Made by a program: the position numbers and the translations under genes
Source: Chitinophagaceae bacterium
GTDB lineage: Bacteria > Bacteroidota > Bacteroidia > Chitinophagales > Chitinophagaceae
Direction: 5' to 3'
Assembly (NCBI GenBank): GCA_024508725.1
Contig: JANINS010000004.1
Location: 948,163 to 1,012,162 of the forward strand
Length of the DNA stretch: 64,000 nt
The notes under the pieces: model-generated
Database searches by the model: none
Told to the model about the DNA's origin: nothing
What the model saw: the letters and a program-made list of their open reading frames with translations, nothing else
Shown: one piece after another, positions 1 through 64,000 of the stretch
How positions within the stretch are numbered: the stretch's first letter is position 1
Layout of the letters: each line of letters opens with the position of its first letter

Positions 1-11
1 TTCAAATAATA

Positions 12-44
12 TTTGGAAATAAGTGAAAAATAAATTCACCTTTG
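12..44 (+). promoter_or_regulatory. Bacteroidota-type promoter
   Basis: TTTG at 12-15, a 21-nt spacer, then CACCTTTG at 37-44, close to the -33/-7 consensus TTTG-N19-21-TAnnTTTG. The same arrangement (TTTG-N19-GACCTTTG) precedes rpmB at 45470-45500, which supports the reading. No convincing CDS follows before the terminator at 186-214. Confidence 0.5.
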
Positions 45-49
45 CAACG

Positions 50-214
50 CAATAAAAAATTATAACAGCAACATGCGAATGAATAGAATACATATTGAAT
101 CAGCAAAAAGGCTCAGCCAGTTTGGCAATACCTTTTGCAGGGCATGTAAAGCTGTGTTTTGATACAACAAAAACTAACAAGCTACAAAGCCCTGCAGAAA
201 TTGCGGGGCTTTTT
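50..214 (+). ncRNA. candidate small RNA upstream of the Ro60 gene
   Basis: A transcript starting just after the promoter at 12-44 would end at the strong terminator at 186-214, giving an RNA of about 165 nt. The only open frame (95-286) reads through the terminator and resembles no known protein. I cannot assign an RNA family. It could instead be an untranslated remnant or the end of a unit that starts outside the window. Confidence 0.3.
186..214 (+). terminator. Rho-independent terminator
   Basis: An 11-bp perfect stem (186-196 with 202-212), a GAAAT loop and a T run. Confidence 0.8.
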
Positions 215-505
215 GTTTATACAGAAAAAAATCAGGTGAGAGTATGTAAAACAGAATACTCAGCATCTATAAGAAACGAAAAATAAAAACAATGCAAACG
301 ATGGTAAGGATACATAGTAACAAACCCGAATGGAACCTCTGTACAAAGCAGACCAATAATCGCTTTGACTTTGGTGGGGCAATGTTATATCCATATATAA
401 GACCGTGCAATAAACGATTTAGTTGAATACTCAGCTAAGGAGGTATAAGCCCGGTCAGAATTCTGAACCGGGCTTTTTTATTTTAAAAACAAAAGGAGGT
501 GAATC
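215..505 (+). other. leader region of the Ro60 gene
   Basis: No gene seen. It contains weak promoter-like TGACTTTG (366-373) without a clear -33 box, the sequence AAGGAGGT at 437-444, a strong terminator hairpin at 447-479, and a second AAGGAGGT at 493-500 that serves as the ribosome-binding site of the next gene. The two identical Shine-Dalgarno sequences flanking a terminator could indicate attenuation of Ro60 expression; that is inference. Confidence 0.4.
447..479 (+). terminator. terminator or attenuator just upstream of rsr
   Basis: A 9-bp stem, AAGCCCGGT (447-455) with its complement at 467-475, over a self-complementary CAGAATTCTG loop and followed by a T6 run. It lies 26 nt upstream of the Ro60 start codon, so rsr must be transcribed through it or from within a very short leader. 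Confidence 0.75.
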
Positions 506-2020
506 ATGAGATTCAATTTTAAGCGTAAAGCAAAAGAAGTAACCAACTATGAGGGAGCAAAGGCATTCGTTCTAACTCCTGAACTGGAACTATATACCGC
601 AGTTGTAACTGCTGCATTGACTGATAATTTTTACGAGAAAGCTGATGACAGATTGCATCGTATTCGTGAACTCATCAGTAAGAACAATGCACAGTTCGTT
701 GCAAAGCTGGCAGTGTATGCAAGAGAGCAAATGAATCTTCGTTCTGTATCTCTTGTGCTGGCTGTTGAACTGGCAAAGCAACACAATGGTGACAACCTTG
801 TAAGTGCTTTGACTGCAAGAGTAGTACAACGTGCAGATGAGATCACGGAAGTGTTGGCTTTCTATGCACAAAATAACGATCGTAAGCAGGTGAAGCAGTT
901 GAACAAGTTGAGCAAGCAATTGCAAAAAGGTTTGGCTGAGGCTTTCAACCGTTTTGATGAATACCAGTTTGCTAAATACAACCGTGATGCACAGGTAAAG
1001 TTGAAAGATGCTTTGTTCCTGGTGCACCCAAAAGCAAAGGATGAAGCTCAACAAGCTTTGTTCAATAAGATCGTAAAGGATGAATTGCAGGTTCCATACA
1101 CCTGGGAAGTTGAATTGAGTGTGATGGGTCAGCAAAAGTATGATACAGTTGAACTGAAGAAAGAAGCTGTGAAGGCAAAGTGGGAAGAGCTCATCTTCAG
1201 CAACAAACTTGGTTATATGGCCATGCTGCGTAACCTGCGTAACATATTGGAAGCAGATGTTAGCAACGAAGCACTTGATAAGGTATGTGCATATATCGCT
1301 AATGCAAATGCAGTAGCAAAGAGCAGGCAATTGCCTTTCCGTTTTCTGAGTGCGTACCGTGAGCTAAAGAATGTAGATAATGGTCGTGTAAGTAAAGTGT
1401 TGGATGCATTGGAAGATGCAGTACTGCATACCGCAGCCAATATTACAGGTTACGATGCAAACACTAAAGTGGTTATCGCTGCCGACGTAAGTGGTAGCAT
1501 GCAAACTGCAGTGAGTGCAAGAAGTAAAGTGCAGCGTTTTGATATTGGTTTGATGCTGGCAATGTTGCTGCAAAGCAAGTGTGAGCATGTGATCACTGGT
1601 ATGTTCGGTGATACATGGAAGATCATTAACGTGTCAAAGAAGAATATTCTTAGCAATGTGATGGAGTTCCATCGTCGTGAAGGTGAAGTTGGTTATAGTA
1701 CCAACGGTTACCTGGTTATCAAAGACCTTATTCAAAAGAATAAAGTGGTTGATAAGATCATGATGTTCACTGATTGCCAGTTGTGGAACAGTAACGATGC
1801 AAATACTCAGTACGCTGACATTTGGAATCGTTACAAGAAGATCGCACCAAATGCAAAGATGTATTTGTTCGATCTGGCTGGTTACGGTAATACTCCGCTG
1901 AATGTGATAAGAGATGATGTGTACCTGGTAGCTGGCTGGAGCGATAAGATCTTCGATGTGTTGGCAGCGATAGAGAATGGAAGTGATGCTTTGAAGATGA
2001 TCAACGCAATAGAACTGTAG
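506..2020 (+). CDS. rsr: Ro60/Rsr RNA-binding protein (TROVE + vWA)
   Basis: Bacterial Ro60 orthologue, a ring-shaped protein that binds Y RNAs and ends of misfolded or damaged RNA. Residues 1 to about 310 are the helical HEAT-like TROVE domain. About 320-504 is a von Willebrand A domain with an intact MIDAS: DVSGS at 327-331, T399 in GYSTNG and D423 in MFTD. At 504 aa it is slightly shorter than animal Ro60 (about 540). The start is fixed by AAAAGGAGGT 6-15 nt upstream, an unusually strong Shine-Dalgarno for this phylum and unlike its neighbours, which may signal horizontal transfer or high expression. A hairpin (2047-2078) and then the Y/tRNA-like array follow directly, and rtcB lies 3.3 kb downstream. 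In enterobacteria rsr, Y RNAs and rtcBA form a sigma54-controlled repair operon; no sigma54 site was seen here. Confidence 0.93.
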   Translation: MRFNFKRKAKEVTNYEGAKAFVLTPELELYTAVVTAALTDNFYEKADDRLHRIRELISKNNAQFVAKLAVYAREQMNLRSVSLVLAVELAKQHNGDNLVSALTARVVQRADEITEVLAFYAQNNDRKQVKQLNKLSKQLQKGLAEAFNRFDEYQFAKYNRDAQVKLKDALFLVHPKAKDEAQQALFNKIVKDELQVPYTWEVELSVMGQQKYDTVELKKEAVKAKWEELIFSNKLGYMAMLRNLRNILEADVSNEALDKVCAYIANANAVAKSRQLPFRFLSAYRELKNVDNGRVSKVLDALEDAVLHTAANITGYDANTKVVIAADVSGSMQTAVSARSKVQRFDIGLMLAMLLQSKCEHVITGMFGDTWKIINVSKKNILSNVMEFHRREGEVGYSTNGYLVIKDLIQKNKVVDKIMMFTDCQLWNSNDANTQYADIWNRYKKIAPNAKMYLFDLAGYGNTPLNVIRDDVYLVAGWSDKIFDVLAAIENGSDALKMINAIEL

Positions 2021-2046
2021 GAATAATGTAGGAAGGAAAAGGGAAT

Positions 2047-2078
2047 AAAAGTAGTCCCTGGAGATTGGGGCTACTTTT
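2047..2078 (+). terminator. hairpin between rsr and the RNA array
   Basis: A 12-bp stem (2047-2058 with 2067-2078, one G-T pair) with loop TGGAGATT. Its T residues are part of the stem, so termination would be partial. It could set the ratio of mRNA to array RNA or act as a 3'-end stabiliser. Confidence 0.5.
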
Positions 2079-2090
2079 CCTAAAATGAAT

Positions 2091-2159
2091 TAAGGATGTC
2101 GTAGAGATGAGATACTTCGAACCCAGAATGTAAAGGCTCATTTCGTTTGTTTCTCCTTA
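2091..2159 (+). ncRNA. Y-RNA-like element 1 (short module)
   Basis: Outer stem TAAGGA (2091-2096) with TCCTTA (2154-2159). Fixed 5' motif TGTCGTAG at 2097-2104. Inner stem ATGAG (2107-2111) with CTCAT (2137-2141). Then ATACTTCGA at 2112-2120, a 16-nt variable loop and a 3' motif TTCGTTTGTTTC (2142-2153). The layout resembles a Ro60-binding Y stem: two helices around a conserved asymmetric internal loop, with a CUUG/UUUG-type 3' strand. There is no tRNA-like insert. Stem sequences differ between copies but pairing is kept. Confidence 0.75.
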
Positions 2160-2165
2160 TAAATA

Positions 2166-2263
2166 GAAAGGTGTCGTTAGCAAGAGATACTTCGTGGTAA
2201 TTATGGTTCGAATCCATCCACTCTTAAAAGAGTGAGAGAACTCTTGTGACTTGTTATCCTTTC
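2166..2263 (+). ncRNA. Y-RNA-like element 2 with minimal permuted tRNA mimic
   Basis: Outer stem GAAAGG (2166-2171) with CCTTTC (2258-2263). Motif TGTCGTTAG at 2172-2180, inner stem CAAGAG (2181-2186) with CTCTTG (2241-2246), ATACTTCGT at 2187-2195, 3' motif TGACTTGTTAT (2247-2257). The insert has a T arm (ATGG, TTCGAAT loop, CCAT; 2203-2217) followed directly by a 7-bp acceptor-like hairpin, 2219-2225 with 2228-2234. The acceptor 3' strand therefore precedes the 5' strand, as in a circularly permuted tRNA that has lost its D arm. Confidence 0.72.
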
Positions 2264-2268
2264 AATTT

Positions 2269-2344
2269 TAACCTGTAGCCCAACGGAAGAGGCAACAGTC
2301 TTAGACACTGTTTTGTATCGGTTCGAATCCGATCAGGTTAACCA
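2269..2344 (+). tRNA. tRNA-like gene, anticodon TAG (class I fold)
   Basis: A 76-nt canonical cloverleaf with encoded CCA (2342-2344). Acceptor 2269-2275 with 2334-2340, discriminator A2341. D stem 3 bp with GG at 2285-2286. Anticodon arm ACAGT/ACTGT with loop 2300-2306 and TAG at 2302-2304. Variable loop 5 nt. T arm 2317-2333. TAG is a Leu anticodon, but bacterial tRNA-Leu has a long variable arm, absent here, so the charging identity is doubtful. Confidence 0.8.
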
Positions 2345-2463
2345 ATTGAATGATGCCGTAGAACAGTATTACTTCGTAGTTCATTTGGCTGGAACATTCC
2401 ATTCGTGGAAAAGCAACCTGTTCGAATCAGGTCTAGTGACTGTTTGCTTGTTGCTCATTCAAT
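2345..2463 (+). ncRNA. Y-RNA-like element 3 with unpermuted tRNA-like domain (YrlA-like)
   Basis: Outer stem of 9 bp (2345-2353 with 2455-2463). Motif TGCCGTAG at 2354-2361, inner stem AACAGT (2362-2367) with ACTGTT (2439-2444), ATTACTTCG at 2368-2376, 3' motif TGCTTGTTGC (2445-2454). The insert is in normal tRNA order: a D arm GTTC/GAAC (2379-2395, GG in the loop), a TTCCA/TGGAA hairpin with a TTCG tetraloop in place of the anticodon arm (2397-2410), and a T arm ACCTG/CAGGT with TTCGAAT (2416-2432). This matches the known tRNA mimicry of bacterial YrlA Y RNAs. Confidence 0.78.
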
Positions 2464-2468
2464 GTTAT

Positions 2469-2541
2469 ATAGTAGCATTCCGATTGGCCGGATACTCCAC
2501 CTGGACTGGAGAGGCTGCAGGTTCGAATCCTGTCTACTATA
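2469..2541 (+). tRNA. tRNA-like gene, anticodon TGG with C33
   Basis: 73 nt. Acceptor ATAGTAG/CTACTAT (2469-2475 with 2534-2540), discriminator A2541, then CAA rather than CCA. Anticodon stem CTCCA/TGGAG, loop CCTGGAC (2500-2506), anticodon TGG (Pro). The universally conserved U33 is C, and position 8 is C rather than T. T arm GCAGG/CCTGT with TTCGAAT. These changes make normal decoding doubtful. Confidence 0.7.
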
Positions 2542-2545
2542 CAAA

Positions 2546-2613
2546 TAAGGATGTCGTAGAAATGAGATACTTCGACCAGGAAAAATCAAGACTCATTCGC
2601 TTATCACTCCTTA
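2546..2613 (+). ncRNA. Y-RNA-like element 4 (short module)
   Basis: Outer stem TAAGGA (2546-2551) with TCCTTA (2608-2613). TGTCGTAG at 2552-2559, inner stem ATGAG (2562-2566) with CTCAT (2592-2596), ATACTTCGA at 2567-2575, 3' motif TCGCTTATCAC (2597-2607). It is the closest relative of element 1, with the same stems but a different variable loop, so one probably arose from the other by duplication. Confidence 0.75.
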
Positions 2614-2620
2614 CTTAAGC

Positions 2621-2656
2621 GTGTCGTAAATCGTAGCGAAGCAAGATTCACGACAC
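2621..2656 (+). repeat. hairpin containing the Y 5' motif in fully paired form
   Basis: GTGTCGT (2621-2627) pairs with ACGACAC (2650-2656), continued by AATC (2629-2632) with GATT (2645-2648). The left arm repeats the GTGTCGTA motif of the Y elements, but TACTTCG and the 3' motif are absent and the motif is locked in a duplex. It may be a degenerate Y copy, a processing site or a terminator-like structure. Confidence 0.6.
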
Positions 2657-2676
2657 ACCAACAAAACAATAAAAAT

Positions 2677-2742
2677 AGCGTGTCGTAAAACAGTGATACT
2701 TCGAACTGTCACTTCAAAAGCCACTATTTGCTTGTTACCGCT
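2677..2742 (+). ncRNA. Y-RNA-like element 5 (short module)
   Basis: Outer stem AGCG (2677-2680) with CGCT (2739-2742). TGTCGTAA at 2681-2688, inner stem AGTG (2692-2695) with CACT (2722-2725), ATACTTCGA at 2696-2704, 3' motif TTTGCTTGTTAC (2727-2738). A second CACT (2710-2713) could pair competitively with the inner strand, so two folds are possible. No tRNA-like insert. Confidence 0.72.
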
Positions 2743-2749
2743 TTCGCAT

Positions 2750-2822
2750 TGGTTCGTAGCTCAACTGGCAGAGTACTCGGCTTTTAACCGAGGGGCTGTG
2801 AGTTCAAATCTCACCGGACCAA
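2750..2822 (+). tRNA. tRNA-Lys-like gene, anticodon TTT
   Basis: 73 nt. Acceptor TGGTTCG/CGGACCA (2750-2756 with 2815-2821, one T-G pair), discriminator A2822 followed by CAA. D arm GCTC/GAGT with GG. Anticodon arm CTCGG/CCGAG, loop CTTTTAA, TTT at 2783-2785. T arm GTGAG/CTCAC with TTCAAAT. It is well formed, but the first pair is T-A where bacterial tRNA-Lys normally has G-C, and CCA is not encoded. Confidence 0.82.
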
Positions 2823-2828
2823 CAACGA

Positions 2829-2899
2829 TGTTGAGTAGTGTAATGGTAACATACCAGTCTTTGACACTGGTGTTGATGGTTCAAGTCCATCCTCAACAA
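2829..2899 (+). tRNA. tRNA-Gln-like gene, anticodon TTG
   Basis: 71 nt. Acceptor TGTTGAG/CTCAACA (2829-2835 with 2892-2898); T1-A72 is usual for tRNA-Gln. Discriminator A2899, then CAA. D stem GTGT/ACAT, anticodon arm CCAGT/ACTGG with loop CTTTGAC (TTG at 2861-2863), T arm GATGG/CCATC with TTCAAGT. A complete cloverleaf. Confidence 0.82.
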
Positions 2900-2904
2900 C
2901 AAAT

Positions 2905-2976
2905 GGTGGTATTAGCTTATTGGTAAAGCGTCCGTCTGTGAAACGGAAGAACAGGGTTCAATTCCCGATACTCACC
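2905..2976 (+). tRNA. tRNA-His-like gene, anticodon GTG, bulged acceptor
   Basis: Eight acceptor pairs, including the extra G-1:C73 pair typical of tRNA-His, form only if T2972 is bulged out (2905-2912 with 2969-2976). D arm GCTT/AAGC with GG. Anticodon arm TCCGT/ACGGA, GTG at 2938-2940. The T stem has only 3 good pairs (GGG/CCC, 2954-2956 with 2964-2966). A degenerate but recognisable tRNA-His fold with no encoded CCA. Confidence 0.72.
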
Positions 2977-2980
2977 CGAT

Positions 2981-3124
2981 ACAGGTGTCGTAGGTAAAAG
3001 ATACTTCGACTCATAATCGGCAGGTCGCTGGTTCGAATCCAGCCGGGTCCACTTACTAATAAATGCATTGGACCTGTAGCTCAGATGGTAGAGCAGCTAG
3101 TGCTTTTATCGCCCATCACCCTGT
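2981..3124 (+). ncRNA. Y-RNA-like element 6 with embedded, circularly permuted tRNA-Met
   Basis: Outer stem ACAGG (2981-2985) with CCTGT (3120-3124). TGTCGTAG at 2986-2993, inner stem TAAAAG (2995-3000) with CTTTTA (3103-3108), ATACTTCGA at 3001-3009, 3' motif TCGCCCATCAC (3109-3119). The insert is an elongator tRNA-Met-like sequence in permuted order. First comes the 3' half: anticodon loop CTCATAA 3010-3016, variable loop 3022-3026, T arm GCTGG/CCAGC 3027-3043, acceptor 3' strand 3044-3050, A73 at 3051. Then a 18-nt linker (3052-3069), then the 5' half: acceptor 5' strand 3070-3076, T8A9, D arm GCTC/GAGC 3079-3094 and GCTAG. All 7 acceptor pairs and 5 T-stem pairs form. The Y stem occupies the place of the anticodon stem junction. 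Confidence 0.8.
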
Positions 3125-3130
3125 ACACTT

Positions 3131-3203
3131 TGGCTTATAGTTTAATGGATCAAAACATTGCACTACGAATGCAGAAATAGAAGTTCGACTCTTCTTAAGC
3201 CAA
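3131..3203 (+). tRNA. tRNA-Arg-like gene, anticodon ACG
   Basis: 73 nt. Acceptor TGGCTTA/TAAGCCA (3131-3137 with 3196-3202), discriminator A3203, then CAA. D stem GTTT/AAAC. Anticodon arm TTGCA/TGCAG with loop CTACGAA, ACG at 3165-3167 (the A34 that TadA converts to inosine in bacterial tRNA-Arg). T arm AGAAG/CTTCT with TTCGACT. Complete cloverleaf, without CCA. Confidence 0.8.
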
Positions 3204-3205
3204 CA

Positions 3206-3337
3206 ACAGGTGTCGTAGAAAAGAGATACTTCGTGGGTCACAAGTTCGAATCTTGTTTCCTGTATATCAGGAATAGCTCAGTTGGTTAGAGCAACAGCCT
3301 TGCAAGCTTATGTTCTTTTTTCGACTTATTACCCTGT
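3206..3337 (+). ncRNA. Y-RNA-like element 7 with embedded, circularly permuted tRNA (TGC)
   Basis: Outer stem ACAGG (3206-3210) with CCTGT (3333-3337). TGTCGTAG at 3211-3218, inner stem AAAAGAG (3219-3225) with TTCTTTT (3313-3319), ATACTTCGT at 3226-3234, 3' motif TTCGACTTATTAC (3320-3332). Insert order: T arm ACAAG/CTTGT (3240-3256), acceptor 3' strand TTCCTG (3257-3262), 5-nt loop, acceptor 5' strand CAGGAA (3268-3273), T8A9, D arm GCTC/GAGC (3276-3292), then a complete anticodon loop CTTGCAA (3299-3305; TGC). The breakpoint is 3' of the anticodon loop, unlike element 6 where it is 5' of it. Confidence 0.78.
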
Positions 3338-3340
3338 AAC

Positions 3341-3412
3341 GGATGAATAGCTCAATGGCAGAGCTGCGGCTTGTTAAGCCGAGGGTTGAAAGTTCGAATC
3401 TTTCTTCATCCG
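3341..3412 (+). tRNA. tRNA-Asn-like gene, anticodon GTT
   Basis: 72 nt. Acceptor GGATGAA/TTCATCC (3341-3347 with 3405-3411), discriminator G3412 as in bacterial tRNA-Asn, then CAA. T8A9, D arm GCTC/GAGC, anticodon loop TTGTTAA (GTT at 3373-3375) on a stem with one G-A mismatch, T arm GAAAG/CTTTC with TTCGAAT. One of the most regular members of the array. Confidence 0.85.
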
Positions 3413-3418
3413 CAAATT

Positions 3419-3492
3419 GTCGTGCTGGCAGATGTGGCTGTATGCACTCGACTGCAAATCGAGAGAAAGAAGTTCGAGTCTTCTGCACGACT
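3419..3492 (+). tRNA. tRNA-Cys-like gene, anticodon GCA
   Basis: 74 nt. Acceptor GTCGTGC/GCACGAC (3419-3425 with 3485-3491), discriminator T3492 as required for tRNA-Cys, then CAA. D stem reduced to GCA/TGC with a large loop, anticodon arm CTCGA/TCGAG with loop CTGCAAA, T arm AGAAG/CTTCT with TTCGAGT. Identity elements fit tRNA-Cys. Confidence 0.84.
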
Positions 3493-3497
3493 CAAAT

Positions 3498-3575
3498 GGT
3501 GCTTTGGCAGAGAGGATTTATATGCACCGGCTTGAAACACCGGACAGCCAGGTTCGATTCCTGGAGGCACCACCA
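3498..3575 (+). tRNA. tRNA-like gene with 9-nt anticodon loop (TGA/GAA ambiguous)
   Basis: 78 nt including encoded CCA (3573-3575). Acceptor GGTGCTT/AGGCACC, discriminator A3572. D stem GCA/TGC with a 13-nt loop. The anticodon helix is only CCGG/CCGG (3527-3530 with 3540-3543), leaving a 9-nt loop, CTTGAAACA. Counting from U33 gives TGA (Ser) but there is no class II variable arm; GAA (Phe) is the alternative. T arm CCAGG/CCTGG is perfect. A normal decoding role is doubtful. Confidence 0.7.
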
Positions 3576-3615
3576 TATAATTTTTAATAAATGAAAATGA
3601 CAATAAATCAAAACC

Positions 3616-4101
3616 ATGGAACAGCAACAACAATGGAGAAAGCTGGATGGTACACGGATCAAAAGATCCATCAGAGATGAGATAAGAGATATTCTGATGT
3701 ACGAAAGAAATGCAGAACATGATATTTCTGTCTGCATAGGTACCGACAGCCAGGTAAAGGGTGGCATTACAGAGTTTGCTACCGTTATCGTATTTATTAG
3801 AAAAGGTAAAGGAGGTTTTATGTACATCAGTAATGAAGTATGCAAACGCAGAATGTCGGTAAAACAAAGAATGCTAGAAGAAGTACAGAGAAGTATTGAT
3901 GTTGCATACAGCCTGTGTGATCTTTTCATTGCTTTTGATGTTGCAATGGAAATTCATGCAGATATTAACACCAATCCCAACTTCAAAAGTAATGAGGCTT
4001 TTAAAGATTCCATGGGATATATTACAGGTATGGGATTCGCTTTCAAAGCAAAACCTCATGCTTTTGCAAGTTCAAGCTGTGCTAACAAAATAGTTCAATA
4101 G
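3616..4101 (+). CDS. DUF458/YkuK-family RNase H-fold protein
   Basis: 161 aa, complete for this family. The family is predicted to have an RNase H-like fold; the acidic IGTDSQ strand at 41-46 and the later IHADIN and SNEAF...GYITGMGF segments fit its conserved core. The likely role is nucleic-acid binding or cleavage, but catalysis has not been shown for the family as far as I know. It starts 40 nt after the last tRNA-like gene and precedes the AAA ATPase by 36 nt, so it is probably co-transcribed with the RNA-repair genes. The ATG at 3616 is chosen because upstream ATGs at 3591-3597 are out of frame. No Shine-Dalgarno. Confidence 0.75.
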   Translation: MEQQQQWRKLDGTRIKRSIRDEIRDILMYERNAEHDISVCIGTDSQVKGGITEFATVIVFIRKGKGGFMYISNEVCKRRMSVKQRMLEEVQRSIDVAYSLCDLFIAFDVAMEIHADINTNPNFKSNEAFKDSMGYITGMGFAFKAKPHAFASSSCANKIVQ

Positions 4102-4137
4102 AAACATTAAAATAAACTAATACCAAAAAATAATTAT

Positions 4138-5283
4138 ATGCAAATCATTTTAGCAATAGCCATATCACTCTGGATGTTGATATGGCTGGTAGAAAGATCA
4201 GTGAACTGGCTTAACAGCCTGATCATTCGAATGAGATTGAAGCCAACCATTTTCGATCATCAGTACATTGAAGCGAAGCAGCTTTACGTGAACAGGTTCA
4301 GGCAAGTGCCTTGCATTTGCTGGATCGATGACGTTGACTGTGGAAAAGCTCTCGAATTTGTGCAATTACATTATAGCAAAGAGATCGTAGATGTGTTTCA
4401 ATGCAACGATTTTAATGCGGAGAAACAAGTGTTGGAGTTCAGAAAAACCATCGTAGCTATGGCTGATCAAAGGATCATTGAGTTTGCTTACGACTATGTA
4501 ACGATCTATCACAATAAGCAACAGTTTGGTTTTGCACAAGAACTTTCTTTTAAACTTGTTCAATTCAGAAAAGAACAAAAGAAAGAAAAGTACGAGATCA
4601 ACATCATTACAAACGGTTACAACGGACTCGAGTTAAAAGATCTTGAGATCAAGCCAACGCAATTAGATGTGGCTCTTTATTACAATGATGATTTTAAACC
4701 GGTTGACGAGTTGATCAGAACAAGGTTGATGAAAGAGAACGATAAAGGTATCATCTTGCTGCATGGACTTCCAGGAACTGGTAAAACAACTTACCTGAGA
4801 CACCTGATTGGAACATTGAAAAAGAAAGTGCTTTTCGTGTCTCCATCTGTAGCAGGTAACCTTGTTGATCCAAACTTCATTGAACTATTGATCGACAATC
4901 CAAATTCTGTATTAGTGATCGAAGATGCAGAGAATGTGATCATGGATAGAAAAGTGGATAGCAATTCTTCTGTGTCTAACCTGCTCAATATTTCTGATGG
5001 ATTATTAAGTGACTGTCTGAATGTTCAGATCATTTGTACATTCAATAATGCTTTGTCAATGGTAGATTCTGCCCTGATGAGGAAAGGACGGCTGATCGCA
5101 AAATATGAATTCGGAAAATTAAGCATAGCCAAGGCACAGGCTTTGAGCGATCACCTGGGTTTTGATCACAAGATCAACCGGCCAATGACACTGGCAGAGA
5201 TCGCTAATCCAAACGAGATCGATCATAAACCAGCAGTGAATGTAATTGGCTTTAGAAGAGAAGAATTAGTAATGGAAAATTAA
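4138..5283 (+). CDS. membrane-anchored BCS1-like AAA ATPase
   Basis: 381 aa. The N-terminal 1 to about 30 is a hydrophobic anchor followed by basic residues. About 35-190 is a domain I do not recognise. The AAA module begins near 195, with Walker A GLPGTGKTT at 210-218, Walker B VLVIEDAE at 258-265, sensor-1 TFNNA near 301 and a GRL arginine-finger-like segment shortly after. The overall plan (N-terminal membrane segment, short middle domain, single AAA) recalls BCS1-type ATPases, which translocate folded substrates; the substrate here is unknown. Location between DUF458 and rtcB suggests it remodels RNA or RNP complexes, which is inference. Confidence 0.72.
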   Translation: MQIILAIAISLWMLIWLVERSVNWLNSLIIRMRLKPTIFDHQYIEAKQLYVNRFRQVPCICWIDDVDCGKALEFVQLHYSKEIVDVFQCNDFNAEKQVLEFRKTIVAMADQRIIEFAYDYVTIYHNKQQFGFAQELSFKLVQFRKEQKKEKYEINIITNGYNGLELKDLEIKPTQLDVALYYNDDFKPVDELIRTRLMKENDKGIILLHGLPGTGKTTYLRHLIGTLKKKVLFVSPSVAGNLVDPNFIELLIDNPNSVLVIEDAENVIMDRKVDSNSSVSNLLNISDGLLSDCLNVQIICTFNNALSMVDSALMRKGRLIAKYEFGKLSIAKAQALSDHLGFDHKINRPMTLAEIANPNEIDHKPAVNVIGFRREELVMEN

Positions 5284-5319
5284 TAGCTGCTCAAAGATTT
5301 AAAGTACAAGAGTGCGACG

Positions 5320-5350
5320 CAACGGAAGTTTCATAGCGTTACTTCCGTTG
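5320..5350 (+). terminator. hairpin between the AAA gene and rtcB
   Basis: A 10-bp perfect stem, CAACGGAAGT (5320-5329) with ACTTCCGTTG (5341-5350), and an 11-nt loop. No T run follows, so it is more likely a processing or stabilising structure than a terminator. It overlaps the dispersed AGTGCGACGCAAC repeat (5311-5323). Confidence 0.45.
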
Positions 5351-5372
5351 GTTTCACAAAAAACAAAACAAA

Positions 5373-6836
5373 ATGGCAAAGAAATTATCAATACGTGGCA
5401 AAGACATCAGGGGAATTGGTTATCCCGAAGGACCTGTAGTGTCTGTAGCCATTAATACAATGGAAAAACATTTCAAGCATGAAACGCTTGCAAGTGCATT
5501 ACACTTATTGAAACAAGTGCTGAATGATCCTGCAACATTTGCAGAAGATGAGATATTAGGAAATATTGCAAAGCTGCTGAGACCAAAAGCTACAGACACT
5601 GCAGAAAGCATTGGTGAAGTATCGTTAAATAAAGAAGGTGTGCATTTCAATGTGTTTGGTCGTGAGCATATCGAAGAAGGCGCCATGCACCAGATGTACC
5701 AGGCCGCCAAACTTCCGATAAGTGTTGCCGGAGCTTTAATGCCGGATGCTCATCATGGTTATGGTTTACCGATTGGTGGAGTGCTGGCAACGGAGAATGC
5801 AATTATTCCGTATGGTGTTGGAGTGGATATTGGTTGCAGAATGTGCCTTTCTATCTTCGACATCGATCCGAAAGATCTTGTTCAACGTGAAGCTTACTTT
5901 ACAAGAGAATTGAACGAAGCAACATTGTTTGGCGGAGGAAAGGAATTCAAAACCACCACCGATCATGAGGTGCTGGACAATGAACTTTTCTATCGTTTGC
6001 CTTTATTAAAAGGTTTACACGGAAGGGCTGCAAAGCAATTGGGATCTTCAGGATCCGGTAATCACTTCGTGGAGTTTGGTACAGTAGAGATCACTGAGAA
6101 AGATGCAGTATTAGGTGTTGAACCTGGAAAATATCTTGGACTGTTATCGCATAGCGGATCAAGAGCTTTAGGTGCAAACATTGCCCAGCACTATACTAAA
6201 CTTGCAAAGGCAAAAAGAAAATTGCCTGGTGAAGCTTCTAATATTGCGTGGTTCTTATTGAACGAAGAAGAAGGTTGGGAGTATTGGTTGAGCATGAACC
6301 TGGCCGGTGATTATGCTTCTGCCTGTCATCATGTGATTCATGCTAAAATTGCTAAGCAGTTAGGAAGGATGCCTATGAAGATGGTAGAGAACCATCACAA
6401 TTTCGCATGGAAAGAAATGCATGATGGAAAAGAAGTGATCGTTCATCGTAAAGGTGCAACACCTGCAGGTAAAGATGTGCTTGGAATTATTCCGGGAAGC
6501 ATGACTGCCCCGGGTTTTATTGTAAAAGGTAAAGGAGAAACGGCTTCTATTAACTCTGCATCGCATGGTGCAGGCAGACAAATGAGCCGTACCCAAGCAT
6601 TGAGCAATATTACCCACAACGCATTGAAGAATGAGCTGGCGAAACATGGTGTAACTTTATTAGGTGGAGGATTAGATGAAGCTCCTTTTGCTTATAAGAA
6701 CATTCATGATGTGATGAATGCACAACAACATTTGGTTGACACTGTTGGGTTATTCTATCCTAAGATCGTTAAGATGGATGGCGGAACACCTAAGCAATGG
6801 AAGAATAAGAAAGGGGAAGATCTTTTAGGAGAGTAA
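5373..6836 (+). CDS. rtcB: RtcB RNA-splicing/repair ligase
   Basis: 487 aa, a full-length RtcB close in size to archaeal enzymes. It joins 2',3'-cyclic phosphate or 3'-phosphate ends to 5'-OH ends using GTP and Mn2+. Visible signatures: GVDIGCRM with the metal-binding cysteine at 155, the SGSGNHFVEFG metal/histidine segment, LSHSGSRALG, VENHHNFAW, and NSASHGAGRQMSRTQA, whose His398 matches the guanylylated histidine. The start is at an A-rich leader without Shine-Dalgarno. It is the last gene of the rsr/array/DUF458/AAA series and the most direct evidence that the locus handles cleaved RNA. No archease or RtcA is present in the window. Confidence 0.96.
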   Translation: MAKKLSIRGKDIRGIGYPEGPVVSVAINTMEKHFKHETLASALHLLKQVLNDPATFAEDEILGNIAKLLRPKATDTAESIGEVSLNKEGVHFNVFGREHIEEGAMHQMYQAAKLPISVAGALMPDAHHGYGLPIGGVLATENAIIPYGVGVDIGCRMCLSIFDIDPKDLVQREAYFTRELNEATLFGGGKEFKTTTDHEVLDNELFYRLPLLKGLHGRAAKQLGSSGSGNHFVEFGTVEITEKDAVLGVEPGKYLGLLSHSGSRALGANIAQHYTKLAKAKRKLPGEASNIAWFLLNEEEGWEYWLSMNLAGDYASACHHVIHAKIAKQLGRMPMKMVENHHNFAWKEMHDGKEVIVHRKGATPAGKDVLGIIPGSMTAPGFIVKGKGETASINSASHGAGRQMSRTQALSNITHNALKNELAKHGVTLLGGGLDEAPFAYKNIHDVMNAQQHLVDTVGLFYPKIVKMDGGTPKQWKNKKGEDLLGE

Positions 6837-6874
6837 TAATTTGGTCGGCTGCCAGGAGTGGCAGTTGACCGAAT

Positions 6875-7696
6875 TTACTTTGACGATGACACTTCCTTCT
6901 TTCTAAATACTTCTGCCAGCAAAGTATAGAGATCCGGATGTTTTTTCTTGAGCAGGTCCGGACGCTCAAAGAAATATTCTGATGCAACAGCAAAGAATTC
7001 AGCTTCGTTCGTAGCGCCATATATGTTGATATCGCTTTTGCCTTTCAGCATCGTTGCGATTTTCTTTTGCATCAAACTGATCCAGGGTTTGATGTATTGT
7101 TTATCGATCAGGTTTTCCGGAATACCATCAACAGCACCATCAGACTTATCTAACAAATGAACAAATTCATGAATGGCGGTATTGACTTTCCCTGTTTTGT
7201 TTAAAAAGCCCTGCCGCAGGTCGTGTTGAGAAATGATCATTGTATTATTCATTACACCCCAGCCTACCATTCCTAAAATAGAACGATCACTTCCCTCCTG
7301 CTCGAATTCGTCACCAAAAGTTTCGGGATAGATGATCACTTCATCAATATTCGTGTATTCCCAATCCTCAAAACCAAAAGTGGGTATCACGGCACTGGCA
7401 GCAACAAATATTCTGTCCATTGGTTCTATTGATGCATTCGCAGCTGTGATTGAAATATCAGACAGGAAATGTTTCACTCTTTCTTCGAAACGCAAACGAT
7501 CATTTTCATTCAATGAAGCATAGAATGGTACATGTTGCAACAAGATGTTTTTTTCTTCACCAGAAAGGTGCGATACTGGAGCAATACTTTTTTGTTTTCC
7601 CTTGAAAGAGTTTAAGAACCATATAAGGCCTGCTGCAAAGATGCCAACGAGTAAAAGCATTTCCATAAGATGAATGTAATAATAACTAATGATCAA
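6875..7696 (-). CDS. MtfA-like zinc-dependent peptidase
   Basis: 273 aa, or 263 from the second Met. An N-terminal hydrophobic segment (about 11-30) is followed by a cytosolic MtfA/M90 peptidase domain. Zinc motif HEFVH is at 176-180, with a downstream NEAEFFAVASEYFFERP that supplies the third ligand Glu. In enterobacteria MtfA regulates the glucose PTS repressor Mlc; no Mlc or PTS is visible here, so only the peptidase chemistry carries over. Its start overlaps the stop of the upstream 527-aa gene by 4 nt, indicating one operon. Confidence 0.85.
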   Translation of the reverse strand: MIISYYYIHLMEMLLLVGIFAAGLIWFLNSFKGKQKSIAPVSHLSGEEKNILLQHVPFYASLNENDRLRFEERVKHFLSDISITAANASIEPMDRIFVAASAVIPTFGFEDWEYTNIDEVIIYPETFGDEFEQEGSDRSILGMVGWGVMNNTMIISQHDLRQGFLNKTGKVNTAIHEFVHLLDKSDGAVDGIPENLIDKQYIKPWISLMQKKIATMLKGKSDINIYGATNEAEFFAVASEYFFERPDLLKKKHPDLYTLLAEVFRKKEVSSSK

Positions 7697-9276
7697 TGTC
7701 CAAATATCAAAGCTGCTGAAACATTGTGGCTGCCGAAACTTTTAGACACATGATCGCCAAACCAATGATAAGGTGTATAGTTATAACTAACATTCAGACC
7801 GATATAATATCCTTTCTTTAAGAATTTTCTGACATTGAATCCTGCAGTAAAATATGTAGTGGTGAGGTTATAGTAATTATCATTATCGTTGTTATTGTTT
7901 TTGGGTTTCTTTTCATCTGTTTGCAGTGCAGTAATTCCAAATCCAATCGACTGATCAAAGAACCATTTGTTGCTGATCCCGTTTGCATGAGTAACACCAA
8001 TGCCGATTGATGGACTCACTGAGCTACTTTTAACCAGGAGCACAGTATCTGGAAGCTTGTAATTGAATTCTCTTCTGTTAATAGGGATAATGAGGTTGGC
8101 TCCTATGTCTAAGCGATATTGCTTACTTAACCGGATGTTGAGAGATCCACCCAGGAAAGGACTTGTACCGATTACATTACTTAACCCACCCATCGGTTGC
8201 CACACACCTGCTATTCCCTGTACTCCTGTACCTTCATTCCAGTAATCCTGCTTTAGCGGTCCGGATTTTACTTTATTGTATAAAGCTGTATGTGAACTAT
8301 CGCCTTGCAGGAACATGATCTTTGGTATCACTCGTTTTGATAAGGCTTCATCTGTTACTTCATAATTATAATGGCTCAACACACAATGAACGAATTTCCC
8401 TCTTACAGGTGCAGTAATATAATAAGCAACCAATTCTCGTTGACCTCTTGCTTCGTATCCAACACCCGGAACCTTAAAAACAATTCGTGTTGCCTGAACA
8501 GGGGTGCCTTCAAATACAACAGCTATTGTATCGTGCCTCAACACTTTTGCATCACGTTTTAGTAATGTGGTTTGCAACTGGAACTTAGTTTCTGCTGCTG
8601 CTTCTTCAAAACTGTTATGTATGGACCAGTTTAATTGATCACCCTGCACTCGAAGGTTGTGCGGCTCAGACCAATCACCCGGTGGATATAATGCGATTTC
8701 TCTCCCAATGAAATCAAACTTCAATGCCTGTAATGGTGTAACCAGGTTGGTTGGAATGCCATCATAATAAATCGACAATAAAAGCTTCCGCACAAAAGCA
8801 GAATCCCATTGGTTAGCTTTCGTGATGAACACATCCAATATCTCATCTGTTCTCGTTCGTAAAACATATCGTCTTTGCTCTTGTGTCATCTCATTTTTGA
8901 AATAACTGACTGACCGATTTACTTTGTTGGGTAAAGGCAAACTGCTGTCACGATAATTACTTCTAGTTCTTTCTTTTATTCCTACCGTTTTAAGGGAAGC
9001 TTTTTCGCCAGGCAACCACCACATGTACCGATAGGCATCGCTGTAAGGTTTTGCAACACTGTCTATGTTATGCGCTGTAGCCTGCTTCTTTACAGGTAGT
9101 AACATGATCGAATATCCTTTGCCTTCAAAAACATAATATCCGGAGGGATAGACCAGGCCATGAAAATCGCTGAAGAGCTGGGTTTGATCGGGTATATCAT
9201 TCAGTTTATCCTGCGACTTGCTATCGAAACAATAAATACATCCTAATAACAGTACCAGATAACGATACATTTTCAT
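7693..9276 (-). CDS. exported protein with predicted outer-membrane barrel-like C-terminus
   Basis: 527 aa with a signal peptide (cleavage likely after SKS/Q near residue 22). Residues up to about 345 are an unfamiliar soluble region. From about 350 the sequence alternates short amphipathic strands (GGSLNIRLSKQYRLDIGANLIIP, YYIGLNVSYNY) and ends HNVSAALIFGH, as in Bacteroidota outer-membrane barrel-like proteins. Function not recognised. It is driven by the promoter at 9294-9324 and translationally coupled to the MtfA-like gene downstream. Confidence 0.7.
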   Translation of the reverse strand: MKMYRYLVLLLGCIYCFDSKSQDKLNDIPDQTQLFSDFHGLVYPSGYYVFEGKGYSIMLLPVKKQATAHNIDSVAKPYSDAYRYMWWLPGEKASLKTVGIKERTRSNYRDSSLPLPNKVNRSVSYFKNEMTQEQRRYVLRTRTDEILDVFITKANQWDSAFVRKLLLSIYYDGIPTNLVTPLQALKFDFIGREIALYPPGDWSEPHNLRVQGDQLNWSIHNSFEEAAAETKFQLQTTLLKRDAKVLRHDTIAVVFEGTPVQATRIVFKVPGVGYEARGQRELVAYYITAPVRGKFVHCVLSHYNYEVTDEALSKRVIPKIMFLQGDSSHTALYNKVKSGPLKQDYWNEGTGVQGIAGVWQPMGGLSNVIGTSPFLGGSLNIRLSKQYRLDIGANLIIPINRREFNYKLPDTVLLVKSSSVSPSIGIGVTHANGISNKWFFDQSIGFGITALQTDEKKPKNNNNDNDNYYNLTTTYFTAGFNVRKFLKKGYYIGLNVSYNYTPYHWFGDHVSKSFGSHNVSAALIFGH

Positions 9277-9293
9277 GTCTTTGTTTTGGTATT

Positions 9294-9324
9294 TAAATAT
9301 AAAGGCGAATCATTGTTAAACAAA
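9294..9324 (-). promoter_or_regulatory. Bacteroidota-type promoter
   Basis: On the minus strand, TTTG (9324-9321), an exact 19-nt spacer and TATATTTA (9301-9294), 18 bp before the start of the 527-aa gene. Confidence 0.6.
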
Positions 9325-9402
9325 TGATATTAAATGCATTCATTGTATAACCAAATAGTGGAAGTTGTTGAATATCACTACATCCTGCTAACGCTTTTAT
9401 GC

Positions 9403-9410
9403 TACATTTG
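9403..9410 (+). promoter_or_regulatory. -7 promoter element
   Basis: TACATTTG, a perfect TAnnTTTG match, 19 nt before the PAS-protein start. No clear -33 TTTG at the expected spacing. Confidence 0.4.
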
Positions 9411-9429
9411 AAACCTGACACACCCACCC

Positions 9430-9810
9430 ATGCAGGAAAAATTAGCAGAAGCGGAGTTTATACTCGATCTTTTTGATGCTTTACCCGATGCAATCACTTT
9501 TCTTTCACCAGTGTTCCAAGACAATAAGATCGTCGACTTCAATATCGCTTACGTTAATGCAACTGCAGCGAAGTTTACAGGTAAAATACCAGTGTTAATG
9601 GCTGGAAAAAATATCCTGGAACATAAAGTGCCATCTGTTTCAAGTCATCGCCAGGTATTCGATCAAAGCTTAGAAGCATATTACTCCAGGGATGCTATAA
9701 CTTCTTCCTACTACAATGCTTTTATTTCATCAGAGGTAACAGTAACAAGATACCGCTACAGGAACGGTGTTCTTACTGTAAGTCGTAGCATTAAGCCCAT
9801 CAAAGCCTGA
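9430..9810 (+). CDS. single-domain PAS-fold protein
   Basis: 126 aa consisting of one PAS-like domain: LFDALPDAITFLSPVF, then FNIAYVNATAAKFTG, then a C-terminal strand region VTRYRYRNGVLTVSRSIKPI. No kinase, GGDEF or HTH output is attached. It could be a sensory partner acting in trans. It sits 32 nt upstream of kptA on the same strand and may be co-transcribed with it. Ligand unknown. Confidence 0.6.
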   Translation: MQEKLAEAEFILDLFDALPDAITFLSPVFQDNKIVDFNIAYVNATAAKFTGKIPVLMAGKNILEHKVPSVSSHRQVFDQSLEAYYSRDAITSSYYNAFISSEVTVTRYRYRNGVLTVSRSIKPIKA

Positions 9811-9842
9811 CAGTTTCTGTTAATCTTTTCTACATTGCATCA

Positions 9843-10400
9843 ATGGAGAATTTCGATCCGAAGAAAGCCAAAGCCATCAGCAAATATTTAAGCTACATCC
9901 TAAGGCATGATCCGGATGATGTAGGGATCATCCTTGATAAGAATGGCTGGACAAATACCCACACGCTTATTCAGCAGGTTAAACTAAGATTCCCGGCACT
10001 GGATAAAACCATTTTGGAATACATCGTTGCAACCAACAACAAACAACGTTTCATTTTTAGTGATGACAAAAGCCTGATCAGGGCAAACCAGGGCCATTCG
10101 ATCGATGTGGAATTAAACCTTCTGGAACAGGAACCACCAACAGTTCTATTTCATGGTACCACTATCGGAAATATTAATTCCATCATGCAGGAAGGATTGA
10201 AAAAGCAAAGCAGGCATCATGTACACCTTAGCGAAAATGTAACCACTGCATTACAGGTAGGCAGCAGGCATGGACGAGTGTCGATTCTTAAAATACATTC
10301 GGGTAAGATGTATGCAGATGGTTATACATTCTATATCTCTGCCAATCATGTTTGGTTAACAGATCATGTACCACTGGCATATATTGAAGATAACTTTTAA
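9843..10400 (+). CDS. kptA: KptA/Tpt1 RNA 2'-phosphotransferase
   Basis: 185 aa, normal family length. It transfers an internal RNA 2'-phosphate to NAD+, releasing ADP-ribose 1'',2''-cyclic phosphate. Visible family features: SKYLSYILRHDPDDVGI at 14-30 with the catalytic Arg-His pair, GWTNTHTLIQ, KQRFIF, LFHGTT with the NAD-binding His, HVHLSENVTTALQVGSRHGR and the C-terminal VWLTDHVPLAYIE. In fungi it erases the 2'-phosphate left by Trl1-type ligation; RtcB leaves no such mark, so the bacterial substrate is open. Its position 3 kb from rtcB and rsr adds a fourth RNA-repair function to this region. Confidence 0.93.
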   Translation: MENFDPKKAKAISKYLSYILRHDPDDVGIILDKNGWTNTHTLIQQVKLRFPALDKTILEYIVATNNKQRFIFSDDKSLIRANQGHSIDVELNLLEQEPPTVLFHGTTIGNINSIMQEGLKKQSRHHVHLSENVTTALQVGSRHGRVSILKIHSGKMYADGYTFYISANHVWLTDHVPLAYIEDNF

Positions 10401-10445
10401 GGTATTGAACGGTATAATAATTGAACTGCATGGCAAACAACAGTT

Positions 10446-11141
10446 ATGTATTCAAAGTTTTTTCCTTTATTATTATTCTTACTAACTTTTGCATGTTCAC
10501 ATCCCGGGCATGAAGATGATAAGATTGATGGTAGCTCAGATACAACTTTTAAACACGATACATCTGCAGAATCATCAAATGATAATAAATCAAGCTCGCT
10601 TATCATTGTTCCGGGTGAAAGTATTGGTTCGTTAAGCCTGGGTGAAGATGCAGCCTTGCTTTCGCAGAAACTGGGCAAGCCTGATCTTTCTGATGCGGCA
10701 ATGGGCAAAGCTTGGACAACCTGGCTCTCAAAAACAATCGATCAAAACAATAACATACCTGAGCTGAATGTATTCACAGCATACAAAGACACCAGTATGA
10801 CCGTGAAAACAGTACAACTCATAAGAACCACATCCCCGGATTTTAATGCCGGGAATATAAAAGTATATTCTCCTTTAGATCAGATAGGAAAAACTTTTCC
10901 TGCATTGCAATACAAAGCTCATTTCACCCAGGCGAAAACTGGTAAGATCATGAGTTTATATGATGCAGAAGCTGACGGAATTGCTTTCGATGTTACTGTG
11001 GTCAACGATAAAAAATTATGCACTGGCATCATCATTCATCCAAAGAATAAGAGTGTAATGGATCATTACATTGGGCTACTTACAGGAAAAGGATGGAACG
11101 TAAGTAACCAAAGCCACAAGCAGGATACTTTACTAAGATGA
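10446..11141 (+). CDS. lipoprotein of unknown function
   Basis: 231 aa with an SpII signal, lipobox LTFAC (Cys near residue 17), then a Ser/Asp-rich linker to about residue 50 and a compact domain starting SLIIVPGESIGSLSLGEDAALLSQKLGKPD. This opening recalls small-molecule or protein-binding lipoproteins, but I do not recognise the family. Follows kptA by 45 nt. Its 3' end overlaps the convergent DUF4342 gene by 9 nt. Confidence 0.6.
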   Translation: MYSKFFPLLLFLLTFACSHPGHEDDKIDGSSDTTFKHDTSAESSNDNKSSSLIIVPGESIGSLSLGEDAALLSQKLGKPDLSDAAMGKAWTTWLSKTIDQNNNIPELNVFTAYKDTSMTVKTVQLIRTTSPDFNAGNIKVYSPLDQIGKTFPALQYKAHFTQAKTGKIMSLYDAEADGIAFDVTVVNDKKLCTGIIIHPKNKSVMDHYIGLLTGKGWNVSNQSHKQDTLLR

Positions 11142-11402
11142 TGTGGAAGAATCATCTGTTGTACTACCATCCCTTTCAACTGTGATCTTGCATTCTGTTA
11201 CCAATGCAGCGATTGCGCCAATAGCAGCCAATACAGGTGCAAACAAAGCACCTACCACGCCAGCTGTTAATGGAAAACTTGCCAGCTCTTTACCATTCTT
11301 ATCGCTGATGGTGATCTTACGTACATTCCCTTCTTCTACCAGTTCTTTCACCTTCTTTAGCAATGCTTCTCCCTGTACCGTAAACGTTTCTTTTAATGAC
11401 AT
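11133..11402 (-). CDS. DUF4342 family protein
   Basis: 89 aa. An N-terminal amphipathic helix (FTVQGEALLKKVKELVEEGN), two short strands (VRKITISDKNGKELASFPL), then a hydrophobic glycine/alanine-rich segment AGVVGALFAPVLAAIGAIAALV and a Ser/Thr tail. This is the DUF4342 plan, sometimes fused to UBA-like domains. Function unknown; probably membrane associated. Confidence 0.7.
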   Translation of the reverse strand: MSLKETFTVQGEALLKKVKELVEEGNVRKITISDKNGKELASFPLTAGVVGALFAPVLAAIGAIAALVTECKITVERDGSTTDDSSTSS

Positions 11403-11604
11403 ACGTTCAATGTTTATAATCTAAAGTTACTATGTTAGCACATCTGACTAAGCGGCTTTAGCCAGTGTAAAAATCCGACGGCTTTAATTGCATAAGCAAT
11501 CCGCACATCTATTTACTCTTCCATCAATCAAACTACAAAGCATTACAAGTATAACGCCTCTGTATTTTAGTGGCTGATTGTTAAACCCGCTAAACCATTA
11601 AAAA

Positions 11605-12732
11605 ATGAAATACACGACTTTTGTGCTAACAGCACTGTTATTTGTCTTAACTGCTACACTCTCATCCTGCAAAAAAACAGCAACTAGTACGGATAATCCA
11701 ACACCTACGATCAACCTTTCGCAGGTACAGATCAGCGATCTCCAGTTAGAAGAAACACAGTATACCAACATCAACATCATTCATCCCATCATCATCAATA
11801 ATATAGAAACACAAATGGGTGAGATTGTTGTAACAGTTCCTACAGGTACATCACTTCAGCTCACACCCAAAACATCCAACTTCACCAACATCGATTTCAA
11901 GGTATCGCCTCAATTGGGTGTTAAGCAAAACTTTGCCGGCAGTACTTTCCTTTATACCATCACTTCAAAAACAGATGCATCAAAAGAAGTGCACTACACT
12001 GTTCGCATTCTTGAACAACAATCACAACCTGTTACTGCAGCCATCACATCTTTCAGGTTCGAACGATCAAAAAACCCTACCCTATCGGGAGATATCAATG
12101 CACAACTCATTATAGAAGGAAATGGCACGTTGGGCAAGATATTTATACTGCTACCTGTAGGAACATCATTCGCATCTCTAACACCCACGATCGGTTTCCA
12201 GGGAACTTCGTTATTGTACACGCAGGATACTTCCATTCCCATCGGTAATGTCACATCTGTTTATCCGGCAACAGGCACGTCAATAGATTTCAGTTATCCC
12301 AAATCATTTTATGCGATCGTAAGATCAGGAAGTGAGGTGAAAGCTTACGATGTAATTGTAGACGTGGTGTCGCCTATCGTGTTAAACAGCACAACCGTAA
12401 CCACGGCTGATGTACAGGCTGGCTCGGCACAAACTGTAGCGGCAACCACTTTCATTAACAGGGGTAACCATCCTATCACCATTGCAAGGGTTGATCATAG
12501 TGATCACGTACCTGCAGGCATCAGTGTGGTTCGTGGGGCTGCTTTCGTTCCTTCATCAGGATTGCTGCCCGGCAATAGTGGAAATATAACAGCGACCATC
12601 AGTGCTCAAACATTTCCTCCGGGAACTTATGGTGTTACTGCAACATTTCGTCCGAGGCTAAAAGACTATTCTGAAGCAGATAATCTATTACAAGCTGCAT
12701 CATTACAAATCACATCTACTATCAGGCAGTAG
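11605..12732 (+). CDS. lipoprotein with repeated beta-sandwich domains
   Basis: 375 aa with SpII signal (lipobox LSSC, Cys about 22). It has DUF5018-like segments, each ending in a VHYTVRILEQ-like strand: roughly 30-135 and 145-265, followed by a region with LLPGNSGNITATISAQTFPPGTYGVTATFRP typical of CARDB/Ig-like folds. No catalytic residues recognised. Likely a surface adhesin or binding protein on the outer membrane. A terminator follows at 12757-12790. Confidence 0.65.
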   Translation: MKYTTFVLTALLFVLTATLSSCKKTATSTDNPTPTINLSQVQISDLQLEETQYTNINIIHPIIINNIETQMGEIVVTVPTGTSLQLTPKTSNFTNIDFKVSPQLGVKQNFAGSTFLYTITSKTDASKEVHYTVRILEQQSQPVTAAITSFRFERSKNPTLSGDINAQLIIEGNGTLGKIFILLPVGTSFASLTPTIGFQGTSLLYTQDTSIPIGNVTSVYPATGTSIDFSYPKSFYAIVRSGSEVKAYDVIVDVVSPIVLNSTTVTTADVQAGSAQTVAATTFINRGNHPITIARVDHSDHVPAGISVVRGAAFVPSSGLLPGNSGNITATISAQTFPPGTYGVTATFRPRLKDYSEADNLLQAASLQITSTIRQ

Positions 12733-12756
12733 AATAAATGCAAGATATTTTCAGAT

Positions 12757-12798
12757 AACAGGCTGAAGATTTGATTCAGCCTGTTAATCTGCCTTTTT
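12757..12798 (+). terminator. Rho-independent terminator
   Basis: An 11-bp stem, AACAGGCTGAA (12757-12767) with TTCAGCCTGTT (12775-12785), followed shortly by T7. It serves the lipoprotein gene and may also stop the convergent channel gene. Confidence 0.7.
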
Positions 12799-13467
12799 TT
12801 ATTTTCCGTTCTTTATTTTAAGTACAGGCAGATGTATGTGGAAGTGAATAGAAAGAAGCCTTATCAGGATAATGATCGAACCGGCAATCATTTCTGTAAC
12901 ACTTGTAGGAAGTTTAAGGTAAATACAACCAAAATACACCAGACCACCGGTAACACAGGCTAATGCATAAATATCTCGTCTTAGTAAGAGAGGTACTTCA
13001 TTCAATAAAACATCCCGAATTACGCCTCCTATGGATCCGGTAATAGTTCCCATTGCTATACAAACCCAGAAAGGAAGTCCTGTTGCAACACTTTTACTAA
13101 GACCTGCCATAGTAAATAAGCCAAGTCCTATTGCATCAAATACCAGTAGGGCATTCCACCATCTGAATATTTTATCATTGAATATCAGGAATGCAAGCAA
13201 TGCAACAGCCGTAGTAATAAAATATTTACTATGCAGCATCCAGAAAGGGGTAACATCTAACAATATATCCCTGATCGTTCCTCCACCAATAGCAGTGGCA
13301 AGACCTACGAGGTAAGCACCAAACCAATCGATCTGTTTACCTGACGCCAGCTTTATTCCACTCAGTGCAAAGGCGAATGTGCCTGCCAGTTCTAAGGAAG
13401 ATGTAAGTAGGTTATCCAAGTTAATGCTTATTATGATCGATGCAATTGCGGTGCAATGATAATTCAA
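12799..13467 (-). CDS. TRIC/UPF0126-family membrane channel or transporter
   Basis: 222 aa, seven predicted membrane segments in two inverted three-helix repeats. Each repeat carries the family glycine motif: AIGGGTIRDILLD in the first and ITGSIGGVIRDVLLNEVP in the second. Prokaryotic TRIC proteins are trimeric cation channels, and some UPF0126 members are linked to glycine uptake, so the substrate is uncertain. The first about 12 residues may not be translated; a start at a later Met cannot be excluded. No operon partners. Confidence 0.85.
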   Translation of the reverse strand: MNYHCTAIASIIISINLDNLLTSSLELAGTFAFALSGIKLASGKQIDWFGAYLVGLATAIGGGTIRDILLDVTPFWMLHSKYFITTAVALLAFLIFNDKIFRWWNALLVFDAIGLGLFTMAGLSKSVATGLPFWVCIAMGTITGSIGGVIRDVLLNEVPLLLRRDIYALACVTGGLVYFGCIYLKLPTSVTEMIAGSIIILIRLLSIHFHIHLPVLKIKNGK

Positions 13468-13617
13468 ACTAAGAGATATGATTAGGTTTCATAATAAAGG
13501 AGGACTTACCCGAAAGAAAGCATGTGTATAAAAGAAGGTATGCTTTTGTTTAACAACCGATTACATTTTAATTGATTCTATTACACATCACCATTATTTT
13601 CGCTGCCCCGATCAACT

Positions 13618-14004
13618 ATGGACAAGAAACAACGATTAAGCGAGTTACACCGAAGGATGGTTGATGAGATCCAGGACTATGCGATTATACTCCTGGATCT
13701 TGACGGTACCATCTTATCATGGAATAAAGGTGTGGAGCAGATAAAAGGCTATAAGCAAGATGAAATTATTGGCCAGAACTTCAGGATATTTTATCTCCCG
13801 CAAGATAGACAGGCAGGATTACCAGAACATTTATTGGAACTGGCTAAAAGAGAAGGTCGTGCAAGGCATATTGGCAGAAGGGTAAGGAAGGATGGAAGTA
13901 TTTTCTGGGGAAGTATTCTTATCACGGCATTGCATGATGATAACAATGAAGTCGTTGGATTCACTAAACTCACAAGAGAACTGCGGAATAACGAGATAGA
14001 GTAA
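13618..14004 (+). CDS. single-domain PAS protein
   Basis: 128 aa, a classical PAS S-box: DYAIILLDLDGTILSWNKGVEQIKGYKQDEIIGQNFRIFYLPQDR, then IGRRVRKDGSIFWGSILITALHDDNNEVVGFTKLTRELR with the PAC strand. It ends where histidine kinases usually continue with a coiled coil and DHp domain, so it is either a stand-alone sensor or a truncated kinase remnant. No kinase remnant is visible in the following 550 bp. Confidence 0.8.
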   Translation: MDKKQRLSELHRRMVDEIQDYAIILLDLDGTILSWNKGVEQIKGYKQDEIIGQNFRIFYLPQDRQAGLPEHLLELAKREGRARHIGRRVRKDGSIFWGSILITALHDDNNEVVGFTKLTRELRNNEIE

Positions 14005-14354
14005 ATAAACTTATTTTGAAAACCGTAGGATGATAAAAGATGCCTACTTCTTTTTTGCACGATCAAGGGCAATCAACACCCGGCTCAATCCCAATATAAA
14101 GCATATAGCTATACCCAGGTAGATAAGGAAATCGTGTGTACCATAGTTACTGGTAAGAAGTATTAATGTATTCACTATGCAAAGATGTATGAGTTATAGC
14201 GTGTAACAGATTATAATGCAATTAACTCTTATTGCTGCTTTACTATATTTTAAGTGATTGATCATCTTTCTAAAGTTTTCTTTAATAAACCTTCGACGTT
14301 ACTTCCATAGATTTGTTATCACAACTTTTATTCACAACAACCAGCCTATAACAC

Positions 14355-14379
14355 AAGCCACTCATTAGAGTGGCTTTTC
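14355..14379 (+). terminator. Rho-independent terminator
   Basis: A 9-bp stem, AAGCCACTC (14355-14363) with GAGTGGCTT, ATTA loop and a TTTT tail. Confidence 0.65.
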
Positions 14380-14555
14380 ATTTCATCTTATTAATAATTA
14401 TTTGATGAATAAGCGACTGTTTAACTGGCATGGTTTTAACTAACATAGAGATAAGACAGGATGAGTGTTTAGTATGGCGATTATGCCATAAGGATTGATT
14501 TAACAGAAAGGCTTTGCTAACCAGATGACATTACCGGGATAAACCGGCAACCGAT

Positions 14556-14587
14556 GAAGCAGCTCATTAATGAGCTGCTTCTTTTTT
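14556..14587 (+). terminator. Rho-independent terminator of an unidentified + strand transcript
   Basis: A 26-nt perfect palindrome (14556-14581) followed by T6. On the minus strand it is not followed by T residues, so it does not serve the 14604-14813 gene. Confidence 0.65.
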
Positions 14588-14603
14588 GTTCACCTTGCTT
14601 CGG

Positions 14604-14813
14604 CTATCTAAACATTGTATCCAGCAATTGCCGCTCTTTGCGAACACCTCGTTCCAACATGGCAATCTCCTTCTTAATCGTATTCAGAACAAAGGAAATA
14701 TCCCTGATCTTGATCAGGTTATTGCCTTCAGTAAGCTCATAGAAATATTGCTTACTCAGATCCTTATACTTCCGCTTCAAATATTGAAGCTGTTTGATCT
14801 TACTCACTTCCAT
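14604..14813 (-). CDS. small helical protein of unknown function
   Basis: 69 aa from MEVSKIKQLQYLKRK; an upstream ATG at 14828 would add five residues. The whole sequence is highly charged and predicted helical, with no Cys, no signal and no known motif. Coding seems likely because charged and hydrophobic residues are spaced as in a two-helix coiled coil. It lies between a + strand terminator and the histidine kinase. Confidence 0.45.
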   Translation of the reverse strand: MEVSKIKQLQYLKRKYKDLSKQYFYELTEGNNLIKIRDISFVLNTIKKEIAMLERGVRKERQLLDTMFR

Positions 14814-14920
14814 AAGTATACACAACACAAAAAGGTTGCAGTAAGCATTAGCAGCAAGAAGTTTTAAGATTTCATAAACTACTTCTTAATTCGAATAGAA
14901 TCTTGAATGTCTGTGAAACT

Positions 14921-16720
14921 CTATTTAGGAATATCGATGGTTACAGTAAAGCCTTCATTGGTATTGCAATTAACCTGTATCGTTCCATTCATACCATGTA
15001 CCTGCGATCGCATCATGAATAAGCCAAGACCTTTACCCTCAACTCCATGGTGGAAACGTTGATAAAGACCAAATAAGCGATCTTTCGCCAAAGCAGGATC
15101 GAGTCCCATCCCATTATCACTGAATATCAGCCTTACACCAGCAGGTGTTCCTATCGTAGCAATACTGATATGTAACGGAACATCTACTCTACGAAATTTG
15201 ATCGCATTGGTTAGTAGTTCCTGCAGAATAGAAGACATATATGCTTTACTAAATCTCACCCATGACTCTGCGAAACTTCCTTTCAGGTCGGCTCCGACAG
15301 ACTTGATGCTGCTCTTATTATTTAAAACAATGCTATTCCATATCGTCTCAATATCGATCAGTTCTTTTTCTACTGGAGTGTCTTTTATCATCAGCATGTT
15401 CACGAGGTCGAGCATCGTCTCGTTTAATTGAGTGCTTGAATGTTTCAACAACTTCAGGTATCGTGCAGTCTCTTCACCAGGCTCATTTAATTCCATTAGT
15501 TTGATAACAGCCATAATATTGGTAAGCGGTGCTCTCAAATCATGCGAAGTGATATACGTGAACCGCTGCACACTCTCATTGGTTCTAAGCAGATCTTTAA
15601 CCAGGTTCTGCTTCTCTCCCTCAGATCTTTTATAGGCTGTAATATCTCTTGATACACCTATAAAATTTATCACCTTTCCTTCCTGATCTTTTACCGGTGC
15701 TATGTTTACTGCCAGCCAGTATTTTTCCCCACTCCTGTTATGATTCATGATCTCTCCAAGAAAAGGCTGGCCCATCTCCATTGCTTTACGCATTCGCTCT
15801 AAACTCCTCAGATTATCTTCTCTGCCGCCCATCACATCAGGAAACTGGCCGATCAATTCTGCTGCTGCATAACCAGTTTGCTTTTCAAATGCAGGGTTAA
15901 CATATAGTATCCTGCTACCTCTTTCTCCTGTTAGTTCTCCGCTTGTTATCATTACACCATCTGTAACATTTGTAATTACCGTTTCGAACAAGCGTAGCTT
16001 TTCTTCGTTCATCTTCTTTGCAGTCACATCAACAGCAGTAACCATCCTGCAACTCACGTTCAGGTAGTTGATGGTTTGCGCATAAGCAATAACATCGATG
16101 ATGTCACCGCTTCTATGTTGATGCTGATGCGGCAATTGTGATATCCTGCTATTCAGGTAAGTGGGTAATGCTTCTAAAAAGCTTTGTCTTCCATCAGGAG
16201 GAACTATGTCAAGAACGGATATTTGTTTAAACTCTTCTTCTGTATATCCATACTGTTCACAGGCAGCTTTATTTACCATGATAAACTGCAGCGATGCCGG
16301 ATCGTAGATGAACATAGCTGAAAGATTGTCGAAGAACATTTTTCTATACAACTGCATTTCATCCAGTACTTCTTCATCGGTATCGTCTACTGTGATCAGT
16401 TTACCGGTGCAGTAACACTTTTTATCAACAGCATTATAAACCGCATCCCATTCCATGCAACGCAGCCTCCCTTCTTTACATACAAAGTAGTTCCTGAATG
16501 CATGCAATGTTGCACCTGATTTAAGCGCCTGCCATGCATACAGACTTTTCTGCAGATCTCTTTCTGCAACATGATCGGCAAAATGCGTATGTAAAAATTC
16601 CTGTTCTGTGTATCCAAGTATCGGCAATAATGTTCCGCTGATCTCTGTAAAATATCCATTCTCATCAAGGGAACAGGCTAGCAGTGAAAGCTTATCGCAA
16701 ACACGGGCAAGATCAATCAT
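14921..16720 (-). CDS. triple-PAS sensor histidine kinase
   Basis: 599 aa, no membrane segments, so a cytosolic sensor. PAS domains at about 1-115, 125-235 and 245-370; the third has an FIGVSRDIT PAC strand. The DHp H-box FTYITSHDLRAPLTN is near 395. The HATPase domain fills about 490-599, with the N box LTNAIKF, the G1 box SDNGMGLDP and the G2 box GKGLGLFMMRSQVHGM. All catalytic boxes are intact. The paired regulator is not adjacent; the lone receiver protein at 21799-22206 is one candidate. Preceded by a promoter at 16737-16766. Confidence 0.9.
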   Translation of the reverse strand: MIDLARVCDKLSLLACSLDENGYFTEISGTLLPILGYTEQEFLHTHFADHVAERDLQKSLYAWQALKSGATLHAFRNYFVCKEGRLRCMEWDAVYNAVDKKCYCTGKLITVDDTDEEVLDEMQLYRKMFFDNLSAMFIYDPASLQFIMVNKAACEQYGYTEEEFKQISVLDIVPPDGRQSFLEALPTYLNSRISQLPHQHQHRSGDIIDVIAYAQTINYLNVSCRMVTAVDVTAKKMNEEKLRLFETVITNVTDGVMITSGELTGERGSRILYVNPAFEKQTGYAAAELIGQFPDVMGGREDNLRSLERMRKAMEMGQPFLGEIMNHNRSGEKYWLAVNIAPVKDQEGKVINFIGVSRDITAYKRSEGEKQNLVKDLLRTNESVQRFTYITSHDLRAPLTNIMAVIKLMELNEPGEETARYLKLLKHSSTQLNETMLDLVNMLMIKDTPVEKELIDIETIWNSIVLNNKSSIKSVGADLKGSFAESWVRFSKAYMSSILQELLTNAIKFRRVDVPLHISIATIGTPAGVRLIFSDNGMGLDPALAKDRLFGLYQRFHHGVEGKGLGLFMMRSQVHGMNGTIQVNCNTNEGFTVTIDIPK

Positions 16721-16736
16721 TCTTAAAGGTTTGCGC

Positions 16737-16766
16737 TAAAGATAATATGCCTGGTGAATAAGCAAG
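16737..16766 (-). promoter_or_regulatory. Bacteroidota-type promoter
   Basis: On the minus strand, CTTG (16766-16763), an 18-nt spacer and TATCTTTA (16744-16737), 17 bp before the kinase start. Confidence 0.45.
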
Positions 16767-16910
16767 AATCACTGAGATTAAAATTGCACTGTATGCTTAT
16801 AAGGGTTTGTCTAAGCAGTTTATACTCACCATTTATGGGTACACAGAATGGAATTAAGCGACTGTTACATTAGCAAACATTAACAGTTGCTTACTTATTT
16901 AAATGGATAA

Positions 16911-18629
16911 TTAAAAGGAGAACACGTTGGGTATTTTCTCTGTACCAAACGAAGATTCTACCGGTGTAGGTGTTAATCCTTTCTTCGATTTAAGCTTGCT
17001 GTATAATTCCTCAAAGCTTATTGTACCGCCTTCTTTTTTTAATACATCCAACAAGGCTGTTGCAAATGGTGAATTGCTACTGATGCTTCCGTTATGATAC
17101 CGGATAAAATCATCTACTTCGGTAATGCCCGATGCCAGTACTTTCTTAAATGCATTCTTCATCTTTTCAGCCTCACCTTTTGGATCTACTTCCCTGCTAA
17201 ACTGCAGTAAAGAATTTACAGAAGTGCCACCAAAGCACACATCGGTTATCAGCACTACTTTATTCAACTGGTCCAGCTTTCTGAAGAGAACGGTATAGTC
17301 AATATAACTGTTCAATTCTGTCATCGCAGGTTTTTGAATGTTGGCTATGTCCTTCGAATCAGCACAAACAATAAAGCCCGCCTTTTGCCTTGCATCATAA
17401 AAACCATGACCGGCGAAGTAAACGATATACTGGTTGTAAGGATTCTGCACTTCATTATCCACCATATCAGATATAGCAGTGAGTATACTGTCTTTTGGTT
17501 TATTGTACAGCGTGGTCACTTCATAACCGAGTGATGAAAATATTTTTGCAGCATCTCTCCCATCGTTCACAGGATTCTGCAATCGCCTCCATGTGTTTGA
17601 AGCGGCATATTCGTTTGTTGCAACGATGAGTACTTTCTTCTTACTGGCAGCAATGTTCTCATCTACCTTAGGCTCTGCAGGTTTAATGGTAAGACCTCGT
17701 TTACCACTGCCAGTGTTATTGTTTAAAGAAGATAGGAGTTTGAGGTATTGCGTTTCCTCAATAATGCTGATGTTGGATCTTATCTTTAATTGGTTCTCGT
17801 ACCAATACTTCCAGAAGTTCTTATAATCAGCTTCATGATGTACTGTATCAAATATCGTTAGAATATTATACCGTGCTGGCAGACTGCTGATCACTTTAAA
17901 CAGGTCTCCTTTGATTTCTCCTGTAGCCGAATCTACGGCTTCGAAGCTATACTTCTCAGGACTGATAACAATCCTGTTCTTTTTAGCAAATGCTACTTCC
18001 GCTATATTATCGCTAAAGAAGTTTCGATAATAATCAGCTGAGATCACTCGACCATCACCGGTATCAAATATAATGAGTTGCCTTTTCGCTGCGATCCTGT
18101 CAGTGAGTTGTTTCAGGTGACGAAGCGTGTACACATTGTTTTCTTTGTTCGCTGTATTGGCTAACTGGTTCAGCATATAAAATCCTTCGGGATTCCCGCT
18201 TTCATCCTGCCGTATGCCCCATCCAATACTGGCATAATAGAAAATAAATATATCCTTATCTGTTACCTGTGTTTGCAGCAAGCTAAACACTTTGAATAAA
18301 GTATCGAGGTGTACGTCTTTCGTATATACATAACTGATAACAGTATCTATATAGCCAACTTCTTTCTTTAGCCTGGTAAAATAACCCGATATACCCTTTG
18401 CATCATTGATACAGGTTGAACAATCATTAAAAACGCTGTTGACGCTGCTACTCTTGTCTTTTCCCTCGTAAGAAAGCCCAATAGAAACCAGGTAAACACT
18501 TGTACCACGTTTCTTTTTGATCTCTACACCTGCATAGGCTGATGAAAAGAAGCAGGTGAGCAACAGTAGTAGCATGCTCATCTTACTATGCCATCTGCTG
18601 TCAATATTTTTGCGTTTCAATTGTTGCAT
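16911..18629 (-). CDS. exported tandem pseudo-caspase/caspase protein (peptidase C14-like)
   Basis: 572 aa with a signal sequence (hydrophobic core about 17-30). Residues about 330-500 form an active-looking caspase fold: KKVLIVATNEY, LQNPVNDGRDAAKIFSSLGY, catalytic His408 in YFAGHG and Cys465 in ITDVCFGG. Residues about 43-205 look like a second, degenerate copy: VYLVSIGLSYEG, CINDAKGISGYF, then FYYASIGWG (130-138) where FxGHG is expected and IIFDTGDG (187-194) where DxCxGG is expected, so both catalytic residues are missing. Such a pair suggests regulation or scaffolding by the inactive copy. Substrate unknown. Confidence 0.8.
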   Translation of the reverse strand: MQQLKRKNIDSRWHSKMSMLLLLLTCFFSSAYAGVEIKKKRGTSVYLVSIGLSYEGKDKSSSVNSVFNDCSTCINDAKGISGYFTRLKKEVGYIDTVISYVYTKDVHLDTLFKVFSLLQTQVTDKDIFIFYYASIGWGIRQDESGNPEGFYMLNQLANTANKENNVYTLRHLKQLTDRIAAKRQLIIFDTGDGRVISADYYRNFFSDNIAEVAFAKKNRIVISPEKYSFEAVDSATGEIKGDLFKVISSLPARYNILTIFDTVHHEADYKNFWKYWYENQLKIRSNISIIEETQYLKLLSSLNNNTGSGKRGLTIKPAEPKVDENIAASKKKVLIVATNEYAASNTWRRLQNPVNDGRDAAKIFSSLGYEVTTLYNKPKDSILTAISDMVDNEVQNPYNQYIVYFAGHGFYDARQKAGFIVCADSKDIANIQKPAMTELNSYIDYTVLFRKLDQLNKVVLITDVCFGGTSVNSLLQFSREVDPKGEAEKMKNAFKKVLASGITEVDDFIRYHNGSISSNSPFATALLDVLKKEGGTISFEELYSKLKSKKGLTPTPVESSFGTEKIPNVFSF

Positions 18630-18699
18630 GTGCTTTTGTTAGCCCTTTTATTTTCTGGCTTTTGTTAGCCAACGATCGACATTTTTTTGATCTTTATTT

Positions 18700-18719
18700 C
18701 TCCGGCATTAATGCCGGAG
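18700..18719. repeat. REP-like palindrome
   Basis: A perfect 20-nt palindrome (CTCCGGCAT half-site) followed by GCAAC; same family as 18930-18949 and 19783-19802. Confidence 0.7.
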
Positions 18720-18884
18720 CAACTAACCCATAAATGTCGGAGCAATTATTATAGCCTTGTCATTTATGCAAGGGGAAAATAAAACCGCTACGAACTCCAG
18801 GGCTTTACCCTTTCTCCCATGGCTCTATGTCAATCTTCTTTGTTAGTTGGTTGCTGACCAACAAATTCTTTTTAATCTTTTAAT

Positions 18885-18904
18885 CTCTGGCATAAACGCC
18901 AGAG
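18885..18904. repeat. REP-like palindrome, diverged
   Basis: CTCTGGC with GCCAGAG around ATAAAC. Both arms changed from CTCCGGC/GCCGGAG in a compensatory way, so the hairpin is conserved rather than the sequence. Confidence 0.65.
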
Positions 18905-18929
18905 CAATTATTATCATTATTTTTTCATT

Positions 18930-18949
18930 CTCCGGCATGAATGCCGGAG
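18930..18949. repeat. REP-like palindrome
   Basis: CTCCGGCAT-GA-ATGCCGGAG, 20 nt, followed by GC. Confidence 0.7.
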
Positions 18950-19274
18950 CTACTTCCATCTCCCTCACCACCTTCATCGTCTCAATACTCCTTGCTCGTG
19001 CCCCCGTAATGTATAGCCTGCTCTAACTGGTTGTGGAATTGTTTAATAGCGTAGATACTCATAATAACTTCGACTTTCAAGCCGATGAATTCAAAGGGTT
19101 ATGTATTGATAAAGCAATATAAAGAAAAAATTAGCTAATCTTATTTCATTACTCTAGAGTCTTTGATTGCAACAGCCTACAGGATTGTCTTAATTGCAAC
19201 AGCCTTCAGGCTAGTTTACTTAATTGCCCCAGCCTTTAGGCTGGGGAACACCAAATAATCATCTACAAATAACT

Positions 19275-19292
19275 CAGGGCTTTAGCCCTTTA
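19275..19292. repeat. left inverted repeat of the RAYT unit
   Basis: The 18-nt sequence 19275-19292 is the exact reverse complement of 19741-19758, so the two flank the transposase gene as inverted repeats. Each is itself a GGGCTTTAGCCC-type hairpin. Confidence 0.65.
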
Positions 19293-19303
19293 TCTTCTAA
19301 AAT

Positions 19304-19729
19304 TTACTCTTCAAATCCATATATCTTCATAAACTCCTCATACTCCTGCATAAATGTTTTCTTCTGATGATGAACTTCCTGGTTGTTAATATAATTGTAC
19401 ACTCTTCCAAAATGAGACTCGCTTACAGAGACTGCAAAATATTCATCCTGCCAACCAAATTTCTCATGCCATTCCAGGTTTCTATTCGCCCAATATGATG
19501 ATTCACCTTTAATCAGATTCATTATGGTGGCAATGTTTTGATCAGAAGTTAATGATACCAATGCATGCAGATGGTCTTTATAGCCATTTATGTTGAGTAT
19601 ATGGATGTTCTTTGATCTTGCATTATCAAGAATATGTTCGCACAAGGCATTCTTATTGGTAACAGACATAAGAGGCTTTCTTTCTTTGGTTGCCCATACA
19701 AGATGTGTGTATAGTTTGATGAAAGGCAT
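19304..19729 (-). CDS. REP-associated tyrosine transposase (RAYT, Y1/IS200-like)
   Basis: 141 aa, full length for the family. It cleaves and joins single-stranded DNA at hairpins. LYTHLVWATKERKP opens the Y1 fold; the metal-binding HLHALVS (HxH) and YNYINNQEVHHQKKTF with the nucleophilic tyrosine are intact. It is flanked by exact 18-nt inverted repeats and surrounded by REP-like palindromes on both sides, which fits a domesticated RAYT rather than a free insertion sequence. Confidence 0.88.
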   Translation of the reverse strand: MPFIKLYTHLVWATKERKPLMSVTNKNALCEHILDNARSKNIHILNINGYKDHLHALVSLTSDQNIATIMNLIKGESSYWANRNLEWHEKFGWQDEYFAVSVSESHFGRVYNYINNQEVHHQKKTFMQEYEEFMKIYGFEE

Positions 19730-19740
19730 AGGCGATAGAT

Positions 19741-19758
19741 TAAAGGGCTAAAGCCCTG
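19741..19758. repeat. right inverted repeat of the RAYT unit
   Basis: Exact reverse complement of 19275-19292, 12 nt upstream of the transposase start. Confidence 0.65.
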
Positions 19759-19782
19759 TGATGTTTTTTTGTTTATTGTCAT

Positions 19783-19829
19783 CTCCGGCATAAATGCCGG
19801 AGCAATTAGATCATAAATGCTAGAGCAAT
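19783..19829. repeat. REP-like palindrome plus half copy
   Basis: A complete CTCCGGCAT palindrome at 19783-19802 followed by GCAATT, and a degenerate half unit (ATAAATGCTAGAGCAATT) at 19812-19829, on the far side of the transposase. Confidence 0.65.
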
Positions 19830-19843
19830 TATTCTATCTCACA

Positions 19844-20101
19844 TTAATACCGCTTTCCCTCCTTCAACTTCGGCACCCGTACCTGTTCATTCTGGTAAAG
19901 GATAGATTCTATTACACTTTTTCTAAAGAACATTTTACCACCAATAAAGCTGAAAGGCATCAGGCCCATATCCCGCCATCGTTGTAATGTTCTGGGGCTT
20001 ATGTGCAGTAACTGCAATACTTCTTGCTTGTCCAGCCACTGTTCAGAGAAACCGGCACCGGTAGCATCGGTGCGAAGGTTTGGTGTAGGGTGTTTTCTCA
20101 T
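19844..20101 (-). CDS. MerR-like helix-turn-helix DNA-binding protein
   Basis: 85 aa from MRKHPTP; an upstream Met at 20146 would give 100 aa. The core, WLDKQEVLQLLHISPRTLQRWRDMGLMPFSFIGGKMFFRKSVIESIL, is the HTH_17/excisionase-type winged helix common in Bacteroidota genomes and mobile elements. The N-terminal 20 residues are unstructured. It lies between the RAYT patch and DUF6266 and may be a remnant of an integrated element. Confidence 0.75.
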   Translation of the reverse strand: MRKHPTPNLRTDATGAGFSEQWLDKQEVLQLLHISPRTLQRWRDMGLMPFSFIGGKMFFRKSVIESILYQNEQVRVPKLKEGKRY

Positions 20102-20146
20102 TATGCAGGGGTTTATTTGCGATTGAAGAACTAAATATAAAAACAC

Positions 20147-20509
20147 ATTTTCTTTTTTGCAATAGGTATTATTACCTTTTTTATGCTTTGCAGCTCTTCT
20201 CTTCGCCTTTCCTTCGCCTCTTCTTCGGGACGGCTTCGGGAATTCCCGAAGCAGAGTAAAAGAAGACCCGAAGCAGACACGAACAAGGTACCCTGAAGCC
20301 CCTTAGTAATGCTTGAGCCAACCAATGACAGATAGTGCCAGATGCTGCCACATGGTATATTTTAAAACATAGAATTTCCTTTTGTTGCCAAATGATGACG
20401 CCTTGCTGAAACAGGGTTTACACCCATTACTTCCACACTACAATGCTGCTAATACTAGTCAACAGCAGCCCTAAACAGTTTATTTCTTTACAATTAAAAA
20501 CAACCAATT
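20147..20509. other. intergenic region
   Basis: No supported gene. It contains a 20-nt perfect palindrome at 20233-20252 (GCTTCGGGAA and its complement) amid repeated CTTCGGG/CCCGAAG words, locally more G+C rich than its surroundings, then an A+T rich stretch before DUF6266. Confidence 0.5.
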
Positions 20510-21148
20510 ATGGGTAGAATTTCCAAAGGGATCCTCGGTGGATTCTCCGGTACAGTAGGTACCGTAGTAGGCGGTAGCTGGAAAGGCATCGACTACATGC
20601 GTAGCCAGGCAGCACGCCGCACAGGCAGCTTTACACAGGCTCAGTTAGAACAGCAGGCTAAGTTCGGGTTGATGGTAGGTTTTCTTAAATGTATGATGGG
20701 TTTATTGCAGATCAGCTTCAGGAATTATGCGATACAGATGACGGGGTATAACAACGCCGTTTCTTACAACCTGAAGAATGCCATTACTGGCACCTACCCC
20801 AGCTACAACATCGATTATCCGAATGTGCTGGTGAGCCGTGGAGATCTGCCAAATGTGCTGGCACCATCTGCTGTTGCAGCAGCAAGCAGTGGTGTAAAGT
20901 TCGACTGGACAGATAACACAGGTGTTGGTAAAGCCAAAGCCAACGATAAGGCAATACTGGTGGTATACTCACCTGCTCAGAATTTTGCCATCTACACCAC
21001 AGGCAGTGCTGCAAGGAGTGCTGCAACTGAAACACTGAATTGTGCAACATTCAGCGGGGAAACAGTGCATACTTACATTGGCTTTATCTCGGAAGATGGT
21101 AAAGACATCTCTAACAGTATCTATACAGGTACTGTAGCAGTGAGCTAG
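20510..21148 (+). CDS. DUF6266 family protein
   Basis: 212 aa. N-terminus MGRISKGILGGFSGTVGTVVGGSWKGIDYMRSQ is the family hallmark: a glycine-rich stretch followed by a conserved WKG..Y.R segment. The C-terminal half is a beta-rich domain (VKFDWTDNTGVGKAKANDKAILVVYSP to the end). Function unknown; members occur widely in Bacteroidota, often beside HTH genes as here. No signal peptide. A bidirectional-looking terminator follows at 21247-21272. Confidence 0.8.
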   Translation: MGRISKGILGGFSGTVGTVVGGSWKGIDYMRSQAARRTGSFTQAQLEQQAKFGLMVGFLKCMMGLLQISFRNYAIQMTGYNNAVSYNLKNAITGTYPSYNIDYPNVLVSRGDLPNVLAPSAVAAASSGVKFDWTDNTGVGKAKANDKAILVVYSPAQNFAIYTTGSAARSAATETLNCATFSGETVHTYIGFISEDGKDISNSIYTGTVAVS

Positions 21149-21246
21149 CCGTTATTGCTGATCTTGCCATTGAATAAGATGTACCGAAATGTAATGCTGT
21201 TGGCGGGTTAAGTAGCAATAACACTGCACACTACACATTCAAGCAT

Positions 21247-21275
21247 AAAGGCAACCCATACAGGTTGCCTTTATC
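21247..21275. terminator. terminator between convergent genes
   Basis: A 10-bp stem, AAAGGCAACC (21247-21256) with GGTTGCCTTT (21263-21272), between DUF6266 (+) and DUF3574 (-). Confidence 0.6.
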
Positions 21276-21285
21276 GTTTAATTAT

Positions 21286-21654
21286 TCAGAAACTGGCTTT
21301 TACTTTTTTATCGGTTCGTAGAACAGATTGTTGCTTAAATAACACCACGTAAATACTTCGCAGGCTGTCTATCTGCTTTGAAATAAGTGCAGATCTTTTA
21401 TGTACATAACTCACCACATAAGTTGGCTCTGTAATAAGTTGATGGCTGGCAGTATCGTACCAGTTTCCGGTAGCACTGATAGTGGTACTTCCTTCTTTAA
21501 ATACCCTGGCAATATGTGTAGTTTTAAAATCATTCCATTCTTCGGTGGTGATAAGACTGCCGTCGGGCCGGGATTGTGCAAAGAATAACTGGGTTTCTAC
21601 CATTCTTGGTGCAGTGCAGCAGGTAAACAATAAAACAATGAGTAGTACTCTCAC
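21286..21654 (-). CDS. DUF3574-like exported protein
   Basis: 122 aa with a short signal peptide (lipobox-like LLFTCC near residue 12, so possibly a lipoprotein). The mature part, ETQLFFAQSRPDGSLITTEEWNDFKTTHIARVFKEGSTTISATGNWYD..EPTYVVSYVHK.. IDSLRSIYVVLFKQQSVLRT, follows the DUF3574 pattern of a small alpha/beta domain. Function unknown. Confidence 0.7.
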   Translation of the reverse strand: MRVLLIVLLFTCCTAPRMVETQLFFAQSRPDGSLITTEEWNDFKTTHIARVFKEGSTTISATGNWYDTASHQLITEPTYVVSYVHKRSALISKQIDSLRSIYVVLFKQQSVLRTDKKVKASF

Positions 21655-21798
21655 TTGCAGTATTTGTTACTAAGATAGATCAACCTTGCACAATATCAGA
21701 ACTTACCCGCCTCTTATGCTATTTAGAAGGATCTTATTATAAAATAAAAGATATCTTTCTGTGTTGTTTCACGGCATAAAATTCGCCGTGTTCTCAGT

Positions 21799-22206
21799 GT
21801 GATGAAAAAAACGCCACCAATTATTTTATACGCAGACGACGACGAAGATGATAAGGTGCTAATGAAAGAAGCGGTAGATGAATTGCAACCCGACTACATA
21901 CTGGTAATGGTAGAGAATGGTAAACTGGCACTCGAAAAACTTACCGAGCTTACCGAAAAACGTATGCTTCCCTGCATGATCGCACTGGATGGAAATATGC
22001 CGGTGATGACGGGTAAGGAAACAGTTGCACAGATACGCACCAATACAAGATGGGATGATATTCCGCTTTGTATCTTCTCCACTTCAGCAAGTCAGTGGTT
22101 CGATGATATTGCTGAGAAATACAACGTAAAAGTGTATCGCAAACCAACTTCTATCAAAGGGTATATGAACGTGGTAAGGGAACTGCTGGATCATTGTGCC
22201 CGTTAA
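21799..22206 (+). CDS. single-domain response regulator receiver
   Basis: 135 aa, one CheY-like domain. Acidic cluster YADDDEDD at 11-18, phospho-acceptor Asp in ALDGNMPVMTG near 61, Ser/Thr in CIFSTSAS and the conserved Lys in YRKPTS near 113. There is no output domain, as in many Bacteroidota single-domain regulators that act in phosphorelays or through protein contacts. Possible partner of the orphan kinase at 14921-16720. Confidence 0.9.
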   Translation: MMKKTPPIILYADDDEDDKVLMKEAVDELQPDYILVMVENGKLALEKLTELTEKRMLPCMIALDGNMPVMTGKETVAQIRTNTRWDDIPLCIFSTSASQWFDDIAEKYNVKVYRKPTSIKGYMNVVRELLDHCAR

Positions 22207-22299
22207 AGTCGATCCTTATCCTGTGGTTAGATTTCATCATGATCGATGGATTTAGAAAAACTTTAATATCCAACATGAGTCTGATCATTGATTTGGTAG

Positions 22300-22692
22300 G
22301 TGGCTCCCCTTATATTTACGGCATCCTTGCGACTATCTGTTACCATATCGCTCCTGTTATTACTGGCATCTGTTCAATCACCTTTAGGACAGGTGTTCAA
22401 ACTTCCTTTACTCGTACAACATTATCTTAAGCACCAGCAACAGGAAGGAATGTCTTTACTCGGGTTTGTGAATGAGCATTACGCAACTACACATACCGAC
22501 GAAGACCAGCAGGAAGATCAACAATTGCCTTTCAAAGCAATAGTAAGCTGCAACCTTGGTTTTGCAACGATACCTTCCAGCTATAATGCAGATTTTTCAC
22601 TCGCTTTTAGTCCCGAAAAAAAGCAAACCTTACTTCAGGCATATACGCCACAGCAACACCTCAATAACATTTTTCACCCGCCACGACTGTAA
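22300..22692 (+). CDS. small exported protein, first gene of an envelope cluster
   Basis: 130 aa with a signal peptide (to about residue 31). The mature part is QVFKLPLLVQHYLKHQQQEGMSLLGFVNEHYATTHTDEDQQEDQQLPFKAI, a form I have seen only in uncharacterised Bacteroidota proteins. Several His residues (HYLKHQQ, NEHY, THTDED) could bind metal; that is speculative. Followed at 51 nt by the four-helix membrane protein and then a lipoprotein on the same strand. Confidence 0.6.
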   Translation: MAPLIFTASLRLSVTISLLLLLASVQSPLGQVFKLPLLVQHYLKHQQQEGMSLLGFVNEHYATTHTDEDQQEDQQLPFKAIVSCNLGFATIPSSYNADFSLAFSPEKKQTLLQAYTPQQHLNNIFHPPRL

Positions 22693-22743
22693 AGGATCCA
22701 CTTTCTCAACAGAACAATTTTCCTAACAGTTAAATCATTTAGC

Positions 22744-23259
22744 ATGAACAGTGCTCAATTGCACCTGGCATTTACACATGTGCCGGTGATACTATCATTA
22801 ACAGGATCGGTAATGCTGATCGTTGCATTGCTGATGAAAAATAATACGCTTGTAAAAACATCGTATGTAGTACTCGTTGTGGCAGCCATCGCAGCCATAC
22901 CTGTGTTCTTTTCAGGAGAAGAAGCAGAAGAAGCCGTAGAACATCTGCCAGGCGTTTCAGAGTCCATTATATCAAAACATGAATCACTGGCAACAGCTTC
23001 CATGATCGCTATTTCAGTAGCTGGCGGTTTATCGTTGATCGCTTTATTATTATACAAACAGCCGATGATACTGAAAGCTGCTAAGCTTTTGGTGTTGGCA
23101 GTTGCATTGATCTCGGGCGGTTTAATGACACAGACTGCTCACTTAGGTGGACAGATCAGGCACAGTGAGATACGAACCGGCGCTGCTTCTCAAAACCCTA
23201 ACGAAGCAGGAAATGAAAAGGGTGGCCAGGAAAACGATAACGAAAAAGACGATGATTGA
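22744..23259 (+). CDS. four-helix membrane protein (DUF2231-like)
   Basis: 171 aa. Four transmembrane segments at about 10-27, 36-54, 78-99 and 107-125. A His near the start of helix 1 (LHLAFTHVPV) and another after helix 4 recall DUF2231 haem- or redox-associated membrane proteins. The C-terminus is a hydrophilic tail of Glu, Asn and Asp. Middle gene of a three-gene set. Confidence 0.6.
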   Translation: MNSAQLHLAFTHVPVILSLTGSVMLIVALLMKNNTLVKTSYVVLVVAAIAAIPVFFSGEEAEEAVEHLPGVSESIISKHESLATASMIAISVAGGLSLIALLLYKQPMILKAAKLLVLAVALISGGLMTQTAHLGGQIRHSEIRTGAASQNPNEAGNEKGGQENDNEKDDD

Positions 23260-23278
23260 TCATTTAAAAACAACAACC

Positions 23279-23713
23279 ATGAACAAACTATTGATTTTGA
23301 TCTTTGCAGCCTTCGTAGCCTGCACCAATACAGATACTGCCCAGAAGGAGAATAAGGAAAACAAAGATCAGCACAAAGACACGGCAAAGACGATTCAACT
23401 GAACAACGGGGTTAAATACAAAGCAGACTCTGTTACCAAAAAGCATGTGGCAGAAATGTTACAGGTGATAACCGATACTGCCTACAATGGTGCAGGTAAA
23501 GCATTGCCATTAGCTGCAGCATTGCAATCAAAGGCTGATGCGCTTGTGAAAGATTGTACCATGCAGGGCACTGAACATGAGGCCTTGCACACGTGGCTTA
23601 AAGAATTGCTGAAAGGAATAAAAGAACTGAAAGAAGACGAGAAAGACGAATACACGAAAGTGCACCAGGAACTGAAACAACACCTGGCATCGTTTTACAA
23701 TTATTTTGAATAG
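23279..23713 (+). CDS. lipoprotein, third gene of the envelope cluster
   Basis: 144 aa from MNKLLILIFAAFVACTN; this start is preferred to an in-frame ATG at 23147 inside the preceding gene because it begins a clean SpII signal (lipobox FVAC). The mature protein is helical and rich in Lys and Glu, with several His residues. Function unknown. A strong terminator follows, closing the cluster. Confidence 0.65.
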   Translation: MNKLLILIFAAFVACTNTDTAQKENKENKDQHKDTAKTIQLNNGVKYKADSVTKKHVAEMLQVITDTAYNGAGKALPLAAALQSKADALVKDCTMQGTEHEALHTWLKELLKGIKELKEDEKDEYTKVHQELKQHLASFYNYFE

Positions 23714-23741
23714 GTATTTCTTTACTGCATTTAGATCACTC

Positions 23742-23780
23742 AACAAGAGCAACGTAACATCGTTGCTCTTGTTATTTTGT
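23742..23780 (+). terminator. Rho-independent terminator
   Basis: A 13-bp perfect stem (23742-23754 with 23761-23773), TAACAT loop and T-rich tail. Confidence 0.75.
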
Positions 23781-23879
23781 TTCTGCGATACAGGCAGGCA
23801 ATTTAATAATATGCAGGAATGATAACACACACCTGTGCTTGCGATTATTTGCTTTACTTTCGCCGATATACTGATTTGA

Positions 23880-24821
23880 ATGATCCAGTACTTCAAGATT
23901 ATCAATAGCCAGACCGTAGAGGTAGATAAACCCGAAAATGGTGCCTGGGTAAATGTAGTTCCTCCGCTTAAGGATGAGGAGTTTATGGAACTGAGTGAAG
24001 GACTGGATATTCCCATCGAATTCCTGAGAGACTCACTCGATATTGATGAAAGATCACGTTACGAACTGGAAGACAATGTAAAGTTCGTGGTGATCAAAAC
24101 GCCTACCGAGAACAATTCTTTCAATGATAGTGATGCGTATTACATCACGATACCGATCTGTATCATCCTTACCCACAACCAGATCGTTACGGTTAACTCG
24201 TTCGACAATGCTGCGATAAAGAAATTCCTGAACAGTTTTGAAAGACGCCATCCCGACAAAAGGAACATGATGGTGCTGAAGATCTTTGAAAAGATCGTTC
24301 AGAATTTTATGGAATACCTCAAAGAAATCAATCACCGTCGCAATGTGTACGAACAAAAGCTCTACGATAGCAGCCGAAACGAAGAACTGGTGAACCTGAT
24401 GCGTATCCAGAAAAGCCTGGTATATTTTGTAACTGCACTTCGCAGTAACGAAATGTTATTGATGAAGCTGGAAAGAACAAACTTTCTTGGTTTGAACGAT
24501 GAGGAAAGAGAATTTTTGAGTGACCTTGTTGTAGATACTTCACAGGCATTGGAAATGGCAAACATCTATACGAACATCCTGAGCAGTACACTTGATGCAT
24601 TTGCAAGCATCATTGCCAATAACCAGAACCAGGTTTTGAAACGTCTGGCAGTGATTACCATCGTATTAACTTTCCCGGTACTTATATCCAGCTTATTTGG
24701 AATGAACGTTCCCAGCGGATTTGAACATTCGCCTTATGCATTTTACATTGTAGCCTTACTTTCGTTTGTAGTATCAGTAATGATCGGCTGGTTCTTTTTA
24801 CGAACAAGAATTTTCAGGTAA
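23880..24821 (+). CDS. corA: CorA-family divalent cation transporter
   Basis: 313 aa. A cytosolic alpha/beta N-domain (1 to about 245) with the long stalk helix, then two C-terminal membrane helices. The pore signature GMN is in SSLFGMNVPSG just after TM1. CorA proteins form pentamers that pass Mg2+, Co2+ or Ni2+. A -7-like TACTTTCG lies 18 nt upstream of the start. Stop and the next start share one base, so the Nudix gene is translationally coupled. Confidence 0.9.
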   Translation: MIQYFKIINSQTVEVDKPENGAWVNVVPPLKDEEFMELSEGLDIPIEFLRDSLDIDERSRYELEDNVKFVVIKTPTENNSFNDSDAYYITIPICIILTHNQIVTVNSFDNAAIKKFLNSFERRHPDKRNMMVLKIFEKIVQNFMEYLKEINHRRNVYEQKLYDSSRNEELVNLMRIQKSLVYFVTALRSNEMLLMKLERTNFLGLNDEEREFLSDLVVDTSQALEMANIYTNILSSTLDAFASIIANNQNQVLKRLAVITIVLTFPVLISSLFGMNVPSGFEHSPYAFYIVALLSFVVSVMIGWFFLRTRIFR

Positions 24822-25276
24822 TGGCCAGATTCAATATTCGTGTATATGGTATCCTGATGGATCGTAACAAAAGGGTGTTGCTGAGTGACGAATACATCAG
24901 GGGGCATTTCTTTACCAAATTTCCCGGAGGTGGTTTGGAATTTGGCGAAGGAACAAGAGATTGCCTGAAAAGGGAATTCAAAGAAGAAACAGGCTTGGAT
25001 GTAACGATAGGTGATCATATCTATACAACAGATTTCTTCCAGATATCAGCATTCAACAACAACGACCAGATCATCTCTATTTACTATTTTGTTCATGGTG
25101 ATGCAAGCCAGCTCGAAACTAAAACTGACAGGCTTGATTTTATTCCGCACCAGGTCTCTGATCCTGAAGGTGAAGCCGAAGTTTTCAGGTGGATAGAATG
25201 GCAGGATCTTTCTGAAGAAAAAATGGATCTGCCGATCGACAAGCTGGTAGTGAAAATGATCAAAGAAAAATACTAA
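24821..25276 (+). CDS. Nudix hydrolase
   Basis: 151 aa. A complete Nudix box (GX5EX7REUXEEXGU), GGLEFGEGTRDCLKREFKEETGL, is at about residues 33-56. It would hydrolyse a nucleoside diphosphate linked to another moiety; substrate not predictable. Starts inside the corA stop codon. Its last 4 nt overlap the convergent transporter gene. Confidence 0.88.
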   Translation: MARFNIRVYGILMDRNKRVLLSDEYIRGHFFTKFPGGGLEFGEGTRDCLKREFKEETGLDVTIGDHIYTTDFFQISAFNNNDQIISIYYFVHGDASQLETKTDRLDFIPHQVSDPEGEAEVFRWIEWQDLSEEKMDLPIDKLVVKMIKEKY

Positions 25277-26112
25277 CCTGCAGTTGGAATATCTCCGGGA
25301 GCTTCATCATGTTTTCCCATTGCAGATCGTTTCATTTGAGCAGCAAGATCATGCCCCAGGTATTTTTCAATAATGTTATGCACCAGGTATATCACCGGTG
25401 TCAACACAACAGCCATCACAAACTTGTATATATAATTCACTGTTCCTATTGCCAGCACTTTAGCAACACTCCAGTCGGCACCAATATAAAAAGCAACCAT
25501 CAACACTACATAACTATCGATCAATTGAGAGATGAGTGTTGATCCGGTAGAACGCAACCATATTTTGTTTTCGCCGGTTGCTTTCTTTATCTGCTGAAAC
25601 GTTAATACATCTACGATCTGCCCTATCAGGAAAGCGATGAGTGAACCAATGATGATCCAGTTGCTTTGCCCCAATACTGCTTTATAGGAGTTCTGCAGGC
25701 TGGGAACGTTGGGATTGGAACCATCCCACCATCCCGGAGGTGTTAATGTGATCGCAACGGTAAAAGCAATAAAGGCATAAGCGATAAGTCCGACGGTGAG
25801 GTAAGATAACAGCTTCACTCCTTTTGCCCCATAGTATTCATTGATAATATCCGTCATAACGAATACTACCGGCCAAAGCAACACACCTGCAGTCAATGAA
25901 AATCCGAGTCCACTCTCTCCCAATAATGAAAAACTAAAAGGATCAAAGCCCAGTGTTTTTTCGAGTGAGAATATCTTCACCCCGATCACTTCTGCTATAA
26001 GTGCATTGGCAATGAATATTCCACCCAATAAGATGAACAGCCTTGTTGACCGGTCTTTTACGATGTTGTGTATCATGTTAGGAAGTAGAAGAATATTTGG
26101 AAAATGAAACAA
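25273..26112 (-). CDS. queuosine precursor transporter (YhhQ/VUT family)
   Basis: 279 aa, about six membrane helices. Family features: NALIAEVIGVKIF near the N-terminus, WPVVFVMTDIINEYYG with the conserved acidic DxxxEYYG, and QLIDSYVVLMVAFYIG. E. coli YhhQ imports preQ0/preQ1 for the tRNA modification queuosine. The insertion at about 130-160 (LTPPGWWDGSNPNVPSLQNSYKAVLGQ) is typical of Bacteroidota members. The start may be at MIHNIV (residue 12). Confidence 0.88.
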   Translation of the reverse strand: MFHFPNILLLPNMIHNIVKDRSTRLFILLGGIFIANALIAEVIGVKIFSLEKTLGFDPFSFSLLGESGLGFSLTAGVLLWPVVFVMTDIINEYYGAKGVKLLSYLTVGLIAYAFIAFTVAITLTPPGWWDGSNPNVPSLQNSYKAVLGQSNWIIIGSLIAFLIGQIVDVLTFQQIKKATGENKIWLRSTGSTLISQLIDSYVVLMVAFYIGADWSVAKVLAIGTVNYIYKFVMAVVLTPVIYLVHNIIEKYLGHDLAAQMKRSAMGKHDEAPGDIPTAG

Positions 26113-26363
26113 CAGAAGTTAAACACAATCATCCATATTGGAATAGCCACCTCTCCTTTCCGCATCATTAATACAACAAACAGTACAGGGAGCAGAATGA
26201 TGTTGATCAAAGGTGATATTCCCCATCCCGTAGTAATGATCAATCCATTCAGGTAATTATTCTCGAATGGGATGAGGTTAAATCGGCCTGCGATAAACAA
26301 TAAAAACATCAGGTTCATCAAAACCGCCACACGGGAAAGAAATAGTAATGTTCTCATAAACAA
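26073..26363 (-). CDS. small three-helix membrane protein
   Basis: 96 aa with three membrane segments and a short basic loop (MMRKGEVAIP). Its 3' end overlaps the start of the transporter gene by 40 nt, so the two are probably co-expressed. Family not recognised. Confidence 0.55.
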   Translation of the reverse strand: MFMRTLLFLSRVAVLMNLMFLLFIAGRFNLIPFENNYLNGLIITTGWGISPLINIILLPVLFVVLMMRKGEVAIPIWMIVFNFCCFIFQIFFYFLT

Positions 26364-26401
26364 TTCGTGTAAAATAACATTATTTTGCTACCTCCTAAAA
26401 G

Positions 26402-28906
26402 TTGAAAATGAAGAATTTTTCCTGGAAACCCCTGATTCCACATTTAATTGCTATTGGCGTATTCCTGATCGTTGCTTTGATATACTGCAAACCGGCTCTG
26501 GAAGGTAAGGTAATACAGCAGCACGATATTACCCAGTGGAAAGCAATGGCCAAAGATATTCACGACTATAAAGCCAAACATGGCGATGCTCCGCTTTGGA
26601 CGCAAGGCATGTTCAGTGGAATGCCGGGTTACATGATCGCTACAAAAGCGAATAACGTAGTCCCCTATTATTTCCAGGAAGCTTTGTCTTTGTTTCTTCC
26701 CAAGCCTTTCAACTTCTTTTTCCTGGCTTGTATCTGCTTCTATATTTTTTGCCTGGTGTTACGGGTGAATCCGTATGTAGGAATGATCGGAGCACTTACG
26801 TATGCTTATGCCACATACAATCCTGTTATCATCGGTGCCGGGCATGATACGAAAATGTTATCCATTGCATTAATGCCCGGATTGATCGCAGGATTGATAT
26901 TGATCTATGAACGACGCTATTGGCTTGGTGCAGGATTAACAGCAGCTTTTGCAGGTGCTTTGATCAGTGTAAATCACCTGCAGATAACCTATTATGCATT
27001 GATCATTGCCTTTATCATGAGCATTGGTTATGCTGTTCGATGGATCATGACGAAACAATATAAACACATGATCGTTGCTGCCGTGTTTGCCTTGGTATCT
27101 GGATTAGTGGGTGTTCTTTCGAATGCTGTAACGCTCTTCACCACTTATGAATATTCTAAAGAAACCATCAGGGGTGGCAGCCAGTTGGCTGATGCAAAAA
27201 GCAATGTAGGCAAAGATGGATTGAACGAAGATTATGCTCTCAGCTATAGTATGACCAAAGCTGAGCCTATGGTGATGATGTTCCCGAGAATGTTTGGCGG
27301 AAGCAGCCTGGGATTGGAGATCAACCCTGAGGAATCAAAGGCATACCAGAAAGTGAGTGAGTCTCCGGCACCTCAGATCGCTCAACAATTGCAATATTCT
27401 TATTACTGGGGCGGTATTGGTGGAACAAATGGTCCTCCTTATGTAGGTGCTATCGTTTGCTTCCTTGCTTTGATCGGTTTTTTTGTACTTAACAACAAAC
27501 ACAAATGGTGGGCATTGGGAGCTATCGTTTTTGCGATATTGTTAAGCTGGGGTTCTTTCTTCCCCGAGTTCAATAAGTTCATGCTGCAGCACCTGCCTTT
27601 TTATAATAAGTTCAGGGCTCCAAGTATGACGATCGTTATCCCAACATTCCTGTTAGGTATGCTGGCTGTTTTAACCTTGGATAAACTGGTATTTGCTACA
27701 AACAATGCCACTGCATCTGACATGATCAAGCAATACAAAAAGGGATTGATCCTGGTTGGAGGTGTTTTCGTTGTTGCTTTACTCATGTACATGTCTTTCG
27801 ATTACAGAGGTGAAGCAGACAAGAGTTTACTCAGCACTATCGGCAATTATCCTGAACAAATCCAGGCTGCAGTAAAAGCTTTTCTTGCAGGTATGAGAGA
27901 AGACAGGGAACACCTGTTTTTAATGGATATTTTCCGTTCGTTGGTATTTATTGCCATCGCTGCCGGAACGCTTTGGTTGTATATCAAAAACAAGATCAGC
28001 AGCAAGATTGCATTGGTAGTAGTAGGACTTTTTGCATTCATCGACCTGGTGAGTGTCGACACAAAATATCTTACGAACGAGATGTACCAGGATAAAGAAG
28101 AATACGAAACAAGCAACTTTGAGCCAAGACCTGAAGATCGCCAGATCATGCAGGATCAAAGTAATTACCGTGTTCTTGACCTGAGATATGGCGGTATCCA
28201 AGGTGCTTTTAACCAGGGTGCAATGACGGCTTACTTCCATAAATCAATTGGTGGATATCATCCTGCGAAACTCAGCATTTACCAGGATCTGATTGAAAAG
28301 CAATTGTACAAGTTCCCTAACTGTATGCCTGTGATCAATATGCTGAACACGAAATATGTGATCAATGTTGGTGAACAGAATGCACCGCAGGTGATCGCTA
28401 ATCCTGATGCATTGGGTCAGGTATGGTTCGTAAAAAACATTCAATGGGTGAACAATGCTAAGGAAGAGATGGCTGCCTTAGACAGTTTAAATCCGAAAGA
28501 AACAGCAGTGATCGATAAGTTTTTTGAAAAGATGGCGAATACGCCATTCAGCTTCGATTCTACTGCAAAGATTGAGTGGAGATCAAATGGAGATGATCAT
28601 GATAAGATGACCTATTATTCAAAATCAACATCACCCCAGTTTGCCGTATTCAGCGAAGTATATTACAGTGAAGGTTGGAAAGCTTACATCGATGGTAAAG
28701 AAGCAGATCATGTAAAGGCAAACTATGTTTTAAGGGCAATGCCGATACCTGCAGGTGAACATACGATTGAGTTTAAGTTCGATCCGCAAAGTCATAAGAT
28801 CGGTAGTACGGTAACATTGATCTGTTCTGTGTTGATGCTTGCTTTACTTGGATTCGGATTCTGGCAATGGTATAAAAGAAAGGAAGTTGTGGTGACTGAA
28901 GATTAG
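26402..28906 (+). CDS. YfhO-family integral membrane protein
   Basis: 834 aa with about 13 membrane helices. N-terminal HDITQWKAMAKDIHDYKAKHGDAPLWTQGMFSGMPGYMI is the large loop seen in GT-C-like YfhO proteins. C-terminal about 560-805 is an extracytoplasmic domain with EVYYSEGWKAYIDGKEADHVKANYVLRAMPIPAGEHTIEFKF, the family signature. Firmicute YfhO glycosylates lipoteichoic acid; in Bacteroidota the role is presumed glycan transfer. Located directly upstream of three glycosyltransferases but separated by a terminator. Start could be 26408. Confidence 0.88.
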   Translation: MKMKNFSWKPLIPHLIAIGVFLIVALIYCKPALEGKVIQQHDITQWKAMAKDIHDYKAKHGDAPLWTQGMFSGMPGYMIATKANNVVPYYFQEALSLFLPKPFNFFFLACICFYIFCLVLRVNPYVGMIGALTYAYATYNPVIIGAGHDTKMLSIALMPGLIAGLILIYERRYWLGAGLTAAFAGALISVNHLQITYYALIIAFIMSIGYAVRWIMTKQYKHMIVAAVFALVSGLVGVLSNAVTLFTTYEYSKETIRGGSQLADAKSNVGKDGLNEDYALSYSMTKAEPMVMMFPRMFGGSSLGLEINPEESKAYQKVSESPAPQIAQQLQYSYYWGGIGGTNGPPYVGAIVCFLALIGFFVLNNKHKWWALGAIVFAILLSWGSFFPEFNKFMLQHLPFYNKFRAPSMTIVIPTFLLGMLAVLTLDKLVFATNNATASDMIKQYKKGLILVGGVFVVALLMYMSFDYRGEADKSLLSTIGNYPEQIQAAVKAFLAGMREDREHLFLMDIFRSLVFIAIAAGTLWLYIKNKISSKIALVVVGLFAFIDLVSVDTKYLTNEMYQDKEEYETSNFEPRPEDRQIMQDQSNYRVLDLRYGGIQGAFNQGAMTAYFHKSIGGYHPAKLSIYQDLIEKQLYKFPNCMPVINMLNTKYVINVGEQNAPQVIANPDALGQVWFVKNIQWVNNAKEEMAALDSLNPKETAVIDKFFEKMANTPFSFDSTAKIEWRSNGDDHDKMTYYSKSTSPQFAVFSEVYYSEGWKAYIDGKEADHVKANYVLRAMPIPAGEHTIEFKFDPQSHKIGSTVTLICSVLMLALLGFGFWQWYKRKEVVVTED

Positions 28907-28985
28907 AACGCTGATCATTATGATGGTTATGATACATTAGGATCAATACCATAATCAACTTTACAAAATTTATTATACATATGAT

Positions 28986-29018
28986 AACTGTCCTGCCCTT
29001 CAGCAGGACAGTTTTTTA
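28986..29018 (+). terminator. Rho-independent terminator after yfhO
   Basis: An 11-bp stem, AACTGTCCTGC (28986-28996) with GCAGGACAGTT (29003-29013), then T run. Confidence 0.75.
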
Positions 29019-29035
29019 TTGATTATCTTGCAGGC

Positions 29036-29851
29036 ATGTGGTTGCCGCTGGTCAGCATCATCCTTCCTGCATACAATTGTGAAACATACATTGCCTCTTC
29101 TGTTACCAGCATATTGGAACAGGTGTATGATAATTTTGAGCTGATCATTGTAAACGATGGCTCAACCGACAGAACTGCAGAAATCCTCTCCACGATAACA
29201 GATCAGCGAATACGCATCATTAACAATAACGGCAATAAAGGATTGATCTATTCTTTGAACAAAGCGATAGATGAATCGAAAGGAGCTTTCATTGCAAGAA
29301 TGGATGCAGACGATATTGCAGCAAATGACAGGATTGAAAAGCAGGTGCATTGGCTGTTGCATCATCCTGACACTGCTGTTGTAGGAACGTTCATCAGGGT
29401 TATCGATGAAAATGGAAAAGAAAAAGCTGACTGGAAACTTGACAGGTCAACAGCTTCATTTGAGGCTATCAAAAAAACGATGACCAGAGAAAATTGCCTG
29501 GCTCATCCAACCATCATGGCAAGAGCAGAAGTTTTAAAGCAATACAAATACGCTGCTCAACAAAAGAACATTGAAGATTACGATCTATGGCTTCGGATAT
29601 TGGCTGATGGTTTGGTGATAGAAAAAGTGCCCCAACCACTCCTCTATTATCGTGAACATTCATCATCTGTTACGAGTAAACATCTTAAAAATCATAACCC
29701 ACGTTATAAAAATTATCTATGCAAAAAACGTTTTCTTGCTGAACGTTTGAAGCAAAAGAAGTGGAGCCGTTTCGAATCAGCTGTTGCATTAACGATGTTA
29801 CAGGATCGGTTCATGGCATTTGGTAAGTCAGTAAAACAAAAACTCAGTTGA
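29036..29851 (+). CDS. family 2 glycosyltransferase
   Basis: 271 aa. GT-A fold with SIILPAYNCETYIASSVTSILEQVYDNFELIIVNDGSTDRT at 8-48 and the metal-binding DADD motif in ARMDADDIAANDR near 88; NIEDYDLWLRI is the catalytic ED segment. Probably adds a sugar to a surface polysaccharide or lipid-linked intermediate; donor unknown. First gene of a three-gene operon in which each start overlaps the previous stop. Confidence 0.9.
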   Translation: MWLPLVSIILPAYNCETYIASSVTSILEQVYDNFELIIVNDGSTDRTAEILSTITDQRIRIINNNGNKGLIYSLNKAIDESKGAFIARMDADDIAANDRIEKQVHWLLHHPDTAVVGTFIRVIDENGKEKADWKLDRSTASFEAIKKTMTRENCLAHPTIMARAEVLKQYKYAAQQKNIEDYDLWLRILADGLVIEKVPQPLLYYREHSSSVTSKHLKNHNPRYKNYLCKKRFLAERLKQKKWSRFESAVALTMLQDRFMAFGKSVKQKLS

Positions 29852-31026
29852 AATACAGTGGATACATATTAAAGCGTAAGATCGAGGATGTCCTGATGTA
29901 TCCTTTTATTCTATTGGGCAGATTACTGGCAAAGCTGGATCCGCTTACAAGAGAATATGATATCTATTATTTCTTTCCTTTTTATCACACAGGTGGAGCA
30001 GAACAAGTTCACGCCTCTATTGTAAAAGCTACCGGAGGAAGTAATTGTATTGTATTTTTTACAAGAAGATCAGTCGATCAACGTTTCTTAGTGGAATTCA
30101 AGAATTCAGGATGTGAGATCAAGGATATTTCGAACTATGTCGATAACGCCTTACTGTATTTCCTTAAATTTATCTGGAGAGGAAAGATATCCGGTTACAT
30201 CAACAATCAAAAGCAAAAGCCTGTAGTATTCAACGGGCAATCGAACTTTGGATATAAACTCAGCCCATGGGTAAACAGAGATATCAAACAGGTAGAACTG
30301 ATCCATTCTTTCAACAGCTTTTCCTGGATACGCATTCCTTTTCTGCCTTTCATCAGCAGGACTGTAATGATCAGTAGAAAGAGAATAGAAGAACATATAC
30401 AGCAATATAAAAAACTTGAAATACCAGCTACGTTTGAAAGCAGGATCCATTATATCCAAAATGCCATTGAACTACCTGACGAGAGTTGCGTTAAGCACTA
30501 TGATGGAACAATAAAAATCCTTTTTGTTGGAAGAGGAACCCCGGAAAAAAGACCCGAACTTTTCATCAATATTGCAAAGGCTGTACACCAAACCGGCATT
30601 AAAGCTGAATTTACTTTGGTGGGTGAAATAGATAATAGCATTTTACCAGGTTCATCTTCTAATTTGAAAGCATTAGGAAATATTTCTGATCGATCACAGT
30701 TGCACAATATCTATTGCGATCATCACATACTCATTATTCCATCTACTACCGAAGGTTTTCCTATGGTGTTAATGGAAGCCATGGCAAGAGGCTGTGCTGT
30801 TATGGCAACGCCTGTTGGTGATATACCTTATCATATTAACAATGAAAATGGGCTGCTCTTTACTTCAACCGAAGCCTCTGTTGTGATAGACGAATCTATT
30901 GTATGGCTGCAACGACTCACGCCGGAAAAACTGCAGCAGCTCTCGACGGATGCAACATCTTATGCTTTCAAAAATTTCGGTATCGAAACATTTAATCAGC
31001 AATACAAAACTATCTTGCAATCGTGA
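29848..31026 (+). CDS. family 4 glycosyltransferase
   Basis: 392 aa, GT-B fold. HTGGAEQVHASIV near 48, KILFVGRGTPEKRPELFINIAKAV around 220 (start of the donor-binding domain) and the EX7E motif in STTEGFPMVLMEAMARGCAVMATPVGD near 300. The TTG start codon shares bases with the preceding TGA (TTGA overlap), implying translational coupling. Confidence 0.88.
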   Translation: MKYSGYILKRKIEDVLMYPFILLGRLLAKLDPLTREYDIYYFFPFYHTGGAEQVHASIVKATGGSNCIVFFTRRSVDQRFLVEFKNSGCEIKDISNYVDNALLYFLKFIWRGKISGYINNQKQKPVVFNGQSNFGYKLSPWVNRDIKQVELIHSFNSFSWIRIPFLPFISRTVMISRKRIEEHIQQYKKLEIPATFESRIHYIQNAIELPDESCVKHYDGTIKILFVGRGTPEKRPELFINIAKAVHQTGIKAEFTLVGEIDNSILPGSSSNLKALGNISDRSQLHNIYCDHHILIIPSTTEGFPMVLMEAMARGCAVMATPVGDIPYHINNENGLLFTSTEASVVIDESIVWLQRLTPEKLQQLSTDATSYAFKNFGIETFNQQYKTILQS

Positions 31027-31940
31027 AGCCCCTGAGTTTTGTCATAATCACTTATAACCGTCCGGATGATGCTTTGGAATTGCTGCAAAACATCAGCACA
31101 CTTAACGAAGCAAAAGAATTGCTGCAGGATGTGATTGTAGTGAACAATGCATCAACGTCAGACTATTCTGCCGTACAACAATATGCTGCAACCCATACTG
31201 AGCTGCCCTTTCAATACATTGATGCACCGTCAAACTTAGGTGTCACGAAAGGCCGGAATTTCGCCCTGCAGTTTGCCAAAGGTGAGATCATTATTTTCTT
31301 AGACGATGATGCAGTGCTGCAAAACAAAGATGCTTTACAGAATGTAGTAAGATCATTCACCACAACAGGCATCGACAACAAACCGATCGGTATCGTTTCT
31401 TTTAAAGTGTTGTATTATGATACGCTGGATATGCAGGTGAATGGATTGCCGCATAAAATGTACAAACAGTACAAAGACAAACAGGAATTCTTTACTTATT
31501 ATTTCGCAGGAGGTGCTCATGCCATTAGAAGAAATATCCTGGAGGAAGTAGGTAATTTACCGGAGGAATTCTTCTACGGAATGGAAGAATACGATCTCAG
31601 CTATCGCATTTTAGAAAAAGGTTATTGCATCAAATACGATGCTTCGATCGTGATGCTGCACAAAGAATCTCCTCTTGGCAGAAAAACTAAAGCCGATAAA
31701 CTCAGGATGATGTGGGTGAACAAAGCTAAAGTGGCTTACAGGTATTTACCTACCATGTACTATTGCTCAACAGCTATCATGTGGTCATTTCAGTTTCTGA
31801 AGGAAACAAAATTCAATCTCAAAGGCTATATCGAAGGTTGGAAACAGATCTTCGCCATTCCCAAAAAAGAAAAAAGAACACCACTCTCCAGGGAAACAAT
31901 GTTGTATTTAGAAAAAGTGCAGGCAAGGCTTTGGTATTGA
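31023..31940 (+). CDS. family 2 glycosyltransferase (rhamnosyltransferase-like)
   Basis: 305 aa. SFVIITYNRPDDALELLQNI at the N-terminus, a LDDDA metal motif near 90, then GGAHAIRRNILEEVGNLPEEFFYGMEEYDLSYRIL with the catalytic EEYD. Resembles WbbL-like enzymes. GTG start inside the previous stop (GTGA). Lacks membrane helices; probably associates peripherally. Confidence 0.88.
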   Translation: MKPLSFVIITYNRPDDALELLQNISTLNEAKELLQDVIVVNNASTSDYSAVQQYAATHTELPFQYIDAPSNLGVTKGRNFALQFAKGEIIIFLDDDAVLQNKDALQNVVRSFTTTGIDNKPIGIVSFKVLYYDTLDMQVNGLPHKMYKQYKDKQEFFTYYFAGGAHAIRRNILEEVGNLPEEFFYGMEEYDLSYRILEKGYCIKYDASIVMLHKESPLGRKTKADKLRMMWVNKAKVAYRYLPTMYYCSTAIMWSFQFLKETKFNLKGYIEGWKQIFAIPKKEKRTPLSRETMLYLEKVQARLWY

Positions 31941-32028
31941 AAATGCGAATTAATAATTATGAATTAGTAATTAATAATTCGTGGCTAATCAAGTATTAAT
32001 TTTTCATTTTTAATTATTAATTACTAGG

Positions 32029-32757
32029 CTACTCCACCACAAATGCCACCTGGTAAAAATTGTTCACCGCAGCGATTGGTTTCATCTTCACATAAAATGC
32101 GTCAGTAAAAATTCTGAAAGCCTGGTACTCATGATTGGCTACATTGAACTCATCAAAGAAAATGATATCGCCTTTCGTTAAGTATGGATGCAGTTGCGAC
32201 AATACGAAAATTGTTGATGAGAAAAGATCAGCATCCATATGTATCACCTTGGGTTTGGTTTTCAGCTCTGCTTCATGCTGCTGAATAAAACCATGAACCG
32301 TATCCTGGAAAATACCTTTGTAAAAGCCGGCTCTTTTATCGTCAATATCCGGCAAGGAAGCACTCATATCACCTTTCTTAAAATGTCTTCCCCAATCTTC
32401 CGGTAAACCTTCAAATGTATCAAAACCAAAGAATGCAGAACCGGTGTTTGTGTTCTTTGCCAGCCACCATTTGAATGAATGTGCTGCAGCTACACCAAAC
32501 TCCATATACATTATCTCTTTTGTATCAAGTTGATAATGTTTTGCAACAGTGTCATACAATTGATATCGTTTGTTGTAATCTCTTTTGCGGGAATAAAAAT
32601 CATTCAGTAGCAGATCATTCTTGTGCTCACTGATCCAGCTTCGCATCTTATTAAAATTCGATACGAACTGGAAACTATGATTCAACGGAGAAAATATCCG
32701 GAGCACGCCGGTGTACAGAATAAAATCTTTCAAAAACCTGATCGTACTGAGCTTCAT
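32029..32757 (-). CDS. TylF/MycF-type class I methyltransferase
   Basis: 242 aa. YMEFGVAAAHSFKWW is the SAM-binding motif I, FFGFDTFEGLPEDWG the conserved DTF(E/D)GLP segment, and KVIHMDADLFSSTIFVL with IIFFDEFN the metal-site region. Family members O-methylate sugars, for example in macrolides; beside three glycosyltransferases it probably methylates a surface sugar. Divergently oriented from the glycosyltransferase operon. Confidence 0.85.
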   Translation of the reverse strand: MKLSTIRFLKDFILYTGVLRIFSPLNHSFQFVSNFNKMRSWISEHKNDLLLNDFYSRKRDYNKRYQLYDTVAKHYQLDTKEIMYMEFGVAAAHSFKWWLAKNTNTGSAFFGFDTFEGLPEDWGRHFKKGDMSASLPDIDDKRAGFYKGIFQDTVHGFIQQHEAELKTKPKVIHMDADLFSSTIFVLSQLHPYLTKGDIIFFDEFNVANHEYQAFRIFTDAFYVKMKPIAAVNNFYQVAFVVE

Positions 32758-32798
32758 GGAGGCTGGTTAAATGCCGCCAAAAATACAGCAAAGCATCG

Positions 32799-33578
32799 TC
32801 AGCCCTGCAACAGCTTTAAAAAAAGGTTCAGTCCTTCTTTTTTATCTGCTGTAAGATCATAACTTATGTTTTCTGTATAATATTTTTTCAGATCATAATG
32901 CTCATATGGATTTTCCTTCACCACTTCATCGATCATTCCCAAACCAAGTGCATTCGCCTGGTTGAATTTATTCATAAATTCCTTATCCAGGTTCTTATTG
33001 GCTATCCATGCTGCAAATACAAAAGGCAGATTCGTCATCTTTTTCCATGCAGAAGCAAGATCATAGTTATAAGCAGAAACCTTGCGTTGCTGTAAAGCCC
33101 TGTCTCCTATTACAACACCTGCAGTAGTGCCAGTAATCAGTTTTTGAAATTCATCTGCTTCTTCAAGTCCTCTCCTTTGGAGAGGATTTAGGTGAGGTCT
33201 TGCATCTTCCAGCTTTGGCGACACTTTCCAGAAATCTCTCATCAACACCTTGGCAAGATTTACCGAAGTACGACTTTGATAATCTAGCAAAACAGTTTCA
33301 ACTTGCTCAATCGGTACTTCGCTGAACAAACTCACAGATGCCACTTCTCCTTCTGCCCCAATACAATAATCCGAAACGATAAAATGTTGCTTCATCCTGG
33401 GAATGATCGCAACTGGCACCAGACCAACGTCGATCTCATCGTTCAGCAGCATATCAGCCACTTTCGACGGGTATCCTTCGATCAAGTCTATCTCATCCAT
33501 CAAAGACGACCGCTTAACACCATACACCAGCGGCTTCGTATTCAAATAACTTACTGCACCAACTCTAATCTTGTTCAA
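32799..33578 (-). CDS. mqnA: chorismate dehydratase MqnA (futalosine menaquinone pathway)
   Basis: About 260 aa. It converts chorismate to 3-[(1-carboxyvinyl)oxy]benzoate. The periplasmic-binding-like fold starts NKIRVGAVSYLNTKPLVYG and continues LNDEIDVGLVPVAIIPR and SRTSVNLAKVLMRDFW. I choose the TTG start at 33578: a -7-like TTTCTTTG (33605-33598, minus strand) sits 20 bp upstream, so the in-frame ATG at 33689 would lie ahead of the promoter, and the extra N-terminal residues do not match the family. Confidence 0.87.
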   Translation of the reverse strand: MNKIRVGAVSYLNTKPLVYGVKRSSLMDEIDLIEGYPSKVADMLLNDEIDVGLVPVAIIPRMKQHFIVSDYCIGAEGEVASVSLFSEVPIEQVETVLLDYQSRTSVNLAKVLMRDFWKVSPKLEDARPHLNPLQRRGLEEADEFQKLITGTTAGVVIGDRALQQRKVSAYNYDLASAWKKMTNLPFVFAAWIANKNLDKEFMNKFNQANALGLGMIDEVVKENPYEHYDLKKYYTENISYDLTADKKEGLNLFLKLLQG

Positions 33579-33597
33579 TTCGTTTAATTTTGCGGGG

Positions 33598-33605
33598 CAA
33601 AGAAA
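33598..33605 (-). promoter_or_regulatory. -7 promoter element of mqnA
   Basis: TTTCTTTG on the minus strand, 7 of 8 matches to TAnnTTTG. It helps decide the mqnA start; no convincing -33 element seen. Confidence 0.35.
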
Positions 33606-33779
33606 ATATTTTTTTAGGGAACCGGCATCATGACAACTATCAGCTTCCGTTGTGTCACTCACTTGTACTTTTAGTCCTTTGTTCAGCAATGCTTCTTCAG
33701 TTGAAGTGTGCGACGCAACTTAAGCACAATAGTAGTACCAAAGCTGGCTAACTAAAAATAACAAACCACAACTGCATCA

Positions 33780-35126
33780 ATGGAACTCAACAGCCTCACT
33801 GCTATCTCTCCAATTGACGGACGTTATCGTAAACAGCTTTCTCACCTTGACGAATATTTCTCAGAATATGCTTTAATGAAGTACCGGGTATTGGTTGAAG
33901 TGGAATATTTCATTTTCCTGTCGGGGAAGAAGTTCTTTAAGCTTGATGCAAAATCAAAACAACAATTAAGAGCAGTAGCGGCAAATTTTTCTTTGGAAGA
34001 TGCACAGCAGATCAAACAGATCGAAGCCACTACCAATCATGATGTAAAAGCAGTTGAATACTTTTTAAAACAACAACTCGATAAACTAGGGGTTACCGAT
34101 GCAAAAGAATGGGTGCATTTTGGTTTGACATCGCAAGACATCAACAACACGGCAATTCCATTAAGCTGGAAACACTGCATGGAGCATGAATGGTTACCGG
34201 GTTTGATCAATTTGCAAAATCAACTGCATGATCTTGCTGTTAGCTGGAAGAATATTTCTATGCTGGCCCGAACTCACGGACAACCGGCATCTCCTACTAC
34301 ACTTGGCAAAGAGATCATGGTGTTCGTCGAACGCTTGGAAAGCCAGGTGCAATTGTTCTCTTATGTTCCGTACTCGGCAAAGTTCGGTGGCGCCACAGGA
34401 AACTTTAATGCACACAATATTGCTTTTGGCAATAAAGACTGGGTGAAGTTAGGGAACGAATTTGTAGAGCAGGTGTTGGGCTTGCAACGTCAGCAGTTCA
34501 CTACGCAGATTGAACATTACGACAATCTTGCTGCACATTTCGATACCATCAAACGCATCAACAATGTTCTCATTGATCTTTGTCGTGATGTTTGGACATA
34601 CATCAGCATGGATTACTTCAAACAAAAAGTGAAGAAAGGAGAAGTTGGTTCATCGGCAATGCCACATAAAGTAAACCCGATCGATTTTGAAAATGCAGAA
34701 GGAAATCTTGGAATCGCTAATGCTTTGCTGGAACATCTAGCAGCCAAACTTCCCATCAGTCGTTTGCAAAGAGATCTCACTGACTCAACTGTGCTTCGCA
34801 ACATTGGTGTTCCGATAGCTCATACCATTCTTGCTTTTCGTTCTATTGAAAAAGGATTGAATAAACTGGTGCTCAACGAACAAAAGATCAAAGCGGATCT
34901 TGAAAACAATTGGGCTGTTGTTGCAGAAGCGATTCAAACAGTTCTCAGGAGAGAAAATTATCCGAATCCATATGAAGCATTGAAAGAATTAACGAGGGGA
35001 AATCACCAGATAGATAAAACAGTTATCCATAAATTTATCGATACATTAAAAGTAAACGCCGCTGTAAAAAAAGAGTTGAAGAAGATCACCCCTTCTAATT
35101 ATATCGGCATCACTCCAAAATACTAA
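33780..35126 (+). CDS. purB: adenylosuccinate lyase
   Basis: 448 aa, standard length. Acts twice in purine synthesis (SAICAR to AICAR, adenylosuccinate to AMP), both with fumarate release. Fumarase/aspartase superfamily motifs: TNHDVKAVEYFL, HFGLTSQDINNTA, ARTHGQPASPTTLGKE with the general acid His, and the flexible signature loop GSSAMPHKVNPIDFENAEGN. Followed 3 nt later by the ROK kinase gene on the same strand. Confidence 0.96.
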   Translation: MELNSLTAISPIDGRYRKQLSHLDEYFSEYALMKYRVLVEVEYFIFLSGKKFFKLDAKSKQQLRAVAANFSLEDAQQIKQIEATTNHDVKAVEYFLKQQLDKLGVTDAKEWVHFGLTSQDINNTAIPLSWKHCMEHEWLPGLINLQNQLHDLAVSWKNISMLARTHGQPASPTTLGKEIMVFVERLESQVQLFSYVPYSAKFGGATGNFNAHNIAFGNKDWVKLGNEFVEQVLGLQRQQFTTQIEHYDNLAAHFDTIKRINNVLIDLCRDVWTYISMDYFKQKVKKGEVGSSAMPHKVNPIDFENAEGNLGIANALLEHLAAKLPISRLQRDLTDSTVLRNIGVPIAHTILAFRSIEKGLNKLVLNEQKIKADLENNWAVVAEAIQTVLRRENYPNPYEALKELTRGNHQIDKTVIHKFIDTLKVNAAVKKELKKITPSNYIGITPKY

Positions 35127-35129
35127 CGA

Positions 35130-36098
35130 ATGGCTCAGCTCAATCCAATGGAACTCGCAATAGGTGTAGATATCGGTGGCACGAATACCAAGTATGGCAT
35201 CGTAAATCACAGAGGAGAGATATTAGAACAAGGCAGTTTGCGAACTGATGATCATGAAACACCGGAAGGTTTTGTAGAAGCTTTACACGGTGCCCTTGTT
35301 CCGATCATGGAGCAGCAGCATGAATACAAGATCAAAGGTGTTGGGATTGGTGCACCAAACGGTAATTTTTATACAGGAACAATTGAATATGCACCCAATC
35401 TTCGCTGGAAAGGTGTTGTGCCTTTGGCAAAAATGGTATCAGAAAAATTCTGGGTGCCTTGTGTACTAACCAATGATGCGAATGCAGCTGCAGTTGGAGA
35501 AATGATGTATGGTGCAGCAAGAGGAATGAGAGATTTTATCATGATCACTTTGGGAACTGGTGTTGGTAGTGGCATTGTAGCTAACGGACAACTCATTTAT
35601 GGTCATGATGGATTTGCTGGTGAACTTGGACATACGATCATTCGTCCGGGAGGCAGACCACATTGGAGTACATCATTGGTTGGATCGCTTGAGGCTTATT
35701 GTTCTGCAACAGGCATTGTGTTGACTGCAAAAGAATTACTGGAACAAACCAACGATGAAAGTTTAATGCGTCGTTACAAACCTGAGGAGATCACATCAAA
35801 AGTTGTGTATGATTGTGCAGTACAAGGTGATGCACTAGCTAAGGAAACGTATCGATTTACTGGTCAGATATTGGGAGAATCGTTGGCAAACTTTATTATG
35901 TTCTCTTCACCTGAAGCGATCATATTGTTTGGAGGAGTGATCAAAGCCGGTGAACTGATCATGCAACCAACTAAAGAACACATGGAAAAAAACCTGCTAC
36001 CGATATTTCAGAATAAGATCAAGTTGGTGTTCTCTGAATTAAGAGAAGCCGATGCAGCCATATTAGGTGCATCGGCTTTGGTGTGGGAACTTAAATAG
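35130..36098 (+). CDS. ROK-family sugar kinase without the zinc motif
   Basis: 322 aa. ATP-binding AIGVDIGGTNTKYGIV at 10-25, LTNDANAAAVGEMMYG with the catalytic Asp, and GTGVGSGIV. The usual ROK zinc site GHxxxxxxxxxCxCGxxGCxE is altered: here it reads GHTIIRPGGRPHWSTSLVGSLEAYCS, keeping the His but losing the CxCGxxGC cysteines. It probably phosphorylates glucose or a related hexose; loss of zinc ligands occurs in some ROK subgroups. Possibly co-transcribed with purB (3-nt gap). Confidence 0.85.
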   Translation: MAQLNPMELAIGVDIGGTNTKYGIVNHRGEILEQGSLRTDDHETPEGFVEALHGALVPIMEQQHEYKIKGVGIGAPNGNFYTGTIEYAPNLRWKGVVPLAKMVSEKFWVPCVLTNDANAAAVGEMMYGAARGMRDFIMITLGTGVGSGIVANGQLIYGHDGFAGELGHTIIRPGGRPHWSTSLVGSLEAYCSATGIVLTAKELLEQTNDESLMRRYKPEEITSKVVYDCAVQGDALAKETYRFTGQILGESLANFIMFSSPEAIILFGGVIKAGELIMQPTKEHMEKNLLPIFQNKIKLVFSELREADAAILGASALVWELK

Positions 36099-36111
36099 AA
36101 AGAAAAAATCC

Positions 36112-36627
36112 TTACTTGAGCTTTAATACCGGTTTCAACATATAATTTCCATTTCCTGTTTGGTGTACTGACAATGCAGCATCAAAATCAACTGTCAATT
36201 CATCTGATCCTTCCTGTAAGTTCCTGCCTACCTTGAGCTTTAATCCAGTCTCAGAGCCGCTGGGAATTGTCAGTGGATACACCACATTTCCAATCTTTAT
36301 ACTATTGTTCGTTCCCAATACAAACCTTATTTCTCCTAAAAAATTTCCGGGGATAGTTCCTGAAGCGAGCAGTGTATCAACCCCATTCTGCAAGTTCAAC
36401 AAGTTGTAAATGCCCGAATTCGTTGGCAACACTGCCCACTCAGAAGAATCTTTATAGTTAACTCTAACCTCTCTTATATCTACATTAACTTCCTGAGCAT
36501 TATAGGGATTATCAGTCAAACGCACCTTTAAACTAGTGCCTGTTGAAGCTGACTCAGACTTTGTACAGGCATAGAAGATGCCCATAAAGGTGAGTGTTAG
36601 CAATGCGAACAGTACGGTGGTTTTCAT
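36112..36627 (-). CDS. DUF4382 lipoprotein
   Basis: 171 aa with SpII signal (lipobox GIFYAC, Cys about 21). The mature part, LKVRLTDNPYNAQEVNVDIREVRVNYKDSSEWAVL..GIYNLLNLQNGVDTLLASGTIPGNFLGEIRFVLGTNNSI, matches DUF4382, a transthyretin-like beta-sandwich common in Bacteroidota lipoproteins. Likely outer-membrane anchored. Possible promoter TTGG-N19-TATATTTC at 36682-36654. Confidence 0.82.
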   Translation of the reverse strand: MKTTVLFALLTLTFMGIFYACTKSESASTGTSLKVRLTDNPYNAQEVNVDIREVRVNYKDSSEWAVLPTNSGIYNLLNLQNGVDTLLASGTIPGNFLGEIRFVLGTNNSIKIGNVVYPLTIPSGSETGLKLKVGRNLQEGSDELTVDFDAALSVHQTGNGNYMLKPVLKLK

Positions 36628-36653
36628 GATATTGGTTTTTCAATCCTTTTTCT

Positions 36654-36682
36654 GAAATATAGTTTATAAAAAACTGTGCCAA
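36654..36682 (-). promoter_or_regulatory. Bacteroidota-type promoter
   Basis: On the minus strand, TTGG (36682-36679), a 19-nt spacer and TATATTTC (36661-36654), 27 bp before the DUF4382 start. Confidence 0.4.
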
Positions 36683-36771
36683 CGGATTAAACCAATGTGA
36701 AAGAAATTTTTTGAGTTGATGATGAGCAGATTACAATGTGGCAGCGGCTTTCAGCAGATTGTTGAGCGGCA

Positions 36772-37734
36772 TTAATGTTTTGTAGTGATCATGAAAACTG
36801 CAGGAACCGGTCGCTGACCTTCTTTATCTGATGGCTTTATTGTTTCTTTTCCATTTACTAATAAACATGAGCTGCCACCGCCATCTAAGTTCAGGGCTTC
36901 AACACAACCCAGGTCTTTTAATATTTGAGCTTCCTGTGTTAAGGTAGCTCCGAGAGCCAGGTTAGGAAAACGTCCCTGCACAACCAGAATGATGAGCTTG
37001 TTATCTTTTGTATAACCCATTGCGGTTCGTGGATGTTTATCGTTGATGGCTTTACCACCGAATTTATGTTCTTCGTTGTTGGTGATCTTTATCTCGCCAT
37101 TTTGCAAAAGGACAGGCCCACCTCCTACTACAGTTTTCATTTTCCAGGGCGAGAAATTATCGATTGGTCCTAAATCCGCAACTAATGTTGTCTTCTTATC
37201 CTGAAAGTAATTTCCATACCTTGATGTTAGAGGAAGTTGTGATGCATAAACCTTTCCTTTCAGGCTATCAGTATCTAACCATGCAACATCAGCTTTGCGA
37301 CGTTTGCTGATGCCGATTGCACTGGGAAAAACAGGTATCTGAATAACTGAACTATCTGCCTTTTTTTGGGTAATTGATTTGATATTATAGGCTACTAACT
37401 TTCCATTTTTTACAACTGCATTCAGACTTCTGTTTGTTTGAAAAGAAAAGAAAGTGCAGTTAACCACGAGAAGTGGATGATTGTTTTTTTGATAAAACTG
37501 ATCTGGCGTAAACCTTCTATTATTGGTTGTATCTGCTGTAAAGTTGAGTTTCTTGTCTTTAAGATCAGCAATAACATAGTATGCAATGTTTGGCTTGCCA
37601 TCATACATACTATCATTGGTCATGTACACATGAACTGAAGAAGGTAAAGGCTGAAAAAGTGAATCAACATTATTCCACTTTAACTGTGCCGTGGCGGAAA
37701 CACTCAATAAACAGAATAAGGTTAGCAGTTTCAT
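36772..37734 (-). CDS. phosphodiester glycosidase family protein (NAGPA-like)
   Basis: 320 aa with a signal peptide (to about 16). The NAGPA/DUF2233 domain contains LLVVNCTFFSFQTNRSLNAVVKNGKLVAYN, ADLGPIDNFSPWKMKTVVGGGPVLLQNGEI, HPRTAMGYTKDNKLIILVVQGR and ALNLDGGGSSCLLVNGK, all family hallmarks. The domain cleaves phosphodiester-linked sugars in lysosomal targeting; in bacteria the substrate is probably a cell-surface glycopolymer. Periplasmic or exported. Confidence 0.86.
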   Translation of the reverse strand: MKLLTLFCLLSVSATAQLKWNNVDSLFQPLPSSVHVYMTNDSMYDGKPNIAYYVIADLKDKKLNFTADTTNNRRFTPDQFYQKNNHPLLVVNCTFFSFQTNRSLNAVVKNGKLVAYNIKSITQKKADSSVIQIPVFPSAIGISKRRKADVAWLDTDSLKGKVYASQLPLTSRYGNYFQDKKTTLVADLGPIDNFSPWKMKTVVGGGPVLLQNGEIKITNNEEHKFGGKAINDKHPRTAMGYTKDNKLIILVVQGRFPNLALGATLTQEAQILKDLGCVEALNLDGGGSSCLLVNGKETIKPSDKEGQRPVPAVFMITTKH

Positions 37735-37857
37735 GTTATCGTTTCTAGCACTCTGATCGTCCCGATCTGACTGTTATAAGTGGCATAGCTTATTGTTAAA
37801 TCGTAAATTTCTCAAATATCATCATCACACCGAAACTGTCAGATGATGTAAAGAAAA

Positions 37858-37876
37858 TCCCGCTATTAAAGCGGGA
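37858..37876 (-). terminator. terminator of lipA
   Basis: TCCCGCT/AGCGGGA stem just after the lipA stop on the minus strand, followed by TTTTCTTT. Confidence 0.65.
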
Positions 37877-37881
37877 AAATA

Positions 37882-38814
37882 TTATTGAATAATCATTTCT
37901 TTTTCTTGCATCCATTTGTTTCTTCCATAACCGGCGATCACATGTTTTTCACTGTGATAAGAAGAACGTACCAACGGTCCGCTTTCAACATAATCGAAAC
38001 CTAAGTTGTAACCGATCTCTCTTAACTCGGCAAATTCATCAGGATGCACAAAACGATGAACAGGTAAGTGCTTTCGTGTTGGCTGAAGATATTGTCCTAA
38101 AGTGAGTACATCAAGGTTTGATCCTCTCAGATCTTCCATTGCCTGTATCACTTCCTCTTTTGTTTCGCCCAGACCTAACATAATGCCCGACTTGGTTCTC
38201 ATACCGCCATCTTTCAGCACTTTCAATACTTCAAGACTTCTCCTGTATTTCGCCTGGATACGAACCTGGCGAGTGAGTCTTTCAACCGTTTCCATGTTGT
38301 GGCTCACAACCTCTGGAGCAGCATCAATGATACGTTGAATGTTTTCAATATCACCTTTAAAGTCTGGGATCAAAGTTTCCAAAGTAGTGTCAGGGTTTAA
38401 CGCTTTGACTGCTTTAATGGTATTGTACCAGATGATGGAGCCACCGTCTTTGATCTCATCACGGTCAACTGAGGTTATCACAGCATGTTTCACCTTCATC
38501 AGGTGAATGGCTTCTGCTACTCTTTGTGGTTCGTCCCAATCCACCGGATCAGGCTTACCGGTAGCCACTGCACAAAAGCCGCAGCTTCTTGTACAAACAT
38601 TACCAAGTATCATGAAAGTGGCAGTGCCTTCACCCCAACATTCTCCCATGTTCGGACAATTTCCACTTTCGCAGATGGTGTGAAGTTTATGCGTATCCAC
38701 CAAACCTCTTACATGTTTATAGCTTTCACCTATTGGCAACTTAACACGTAACCAGGATGGTTTCTTTGGCTTTTCTGCTACTGAGGGGGTTAAAACCGGT
38801 AGTTCCTGCATCAT
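37882..38814 (-). CDS. lipA: lipoyl synthase
   Basis: 310 aa from [11 protein letters not shown]; an upstream Met (38859) adds 15 unlikely residues. A radical-SAM enzyme that inserts two sulfurs into octanoyl domains. Auxiliary cluster [12 protein letters not shown] and radical-SAM cluster CTRSCGFC are intact, followed by [15 protein letters not shown] and the C-terminal [10 protein letters not shown] with the conserved RSSY Ser that ligates the auxiliary cluster. A -7 element TAAATTTG lies at 38914-38907, giving a leader of about 90 nt with partial inverted repeats of GTTCAC/GTGAAC. Confidence 0.96.
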
Positions 38815-38906
38815 TTCTGAGTTTGCGAGTTCAAAGTTCCAAAGTTCACAAGTTGTCATTCACCCGTGAACTTGTAAACCAGTAAACTTGTGAGCTTTCC
38901 AGGCGG

Positions 38907-38914
38907 CAAATTTA
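38907..38914 (-). promoter_or_regulatory. -7 promoter element of lipA
   Basis: TAAATTTG on the minus strand, an exact TAnnTTTG match. It abuts the stop codon of the gene upstream. Confidence 0.45.
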
Positions 38915-38916
38915 TC

Positions 38917-39720
38917 TTACTTTCTTCTGCCAAATGTCAATGCAACGTAAGCGTTGAAAAAGAAACGTTTCTCTTTATTATCAACCATCTGCGGCATTTT
39001 TTTAGAGTAGAACTCTGCATTTAAACCGATCTCGATGGCTGAAAGTAATTCGTTATAACGACCATAATCGAAACGCAATGCACTACGAACATGTGCACCG
39101 GGAACGAACTGCAGATCTTTCCATCCTTTGCCAAAACCTGAAGAGCCCTGGATCACAGAAGGATCCAGAAACAGTGTTCTCGTAGTATCGCTGTAACGGA
39201 TGTCTCTGAATTGATTGGTTGCAGGATCTTTGATCTCGATGTAATAAGGTTTAAGCAATCCTGCACTAAAACCACCTCCGTAAATAAGTGAAACAGCTAC
39301 ACCATTCTTATTATTCTTACTGCCAAGTGTGAGTTGCTGGCCAAAACCGAGTTTGGCATAATAAAAATTGTTGATCTTTCCGTAAACGAATGGGTTATTA
39401 GAGATAAAAGGATTAGAAGCAAGTTTGCTGAGTTTTTCCTCTTTCGCATGTTTTCTTTCACCCAATTCTAACCAGTAAAGATTGGTTCTGCGAATGGTTT
39501 TCATTCTACCGAGTTCAATGAAACCTCCATAACCATCTGTACTGAGTTTGATGCCAAATGCAGTTTGACGAGCAAAGACGATCTCACCTTCTGCAGCTCT
39601 TTTCTGCAATTCTTTCACACGAGCTTTGCGTTCTGCTTTTCTATCGGCTCTGGTATCTGGTTTTTGAGCAAATAATATTATTGGAGCTAAAATGATAATC
39701 AGTAAGATGATCTTCTTCAC
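38917..39720 (-). CDS. exported protein of unknown function
   Basis: 267 aa with a signal peptide (IILLIIILAPIILFAQ). A highly basic stretch (DTRADRKAERKARVKELQKRAAEGE, about 20-45) precedes beta-rich sequence with TAFGIKLSTDGYGGFIELGRM, KLGFGQQLTLGSKNNKNGVAVSLIYGGGFSAGL and a terminal FNAYVALTFGRRK, suggesting a small outer-membrane barrel. Family not recognised beyond that. Confidence 0.65.
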   Translation of the reverse strand: MKKIILLIIILAPIILFAQKPDTRADRKAERKARVKELQKRAAEGEIVFARQTAFGIKLSTDGYGGFIELGRMKTIRRTNLYWLELGERKHAKEEKLSKLASNPFISNNPFVYGKINNFYYAKLGFGQQLTLGSKNNKNGVAVSLIYGGGFSAGLLKPYYIEIKDPATNQFRDIRYSDTTRTLFLDPSVIQGSSGFGKGWKDLQFVPGAHVRSALRFDYGRYNELLSAIEIGLNAEFYSKKMPQMVDNKEKRFFFNAYVALTFGRRK

Positions 39721-39827
39721 TTAGTTAAATTTGTCGGGTAAATTTATATAAATATCTGATGTAAGATATCTGATAGCCGATTTTTGAATGATGACTATAC
39801 ATTTTATGATTATTTTCAAACATAGTC

Positions 39828-40235
39828 ATGACAAGACAAGAACTTGAAAACCGAACTAAGCAATTTCATCTAAATGTGATTAAACTTTGTACAATGCTTC
39901 CAAAGCACATTTCTTTTAATGAAGTTGCCAGACAATTAATTCGTTCAGCAGGTTCTGTCGCTGCCAATTATCGAGCTTCAAAAAGAGCTAAATCAAAAGC
40001 AGATTTCATTTATAAAATAGAAGTAGTATTGGAGGAAGCAGACGAGAGTCACTACTGGCTTACGATAGTTAAAGATGCACATATTTCAACGGACGCACTA
40101 GTAGATGAACTTATTAAAGAATCTAATGAATTGACAGCGATATTTGCTGCTACATCCAAAACCTCTAAGACAAAAAGAAACAATCCTGGTAATACAAATC
40201 AGAAATCAACAAATCAGAAATCAGAAATATTATGA
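39828..40235 (+). CDS. four-helix bundle protein (S23/IVS type)
   Basis: 135 aa. Matches the family first found in intervening sequences of 23S rRNA genes: LENRTKQFHLNVIKLCTMLP, VARQLIRSAGSVAANYRASKRAKSKADFIYKIEVVLEEADESHYWL and LIKESNELTAIFAATSKT. Function unknown; in Bacteroidota it occurs as a stand-alone gene, as here, not inside rRNA. Its stop overlaps the start of the OsmC gene by 4 nt. Confidence 0.85.
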   Translation: MTRQELENRTKQFHLNVIKLCTMLPKHISFNEVARQLIRSAGSVAANYRASKRAKSKADFIYKIEVVLEEADESHYWLTIVKDAHISTDALVDELIKESNELTAIFAATSKTSKTKRNNPGNTNQKSTNQKSEIL

Positions 40236-40639
40236 CCTGTGAAGTAATTTATAAAGGTGATTTGCGAACAGAAATGAAGCATCTTCAAAGCGGAACTGTG
40301 ATTGAAACAGATGCTCCTACAGATAACATGGGTAAAGGCGAAAGATTTTCTCCTACTGACCTGATGGCTTCTTCTCTTGGAAGCTGCATGATCACTACTA
40401 TGGCTATTCGTGCTGCTGATATGAAACTGAACTTTGATGGAACGAGAATAGAAATGGTAAAGATCATGAGCACTGATGCTCCAAGAAGAGTGGCTGCAAT
40501 AAAAGCTGATCTTTATTTCACTGAGAATTTTTCGGCTACTGATGAACAGAAAGAACAATTGTTGAGAATTGCAAGAAATTGCCCGGTAGAGAAAAGTTTA
40601 CATCCTGATATTAAGTTGGACGTGAACTTTCATTGGTAA
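40232..40639 (+). CDS. OsmC-family protein
   Basis: 135 aa. LQSGTVIETDAPTDNMGKGERFSPTDLMASSLGSCMITTMAIRAADM carries the first conserved cysteine and IARNCPVEKSLHPDIKL the second, the pair that reduces organic hydroperoxides in OsmC/Ohr proteins. This is the YhfA-like subgroup by length and spacing. Coupled to the four-helix bundle gene by an ATGA overlap. Confidence 0.9.
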   Translation: MTCEVIYKGDLRTEMKHLQSGTVIETDAPTDNMGKGERFSPTDLMASSLGSCMITTMAIRAADMKLNFDGTRIEMVKIMSTDAPRRVAAIKADLYFTENFSATDEQKEQLLRIARNCPVEKSLHPDIKLDVNFHW

Positions 40640-40714
40640 TAGTTAATAAGCCGATGTGGCAATCAACAAATGTGCTGATGCAGGAATTGGCTAATTGGCA
40701 TATTATCAAATTGG

Positions 40715-42025
40715 CTAATTAACTACTTCTCCTTCCAGATCATAATCATAAGCCTTCGTGATCTTCACATTGTAAAAGTCTCCAATGTTCAGCTTTTTGG
40801 CTGATGAAATCACCACTTCGTTATCTACTTCAACAGAATCAAATTCTGTTCTGCCGAGATAACGACCAGCTTCCTTTTTATCGATGATCACTTTGTAAGT
40901 GTTGCCGATCTTTTCCTGGTTCTTTTCGTAGCTGATCTCCTGTTGCACTTCCATTACTTCCTGTGCTCTTCTCTCCTTTTCATCTGCAGGAATATTATCA
41001 ACCAGAACATGAGCAGGTGTATTTTCTTCGTGGCTATAAGTAAAAATTCCAACTCTCTCGAAACGCTGAGCTTGTAAGAACAATTTTAGTTCTTCGATAT
41101 CATCCTGCGTTTCGCCAGGATAACCAGCGATCAACGTTGTTCTTAAACAGATGCCCGGAACTTTTTCTCTTACTGCAGAGATCAGTTCTTCCATTTCATT
41201 TCTTGTGATCTGCCTTCTCATTGCTTTGAGCATATTATCGCTGGCATGTTGCAAAGGCATATCGAGGTAATTGCAGATGTTTGGACGATCTCTCATCACA
41301 TCCAATATCTCTAAGGGAAATTTATGAGGATAGGCATAATGCAAACGGATCCATTCAAGTCCTTGTACATCGGCTAAGCGATTCATCAGATCTGATAAAG
41401 CTCTTTTCTTGTACAGATCAAGTCCGTAGTAAGTTAGCTCCTGTGCTATCAGCATCACTTCTTTCACACCTTTCTTCACAAGGCTTTCTGCTTCTATCAC
41501 AAGATCATCTATTGAACGGCTTACATGTTTTCCCCTCATTAAAGGAATGGCACAAAAGCCACAGGTACGATTACAGCCTTCTGATATTTTGAGATAAGCA
41601 TAGTGCTTAGGTGTAGAAAGCATTCTTTCGCCCAGCAATTCAGCTTTGTAATCAGCATCCAATTGCTTTAGCATGAGAGGAAGTTCTAAAGTACCGAACC
41701 ATGCATCTACTTCAGGTATCTCAGATTCAAGATCACCACGATAACGTTCACTCAAACATCCGGTTACGTAGACTTTATCCAGTTTACCTTTTTGCTTGAG
41801 TGCTACCTGGTCTAAAATGGTATTGATGCTTTCTTCTTTCGCTTTATCAATGAACCCACAGGTATTTACCACCACGATGTTGTGATCGAGTTTACCACTT
41901 TCATGCACCACATCGATCTCGTTTGCTTGTAGCTGACCACTGAGCACTTCACTATCTACCAGGTTTTTACTACATCCAAGCGTGATGATATTGACCTTAT
42001 CTTTCTTGAGGGTTCTAACTTTCAT
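40715..42025 (-). CDS. rimO: ribosomal protein S12 methylthiotransferase RimO
   Basis: 436 aa from MKVRTLKKDKVN. Methylthiolates S12 at a conserved Asp. UPF0004 N-domain with Cys in TLGCSKNLVDSE, NTCGFIDKAKEES and VTGCLSERYR; radical-SAM cluster CNRTCGFCAIPLMRG; C-terminal TRAM domain. The start is set by the promoter: TACCTTTG lies 10 bp upstream, so the longer frame beginning at 42106 would start ahead of the promoter. The leader is then almost absent. Confidence 0.95.
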   Translation of the reverse strand: MKVRTLKKDKVNIITLGCSKNLVDSEVLSGQLQANEIDVVHESGKLDHNIVVVNTCGFIDKAKEESINTILDQVALKQKGKLDKVYVTGCLSERYRGDLESEIPEVDAWFGTLELPLMLKQLDADYKAELLGERMLSTPKHYAYLKISEGCNRTCGFCAIPLMRGKHVSRSIDDLVIEAESLVKKGVKEVMLIAQELTYYGLDLYKKRALSDLMNRLADVQGLEWIRLHYAYPHKFPLEILDVMRDRPNICNYLDMPLQHASDNMLKAMRRQITRNEMEELISAVREKVPGICLRTTLIAGYPGETQDDIEELKLFLQAQRFERVGIFTYSHEENTPAHVLVDNIPADEKERRAQEVMEVQQEISYEKNQEKIGNTYKVIIDKKEAGRYLGRTEFDSVEVDNEVVISSAKKLNIGDFYNVKITKAYDYDLEGEVVN

Positions 42026-42034
42026 AAGAGTCGG

Positions 42035-42042
42035 CAAAGGTA
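42035..42042 (-). promoter_or_regulatory. -7 promoter element of rimO
   Basis: TACCTTTG on the minus strand, an exact TAnnTTTG match, 10 bp from the rimO ATG. Confidence 0.5.
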
Positions 42043-42236
42043 AGATGTCTGAGAGTGAAAGGTGAAAAGTGAAAGATGAATTCTCAAGTATCTTCACTAA
42101 ATGCAACAGGTTTAAGTTTTCATCAACAGCTTAGAACCTACACTATTCATTTTTTCTGCATTGACTTTAACAAGTAGTTGATACAAAGCGGCTGCAAACT
42201 TGCGTTTTGCGATTATCACACGTAAAATGAAAGATC

Positions 42237-42692
42237 ATGAGAATCCTGCTCGCCATTGCCGCATTTCTGCTGGCACTCGCTGCTACTGCACAACAGTACA
42301 ATAAAGCAATCGGTATCAAATTCCCTGTTGGTGTTGGTGTTACTTATAAAAAGTTCATTACTCAAAAAGCTGCGATGGAGTTCCAGGCTTTGGCAGGAAA
42401 GGAAAGTTTTATGTTAGCCGGACTTTACGAGTTTCATTTTCCATTTACCAAAGCAGAAGGTTTAAGTTGGTATGTTGGCCCGGGAATACATGCAGGATTT
42501 TATAAGAACGATTACCAGAAAACGTACAGCAGCAAAATGGATCTTGGTATCGATGGCGTGCTTGGGTTGGATTATAAGTTCAATGGTCTGCCGATCAATC
42601 TGAGCCTGGATTGGCAACCTTCGCTGAGTTTTACAGGAAACTCCGGTGCAAATTCAGCTTATGGCGGTGTAGCTGTTCGTTATACACTGTGA
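42237..42692 (+). CDS. small outer-membrane-type protein, paralogue A
   Basis: 151 aa with a signal peptide (to AATAQ). Mature sequence AIGIKFPVGVGVTYKKFITQKAAMEFQALAGKESFMLAGLYEFHFPFTKAEGLSWYVGPGIHAGFY ... DLGIDGVLGLDYKFNGLPINLSLDWQPSLSF ... YGGVAVRYTL reads as a compact eight-stranded barrel. It shares its second half closely with the next gene (GVLGLDYK..G.PINLSLDWQPS), showing tandem duplication. Confidence 0.7.
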   Translation: MRILLAIAAFLLALAATAQQYNKAIGIKFPVGVGVTYKKFITQKAAMEFQALAGKESFMLAGLYEFHFPFTKAEGLSWYVGPGIHAGFYKNDYQKTYSSKMDLGIDGVLGLDYKFNGLPINLSLDWQPSLSFTGNSGANSAYGGVAVRYTL

Positions 42693-42809
42693 GTGAATAA
42701 CATAGATTCAATTTGGCACGATTTTGTAGATGTAAACACCAACTAATTAATGACTTATGAAAGGCTTTGCCTTCCATTTTACCAATTTCAAACAATCAAC
42801 ATAACCAAA

Positions 42810-43289
42810 ATGAAAAAGATCTTATTCTTTGTGCTGTTGAGTTCAGTTATTACGCTTTCGTCTTTTGCCCAAAATAATGGTAGCAGTTACAAGACCGCTT
42901 TGGGTGTGAAATTCTATCCGGCAGGAATTACATTGAAGCACTTTACTCAGACGAATAGAGCTTTAGAAGGTATTGGATATTTCTGGGAAGATGGTTTTCG
43001 TTTTACCGGATTATATGAGATACATGGTGATTTCAATGGTGCAAACGGACTGAAGTGGTACGTTGGACCAGGTGCTCATATCCAGTTTTGGAACGAAGAC
43101 TGGAAAAGAAGATATCCCGGAAGAGATAAAGGCGTAGCAATTGGTGTTGATGGAGTTCTGGGACTTGATTATAAAATAACCGGAGCACCGATTAATCTTA
43201 GTTTAGACTGGCAGCCTTCATTCAACTTTGTGGGATACACTTATTTTGAAGGTGGTTGGGGTGGATTTGCAATACGATATACTTTCTGA
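42810..43289 (+). CDS. small outer-membrane-type protein, paralogue B
   Basis: 159 aa from MKKILFFVLLSSVITLSSFAQ; the in-frame ATG at 42750 is rejected because the signal peptide begins here. It has the same barrel-like plan as the gene at 42237 with an insertion in the centre (YFWEDGFRFTGLYEIHGDFNGANGL). Both genes lie between rimO and ftsY, on the opposite strand. A terminator follows at 43329-43353. Confidence 0.7.
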   Translation: MKKILFFVLLSSVITLSSFAQNNGSSYKTALGVKFYPAGITLKHFTQTNRALEGIGYFWEDGFRFTGLYEIHGDFNGANGLKWYVGPGAHIQFWNEDWKRRYPGRDKGVAIGVDGVLGLDYKITGAPINLSLDWQPSFNFVGYTYFEGGWGGFAIRYTF

Positions 43290-43328
43290 GAATCTCTCGC
43301 AGAAAACGCTGAATACACTGAAATAATT

Positions 43329-43353
43329 AAGCCTCCTTATTGGAGGCTTTTCT
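43329..43353 (+). terminator. Rho-independent terminator
   Basis: AAGCCTCC (43329-43336) with GGAGGCTT (43342-43349) and a T-rich tail. Confidence 0.7.
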
Positions 43354-43394
43354 TATCTTTTTTCTGAGACTTCTGTGTTTTCAGCGAAAAACCA

Positions 43395-44363
43395 CTAATC
43401 TCTCTTTTCGAGGTTGAACAAACTATCAACGAACTCATGTTTGTCGAAAATCAGTAGGTCTTCCATCTTTTCACCTACGCCGATATATTTAACCGGTATC
43501 TTGAATTGAGAAGCAATAGCCAATACTACTCCACCCTTAGCGGTTCCATCTAATTTTGTGATAGCCAGCGTGTTTACATCGGTTGCTGCAGTAAAATGTT
43601 TAGCCTGCTCTAATGCGTTTTGCCCAGTAGAACCATCCAATACAAGCACCACTTCATGGGGAGCATCGGGAATTACTTTTTGAATTACACGTTTGATCTT
43701 GCTCAACTCATCCATCAGGTGAGCTTTATTGTGCAAACGACCTGCAGTATCAATGATTGCCACATCAACATTCCGGGCTACAGCACTTTGAGCAGTATCA
43801 AAAGCAACTGCTCCTGGATCTGATCCCATAGCCTGCTTAACGATCGGCACATCCACTCTTTCACTCCAGATGGTTAGCTGATCTACAGCAGCAGCTCTGA
43901 ATGTATCTGCGGCACCAAGGATCACATTTTTACCGGCTCTTTTATAGTTGTAAGCCAGTTTACCTATGGTAGTGGTTTTTCCTACTCCATTTACACCAAC
44001 CACAAGGATGATATAAGGCTTTTTATCTGATGGCGTTTCGAAGTTCCTGAAGCCCTGGTCAGGTGCATCTACCAGGATATTTTCTATTTCTTCCTGTAGA
44101 ATTCTATTAAGATCGCTGGTGTTTACATATTTGTCTTTCGCAACCCGATCTTCAATTCGCTTGATGATCTCTACTGTAGTATCAATTCCTACATCAGCAC
44201 TCACCAAAGCTTCTTCGAGGTCGTCCAGCACCTCTTCATCTACAGTACTTTTACCTGCAATGGCTTTAGTGATTTTTGAGAAGAAGTTCTCTTTCGTTTT
44301 CTCCAGTCCCTGGTCTAAACTCTCTTTTTCTTTTTTACCGAATAGCTTTCCGAAAAATCCCAT
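43395..44363 (-). CDS. ftsY: signal recognition particle receptor FtsY
   Basis: 322 aa. GTPase that docks SRP-ribosome complexes at the membrane. NG domain motifs: G1 GVNGVGKTTTIGKLA, DTFRAAAVDQL, G3 IIDTAGRLHN, G4 TKLDGTAKGG, G5 KYIGVGEKMEDL. The N-terminal A domain is short and basic (MGFFGKLFGKKEKES), typical of Bacteroidota. It is the distal gene of the rpmB-rpmG-DUF4295 series on the minus strand. Confidence 0.96.
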   Translation of the reverse strand: MGFFGKLFGKKEKESLDQGLEKTKENFFSKITKAIAGKSTVDEEVLDDLEEALVSADVGIDTTVEIIKRIEDRVAKDKYVNTSDLNRILQEEIENILVDAPDQGFRNFETPSDKKPYIILVVGVNGVGKTTTIGKLAYNYKRAGKNVILGAADTFRAAAVDQLTIWSERVDVPIVKQAMGSDPGAVAFDTAQSAVARNVDVAIIDTAGRLHNKAHLMDELSKIKRVIQKVIPDAPHEVVLVLDGSTGQNALEQAKHFTAATDVNTLAITKLDGTAKGGVVLAIASQFKIPVKYIGVGEKMEDLLIFDKHEFVDSLFNLEKRD

Positions 44364-44371
44364 GCTATTGA

Positions 44372-44581
44372 TTAATTGTTTTTGATTATTCTGTTTCTAC
44401 CTATGGTCCAATATAGCAAAGCACCCAAAAAGGGAACAAAGATCACGACGATAATCCATATCAATTTGTCATTCGCTCCTTCAAATCGGTTACTTAGAAT
44501 GCTGACCAATGCCAGGAACCAAAGAAATGCAAGAAATGCCCAGATCATAATGGTCAGATCACCTGGTAAAAGAAGATCCAT
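44372..44581 (-). CDS. small two-helix membrane protein (PLDc_N-like)
   Basis: 69 aa from MDLLLPGDLTIMIW; an upstream in-frame ATG at 44677 would include the dispersed repeat at 44628-44644 and is rejected. Two membrane helices separated by SNRFEGANDKLIW, ending FVPFLGALLYWTIGRN, which is the phospholipase D-nuclease N-terminal (PLDc_N) motif found alone in small membrane proteins. Inserted between DUF4295 and ftsY. Confidence 0.75.
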   Translation of the reverse strand: MDLLLPGDLTIMIWAFLAFLWFLALVSILSNRFEGANDKLIWIIVVIFVPFLGALLYWTIGRNRIIKNN

Positions 44582-44735
44582 AATGCAGTGTTTTGGCAAA
44601 AATAGTTGAAACAGCGTACTAAAAGCCGAAGTGTGCGACGCAACGAAGCCAAATAGATATTCCTCTGCTAAGTTCATAAATACAAAAAGCCATCAACCAA
44701 AGGTTGACAGCTCTTGAATATGATGAAGCCTTGAA

Positions 44736-44909
44736 TTACTTCGCTGCTAAGAAATCCTTCACTTTGTCTTTGTGAATGATCTGCTCTTTAAAAGTATAAG
44801 CACCAGTTTTTGGACTACGTACCGCCCTGATCACTTTACTCCAGTTCTTAGCTTCAGCAGAAGCCTTAAGGTCTTTTACTTTCGCGTTTTTAGAAGCTGC
44901 TTTTGCCAT
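44736..44909 (-). CDS. DUF4295 small basic protein
   Basis: 57 aa: MAKAASKNAKVKDLKASAEAK at the start and FKEQIIHKDKVKDFLAAK at the end. A Bacteroidota-specific family encoded next to ribosomal proteins L33 and L28 and therefore suspected to be ribosome associated. Highly basic. Confidence 0.85.
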   Translation of the reverse strand: MAKAASKNAKVKDLKASAEAKNWSKVIRAVRSPKTGAYTFKEQIIHKDKVKDFLAAK

Positions 44910-44986
44910 TGTATTTTAATTTGCTAATGTGCTGATGTGCTGATGTGCTGTTATTTGCAGATTTGCAAATATGCACATTGGCATAT

Positions 44987-45169
44987 TTACTTAATTTCCT
45001 TGTGTACAGTAACCTTTTTCAGATTTGGATTATACTTCTTAAGCTCGATACGCTCAGGAGTATTCTTCTTGTTCTTAACAGTGATGTAACGGCTTGTACC
45101 TGGAACATCTGTTGTTTTTTGCTCGGTACATTCCAAGATCACCTGCACCCTGTTTCCTTTCTTTGCCAT
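44987..45169 (-). CDS. rpmG: ribosomal protein L33 (bL33)
   Basis: 60 aa: [19 protein letters not shown]...[37 protein letters not shown]. Of the usual two CxxC zinc-ribbon pairs only one cysteine remains (ILECTE), so this is the C-minus (zinc-independent) type. Lies 29 nt downstream of rpmB. Confidence 0.95.
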
Positions 45170-45198
45170 CGTATATACGATTTATAAATAGTTGATGA

Positions 45199-45435
45199 TT
45201 AGATTTTAACTCCCTCAGCTCTCATTTCTTTGATCACTGTAGCCAGACCCTTCTTATTGATGGTTCTGATAGAATCTGCAGTAAGCTTAAGGGTAACCCA
45301 ACGGTCTTCCTCAGCAAAATAGAATCTTTTAGTCTGTAAATTTGGTAAAAAACGACGCTTGGTCTTAATGTTTGAATGCGAAACAGTGTGTCCACCAATT
45401 GGCTTTCTACCTGTTACCTGACATACTCTAGCCAT
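45199..45435 (-). CDS. rpmB: ribosomal protein L28 (bL28)
   Basis: 78 aa from [40 protein letters not shown]; the longer frame to 45504 would cross the promoter and is rejected. First gene of the rpmB-rpmG-DUF4295-(PLDc_N)-ftsY series. Confidence 0.95.
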
Positions 45436-45942
45436 GATTGAAATAGTTTTACCCGATTTTTCGGGACGGCAAAGGTCGGTAAATGCACCGAAATACCAAA
45501 ACAAAAATCATAAAATCTGTAGTATTTCTTAACACCTATAGGATAATTTAAGCTTGGAATGAGTGCTTTTGAAGAGTTATTAACATGAAAAGAAGTTTTC
45601 AGTTTGAAGTTCAGTTTTGGGTGGATACCAGCTTCAGTATTTCATAGCATCGTCTGTTGCGTCGCAATCACTTCATCTTTCAGAGCACTAATCATTTGCT
45701 TAAGCCTTCGAAGCGCTGCTGCAATACAGAACTCAATCTTAGAACCACCAGCATCCAGTATCTAGCATCAAAGCTCGTCCAATCAACTGTCATCTCGCAT
45801 CTGTCAACTAATTCCTTATCTTGCACCTGATAATTAATAACATGCATTTTCTTCATTTAAATCTCGATTTCCTCTTTCATCGAAGACTCAGCTGACCCTT
45901 GTCTTCAATTCTTATTATTAATTATCAATTCTTAATTGACTT
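45436..45942. other. intergenic region between rpmB and rocD
   Basis: Contains the rpmB promoter (45470-45500, minus) and a reverse-complement copy of the dispersed GCGACGCAAC repeat (45656-45674). The remainder (45510-45942) is non-coding, A+T rich near the end, with no gene recognised. Confidence 0.5.
45470..45500 (-). promoter_or_regulatory. promoter of the rpmB operon
   Basis: On the minus strand, TTTG (45500-45497), an exact 19-nt spacer and GACCTTTG (45477-45470), 35 bp upstream of rpmB. Confidence 0.6.
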
Positions 45943-47175
45943 ATGGTTATGCAACAGTCGTCTGACAAGACGCAATATTACCTGCATTTAGAGGAGCAGT
46001 ATGGAGCTCATAACTACCACCCTATTCCCGTTGTTTTAGAACGTGGAGAAGGTGTTTTTCTCTGGGATGTTGATGGAACAAGATATTATGATTTTCTAAG
46101 TGGCTACTCGGCTGTAAATCAAGGGCATTGCCATCCAAGAATCGTAAATGCGCTGATCGATCAGTCTAAAAAACTCACTTTAACATCAAGGGCATTTCAT
46201 AGCAATTTGCTGGGTGAATATTCAAAATTCATCACCGATTACTTCGGTTATGATAAAGTTCTACCCATGAACACCGGTGTTGAAGGTGGTGAAACAGCTA
46301 TTAAATTAGCCCGTCGTTGGGGTTACACAAAAAAGGGAATTCCCGAGAACAAGGCTAAGATCATTTTCGCCGAAGGAAATTTCTGGGGCAGAACATTGGC
46401 TGCCATCTCCTCGTCTACCGATCCGAGCAGTTATAAAGCATTTGGTCCGTATATGCCCGGCTTTGAGCTGGTGCCTTATAATGATCTTGCTGCTTTGGAA
46501 AAAGCTTTCCAGGACAAGAACGTTGCAGCATTTATGGTAGAACCCATTCAGGGAGAAGCAGGTGTTGTTGTACCTGATGAAGGTTATTTAAAAGGTGTGC
46601 GACAACTATGCGATGAATACAACGTTCTCTTTATAGCCGATGAGATACAAACAGGACTATGCAGAACAGGTAAAATGCTGGCTTGCGATCATGAGAACGT
46701 TCATCCGGATATCCTGATACTTGGCAAAGCTTTAAGCGGAGGAACAATGCCTGTTTCGGCTGTATTAGCCGATGATGATATCATGCTCAACATTAAACCC
46801 GGAGAACACGGAAGTACGTATGGTGGAAATCCATTGGCTTGTGCAGTAGCAATGGAAGCTTTGAAAGTGTTGAAAGAAGAAATGATGGCTGAAAATGCCG
46901 AAGCGATGGGCATGATCCTGAGAGCTGAATTAGAAAACCTTAACTCACCACGTATTAATTTGGTTCGTGGTAAAGGCTTACTGAATGCTATTGTAATTGA
47001 CCATTCAAATAAAGAAGCAGCATGGGAGTTGTGTCTTGATCTTAAAGAAAATGGTTTACTGGCCAAGCCAACGCATGGCGATAAGATCAGGTTTGCACCG
47101 CCTTTGATCATTACCGAAGAACAGATAAAAGAATGTGTTGGAATTATAGGTAAAAGTCTGGAGAAGCTTGGCTGA
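45943..47175 (+). CDS. rocD: ornithine--oxo-acid aminotransferase
   Basis: 410 aa (408 from the second Met). PLP-dependent class III aminotransferase converting ornithine and 2-oxoglutarate to glutamate semialdehyde. N-terminal [46 protein letters not shown] is diagnostic for [38 protein letters not shown] with the PLP-binding Asp and [17 protein letters not shown] with the Schiff-base Lys are intact. Length and lack of targeting sequence are standard for the bacterial enzyme. Confidence 0.95.
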
Positions 47176-47272
47176 GTAAAGTTGTTGCAGTAAAAGAGTG
47201 CGATCCGCCTCCGCTAAAGCTAGTTCGGACAAGCGCAACAAAAGTTGAGAACTATTTTTAGCTGGTATAAAT

Positions 47273-47307
47273 AAAAAGATCCCGATCAAATGATCGGGAT
47301 CTTTTTT
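47273..47307. terminator. bidirectional terminator
   Basis: A long stem, AAAAAGATCCCGATC with GATCGGGATCTTTTT, between convergent rocD (+) and the giant surface protein (-). It has T runs in both directions. Confidence 0.8.
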
Positions 47308-47322
47308 ATGATACAGTAAGAT

Positions 47323-50300
47323 TTACTGTTTAACAAATCTGTGAACTGCAGTTTCGCAACCATCAGCACAGATCACTTTTACCATGTAAGTACCACCGGC
47401 AAGTTTTGCAACATTCAGTTGTTGCTGGTTCTCTCCCAGTACAACATTTGTTGAAGTTTGCATTACCACTTTACCTCGCAGATCAGTAACGATGATCGTT
47501 AGTTTCTCTGCTCTTGGCGACGTGATCACTACATTCAGCTCTGTTGTTGCAGGGTTAGGGAACACTTTGCTCAGCGTGATCTCTGTTGATCTTCTGCTGA
47601 GTGTTACAACACCGCTGTAGGAGAATTTACCATTATTATCGATCTGCTTAAGACGATAATAATTGATACCAGGCAATGGCTTCATGTCATCGAAATTGTA
47701 GCTCAACTGGCTGGTGCTGTTACCACCATTTGCTTTTGTTGCTACAAACGTGATCTTGTTGTAATTGATTCCATCAGCACTTCTTTGCAATTCGAAACCA
47801 TTGTTATTTGTTTCGGTAGAAGTGCTCCAATACAACTTGTTGATCGATCCTGCAGCCTCACCACGGAAATTCGTGATGGTAACAGGAAGAATGAAGCTGC
47901 TTGAATGAACATAGAAACCACCGGAACCTGTTGCAGCAAATGTTACTTCCCACCTGCTAAGTGTACTATTCCAGCTAATATTAGCATCAACAGGATCAAT
48001 TATCGATGCTGTACCTGTATAGTTACCTGGCGCTGTGCCTGTTCCATTATACTGGGTAATTCTCAGGTTACTGATGCCTGCAACATCTGATGGGCTGGTT
48101 GGCAAGGCAGCATAAGTACCTCTTACCAGGTTAAACGCATCAAATTCACTTTGCAGGAATACCAGTGTAACATTTGAAGTAGCAGTTGTTGCGTTGGTTA
48201 ATGGTGTGATATTGTAGTGACGCTGTACATAAGGTTCACCCGATGGAGCGGTTTGTACAGTATTATCAATTTTCACACACATATCAACACTACCAGAGAT
48301 TGGAGCAACACCTGTTGGAGCGATCTTACCGATCAGGTCACAATCAGTGAAACTAAACTCTGTTGTCGCTGCTATAGTTCTGGTATCGCATTCTGTTGTA
48401 CCCAGTGCACCTGCTGCATTACTTGCTGTTGGATTAACGGTAGCAAGAACTGCGGTACGGGAAGATTCACAACCAGCAGTTACTAACCAATCATAGAAAT
48501 AGTAGTAAGACGTACTTACAGCATCCGGACAGCATTTACCGTTTACGATGCTTAATACACCAGGTACTGTTAAAGGATAACTACCCCATCCTGCACCAGA
48601 CTCTCTGATCAGGCCACTCACTAATCCCGTTCTTGTTAACATTACCAGTCGATAATCTGTGCCTACCGGTATGTTGAAGTTTAATGGTACATATGTTTTT
48701 ACATATGGAGCTGCCGTTCCTGTGAGGTTGGCAACTACAGACTGTAATGTAGTTCCGGCTGAGTTTTGAAGTGCGATAGTAGCTGTACCTGCACCTGTAC
48801 CCATAGGATATACATATACTCCCTGCAAAGTGAAATTCGAAACAGCATTAAAGAACAAACCTGCTTCAAGAGTGTATCCACTTGTAGAGATAGCATTCTG
48901 TAATCCCGCAGAAGCGGTTCCACCACCACCTGCTGCAGCACTTACGTAATAAGTAGTATTGGTGCTGATAGACGGTGTTGTGAATGTTGAGCCGGTACCT
49001 ATCGAAGAACCTCCTGTTGAAGTTGTATACCATTTTAGTGTTGTACCGGCAGATCCTGTTGCTCCTAATGTAACCGATCCTGTACCACATCTACTTCCTG
49101 GTGCGGTACCGGTTACCAATGGATTATTAACTATTGCAGTTCCGAATGAAGGAGCACAAGCTGTGCCTCCACCATCTTTTAATACAATTGAATAATAACC
49201 ATTCTGGGTAAGGCTTGGTGTAGTGTACGTAGGGTTTGTTGCACCTGGTATGTTAGCATATGGGGCAACTCCATCTGGTGAAGACAACCATTGGTATGTT
49301 GCGGTACCATAACCTGAAGCAGGACTCAATGATAGTGTTGTTGTACCTGATACACATATCTCACCAGAAGCAACAATTGTAGGATTTGGCAATACCGTTA
49401 CCACACTGGTTGCTACATTACCACATCCGGAAACTGTATTCGTAGCGGTAACTGTGTATGTAGCAGCTCCTGCACTTGTTGTTTTTACATATACATCTGT
49501 TGCACTTCCACCTGTATAAGGTATCGTGGCTGCCACATCTGTAAACAATCCTGTAACAGGGCTCCATACATAGCTATCAAAGTCACTAAGGGTTGAAGTA
49601 ACTGATAATTGATGAATCGAGTTATTACAGATCGTCTTATTTGCCGTTACTGTTAACGCTGGTCCGGCAGTTACAGTTGCCAGCACAGGAGTTCTTGAAG
49701 TTTCACAACCTACCGTTACCGACAAATTATAGAACCAGTAGTAGCTGGCTGTAGTTGTTACCGTACCAGCCAGGGAAGAAACAAAACCATTGATTTGTCC
49801 AATTGTTCCTAATGCTATCGGGTAAGTAACTGTTGAATTCTCCCTGATAAAGTTACCCGTCATTGCATTCGCTGCAAGGCGATATGTTCCTGGTGCAAGC
49901 GTCCAACCAAGGTTGATCGTTGAGGTAGCATTAGTTGGTACAGTAATCGCTCCTGTGGTTTGGAGTTGTGTTGTACCCGCTGCATTATACAATGACACCG
50001 TAATAGATGTACCAGTTGTTGATATTACTTCGACACTATTCAAAGTAACTTGTTGTGTGAGTGTAAAGTCTTGACCGTAAGTATCAAGATTTGTAGCTGC
50101 ACCCGCTTGTGGAGCAAGTCTTCCCACATGAGAAGTATTTGAACCTGAACTTGCAGATACGTAGTAAGTGGTGTTAGCACTAATTGCCGGAGTTGTATAA
50201 CTTGTTCCTGTAGAAATTGGTGAGCCTCCTGTAGCACTGCTATACCAGTTTATTGTTCCGCCTGTTGCTGTAGCTCCCAGTGTAACTGTACCGGTTCCAC

Positions 50301-53300
50301 AACGTGTTGCCGGTGTTGTGCCGGTGATCTGCGGATTGTTTACAACAATAGTTTTAGTCGGAGATAAACACGCCGCTCCTGTACCATCTTTGACAAGCAA
50401 TTTATAGAAAGTTGTTGCCGTTAAAGTTGGTGTTGTATATGTGGCATTGTTAGCACCTGCAATATCTGTATATGGTGCGACTCCATCAGGTGAAGATTGC
50501 CACTGCAATGAGTTTGCCCCATAACCTGCAGCAGGATTAGCTGTTAATGTTGACGTACCTGAAATACAGATATCAGATAAAGATGCAGCTATAGTCACAG
50601 ATGCAGGTTGAACAGTAATAGTACTATTCGTAGTGTTTACACAATTTGTAACTGTGTTTGTAGCGGTTAATGTATAATTATAAGTACCAGCTACACCCTT
50701 AACATACACCTGTGTTGCACTTGTTCCTGTATATGGAATTGTTGCTGCAGCATCTGTATATAAATTGGCTGCAGGACTCCAGATATAACTATCAAAATCG
50801 GTAGTTGCAGATGTTACTTCCAACAATTTAGTTACGCCATTACATACCACATTATTTGGTGTAATTGACAATGTTGGTGGAGTAGTAACAGTTGCTGTAA
50901 CAGGAACCCTAACACCTTCACAACCCGTACTTACCTGCCAGTTATAGAAATAGTAATACAGATCATTACGTGCAGTATTTGTTGGAGCTGCAGTTAAGGT
51001 GCTTGTATTAATCTGAAGAACTGAAGGAATAATATACGGATAGCCATAATTTCCTGACGGAGCACCAGCAGAAGGTTCAAAAAGTAAACCTGAAATTCCG
51101 GTATAAGAGCCAGGTCTTAATTTATAGTTTGTACCCGGAGCAATATTGAAATCAAGCGTTACAACATGTGGTTGAGGTGATGCAGCAGGAGATCCCACAA
51201 CATTCACCGTTTTTGTATGAACCACAGTTCCTGCTGAATTGATCACATCAATTGTTACTGTTCCAGCTGCATTTGATGCACTTACAGGGTAGATGGTAAC
51301 TGATTTAAGTGTGAAGGCAGAAAGAGCATCGAACACAATACCAAAGTTCGTTGTACCTGCACCAGAAGTAGGACTAGAGGTTACTGTAGCCATTCCAGTT
51401 GGAGTGGTTGTACCAGTACCCACGCCTACATAATAATTGGTGGTAGTATTTATTGTTGGCGTAGTAAATGAAGTACCTGTAGCTAATGGTGTACCGCCTG
51501 TAGGGTTTGCATACCAGTTGATCAATAATCCAGCGTCTGCAGTAGCGCCTAAGTTTACTGTACCCACACCACAACGTGTAGCAGGCGTGGTTGTTAATGG
51601 CTGATAATTATTCAAGACAACTACAGATTCACCTGACTCGTCTGTATTTGCACCACAAGTAGCTACCAGCTTATAGAACATCGTTTGAGTGATGTTAGCA
51701 GGCACAGTAAATGTTGGTGTAGTTGCTCCTGCAATTGGAGTAAAGCCTGAACCAGAGGTAGTGCTTTCCATCCACTGTAAGGAACTATAACCGTTGGCAT
51801 TTGTTGTTGTTAATACAGGTTTTCCACCCACAGCACAATAATCAGCTGGAGAAGCAGAAGCAACACCCACTGTTAGCGCTTCAACAGTTCTTGATTCCTG
51901 TAAAGCATCGTTTGCAGTGTTTACATCTCCCGCTGCTGATGTGGTAATATCAAACAGGTATACTCCAGGAGCACTCATGTCCAATTCAGTACCAGTAGTG
52001 CTTATCGGTACATTTAAAACTGCACCGGGAGCAAGCGTTCCGCTATTAATTAACTTAGAAGGATAAGTAAAGGTAGCTGCACCATTAACACTTACATTAA
52101 CCGTTACTGGTGTACCTGCAAAATTGATCGTAGAAGAACCATTATTCTTTATACTTACTGTTACGGTCTCAGCAGCGGTATAACATCCTTTAGCAGTAAC
52201 TACCGGTGCAACAAGATCCTGTGGTTTTACATCAAGTCCTGCAGCAGGAGGCAGTTCATCCGCTCCGATATCCGGCGTTGCCACATCTCTTAACTGGTTA
52301 TCGATATCTGTTGTGATACCTGTAACAGGTGTTCCTTGCCCGTCAAGTGGCGAACTTGGCTGCAAATGAAGATCTGATGGTGAAATGAATTGCGGATCTA
52401 CTTCTTTAGAGTTTGCATCTTTTCCTGAAGCAGATTGCCATGCTGCCAATGTGAGATATTGGGTGGCCGCAGCTCCGTTATTGATACTTCCTGTTCCTGA
52501 CTGTGCATTTGCTGGATTAGCAAACCAGTCATTATAGTCCATATTACCGGTACCCCATGTATAACCAGTTGGAATATCGATACAGAAGTTCTTTAAAGAA
52601 GCGGCTCCTGCAATCAGATCCATATAAACGATGTTATTAAGGATCGAAACATTAGAAGCATTTGTAGAGCTGATGCGAATGCCAAATGATGGCACTGTTG
52701 CCGCCGTTGCTCCTGTAGATCCGTTAGCGTTACCGCTCATGTAAATAGAGTTGAACGCTACTTTATCTCCATTTCCTGCTGCGATACCAATACCCACAGC
52801 CTGGTTTGGAGATGTTGTACCATTGGCCTTAATATTATAAATAAAGTTGCTGGAAATGATATTATTTGTTGCGTTGGTTCCATCGGCACCTGCAACGATA
52901 ATACCTATAGCAGCACCTACTTTCTCATCTTGTATATCATGAATAATGTTAGACGTTACTCTTGCATTCTTAACATATGCAGATGTAGGTGTCCATGTAG
53001 CGTCAGTAGCAAAGGCTATACCTGCTCTAGCTGTTGCTGATGAAGCAGAGTTATTACTGAAATCTCCACCAACATATCTGATCTCATTATTCCTGATCTG
53101 GATACCATCTTCTTCCCTTACCACGATACCTGCTTTACCAATTTCATCTACTCCAAATCCTGTAGATCCTATCACGTTTCTAGAGATAATGGTTCCTGAG
53201 TTTGGATTGGCTGCAGAGCCTCCTCTTACATAAATACCATAACGTACTTTGCTGATGGTACATGTATCGATCGTGTTATTATCGTTATCCTCACCAGCGG

Positions 53301-56300
53301 TTACAGATGTAATAGTAGCATTGAGTGATGAGCCGGCTATCACTACACCATATGTAGTTGTTGTATTGGTATTCTGATCTGCACCTCCTTTTAAGGTTAC
53401 GTTCTTAATGGTGTTATTCGTTGCACCTTGTCCGGCACCTAAAGAAGCCAGCCAGATCGCTGCAGTACCACCTGTTACCGAAGTATTCTCAATGATCAGG
53501 TTGGTACCTGCTGCATCATGAATACCATCAATAGTAACATAATCTGCGCCGTTAAGTTTAATCAATGCAGATGCTGTTGTACCTGAAGTTCCCTTAACAA
53601 GAACACTTGTATTTGCTGCAGGTGTGATGGTTAAGGTGTTAACAGAACTTGCATACGGATTTGATTCAATCACCAATGGGAAAGTTTCATTCGTATTATA
53701 TCCTGCATCAGTTAAAGTAAATGTTATTGGTCCTGTTAAACAGGCAACATTGTAATCAGCAAGTGCAGCTGTAATGGTTGTATAAGCTCCACCACCACCA
53801 ACATTGTAATTTCCATTAAGGGTGGTGTTGATAGCATAAGTATTTACTGCATTAGGGACAGTAACAATGGTATTCACATCCGTTGCGGTTACACCTGATG
53901 GACTCGATCCTATATTTGGTGTTGCCACAATATCCTGCGCTACTATGTAATAAGAAACATGATTGCCTACTGCCAGTCCACCCATATCGGCAGCAATGAT
54001 CTGGAAGCTCCATGTACCGTTCGTAGCTGTGCCCGAAGTAAGTGTACCAGGTTGTGAGAACCATGTACCATTACCTTTTCTGTAATAGATACGGGGAACA
54101 AGACTTCCTGTTGTTGGAACTCCCGTTCCATCTGTTATTGTTACACCAGAAAGAATACGATCACCGGTAGCACATGTGAAAGGCAATGCGGTATATGTGA
54201 TCACTGGTGCCAATCCATCTCCGGCATTCTCATAAGCACCTATGGTTGGAGGATTGTTCCTTGCAGTTCCTTTAAAGTCGATCGTAACTGCAGCAATTGA
54301 TTGACCCGCTCCTACCAATGCTGAACCAGCCTGTGGTACAAGAACAGTATTGCTGTTGAAGTTAGGATTAACATTAACAGAGTTTACATCTTTGGTGGTA
54401 GCAGTTCTCCAGGCTGCGATATCAGCTCTGTCTGAACTTAAAAACGCCAGTACACCCTGTGTACCACTTACGAAATAATCATTATAATCGATTGTGGTGA
54501 ATGCTGAGTTTGAAGCTGCTGAGTAAATAGCATAAGCTTTGGCTGCAGCAGCAGGATTATTCAAAGAATTTGAGAATACATTGTTTCGTATATCAAGTGC
54601 ACTTGCACCGGAACCAACATATAAAGCTGCTGTAATTTTATTCGCTGTCGCTGATGTGCTGGCATAATCTCCATAAAGGTTAACACTATTATTGTAAATC
54701 TTAATACCACCCGCAGTAGTAGTTATCGTAGTACTATTACCAACCATCCCTATAGCAATTCCCATTGAAGAAGAATTTCCGAATGTTGTCCAGTTACTAC
54801 CATTAATTCCAAAAATCACATTGTTCGATATGGTGAGATCACTTGTGGCAGTACCTGTTCCTACAGTTATACCACGACCTCCATAACCACCAGTTGCTAA
54901 TGCAACAACTTTACGTATAATGTTTCTCGTTACAGTTGAAGAAACAAAACCTGTCTCAAGAGAAATACCAACCTGGGCTCCGGTTGTTGATGTCTCAACC
55001 GAAATGTCATTTCGGCTTATAACACTATTAAGACTATTTGCAACCTGGATACCGATATTACCCGTAACAGCTGTGTTAATGTCTATAAGATTACCATCAA
55101 TGTTCAGATTATCATTACCGCCACTGGTAGCAGACGCTGTTCCTGATGAATATATACCAACAGATACACCCGTGATATAGTTGTTTTGAATAGTTGTATT
55201 ATCATTATCTGCTCCACTGCTGGCATTCGTAGCTCCTCCAACAGTAATTCCGTAAGCTGCACCTGTAGAAGAAGTATTTATTACAAGGTTTTTGATCGTA
55301 TTGTTAGTAGCACCTAAACCTGCACCCAGGCTCACAATAGCAACACCTGCAGGTGAGGTAGCATCTGTATTGGTTACAGTCAGGCTTCTGTCTGCTCCGC
55401 CGTTATTACTACCATCAATCGTAATATAATCAGCTCCATTGATCTTGATCAATGCACCTGATGCAACACCACCAGATATTGTAGCTGAGTTACCCGAAGC
55501 AGGTTTAATCGTTAATGTATTAACTGCACTGGCGTTTGCATTGCCATCTATTACTATCGGGAAAGTCTCCGCTGTGCTGTAAGTAGCATCGGTAAGATTG
55601 AATATAACAGCTCCGGTTAAGCAAGCTGTTTTATACATGCTTAAAGCCTGTGTTAAAGTGGTATAAGCACCTCCCGATCCGATATTGTAAGATCCACCCA
55701 ATGAAGCTGCAACAAGGTAACTGTTTGCAGTGGCCGGAGGTGTTGTTACAGTTAGCACATCTGTAGCAACTGCTCCTGATGGTGTAGATCCCACATTCGG
55801 AGTGGATGCAACATCCTGTGCCATGATGTAATAGTAAACATTGTCTCCTGCCTGTAATCCTGGAAGGTTTGCAGATTCAATCGTAAAACTCCAGGTACCG
55901 TTAGTAGCAGTTCCGCTGGTAAATACACCGGCTGTTGAAGACCATGCACCCGTTGTTCCTTTTCTGTACCATACTCTTGGTACAAGTGAGCCTGTAGTTG
56001 GTACACCTGTTCCATCAACTATCGTAGCGGTAAAGGTTCGATCGTTAGTATTACAAATCGTAGCTAAAGGTGTAAAGCTAACTGCCGGAGGTGCCAGGTC
56101 AATTGTAGTCTCGTAAGCACCTATTGCCGGAGTTGAAGCACTTCTTGTTACACCGTTAACATCTATTGTAACAGTGGCAATTCCAGTTCCTGCACCACTT
56201 AAAGGCGAACCTGGTTGAGGGATAAGATTAGTTGGTCCGTTAAATAAAGGATTACTGGAAATAGAATTTACATCCTGGCCTGTAGCTGTTCTCCATGCAG

Positions 56301-58824
56301 CAATATCGGCCCGGTCGCTGGTAAGATAAGCCAGCACACCCTGTGAACCCGATACGTAATAGTCGTTGTAATTGATAGTCGTATATGCTGAAGATGCTGC
56401 AGCAGAATATACCGCATAAGCTTTAGCAACAGCATTGCTATTATTCAGCGCATTGCTAAATACATTGTTTCTTATATCAAGTGCAGTTGCTGCACTACCT
56501 ACAAACAATGCAGCAGTTATTTTATTCGCGGTAGTGGAAGTACTGGTCTCATATTCGCCCGACAAATACACGCTGTTATGATATAGTTTTATTCCACCTG
56601 TAGTAGTAGTAAGCGTAGCACTGTTACCCACGATACCAATAGCAATACCCATAGATGATGAATTACCAAAACCTGTAAAATTGGTACCATTCACTCGGGA
56701 AATAACGTTATTGGTTATAGTAAGATCGCTGGTTGCCGTACCTGTACCGATAGTGATGCCTCTTGCACCCCATCCGCCGGTGTTTGTTACGATCACTTTT
56801 CTTATAAGGTTCCTCGTAACAACAGATGATACGAAACCTGTTTCAAGAGAAATACCTACAGGTGAGCTTGCCGCTGAAGTTTCTACAGAAATATCATTTT
56901 GACTTACAGAAGCATTGATAGCATTACCCACTTGTATACCCAAACTGGCAACAGTAGTAGCCGTAGTGATCGTATTGTTATCAATGATCAGGTTATTCAA
57001 TCCTCCGGCATTTACCGCAGCAGTACCAATAGCGTAAATACCTACAGAAACACCGCTGATCAGGTTATTTTGAATGGTCAGGTCGTCATTATCTGCACCA
57101 TTGCTTACTTGTGTACCACCTTCTGCCGATATACCATAGCCGGCACCTGAAGCCGAAGTAGTAATGATCAAATTTTTGAAAGTATTGTTTGTTGCTCCCG
57201 ATCCTGCTCCGGCACTGCTTAAAGAAATAGCAGTTGGTGACGTGGCATTGGTATTTGTAATGGTTAAACTTCTGTCTGTAGCTCCACTGTTACTTCCATC
57301 GATCGTAACGTAATCGGCACCATTCAGGTTAATCAGGGCACCCGATGCAACAGAACCACTGATAACAGCCGTAATGCCTGTTGCTGGTTTAATGGTTAAT
57401 GTGTTGGTTGCACTTGCAGTTGATTGTGCATTGATAATGAGCGGGAATGTTTCGCCTGTAGTATATGTTGTATTGGTCAATCGGTAAACAACTGGTCCCG
57501 ATAAAGCACATGCATTATTATAAGCGTTAATGGCTGCCGTTAAAGTAGTATACGTTCCTCCGGCACCAACATCAAATGTTCCACTATAAGATGAAGTGTT
57601 TACCAATACTTCAACAGGAACAGATTCCTGGGTATTTCCACTACAGGTAATTTCTGCTTTATACCACTGAGTAGTGGTAGGATTAATTAGTAATGTTGGA
57701 CTTGCTGAACTTGCACTAACGTAAGTATAGGTTCCTGCTTGTGTTGAAGAAACCAACCATCTGTAGGTTTGGCCTACACCTGCAGAAGCACCAGATAAGT
57801 TCAATGTTCTGGCAACACCAGCACATTGTATGGCAGCAGGAGAAACCGTACTCGTTCCTGGAATTGGTGGAGATACACAAGGACTAGATTGAAGTGTTAC
57901 TGCCGGAGAATAGTTATATGCCATATCTCGCATGTATATAGCATAAGTATAAGGACCTGCTCCTGCAGATGCATCTGTAAAGGTCGTGGTGGTTCCGTTG
58001 TTTATATTACCAACTACTTTCCATGTAACACCACTGTTAACAAAAGATCCAACACCGGCTGCACCGTTTACCGGATCATACATTGCCTGGTCATTAAGTG
58101 TTGGAGCAGTTTGCCCGGCACCGTCAGCTCTTAAAATTACCACACCGCCAATGCCAGAAGCAGGCGAACCATTATCAGTTCCATTGGTCCAACTAAGTTG
58201 ATTGCCTGCCAAAGAAGCACCAGCAGCTGCATTAGGTGCTGTTAGATCAGGGGTTGCAGATGTACTGGTATAAACAATAACATCATCAAGATAATGATCC
58301 GTTGTTGTACTAGTTGTATTTCGCCATGCTCTCGCTGCAGGACTATACGTAGATCCATTCGTTGCAGCTGCAGTAGGAGTATAGGTAACTCTTGTCCAGC
58401 TTGTACTATTGGAGTTAGAAGTTGTAGTGGAGGTAGTGGTAGGCAAAGTATTCGTTGTTCCTGTTCTATAACCGAGAACTATACCTCCGTTTCCATTAGT
58501 TGAAGCCTTTACCCATCCTATCGCAATTACATAATTAGTTCCGGATGATGGTACAGTAACAATTGGAGATGTGTTTTGGACAGTCGTTCCACTTGTTGCC
58601 GCACCTGATGTAATTGCCATTGACTGAAGTCCCGTTCTAACATAGGTAGCCGTAGTATTCGTTACCCAGGTTCCGGTTGTAACAGTCCAGTTTGCTGGAG
58701 GAGTTGCTGCAGTTGCTTCAAAGCCGTAATTCTGTGCTTTAACTGCTACAGAACCTAACATCATAGCCACTAAAGCAATAAAAGATCCGACAAACGCAGA
58801 TCTGCGAGAGTACAATTTTCTCAT
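47323..58824 (-). CDS. giant T9SS-secreted beta-helix/Ig-like surface protein A
   Basis: 3833 aa. Signal peptide 1-30 (ending AVKAQ), then a carbohydrate-binding-like beta domain (about 32-200). Three tandem modules of about 627 aa start near residues 421, 1048 and 1675, each opening with (G)GGxYTTLTxAxxxYxxAC, then a parallel beta-helix of NNTIKNLxI-type rungs and, after the first two, a GTGVPTTGSLVPRxxYRKG beta-sandwich. Then CARDB-like and three Ig-like repeats (TTPATRCGxGTVxLGATA..WY...GG). The last about 80 residues (VFPNPATTELNVVITSPRAEKL to the end) are a type A T9SS sorting signal. Predicted adhesin or glycan-binding protein displayed on the cell surface. Only scattered cysteines; no enzyme motifs seen. 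Confidence 0.88.
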   Translation of the reverse strand: MRKLYSRRSAFVGSFIALVAMMLGSVAVKAQNYGFEATAATPPANWTVTTGTWVTNTTATYVRTGLQSMAITSGAATSGTTVQNTSPIVTVPSSGTNYVIAIGWVKASTNGNGGIVLGYRTGTTNTLPTTTSTTTSNSNSTSWTRVTYTPTAAATNGSTYSPAARAWRNTTSTTTDHYLDDVIVYTSTSATPDLTAPNAAAGASLAGNQLSWTNGTDNGSPASGIGGVVILRADGAGQTAPTLNDQAMYDPVNGAAGVGSFVNSGVTWKVVGNINNGTTTTFTDASAGAGPYTYAIYMRDMAYNYSPAVTLQSSPCVSPPIPGTSTVSPAAIQCAGVARTLNLSGASAGVGQTYRWLVSSTQAGTYTYVSASSASPTLLINPTTTQWYKAEITCSGNTQESVPVEVLVNTSSYSGTFDVGAGGTYTTLTAAINAYNNACALSGPVVYRLTNTTYTTGETFPLIINAQSTASATNTLTIKPATGITAVISGSVASGALINLNGADYVTIDGSNSGATDRSLTITNTNATSPTAISLSSAGAGSGATNNTFKNLIITTSASGAGYGISAEGGTQVSNGADNDDLTIQNNLISGVSVGIYAIGTAAVNAGGLNNLIIDNNTITTATTVASLGIQVGNAINASVSQNDISVETSAASSPVGISLETGFVSSVVTRNLIRKVIVTNTGGWGARGITIGTGTATSDLTITNNVISRVNGTNFTGFGNSSSMGIAIGIVGNSATLTTTTGGIKLYHNSVYLSGEYETSTSTTANKITAALFVGSAATALDIRNNVFSNALNNSNAVAKAYAVYSAAASSAYTTINYNDYYVSGSQGVLAYLTSDRADIAAWRTATGQDVNSISSNPLFNGPTNLIPQPGSPLSGAGTGIATVTIDVNGVTRSASTPAIGAYETTIDLAPPAVSFTPLATICNTNDRTFTATIVDGTGVPTTGSLVPRVWYRKGTTGAWSSTAGVFTSGTATNGTWSFTIESANLPGLQAGDNVYYYIMAQDVASTPNVGSTPSGAVATDVLTVTTPPATANSYLVAASLGGSYNIGSGGAYTTLTQALSMYKTACLTGAVIFNLTDATYSTAETFPIVIDGNANASAVNTLTIKPASGNSATISGGVASGALIKINGADYITIDGSNNGGADRSLTVTNTDATSPAGVAIVSLGAGLGATNNTIKNLVINTSSTGAAYGITVGGATNASSGADNDNTTIQNNYITGVSVGIYSSGTASATSGGNDNLNIDGNLIDINTAVTGNIGIQVANSLNSVISRNDISVETSTTGAQVGISLETGFVSSTVTRNIIRKVVALATGGYGGRGITVGTGTATSDLTISNNVIFGINGSNWTTFGNSSSMGIAIGMVGNSTTITTTAGGIKIYNNSVNLYGDYASTSATANKITAALYVGSGASALDIRNNVFSNSLNNPAAAAKAYAIYSAASNSAFTTIDYNDYFVSGTQGVLAFLSSDRADIAAWRTATTKDVNSVNVNPNFNSNTVLVPQAGSALVGAGQSIAAVTIDFKGTARNNPPTIGAYENAGDGLAPVITYTALPFTCATGDRILSGVTITDGTGVPTTGSLVPRIYYRKGNGTWFSQPGTLTSGTATNGTWSFQIIAADMGGLAVGNHVSYYIVAQDIVATPNIGSSPSGVTATDVNTIVTVPNAVNTYAINTTLNGNYNVGGGGAYTTITAALADYNVACLTGPITFTLTDAGYNTNETFPLVIESNPYASSVNTLTITPAANTSVLVKGTSGTTASALIKLNGADYVTIDGIHDAAGTNLIIENTSVTGGTAAIWLASLGAGQGATNNTIKNVTLKGGADQNTNTTTTYGVVIAGSSLNATITSVTAGEDNDNNTIDTCTISKVRYGIYVRGGSAANPNSGTIISRNVIGSTGFGVDEIGKAGIVVREEDGIQIRNNEIRYVGGDFSNNSASSATARAGIAFATDATWTPTSAYVKNARVTSNIIHDIQDEKVGAAIGIIVAGADGTNATNNIISSNFIYNIKANGTTSPNQAVGIGIAAGNGDKVAFNSIYMSGNANGSTGATAATVPSFGIRISSTNASNVSILNNIVYMDLIAGAASLKNFCIDIPTGYTWGTGNMDYNDWFANPANAQSGTGSINNGAAATQYLTLAAWQSASGKDANSKEVDPQFISPSDLHLQPSSPLDGQGTPVTGITTDIDNQLRDVATPDIGADELPPAAGLDVKPQDLVAPVVTAKGCYTAAETVTVSIKNNGSSTINFAGTPVTVNVSVNGAATFTYPSKLINSGTLAPGAVLNVPISTTGTELDMSAPGVYLFDITTSAAGDVNTANDALQESRTVEALTVGVASASPADYCAVGGKPVLTTTNANGYSSLQWMESTTSGSGFTPIAGATTPTFTVPANITQTMFYKLVATCGANTDESGESVVVLNNYQPLTTTPATRCGVGTVNLGATADAGLLINWYANPTGGTPLATGTSFTTPTINTTTNYYVGVGTGTTTPTGMATVTSSPTSGAGTTNFGIVFDALSAFTLKSVTIYPVSASNAAGTVTIDVINSAGTVVHTKTVNVVGSPAASPQPHVVTLDFNIAPGTNYKLRPGSYTGISGLLFEPSAGAPSGNYGYPYIIPSVLQINTSTLTAAPTNTARNDLYYYFYNWQVSTGCEGVRVPVTATVTTPPTLSITPNNVVCNGVTKLLEVTSATTDFDSYIWSPAANLYTDAAATIPYTGTSATQVYVKGVAGTYNYTLTATNTVTNCVNTTNSTITVQPASVTIAASLSDICISGTSTLTANPAAGYGANSLQWQSSPDGVAPYTDIAGANNATYTTPTLTATTFYKLLVKDGTGAACLSPTKTIVVNNPQITGTTPATRCGTGTVTLGATATGGTINWYSSATGGSPISTGTSYTTPAISANTTYYVSASSGSNTSHVGRLAPQAGAATNLDTYGQDFTLTQQVTLNSVEVISTTGTSITVSLYNAAGTTQLQTTGAITVPTNATSTINLGWTLAPGTYRLAANAMTGNFIRENSTVTYPIALGTIGQINGFVSSLAGTVTTTASYYWFYNLSVTVGCETSRTPVLATVTAGPALTVTANKTICNNSIHQLSVTSTLSDFDSYVWSPVTGLFTDVAATIPYTGGSATDVYVKTTSAGAATYTVTATNTVSGCGNVATSVVTVLPNPTIVASGEICVSGTTTLSLSPASGYGTATYQWLSSPDGVAPYANIPGATNPTYTTPSLTQNGYYSIVLKDGGGTACAPSFGTAIVNNPLVTGTAPGSRCGTGSVTLGATGSAGTTLKWYTTSTGGSSIGTGSTFTTPSISTNTTYYVSAAAGGGGTASAGLQNAISTSGYTLEAGLFFNAVSNFTLQGVYVYPMGTGAGTATIALQNSAGTTLQSVVANLTGTAAPYVKTYVPLNFNIPVGTDYRLVMLTRTGLVSGLIRESGAGWGSYPLTVPGVLSIVNGKCCPDAVSTSYYYFYDWLVTAGCESSRTAVLATVNPTASNAAGALGTTECDTRTIAATTEFSFTDCDLIGKIAPTGVAPISGSVDMCVKIDNTVQTAPSGEPYVQRHYNITPLTNATTATSNVTLVFLQSEFDAFNLVRGTYAALPTSPSDVAGISNLRITQYNGTGTAPGNYTGTASIIDPVDANISWNSTLSRWEVTFAATGSGGFYVHSSSFILPVTITNFRGEAAGSINKLYWSTSTETNNNGFELQRSADGINYNKITFVATKANGGNSTSQLSYNFDDMKPLPGINYYRLKQIDNNGKFSYSGVVTLSRRSTEITLSKVFPNPATTELNVVITSPRAEKLTIIVTDLRGKVVMQTSTNVVLGENQQQLNVAKLAGGTYMVKVICADGCETAVHRFVKQ

Positions 58825-58942
58825 GAAATGGTGAATTAAGAAGTCAATTGGAGCAGCAAATTAGTGGATTATTTTTTTCGAACCATCGCAGTTTTCCACA
58901 AAAAATAAATTTTAATCTTAAACGAGTGGTTTTACTCATAAA

Positions 58943-58970
58943 AAAAGTGGCTCATAAATGAGCCACTTTT
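58943..58970 (-). terminator. terminator of surface protein gene B
   Basis: A 13-bp stem (58943-58955 with 58958-58970) followed on the minus strand by a T run. Confidence 0.75.
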
Positions 58971-58989
58971 GATTTCGGGTTAAGACCGA

Positions 58990-61900
58990 TTATTGTTTTA
59001 CAAATCTGTGTACTGCTGTTTCACAACCATTCGCACAGATCGCTTTGATCATATATGTACCACCAGCAAGTGCTGATACATTCAACTGCTGCTGGTTATC
59101 TCCCGTTACAACATTCGTTGATGTTTGCATTACCACTTTACCTGTTAGATCTGTCACCACAAGGGTTAACTTCTCTGACCTTGGTGAGGTGATCACAACA
59201 TTAATTTCTCTTGTTGCAGGATTAGGATAAACCTTCGTCAGCGTGATCTCAGATACTTTTCTGTTCAGTACCACTACCCCACTGTAAACAAACTTACCGT
59301 TGTTGTCGATCTGTTTCAGCCTGTAGTAGTTCGCCCCTACCAATGGTCTCACATCATCAAAGTTGTAACTCAACTGCGATGTGCTGTTACCACCATTTGC
59401 TTTAGTAGCTACGAATGTGATCTTGCTGTAGTTAACACCATCGGCACTTCTTTCCAATTCAAAACCGTAGTTGTTTGTTTCAGTTGAAGTACTCCAGTAC
59501 AATTTATTCACGCTGCCTGCATTCTCACCCTTAAAGTTGGTGATCGTTACAGGAAGAACAAAATTACCTGTGTGTACAAAGAATGCTCCCGATCCTGTTA
59601 CATTGAATGTAACCTTCCACATACCTGCTCCGCCATTTGCTGCACCATCATAAGTAATGCTGGCATCTGTTGGGTCGATAATAGAGCCTGTTCCTGCAGG
59701 ATAAGTTGCGAAGTCTGTACCTACACCACCATGGTTGAACTGTGTTACTCTCAGGTTAGCGATACCGGTAGCATCTGCCGCTCCTGTAGGTAAAGCAGGG
59801 TAACCATTGTTATTCGCATTGTATGCATTGAACTCACCTTGTGTAAAGTACAATGTAATGCTTGACGTAGCTGTGGTTCTGTTGGTTGCAGGAGTGATCT
59901 CGAAATAACGCTGTACATACTTCTGACCATTTGGTGCAGACGGCAACGTATTATCGATCTTAACGCATGCATTTACATTACCACTTACTGCAGCACCGCC
60001 ACTTGGATCAACTGTAGCAATGATATTACAATTATTGAAGAAGTTGGTAGATACTGCCACATCCTGGTTACCAGAGCAAACCTGTGCACCACCTGCTGTT
60101 CCGGCTAACAATGTAGCATTCGTAATAGCACTGCTGCGGGTAACTGATACAGTATTTGTCGCAGTACAACTTGCTGTTGTTGTAGAAGTAACTGTATAAG
60201 TTGTGTTAGTAGCAGGGTTTGCATAAACTGTAGCTGTAGAAGTACCGGTATAAGCAGTAGTACCTGCAGCATCAGTATACAATCCAGCGCTTGGAGACCA
60301 TGTGATACTGGTAGATGCAGTTCCCGAAACAAGCAGGTTATCGATAGCCCATCCATAGCCCCAAATTGCTCTGTATCTGAATCTAACCATCACACTTGGC
60401 ATTCCTGCATAAGCATCAAGATTGAGGCTTTCACTTTGGAATGCAGCAGCAACACCTTGAGTAGATTGCGGATATTGTTTTACCACAGTCCAGCTTGATC
60501 CTCCGTTTGTTGATACCTGAACCTGTACAGTATCGTTTGTATTCCAATACTGATAGAAATTGTAGTAACTCAGGTTAACAGAAGTAAAGCCAACCGTGCT
60601 GAACGATGGTGAAGCCAATGTTACCTGTGTTGAACTACCACTTCCACCTAGATCGCTGTTACTAGCATAGAACTGACTGTTATCATTACTTGTGATACCC
60701 GTTGTACCACTCCATGTATATGGTCCTGTTTGTGGCAGCCATGATGTTAATGCAGCATTTGCACCTGTGCTTGCGTTTGTGGTGGTCCATCCTGTAGCAG
60801 ATCCATTGAAGTCTTCGCTAAGAATAGGAACATTTGTCAATGATCCACCTGTGAAGGTCAATTGCTGAGCTGGAGATCCAGGACACAATGCAATTGTTGC
60901 CGGTGTAAATACAATTGGAGCAGGAACTGGGTTCACATTCACAGTAGTAGTGCCTGTAATCACACAACCTGTACCTGCATCTGTAGCTGTAACAGTATAT
61001 AAAGTGCTTGAAGAAGGCGTTACTGACACGGAAGCGCCATTTTGACCAACTGGTGCCCAACTGTATGTATAGTTAGCATTTGCACTGGCAACCTGCAAAC
61101 TACTGCTTTGTCCTGCACAAATTGAAGAAGGCGTTGCAGTAACAGATGTTAATGCTGGAGCCGTTGTAACTGTTGCAGTTACTGGCACACGTGTTCCTTC
61201 ACAATCTGTAGTAACGTTCCAATCCCAGAAATACCAGCGTGTTCCGTTTGTGATATTATTACCATCAATAGTATTACCTGTAATTGAGAATCCATTTTTA
61301 GTTACCGGGTAGGTATAAGTACCGATTCCACGGTAAGTAGCAAGATCATAGTAGATCATCCATCCTGTAGAATTCGCAGGAACATTGAAGTTCAGTACTA
61401 AAGTTTTCTGAACGGTGTTACTAATATCACTTGCATCAATGGTAAATGCTTTGGTATCTACTGTGGTACCTCCTGCATTTCTTAATTCTACATTTAATGT
61501 ACCTGCTGTTGAAGGATATACTTTAACGGTATTGATCTTAGTTGCCGCAGTGGTATTGAAATACATTCCATAACCACCTAATGAAGCTAGATTACCAGTT
61601 GTTTCATTTGTATATCCAACATTAAATGTGTTAGCATTTGGCAGAGACGCAGCTACATAATATGTAGTGTTAGTATTAATAGCAGGAGTTGTGAATGATG
61701 TTCCGGTTCCAATTGCAGTTCCACCAGTTGAAGCTGCATACCAGTTCAATATTTCTCCTGAATTAGCAGTTGCCTGGAGTGTTACAGTACCTAAACCACA
61801 CCTGGTAGCAGGAGTTGTGGTTACCGGTTGAGGATTATTCAACACTACTGACATTTCTCCAGATTCATCTGTACCAGTACCGCAAGTTGCCACCAACTTG

Positions 61901-64000
61901 TAGAACATGGTTTGTGTAATGTTAGCAGCTACTGTGAAAGTTGGTGTGGTTGCACCCGCAATCGGGTTAAATCCTGCACCTGATGTAGTGCTTTCCATCC
62001 ACTGTATAGAAGTATAACCATTTGCACCTGTAGCAGACAAGAATGGTTTACCACCTGTATTACAATAACCATCAGGTGATGCCGTAGTAGTACCTACAGT
62101 AAGCACTTCTTTGGTCCTGCTTTCTTGTAATAAATCGTTGGCAGTATTTACATCAGTAGCTCCCGTTACAGAAGTACTGATATCAAAAATGTAAACACCC
62201 GGAACACTCATATCCAACTCATCAACTCCTGTACTGCTCACGGTTATGTCCATTGTACTTCCGGCAGCAAGTGTACCTGTATTGATCACTTTTGCTGGAT
62301 ATGCAAAGGTATTTGCACCGCTTACATTTACTTGTACTGTTACCGGAGTTCCTGCGAAATTGATAGTAGATGAGCCGTTGTTCTGGATTTTTACAGTTAC
62401 AGTTTCGGTATTATAACAACCTTTTGCTGAAACAACCGGAGATACCAGAGCCAAAGGCTTCATATCTATACCCACTGCTGCCGGTAATTCATCAGCACCA
62501 ATATCAGGAGTAGTAGCTGATCTCGATTCACCATCAATATCTGTTGTTACACCAACCACTGCAACGCCTTGTCCATCTAATGAAGAACTAGGTTGCAAAT
62601 GAAGATCCGTTGGTGATACGAATTGCGGATCTACTTCTTTTGAATTGCCATCTGCTGAAGTAGCACTTTGCCATGCAGCAAGATTAACAGATTGGTTAGC
62701 TGCACCGTTATTATAACTACCTGTCTTAGATTGAGCATTAGCAGGATTAGCGAACCAGTTATTATAGTTCATACTTCCTGTACCAAATGCATATCCCGTT
62801 GCAAGATCAATAGCATAATTCGACATTGTTCCACCGGTAAGATCCATATAAACGATATTGTTCAGGATCGATAAGTTGGTTGCATTTGTTGAACTTACTC
62901 TGATACCGAAATTTGAAACTGTAGGCGTGGTTGCTCCTGTTGAAGGGATAACAGATCCACTTAAATTGATGGAGTTGAATACTACTTTATCTCCATTTCC
63001 GGCTGATACACCGATACCCACAGCCTGGTTAGATCCTGAAGTACCGTTTGCTTTCACATTGTAGATGAAGTTATTCGCAACAATATTATTGGTTGCATTG
63101 GTTCCATCTGCACCGGCAAGGATCACGCCTAATGCTGCTCCGGTTTTCTCATCCATAATATCATGGATAGTATTATTCATCACTTTTGCATTCTTAACGA
63201 ATACAGAAGTAGGTGTCCAGCTTGCATCTGTTGCAATAGCGATACCCGCTCTTGTAGAAGAACCAGGATTGTTATTGAAATCCCCACCTACGTAGCGGAT
63301 CTCGTTATTCATGATCTGGATACCGTCTTCTTCTCTTGCTACGATACCTGCTTTACCTATTTCATCAACACCAAACGTACTGCTTCCTATCACGTTTCGC
63401 TTAATAACGGTTCCTGTGTTAGGATTAGCAGCAGATCCTCCTCTTGTATAAATACCATAGCGGAGTTTGCTGAAAGTACAGGTGTCGATCGTATTGTTAT
63501 CATTATCATTACCGCCTGTTACTGATGTAATAGTTCCACTTAAAGTGTTTCCTGCGATAACAACGCCATAAGAAGTACCTGAACCAGCTTTCTGATCGAT
63601 TCCTCCTTTCAGGATAACATTCTTAATGGTATTGTTTGTTGCACCCTGACCAGCACCTGTTGAAGCCAACCAGATCACTGCAGAACCGGAAGTAGCAGAG
63701 GTATTCTCTAAAGTTAACTTCGTTCCTGCTGCATCATTGATACCATCAACAATTACATAATCAGCCCCATTCAATTTGATCAATCCGTCAGCACTTGCTC
63801 CGGATGTTCCCTGTACCAATACAGCTGTATTGGCTGCAGGTTTAATGGTTAAAGTATTTGTAGCACTTGCATAACCATTAGCATTGATCACTATAGGGAA
63901 ACTTTCGTTTGTATTGTAACCTGCATCGGTTAGTGTAAAGGTCACCGCTCCTGTTAAACAAGCCTGGTTATAAGCTGCAACAGCCGCTGTTAATGTGGTA
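58990..64000 (-). CDS. giant T9SS-secreted surface protein B (partial)
   Basis: The frame is open to the window edge, so the true start lies beyond 64000; the ATG-like start at 63945 is internal because the upstream residues (TLTAAVAAYNQACLTGAV) match the module start of protein A. At least 1668 aa. It aligns with protein A from its third beta-helix module onward, has one TTPATRCG Ig-like repeat, a MAM/choice-of-anchor-like domain (ILSEDFNGSATGWTTTN to GWAIDNLLVSG), PKD-like domains and a T9SS C-terminal signal nearly identical to that of A. Encoded 165 bp upstream of A, same strand: a tandem duplication. Confidence 0.87.
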   Translation of the reverse strand, partial: TTLTAAVAAYNQACLTGAVTFTLTDAGYNTNESFPIVINANGYASATNTLTIKPAANTAVLVQGTSGASADGLIKLNGADYVIVDGINDAAGTKLTLENTSATSGSAVIWLASTGAGQGATNNTIKNVILKGGIDQKAGSGTSYGVVIAGNTLSGTITSVTGGNDNDNNTIDTCTFSKLRYGIYTRGGSAANPNTGTVIKRNVIGSSTFGVDEIGKAGIVAREEDGIQIMNNEIRYVGGDFNNNPGSSTRAGIAIATDASWTPTSVFVKNAKVMNNTIHDIMDEKTGAALGVILAGADGTNATNNIVANNFIYNVKANGTSGSNQAVGIGVSAGNGDKVVFNSINLSGSVIPSTGATTPTVSNFGIRVSSTNATNLSILNNIVYMDLTGGTMSNYAIDLATGYAFGTGSMNYNNWFANPANAQSKTGSYNNGAANQSVNLAAWQSATSADGNSKEVDPQFVSPTDLHLQPSSSLDGQGVAVVGVTTDIDGESRSATTPDIGADELPAAVGIDMKPLALVSPVVSAKGCYNTETVTVKIQNNGSSTINFAGTPVTVQVNVSGANTFAYPAKVINTGTLAAGSTMDITVSSTGVDELDMSVPGVYIFDISTSVTGATDVNTANDLLQESRTKEVLTVGTTTASPDGYCNTGGKPFLSATGANGYTSIQWMESTTSGAGFNPIAGATTPTFTVAANITQTMFYKLVATCGTGTDESGEMSVVLNNPQPVTTTPATRCGLGTVTLQATANSGEILNWYAASTGGTAIGTGTSFTTPAINTNTTYYVAASLPNANTFNVGYTNETTGNLASLGGYGMYFNTTAATKINTVKVYPSTAGTLNVELRNAGGTTVDTKAFTIDASDISNTVQKTLVLNFNVPANSTGWMIYYDLATYRGIGTYTYPVTKNGFSITGNTIDGNNITNGTRWYFWDWNVTTDCEGTRVPVTATVTTAPALTSVTATPSSICAGQSSSLQVASANANYTYSWAPVGQNGASVSVTPSSSTLYTVTATDAGTGCVITGTTTVNVNPVPAPIVFTPATIALCPGSPAQQLTFTGGSLTNVPILSEDFNGSATGWTTTNASTGANAALTSWLPQTGPYTWSGTTGITSNDNSQFYASNSDLGGSGSSTQVTLASPSFSTVGFTSVNLSYYNFYQYWNTNDTVQVQVSTNGGSSWTVVKQYPQSTQGVAAAFQSESLNLDAYAGMPSVMVRFRYRAIWGYGWAIDNLLVSGTASTSITWSPSAGLYTDAAGTTAYTGTSTATVYANPATNTTYTVTSTTTASCTATNTVSVTRSSAITNATLLAGTAGGAQVCSGNQDVAVSTNFFNNCNIIATVDPSGGAAVSGNVNACVKIDNTLPSAPNGQKYVQRYFEITPATNRTTATSSITLYFTQGEFNAYNANNNGYPALPTGAADATGIANLRVTQFNHGGVGTDFATYPAGTGSIIDPTDASITYDGAANGGAGMWKVTFNVTGSGAFFVHTGNFVLPVTITNFKGENAGSVNKLYWSTSTETNNYGFELERSADGVNYSKITFVATKANGGNSTSQLSYNFDDVRPLVGANYYRLKQIDNNGKFVYSGVVVLNRKVSEITLTKVYPNPATREINVVITSPRSEKLTLVVTDLTGKVVMQTSTNVVTGDNQQQLNVSALAGGTYMIKAICANGCETAVHRFVKQ

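What the first reader, a model, noticed from the sequence alone, without database searches (positions are those of the whole stretch)
2091..3337. Seven copies of a Y-RNA element with covarying stems
Seen: TGTCGTAG (or a 1-2 base variant) and TACTTCG recur seven times, each flanked by an outer helix and an inner helix. Outer helices are TAAGGA/TCCTTA twice, GAAAGG/CCTTTC, a 9-bp helix, AGCG/CGCT and ACAGG/CCTGT twice. Inner helices are ATGAG/CTCAT twice, CAAGAG/CTCTTG, AACAGT/ACTGTT, AGTG/CACT, TAAAAG/CTTTTA and AAAAGAG/TTCTTTT. Every strand change is compensated, and a 3' motif near GCTTGTTAC always follows the inner stem. The fixed motifs sit where the Ro60-contacting internal loop lies in animal Y RNAs (CGAAG opposite CUUG).
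Basis: partly seen in the sequence, partly recalled or inferred. Interest (0 to 1): 0.92.

Follow-up and report, generated by a model that had tools for sequence, protein, structure and literature searches.

The report
Y RNAs carrying opened-up tRNAs
Next to a bacterial Ro60 gene lies a family of Y RNAs, interleaved with spare tRNA genes, whose ends keep one fixed stem while their middles carry tRNA copies cut open at different places; a conserved subset still shows an anticodon loop and a tRNA-type 3' end, suggesting that these RNAs stand in for tRNAs in an RNA-repair island.

Summary
Seven copies share TG[T/C]CGTA-N9-TACTTCG, an outer and an inner helix and a 3' motif, between a Ro60/TROVE gene and an RNA-repair cluster (RtcB; KptA further on). 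In 93 Ro60 loci of Bacteroidota the core recurs. A pair not used to find the copies covaries cleanly (T-A 117, C-G 137), and outer helices pair at 95% against 60% shuffled. They are bacterial Y RNAs; copies 6 and 7 match Rfam YrlA full length. Copies 6 and 7 hold whole tRNAs (CAT, TGC) in circularly permuted order, with the Y stem inserted in the anticodon stem. Inserts written twice give ARAGORN tRNAs in 85 of 254 cases, single or shuffled inserts in none. Relatives show further attachments: in the D loop, or at the acceptor with the anticodon arm capped by a tetraloop. A conserved subset keeps an anticodon loop (U33 in 82 of 82 orthologues although position 37 is mostly a pyrimidine) plus A73-C74 and an open linker (79 of 83). 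Nine divergent, redundant tRNA genes lie between the copies. Best reading: Ro60-bound tRNA surrogates in a tRNA-damage island. The mechanism is inferred. New variant of a known kind; the key Y RNA papers could not be read.

The parts
506..2020 (+). Ro60 orthologue (Rsr): TROVE domain plus Ro60-type vWA domain
   Evidence: Pfam PF05731 E 1.7e-29, PF25045 E 2.3e-8
2091..2159 (+). Y element 1: outer TAAGGA/TCCTTA, inner ATGAG/CTCAT; insert of 18 nt, no tRNA part
2166..2263 (+). Y element 2: outer GAAAGG/CCTTTC, inner CAAGAG/CTCTTG; insert folds as a T-arm hairpin (loop TTCGAAT) plus an acceptor-like hairpin CACTCTT/AAGAGTG
2269..2344 (+). tRNA gene, Leu(TAG), 76 nt, without the long variable arm usual for Leu
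   Evidence: ARAGORN; Rfam tRNA 57 bits
2345..2463 (+). Y element 3: nine-pair outer helix, inner AACAGT/ACTGTT; tRNA-like insert in natural order (D arm, arm capped by TTCG, T arm), Y stem in place of the acceptor
2469..2542 (+). tRNA gene, Pro(TGG)
2546..2613 (+). Y element 4: outer TAAGGA/TCCTTA, inner ATGAG/CTCAT, insert of 18 nt
2677..2742 (+). Y element 5: outer AGCG/CGCT, inner AGTG/CACT, insert of 19 nt
2750..2823 (+). tRNA gene, Lys(TTT)
2829..2900 (+). tRNA gene, Gln(TTG)
2905..2977 (+). tRNA gene, His(GTG)
2980..3125 (+). Y element 6: outer ACAGG/CCTGT, inner TAAAAG/CTTTTA; whole circularly permuted tRNA(CAT)
   Evidence: ARAGORN on the doubled insert: Met(cat); Rfam YrlA 2994-3112, E 1.3e-6
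3007..3019 (+). anticodon hairpin of element 6: CGA / loop CTCATAA / TCG, anticodon CAT at 3012-3014; its 5' strand is the end of the Y motif TACTTCG
   Evidence: sequence
3051..3069 (+). linker between tRNA 3' half and 5' half in element 6, beginning A-C (tRNA positions 73-74)
3131..3204 (+). tRNA gene, Arg(ACG)
3206..3337 (+). Y element 7: outer ACAGG/CCTGT, inner AAAAGAG/TTCTTTT; permuted tRNA(TGC), acceptor closed by a short loop
   Evidence: ARAGORN on the doubled insert: Ala(tgc); Rfam YrlA 3219-3322, E 3.5e-7
3296..3308 (+). anticodon hairpin of element 7: AGC / loop CTTGCAA / GCT, anticodon TGC at 3301-3303; Y stem inserted in the 3' strand of the anticodon stem
   Evidence: sequence
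3341..3413 (+). tRNA gene, Asn(GTT)
3419..3493 (+). tRNA gene, Cys(GCA)
3498..3575 (+). tRNA gene, Phe(GAA)
3616..4101 (+). RNase H-like protein
   Evidence: Pfam PF04308 E 8.5e-35
4138..5283 (+). AAA ATPase
   Evidence: Pfam PF00004 E 2.5e-12
5373..6836 (+). RNA ligase RtcB
   Evidence: Pfam PF01139 E 4.2e-80
9843..10400 (+). RNA 2'-phosphotransferase KptA/Tpt1; 3 kb further on, link to the island uncertain
   Evidence: Pfam PF01885 E 1.9e-47

Best explanation
These are bacterial Y RNAs of the YrlA kind, encoded beside their Ro60 partner in an RNA-repair island. Each has a constant module (outer helix, internal loop with TGYCGTA and the T[A/G]C motif, inner helix, TACTTCG), presumably the Ro60 site, and an exchangeable module. 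In 4 of 7 copies here, and in most long copies in relatives, that module is tRNA-derived. The tRNA is opened at one of several places and grafted onto the Y stem: in the anticodon stem (5' or 3' strand), in the D loop, or at the acceptor. Proposed action: the Y stem is held by Ro60 while the tRNA part is bound by enzymes that handle tRNA. Copies with a closed acceptor and no anticodon act as elbow mimics that tether or gate, as proposed for YrlA. Copies that keep an anticodon loop and an open, tRNA-type 3' end act as tRNA surrogates for anticodon-cutting nucleases or repair enzymes, next to spare tRNAs and RtcB. Shown by sequence: location, covarying stems, permuted tRNA order, retained anticodon loops and 3' ends. 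Inferred: Ro60 binding, expression, processing and the surrogate role.
For: Core and covariation in 93 relative loci. Clustered cores only in TROVE genomes, 11 of 28 against 0 of 367 (Fisher 2.7e-14). RF02553 YrlA over the full model for copies 6 and 7; YrlA matches, full or partial, also in all five relative loci searched. Doubled inserts yield tRNAs 85 of 254, single 0, shuffled 0. Anticodon hairpin with U33 built on the Y motif: 31 elements against 1.7 expected from shuffles, about 20 different triplets. Retained hairpin goes with a long open linker: 20 of 28 against 6 of 63, Fisher 5e-9. In 83 orthologues (mostly one genus, plus Flavobacterium) U33 is invariant in the 82 with a loop, the other loop positions vary, and the linker starts AC in 79 although 76 linkers differ; all 36 of the genome's other tRNA genes scored encode C74. 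Island content RtcB, spare tRNAs, KptA. PMC7790460 reports that the homologous Salmonella operon is induced by cleaved tRNAs and suggests that YrlA may inhibit the nuclease.
Against: No expression, binding or processing data. In the orthologue series position 37 is mostly a pyrimidine, four loops have six bases and one copy lost its loop, so an anticodon is not strictly needed. Most permuted copies have a closed acceptor and no anticodon. Salmonella YrlA was not cut by the nuclease studied. RtcB was found in the fetched flanks of only 27 of 93 loci and three or more tRNAs in 20 of 93, so island content is not constant; some flanks are short. Three of the seven copies here have no tRNA part. 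The orthologue series comes from closely related genomes, so its counts are not independent events.
Confidence: 0.55

Rival explanations
1. Plain YrlA-type Y RNAs: the tRNA-like part only needs the D/T elbow, to tether PNPase or gate Ro60. Anticodon loops and 3' ends are remnants of repeated capture of tRNA genes from the neighbouring array, with no function of their own.
For: RF02553 match; most permuted copies closed and without anticodon; anticodon arm replaced by tetraloops in natural-order copies (GAAA, TTCG); RYPER model as reviewed in PMC8394870.
Against: Anticodon hairpin and open 3' end are kept together (Fisher 5e-9). U33 and A73-C74 stay nearly fixed in orthologues while neighbouring loop and linker positions vary, which neutral remnants would not do; shared ancestry weakens this.
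Confidence: 0.33
2. Permuted tRNA genes: after transcription the Y stem is cut out, RtcB joins the halves, and tRNA end-processing frees functional tRNAs, as for algal and archaeal permuted tRNAs.
For: Whole tRNAs with anticodon, acceptor, A73-C74 and linker; RtcB and KptA encoded nearby.
Against: Pyrimidine at position 37 in 66 of 78 seven-base loops, six-base or missing loops, and a changing anticodon in one orthologue series; the anticodons found here (CAT, TGC) are already in the genome; most copies have closed acceptors; no splicing endonuclease found.
Confidence: 0.07
3. The Y stems are only processing signals that cut a tRNA operon transcript between its tRNAs.
For: Elements alternate with tRNA genes here.
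Against: Most relative loci have Y elements and no tRNA genes (26 of 93 have any tRNA); the internal-loop motifs are conserved in sequence; YrlA match.
Confidence: 0.03
4. Pseudogene debris: tRNA fragments brought together by recombination around a repeated hairpin.
For: Copies vary much; elements 1, 4 and 5 have no tRNA part.
Against: Compensatory changes across the phylum and a fixed 23-base core; 120 of 173 genomes of one genus keep one orthologous copy.
Confidence: 0.02

Closest known systems
YrlA-type bacterial Y RNA (Rfam RF02553; Chen et al. 2014; Wang et al. 2018, PDB 6CU1)
   Same: Encoded beside Ro60; tRNA-like domain in the order T arm, acceptor hairpin, D arm; TACTTC aligns with the model's AUGCUU; full-length model match for copies 6 and 7.
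   Different: The Rfam model has a long inner helix where part of this family keeps an anticodon hairpin; the acceptor is open with A73-C74 in a subset; D-loop and acceptor attachments are not matched by the YrlA model in the loci tested; many copies per locus; spare tRNA genes between copies in some loci.
Salmonella rsr-yrlBA-rtcBA RNA-repair operon (PMC7790460)
   Same: Ro60, Y RNAs and RtcB together.
   Different: No spare tRNA array described in the passages read; two Y RNAs; rtcA and rtcR present there, while here an RNase H-like protein, an AAA ATPase and KptA are nearby.
Circularly permuted tRNA genes of algae and archaea (PMC3978253)
   Same: 3' half of the tRNA precedes the 5' half in the gene, with a linker between the ends.
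   Different: Joined there through a bulge-helix-bulge motif and spliced; here the halves are held on a Y RNA stem and there is no sign of splicing.
Two-piece tmRNA from permuted genes
   Same: A tRNA acceptor domain made from two halves of a permuted gene whose linker may be removed.
   Different: No message part; the domain hangs on a Ro60-type stem.
Stress-induced or phage tRNA arrays (e.g. Anabaena trn operon, PMC10272220)
   Same: A block of redundant tRNA genes connected with RtcB.
   Different: Here it sits in a Ro60/Y RNA island; the Anabaena paper does not mention Ro60 or Y RNA.

Membership tests
bacterial Y RNA | encoded next to a Ro60 (TROVE) gene | tested here: met
bacterial Y RNA | terminal stem with conserved internal loop, supported by covariation | tested here: met
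bacterial Y RNA | binds Ro60/Rsr | not testable with these tools
   needs a binding experiment
bacterial Y RNA | at least one Y RNA of the locus has a tRNA-like domain | tested here: met
YrlA (RF02553) | match to the covariance model at the curated cut-off of 69 bits | tested here: not met
   41 and 39 bits, full model length, E about 1e-6; best relative 54 bits. Filed as YrlA-like by architecture, not as an RF02553 member by cut-off.
YrlA (RF02553) | T arm, acceptor hairpin, D arm in this order | tested here: met
   copies 6 and 7; tightly closed acceptor only in copy 7
animal Y RNA (RF00019) | match to the covariance model | tested here: not met
   no match at E up to 10 in 2050-3600
functional permuted tRNA gene | decoding-competent anticodon loop (U33, purine 37) | tested here: inconclusive
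   met in copies 6 and 7 and several relatives (copy 7 read from sequence); position 37 mostly a pyrimidine in the orthologue series
functional permuted tRNA gene | joined tRNA product in vivo | not testable with these tools
   needs RNA sequencing

The most novel reading that the evidence does not exclude
The complete copies are matured by tRNA end-processing into two-piece, CCA-ended tRNA-Y hybrids that present a U-turn anticodon loop on a Ro60-bound stem. They serve as tRNA surrogates (decoys or sensors) against anticodon nucleases, with changing anticodon sequences, while sister copies present only the tRNA elbow from other attachment points.
Probability: 0.18. Interest if true: 0.82.

Novelty: new variant of a known kind. 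Interest (0 to 1): 0.62.

Why it matters
Bacterial Y RNAs are known as tRNA mimics, but what the mimicry is for is open. Here one phylum offers hundreds of natural variants in which the Ro60 stem is constant while the tRNA is grafted at the anticodon stem, the D loop or the acceptor. Comparing what every version keeps (T loop and elbow) with what only some keep (U33, A73-C74) shows which tRNA features matter and suggests direct tests for anticodon nucleases, tRNA end-processing and RtcB. It also shows tRNA-derived sequence in permuted order beside real tRNA genes in bacteria, which tRNA finders miss (0 of 254 single inserts called).

Tried and rejected
Folding energies of single copies: weak, not used as evidence. 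A first loose test of the anticodon hairpin (G-T pairs, four registers) gave 45 against 32 expected and was dropped for a strict test decided after seeing that result (Watson-Crick only, U33): 31 against 1.7. The automatic 'D' class mixed in anticodon-type copies; D-loop copies were recounted by their leading GG..AGAGC motif (10 unique). A crossing helix in one class of inserts was not clearly better than swapped tails in the loose test and is only noted. Chen 2014, Wang 2018, Sim and Wolin 2018, Sim et al. 2020 and Burroughs and Aravind 2016 are not held, so the claim that D-loop and acceptor attachments are undescribed is untested.
Full report
1. What is there. Between a Ro60/TROVE gene (506-2020) and genes for an RNase H-like protein, an AAA ATPase and RtcB (3616-6836; KptA/Tpt1 at 9843-10400) lie seven copies of an element and nine tRNA genes. 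Each copy has an outer helix, TG[T/C]CGTA, an inner helix, TACTTCG, an insert, and on the way back the inner strand, a motif ending T[A/G]C, and the outer strand. The core is found seven times in the genome, all here. Flanking genes sampled look chromosomal.

2. Is it more than chance? In the window, strands pair in 34 of 35 positions in both helices, and only the trivial swaps among identical copies do as well. In relatives, the core recurs with a spacing of 23 bases, rarely 22, 24 or 25, in nearly all of the 80 loci found in the genome collection and in 8 of 13 loci from the family search, some of which hold little flank or face the other way. The base at position 3 of TGYCGT, not used to find partners, covaries with its predicted partner: T-A 117, C-G 137, T-G 13, other 11; outer helices are 95% canonical against 60% for shuffled strands. 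The inner-helix figure in that call is biased, because the register was chosen by pairing. In 395 genomes of the phylum, two or more clustered exact cores occur in 11 of 28 genomes with TROVE and in none of 367 without; single matches elsewhere look like background.

3. What the elements are. Rfam YrlA (RF02553) matches copies 6 and 7 over the full model, E about 1e-6, below the curated cut-off; the animal Y_RNA family does not match. YrlA is the known tRNA-mimicking bacterial Y RNA (reviewed in PMC8394870).

4. The inserts. In copy 6 the insert reads 3' half of a tRNA, linker, 5' half: CGA-CTCATAA-TCG anticodon hairpin, variable region, T arm, acceptor 3' strand, A73-C74, linker, acceptor 5' strand, D arm, then two bases that pair with positions 42-43. 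The Y stem is thus inserted between positions 28 and 29 of an otherwise complete tRNA(CAT). Copy 7 is a tRNA(TGC) with the Y stem in the 3' strand of the anticodon stem and the acceptor closed by a short loop. Copy 3 is in natural order, with the Y stem in place of the acceptor and a TTCG cap on the anticodon arm. Copy 2 has a T-arm hairpin and an acceptor-like hairpin. Copies 1, 4 and 5 have 18-19 nt inserts. Across relatives, inserts of 40-130 nt written twice give ARAGORN tRNAs in 85 of 254 cases, single inserts in 0, shuffled doubled inserts in 0. Ten unique copies start inside a D loop (GG..AGAGC), run through an anticodon arm, T arm and acceptor hairpin and end with the other D strand; the anticodon loop is degenerate in those read by eye. 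In the five relative loci searched, Rfam listed no YrlA match on the D-loop copies.

5. Two kinds of permuted copy. With strict Watson-Crick pairing and U33, 31 elements have a three-pair, seven-base anticodon hairpin whose 5' strand is the end of TACTTCG; 1.7 are expected. That hairpin goes with a long linker between acceptor strands (20 of 28) rather than a tight loop (6 of 63), Fisher 5e-9. I then took one orthologous copy from 83 sequences of Flavobacterium and a second genus, probably Chryseobacterium since the query came from it (120 of 173 genomes of that genus have it). U33 is invariant in all 82 with a loop, position 37 is C or T in 66 of 78, the triplet varies (CAT, TTT, GTT, TGG, TAT, GTC and others), the linker begins AC in 79 of 83 although 76 linkers are distinct, and acceptor and T stems show paired changes. 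All 36 tRNA genes scored outside the island in the window's genome encode C74. This pattern looks like upkeep of a tRNA-shaped surface and a tRNA-type end, not of decoding. Shared descent within the series means that the counts are not independent.

6. The spare tRNAs. All nine anticodons are already among the 36 tRNA genes scored elsewhere in the genome; the bodies are no closer to the same-anticodon tRNA (54-69% identity) than to unrelated ones (mean between isotypes 62%), and Leu(TAG) lacks the long variable arm. Three or more tRNA genes occur in 20 of 93 relative loci.

7. How it probably works. Shown: gene arrangement, covarying stems, permuted order, retained features. Inferred: Ro60 holds the constant module; the tRNA part is recognised by tRNA enzymes. 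The nearest published experiment is the Salmonella operon, induced by cleaved tRNAs, whose authors suggest YrlA as a possible competitive inhibitor of the nuclease, though YrlA itself was not cut (PMC7790460). I favour tRNA surrogates in a damage response for the complete copies and elbow mimics for the closed ones. The main rival is plain YrlA function with remnants. Functional permuted tRNAs are unlikely, because of pyrimidine 37, missing or short loops, and redundancy.

8. Novelty. Y RNAs with a tRNA-like domain are known. Retained anticodon loops with open 3' ends, D-loop and acceptor attachments, and alternation with spare tRNA genes were not found in the papers I could read, but the central YrlA papers were not held, so this is a new variant, with that caveat.

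Noticed in passing
L037 3489, L057 7979, L090 8025, L109 7591 and others (inserts): A class of Y elements has GGGG...CCCC closing a long arm and a T-arm (CCGG-TTCGACT-CCGG); the first bases of the insert could pair with bases just before CCCC, a possible pseudoknot (GTC/GAC, GCT/AGC, GGC/GCC, GTT/AAC by eye). The loose test was not clearly better than swapped tails.
   Followed up: partly
L478, L484, L491: In three genomes of the genus used the T loop of the orthologous permuted copy carries an insertion of about 50 bases that begins AATGCA and ends in AACAA.
   Followed up: partly
window 2620-2660: Degenerate-looking stretch AGCGTGTCGTAAATCG...GATTCACGACACACC: a Y-like start within an inverted repeat, without TACTTCG.
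   Followed up: no
window 186-212 and 2056-2070: Terminator-like hairpins upstream of the Ro60 gene and between it and the first Y element; possible control of read-through.
   Followed up: no
window 16911-18629: Protein with a caspase-type peptidase domain (PF00656, E 7e-24), about 10 kb from the island.
   Followed up: no
window 9843-10400: KptA/Tpt1 RNA 2'-phosphotransferase near the RtcB island; none of the 93 relative loci gave a KptA match in the flanks fetched.
   Followed up: partly

What the first reader, a model, noticed from the sequence alone, without database searches (positions are those of the whole stretch)
3206..3337. Second permuted tRNA module with a different breakpoint (element 7)
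Seen: T arm, acceptor 3' strand, a 5-nt loop, acceptor 5' strand, D arm and a complete TGC anticodon loop, inside the same Y frame. The break lies 3' of the anticodon loop, whereas element 6 breaks 5' of it. Two independent permutations in adjacent elements suggest that presentation of the T/D elbow and acceptor is selected, not descent from one rearrangement.
Basis: partly seen in the sequence, partly recalled or inferred. Interest (0 to 1): 0.82.

Follow-up and report, generated by a model that had tools for sequence, protein, structure and literature searches.

The report
Y RNA carrying a rearranged tRNA
This is a Y RNA, the small RNA partner of the Ro60 protein, that displays a nearly complete transfer RNA in rotated order; that rotated order is normal for bacterial Y RNAs, but keeping a whole anticodon arm, and joining it on the opposite strand from its neighbour, is an unusual variant.

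Summary
3206-3337 is a Y-RNA frame that contains a T arm, an acceptor hairpin with a 5-nt loop, a D arm and an intact UGC anticodon loop, in permuted order. It fills the gap between tRNA-Arg and tRNA-Asn, downstream of a Ro60 gene. Permutation itself is not new: it is the published topology of YrlA Y RNAs, and element 7 matches Rfam YrlA (RF02553) end to end (40.8 bits, E 9e-8, below the gathering score). I collected 197 such modules (93 of 120 Ro60 loci in Bacteroidota). Two anticodon-stem pairs (27:43, 28:42), not used to select modules, both pair in 152 of 189 (29 expected). So the Y stem is inserted into the anticodon stem of an otherwise complete tRNA. In 60 modules, element 6 included, it enters between positions 28 and 29; in element 7 between 41 and 42: same helix level, opposite strand. 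Closing either junction restores a perfect 5-bp anticodon stem. The element-7 type is rare (also two Pontibacter loci). Its anticodon loop is not kept in four syntenic homologues; elbow and acceptor are. Best reading: a YrlA variant displaying a tRNA elbow on Ro60. Decoding or maturation to tRNA is unlikely.

The parts
3206..3337 (+). Element 7: whole Y RNA with permuted tRNA module (YrlA type)
   Evidence: RF02553 40.8 bits, model 1-114/114
3206..3210 (+). 5' arm of terminal stem (ACAGG), pairs with 3333-3337 (CCTGT)
   Evidence: other elements of the window use other paired letters (AAGGA/TCCTT, AAAGG/CCTTT, GAATGA/TCATTC, AGCG/CGCT)
3211..3233 (+). Y-frame 5' strand, conserved TGTCGTAG...GATACTTCG; last G acts as tRNA position 42
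   Evidence: motif downstream of Ro60 in 115 of 120 loci
3234..3239 (+). tRNA position 43 (T) and variable loop 44-48 (GGGTC)
   Evidence: register
3240..3256 (+). T arm ACAAG-TTCGAAT-CTTGT
3257..3273 (+). acceptor hairpin TTCCTG-TATAT-CAGGAA (3' strand, 5-nt loop, 5' strand; 6 bp, no CCA)
3276..3292 (+). D arm GCTC-AGTTGGTTA-GAGC
3294..3308 (+). anticodon arm, positions 27-41: ACAGC-CTTGCAA-GCT, anticodon TGC at 3301-3303; break is between 41 and 42
3309..3337 (+). Y-frame 3' strand, including CTTTTTTCGAC and TTATTACCCTGT
2981..3124 (+). Element 6: paralogous Y frame with module broken at 28/29, anticodon loop CTCATAA (CAT), 7-bp acceptor plus one more pair, 17-nt loop
   Evidence: RF02553 38.8 bits
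3131..3204 (+). tRNA-Arg(ACG) abutting element 7 upstream
3341..3413 (+). tRNA-Asn(GTT) abutting element 7 downstream
2090..2748 (+). Y elements 1-5 of the same array (with tRNA-Leu and tRNA-Pro between them)
506..2020 (+). Ro60/Rsr (TROVE + vWA), presumed protein partner
   Evidence: PF05731 1.7e-29, PF25045 2.3e-8
5373..6836 (+). RtcB RNA ligase of the same neighbourhood
   Evidence: PF01139 4.2e-80

Best explanation
Element 7 is a YrlA-type Y RNA. Its ends form the stem that should bind Ro60. Its loop end is a near-complete tRNA whose own 5' and 3' ends are closed by a 5-nt loop and whose anticodon stem is opened on the 3' strand (41/42) to take the Y stem. The folded T/D elbow and acceptor hairpin are displayed on the Ro60 ring to recruit or regulate a tRNA-recognising partner (a tRNA-modifying enzyme, or a nuclease such as PNPase). 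The RNA is probably cut out of a long array transcript when the flanking tRNAs are processed. The anticodon arm is a retained or captured piece of tRNA that is tolerated on either strand; it is not used for decoding. Shown by sequence: frame, module, break sites, covariation, locus context. Inferred: Ro60 binding, partner recruitment, processing.
For: RF02553 match over the full model for elements 6 and 7 and matches in relatives L042, L045, L069, L137 and L139. Ro60 gene directly upstream. Y motif near 115 of 120 Ro60 genes, and 197 permuted modules in 93 loci. Pairs 27:43 and 28:42, not used to select modules, both pair in 152 of 189 against 29 +- 5, with many pair types. Full 5-bp anticodon stem across the 28/29 break in 60 modules against 9.6 with swapped tails. 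Element 7 closes to a perfect 5-bp stem at 41/42. Element 7 fills the gap between tRNA-Arg and tRNA-Asn. Literature: bacterial Y RNA 6CU1 is circularly permuted relative to tRNA (PMC11472068); YrlA has D, T and acceptor arms, is modified by DusA and TruB, and tethers Rsr (PMC8394870).
Against: The RF02553 scores are below the curated gathering score (40.8 against 69). No expression, Ro60-binding or partner data exist. The fold z-score is only -1.5. The known function (Rsr with PNPase) was shown in Deinococcus, not in Bacteroidota.
Confidence: 0.8

Rival explanations
1. Elements 6 and 7 are circularly permuted tRNA genes: RtcB (same locus) joins 28 to 29, or 41 to 42, and RNase P and RNase Z open the acceptor loop, giving working tRNAs.
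For: Closing the breaks gives perfect 5-bp anticodon stems. Un-permuted E6 is 85% identical to a linear tRNA CAT. Nine modules have CCA right after the acceptor stem. RtcB is encoded 2 kb downstream. Permuted tRNA genes exist in algae and one archaeon (PMC3978253).
Against: Element 7 has a 6-bp acceptor closed by a 5-nt loop without CCA; 60 modules have 4-nt acceptor loops, 45 of them GNRA-type, leaving no room for a tRNA 3' end. Positions 29-31 are mostly the Y frame's own letters. This genome has normal linear tRNAs for Ala(TGC) and CAT. Modules of the 28/29 type are not commoner near RtcB (p 0.40).
Confidence: 0.04
2. The module is a bait or sensor: its anticodon loop is cut by anticodon nucleases in place of, or together with, real tRNAs, and the cut RNA on Ro60 changes activity or is resealed by RtcB.
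For: 28/29-type modules keep loop signatures: U33 in 58 of 66 and R37 in 59 of 66 unique loops, 32 different anticodons. Arrays of spare tRNAs sit in the same loci, more often with RtcB (8 of 12 against 27 of 89, p 0.02). The Salmonella operon responds to tRNA cleavage (PMC7790460), whose authors suggest the YrlA tRNA-like domain could act as a competitive inhibitor of the nuclease.
Against: Many modules lack an anticodon loop; the element-7 loop is not kept in syntenic relatives. Salmonella YrlA was not cut under conditions that cut tRNAs (PMC7790460). No link of 28/29-type modules with RtcB.
Confidence: 0.13
3. Element 7 is a decaying tRNA pseudogene pair: the 3' half of one tRNA followed by the 5' half of the next in a tandem array, with no RNA function.
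For: It lies in a tRNA array. The order 3' half - spacer - 5' half is what a tandem tRNA pair would give. Modules are usually closer to a linear tRNA than to a sibling module (114 of 148).
Against: The acceptor 3' and 5' strands pair across the spacer, the Y frame pairs around the module, and pairs 27:43 and 28:42 covary across relatives. This describes the likely origin, not decay.
Confidence: 0.02
4. The UGC anticodon loop of element 7 is a chance hairpin in an ordinary YrlA linker.
For: Patterns with U33, R37 and three pairs occur three times in 189 tails, 1.5 expected by shuffling.
Against: Element 7 is the best tRNA match of 197 tails (13 of 16 bases, 0.04% of shuffles). It closes to a perfect 5-bp stem with G42-U43. 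Two Pontibacter modules of the same design rank next for positions 29-41, with a CTGCAAA or TTGCAAA loop.
Confidence: 0.1

Closest known systems
YrlA, bacterial Y RNA-like A (Rfam RF02553; PDB 6CU1)
   Same: Encoded beside Ro60/Rsr; end-paired stem; T arm, closed acceptor hairpin and D arm in that order; circularly permuted relative to tRNA (PMC11472068); full-length match to the model
   Different: Score below gathering; carries a complete anticodon arm with UGC loop that the YrlA model lacks; Y stem enters at 41/42; embedded between tRNA genes in a seven-Y-RNA, nine-tRNA array
Circularly permuted tRNA genes of algae and one archaeon (PMC3978253)
   Same: 3' half before 5' half; break can lie in the anticodon region; an RNA ligase of the tRNA-splicing kind nearby (RtcB)
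   Different: No bulge-helix-bulge seen at the break; acceptor closed by a 5-nt loop without CCA; held in a Ro60-type frame; ordinary linear tRNAs exist for the same anticodons
rsr-yrlBA-rtcBA RNA repair operon of Salmonella (PMC7790460)
   Same: Ro60, Y RNAs and RtcB together
   Different: No RtcA noticed in the stretch examined; many more Y RNAs; tRNA genes interspersed; RNaseH-like and AAA genes between
Permuted tmRNA (Rfam RF04321)
   Same: tRNA-like domain in permuted order
   Different: Only weak partial matches at 3027-3078 and 3516-3600 (E 0.4 and 5), not in element 7

Membership tests
YrlA / bacterial Y RNA | Encoded next to a Ro60/Rsr gene | tested here: met
   TROVE + vWA protein 506-2020; same in relatives
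YrlA / bacterial Y RNA | Stem formed by the two ends, with conserved Ro60-site letters | tested here: met
   ACAGG/CCTGT stem and TGTCGTAG...ACTTCG motif shared with other elements and 115 of 120 loci; that these letters bind Ro60 is inferred
YrlA / bacterial Y RNA | Module with T, acceptor and D arms in permuted order | tested here: met
YrlA / bacterial Y RNA | Match to RF02553 above the curated gathering score | tested here: not met
   40.8 bits against 69, though full length and E 8.7e-8; relatives at 36-52 bits. A scoring convention, not a biological defining feature
YrlA / bacterial Y RNA | Binds Ro60/Rsr | not testable with these tools
   needs pull-down
YrlA / bacterial Y RNA | Carries tRNA-type modified bases | not testable with these tools
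   needs RNA
Circularly permuted tRNA gene | Halves swapped, giving a good cloverleaf when rejoined | tested here: met
   rejoined at 41/42 ARAGORN calls tRNA-Ala(TGC), but ARAGORN also calls over a third of swapped controls, so weak; perfect 5-bp anticodon stem
Circularly permuted tRNA gene | 7-bp acceptor that can yield a free 3' CCA end | tested here: not met
   6 bp, 5-nt loop TATAT, no CCA
Circularly permuted tRNA gene | Mature tRNA is produced | not testable with these tools
   needs tRNA sequencing

The most novel reading that the evidence does not exclude
Bacteroidota Ro60 loci hold a set of full-tRNA mimics, each with a real anticodon arm grafted on the Ro60 RNA at one helix level from either strand, that act as baits or sensors for anticodon-cutting nucleases, backed by spare tRNA genes and RtcB in the same array.
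Probability: 0.12. Interest if true: 0.85.

Novelty: new variant of a known kind. Interest (0 to 1): 0.5.

Why it matters
YrlA is described as mimicking the D, T and acceptor arms of tRNA. Here the mimic extends to all four arms in many Bacteroidota, with tens of different anticodons and two mirror-image attachment points at the same helix level. That makes a concrete question testable: does the Ro60 partner, or a nuclease, read the anticodon arm? It also links Y RNAs to tRNA arrays, from which the modules were apparently captured repeatedly.

Tried and rejected
Folding energy as proof: z only -1.5, so not used. ARAGORN on rejoined modules: 149 of 194 called for the 28/29 join, but 110-119 also called with swapped tails, and 127 against 74-83 for 41/42, so not used as evidence. 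The Rfam tRNA hit 2984-3051 (34 bits): rejected as a real linear tRNA; it reads the Y 5' strand of element 6 as a false 5' half. Covariation of T, D and acceptor pairs: not counted, because pairing in those arms was a selection rule for modules; only 27:43 and 28:42 and the anticodon stem are unbiased. A same-genus genome (G068) has no Ro60 and gives no orthologue. The first extraction script missed modules through a wrong motif and was replaced. The key papers on YrlA (Chen 2014; Wang 2018; Sim and Wolin 2018) are not held; their content is taken from papers that cite them.

Full report
Locus. The window is part of a 3.88-Mb genome whose nearest Ro60 relatives are in Bacteroidota, many of them Chitinophagaceae-type records. 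Downstream of a Ro60/Rsr gene (506-2020; TROVE and Ro60 vWA domains) lies an array of nine tRNA genes and seven Y-like elements (2090-3337), followed by an RNaseH-like ORF, an AAA ATPase and RtcB.

Observation. Element 7 runs from ACAGG (3206-3210) to CCTGT (3333-3337), with the Y motif TGTCGTAG...GATACTTCG at 3211-3233. Inside are, in order, the variable loop (GGGTC), T arm, acceptor 3' strand, TATAT, acceptor 5' strand, D arm and ACAGC-CTTGCAA-GCT, an anticodon arm with a UGC loop. Minimum-energy folding of 3203-3340 shows the Y stem, T arm, acceptor hairpin and D arm. The energy alone is not remarkable (z -1.5). Element 7 fills the gap between tRNA-Arg (ends 3204) and tRNA-Asn (starts 3341), which suggests release by tRNA processing (inference).

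Identity. Rfam's YrlA model (RF02553) matches element 7 over its whole length (3219-3322, 40.8 bits, E 8.7e-8) and element 6 likewise (38.8 bits), both below the gathering score of 69. YrlA is a Ro60-bound Y RNA whose module resembles the D, T and acceptor arms of tRNA (PMC8394870), and the solved structure 6CU1 superposes on tRNA with a circular permutation (PMC11472068). The permuted order is therefore the expected topology of the family.

Comparison. I collected Ro60 loci from the same family and order and from GTDB genomes. Of 120 loci (about a dozen are the same place drawn twice), 115 carry the Y motif within 4.5 kb downstream of Ro60, and 93 carry 197 distinct permuted modules. A further 20 loci at class and phylum level raise this to 214 modules. 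Several arrays mix Y RNAs with 3-15 tRNA genes.

Where the Y stem enters. With tRNA numbering, the lowest two anticodon-stem pairs were not used to find modules, yet both pair in 152 of 189 against 29 +- 5 when partners are shuffled; single pairs are 148 of 177 each against 65-68 in a non-redundant set, with G-C, C-G, A-U and U-A pairs all present. So the Y stem is grafted into the anticodon stem. In 60 modules, element 6 among them, the full 5-bp stem forms when 28 is joined to 29 (9.6 expected with swapped tails). In many of these the top three pairs use the Y frame's own CGA. Loops of the 28/29 type look like anticodon loops: U33 in 58 of 66 and purine 37 in 59 of 66 unique cases, with 32 different anticodons. 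Element 7 is the mirror image. Its anticodon arm hangs on the D side and the join is 41/42, again giving a perfect 5-bp stem, ACAGC-CTTGCAA-GCTGT. Both breaks are at the same base-pair step. Element 7's arm is the best tRNA match of 197 tails (13 of 16 bases, 0.04% of shuffles). For positions 29-41 the next two are Pontibacter elements of the same design (L137, L139), which also match RF02553 (52.1 and 47.3 bits). One more locus, L184, has a short head and a different D-side hairpin.

Descent. Un-permuted, E6 is 85% identical to a linear tRNA CAT (L057) and 78% to one of this genome. E7 is 74% identical to this genome's tRNA-Gly(TCC) and 71% to tRNA-Ala(TGC). The two are 58% identical to each other, against a background of 50%. 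Across all loci 114 of 148 modules are at least as close to some linear tRNA as to a sibling module. This fits repeated capture of tRNA sequence into Y frames, although about 70 positions cannot give a firm tree. The frames of elements 6 and 7, by contrast, are near-identical paralogues.

Conservation of the anticodon. In the four syntenic modules that I read by eye (just before tRNA-Asn in L044, L045, L048, L049), T arm, acceptor hairpin and D arm persist, but not the UGC hairpin.

Mechanism. Most likely a Ro60-bound RNA that displays a tRNA elbow to a tRNA-recognising partner. Ro60 binding and the partner are inferred from the family. Maturation to tRNA is unlikely: element 7 has a 6-bp acceptor, a 5-nt loop and no CCA; 60 modules have 4-nt acceptor loops (45 GNRA-type); and 28/29-type modules are not commoner near RtcB (p 0.40). 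A bait or sensor role for the anticodon arm remains open: tRNA arrays are commoner near RtcB (8 of 12 against 27 of 89, p 0.02), and PMC7790460 proposes competitive inhibition of an anticodon nuclease by the YrlA tRNA-like domain, although Salmonella YrlA itself was not cut.

Limits. Module detection required pairing in the T, D and acceptor arms, so those pairs are not counted as evidence. Related species are not independent samples, so the shuffling figures overstate significance. The primary YrlA papers were not available.

Noticed in passing
window 2626-2660: A near-perfect hairpin GTGTCGTAAATC...GATTCACGACAC between elements 4 and 5 carries the Y 5' motif but no ACTTCG; perhaps a relic or half of a Y frame.
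   Followed up: no
window 2269-3575: All nine array tRNAs repeat anticodons that the chromosome already encodes elsewhere, with divergent sequences: a second, possibly stress-specific tRNA set.
   Followed up: partly
L044-L049, L062, L065, L068-L070, L095: tRNA arrays of 5-15 genes interspersed with Y RNAs directly after Ro60 in other Bacteroidota (one exception, L046, has a single tRNA call), more often near RtcB.
   Followed up: partly
L193, L198, L202, L204, L205 (viral contigs): Ro60 relatives beside large tRNA arrays in viral contigs; Ro60 relatives also occur in many phage records (93).
   Followed up: no
window 9843-10400: Tpt1/KptA RNA 2'-phosphotransferase gene 3 kb beyond RtcB.
   Followed up: no
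L042:5286, L068:5924 (Ro60-sense coordinates): Two modules with a full 7-bp acceptor followed by ACCA before the loop, the closest to a true permuted pre-tRNA.
   Followed up: partly
window 2168-2265 and 2345-2464: Elements 2 and 3 hold other tRNA pieces in Y frames: a T arm plus hairpin without D arm, and a T arm with an extra hairpin.
   Followed up: no
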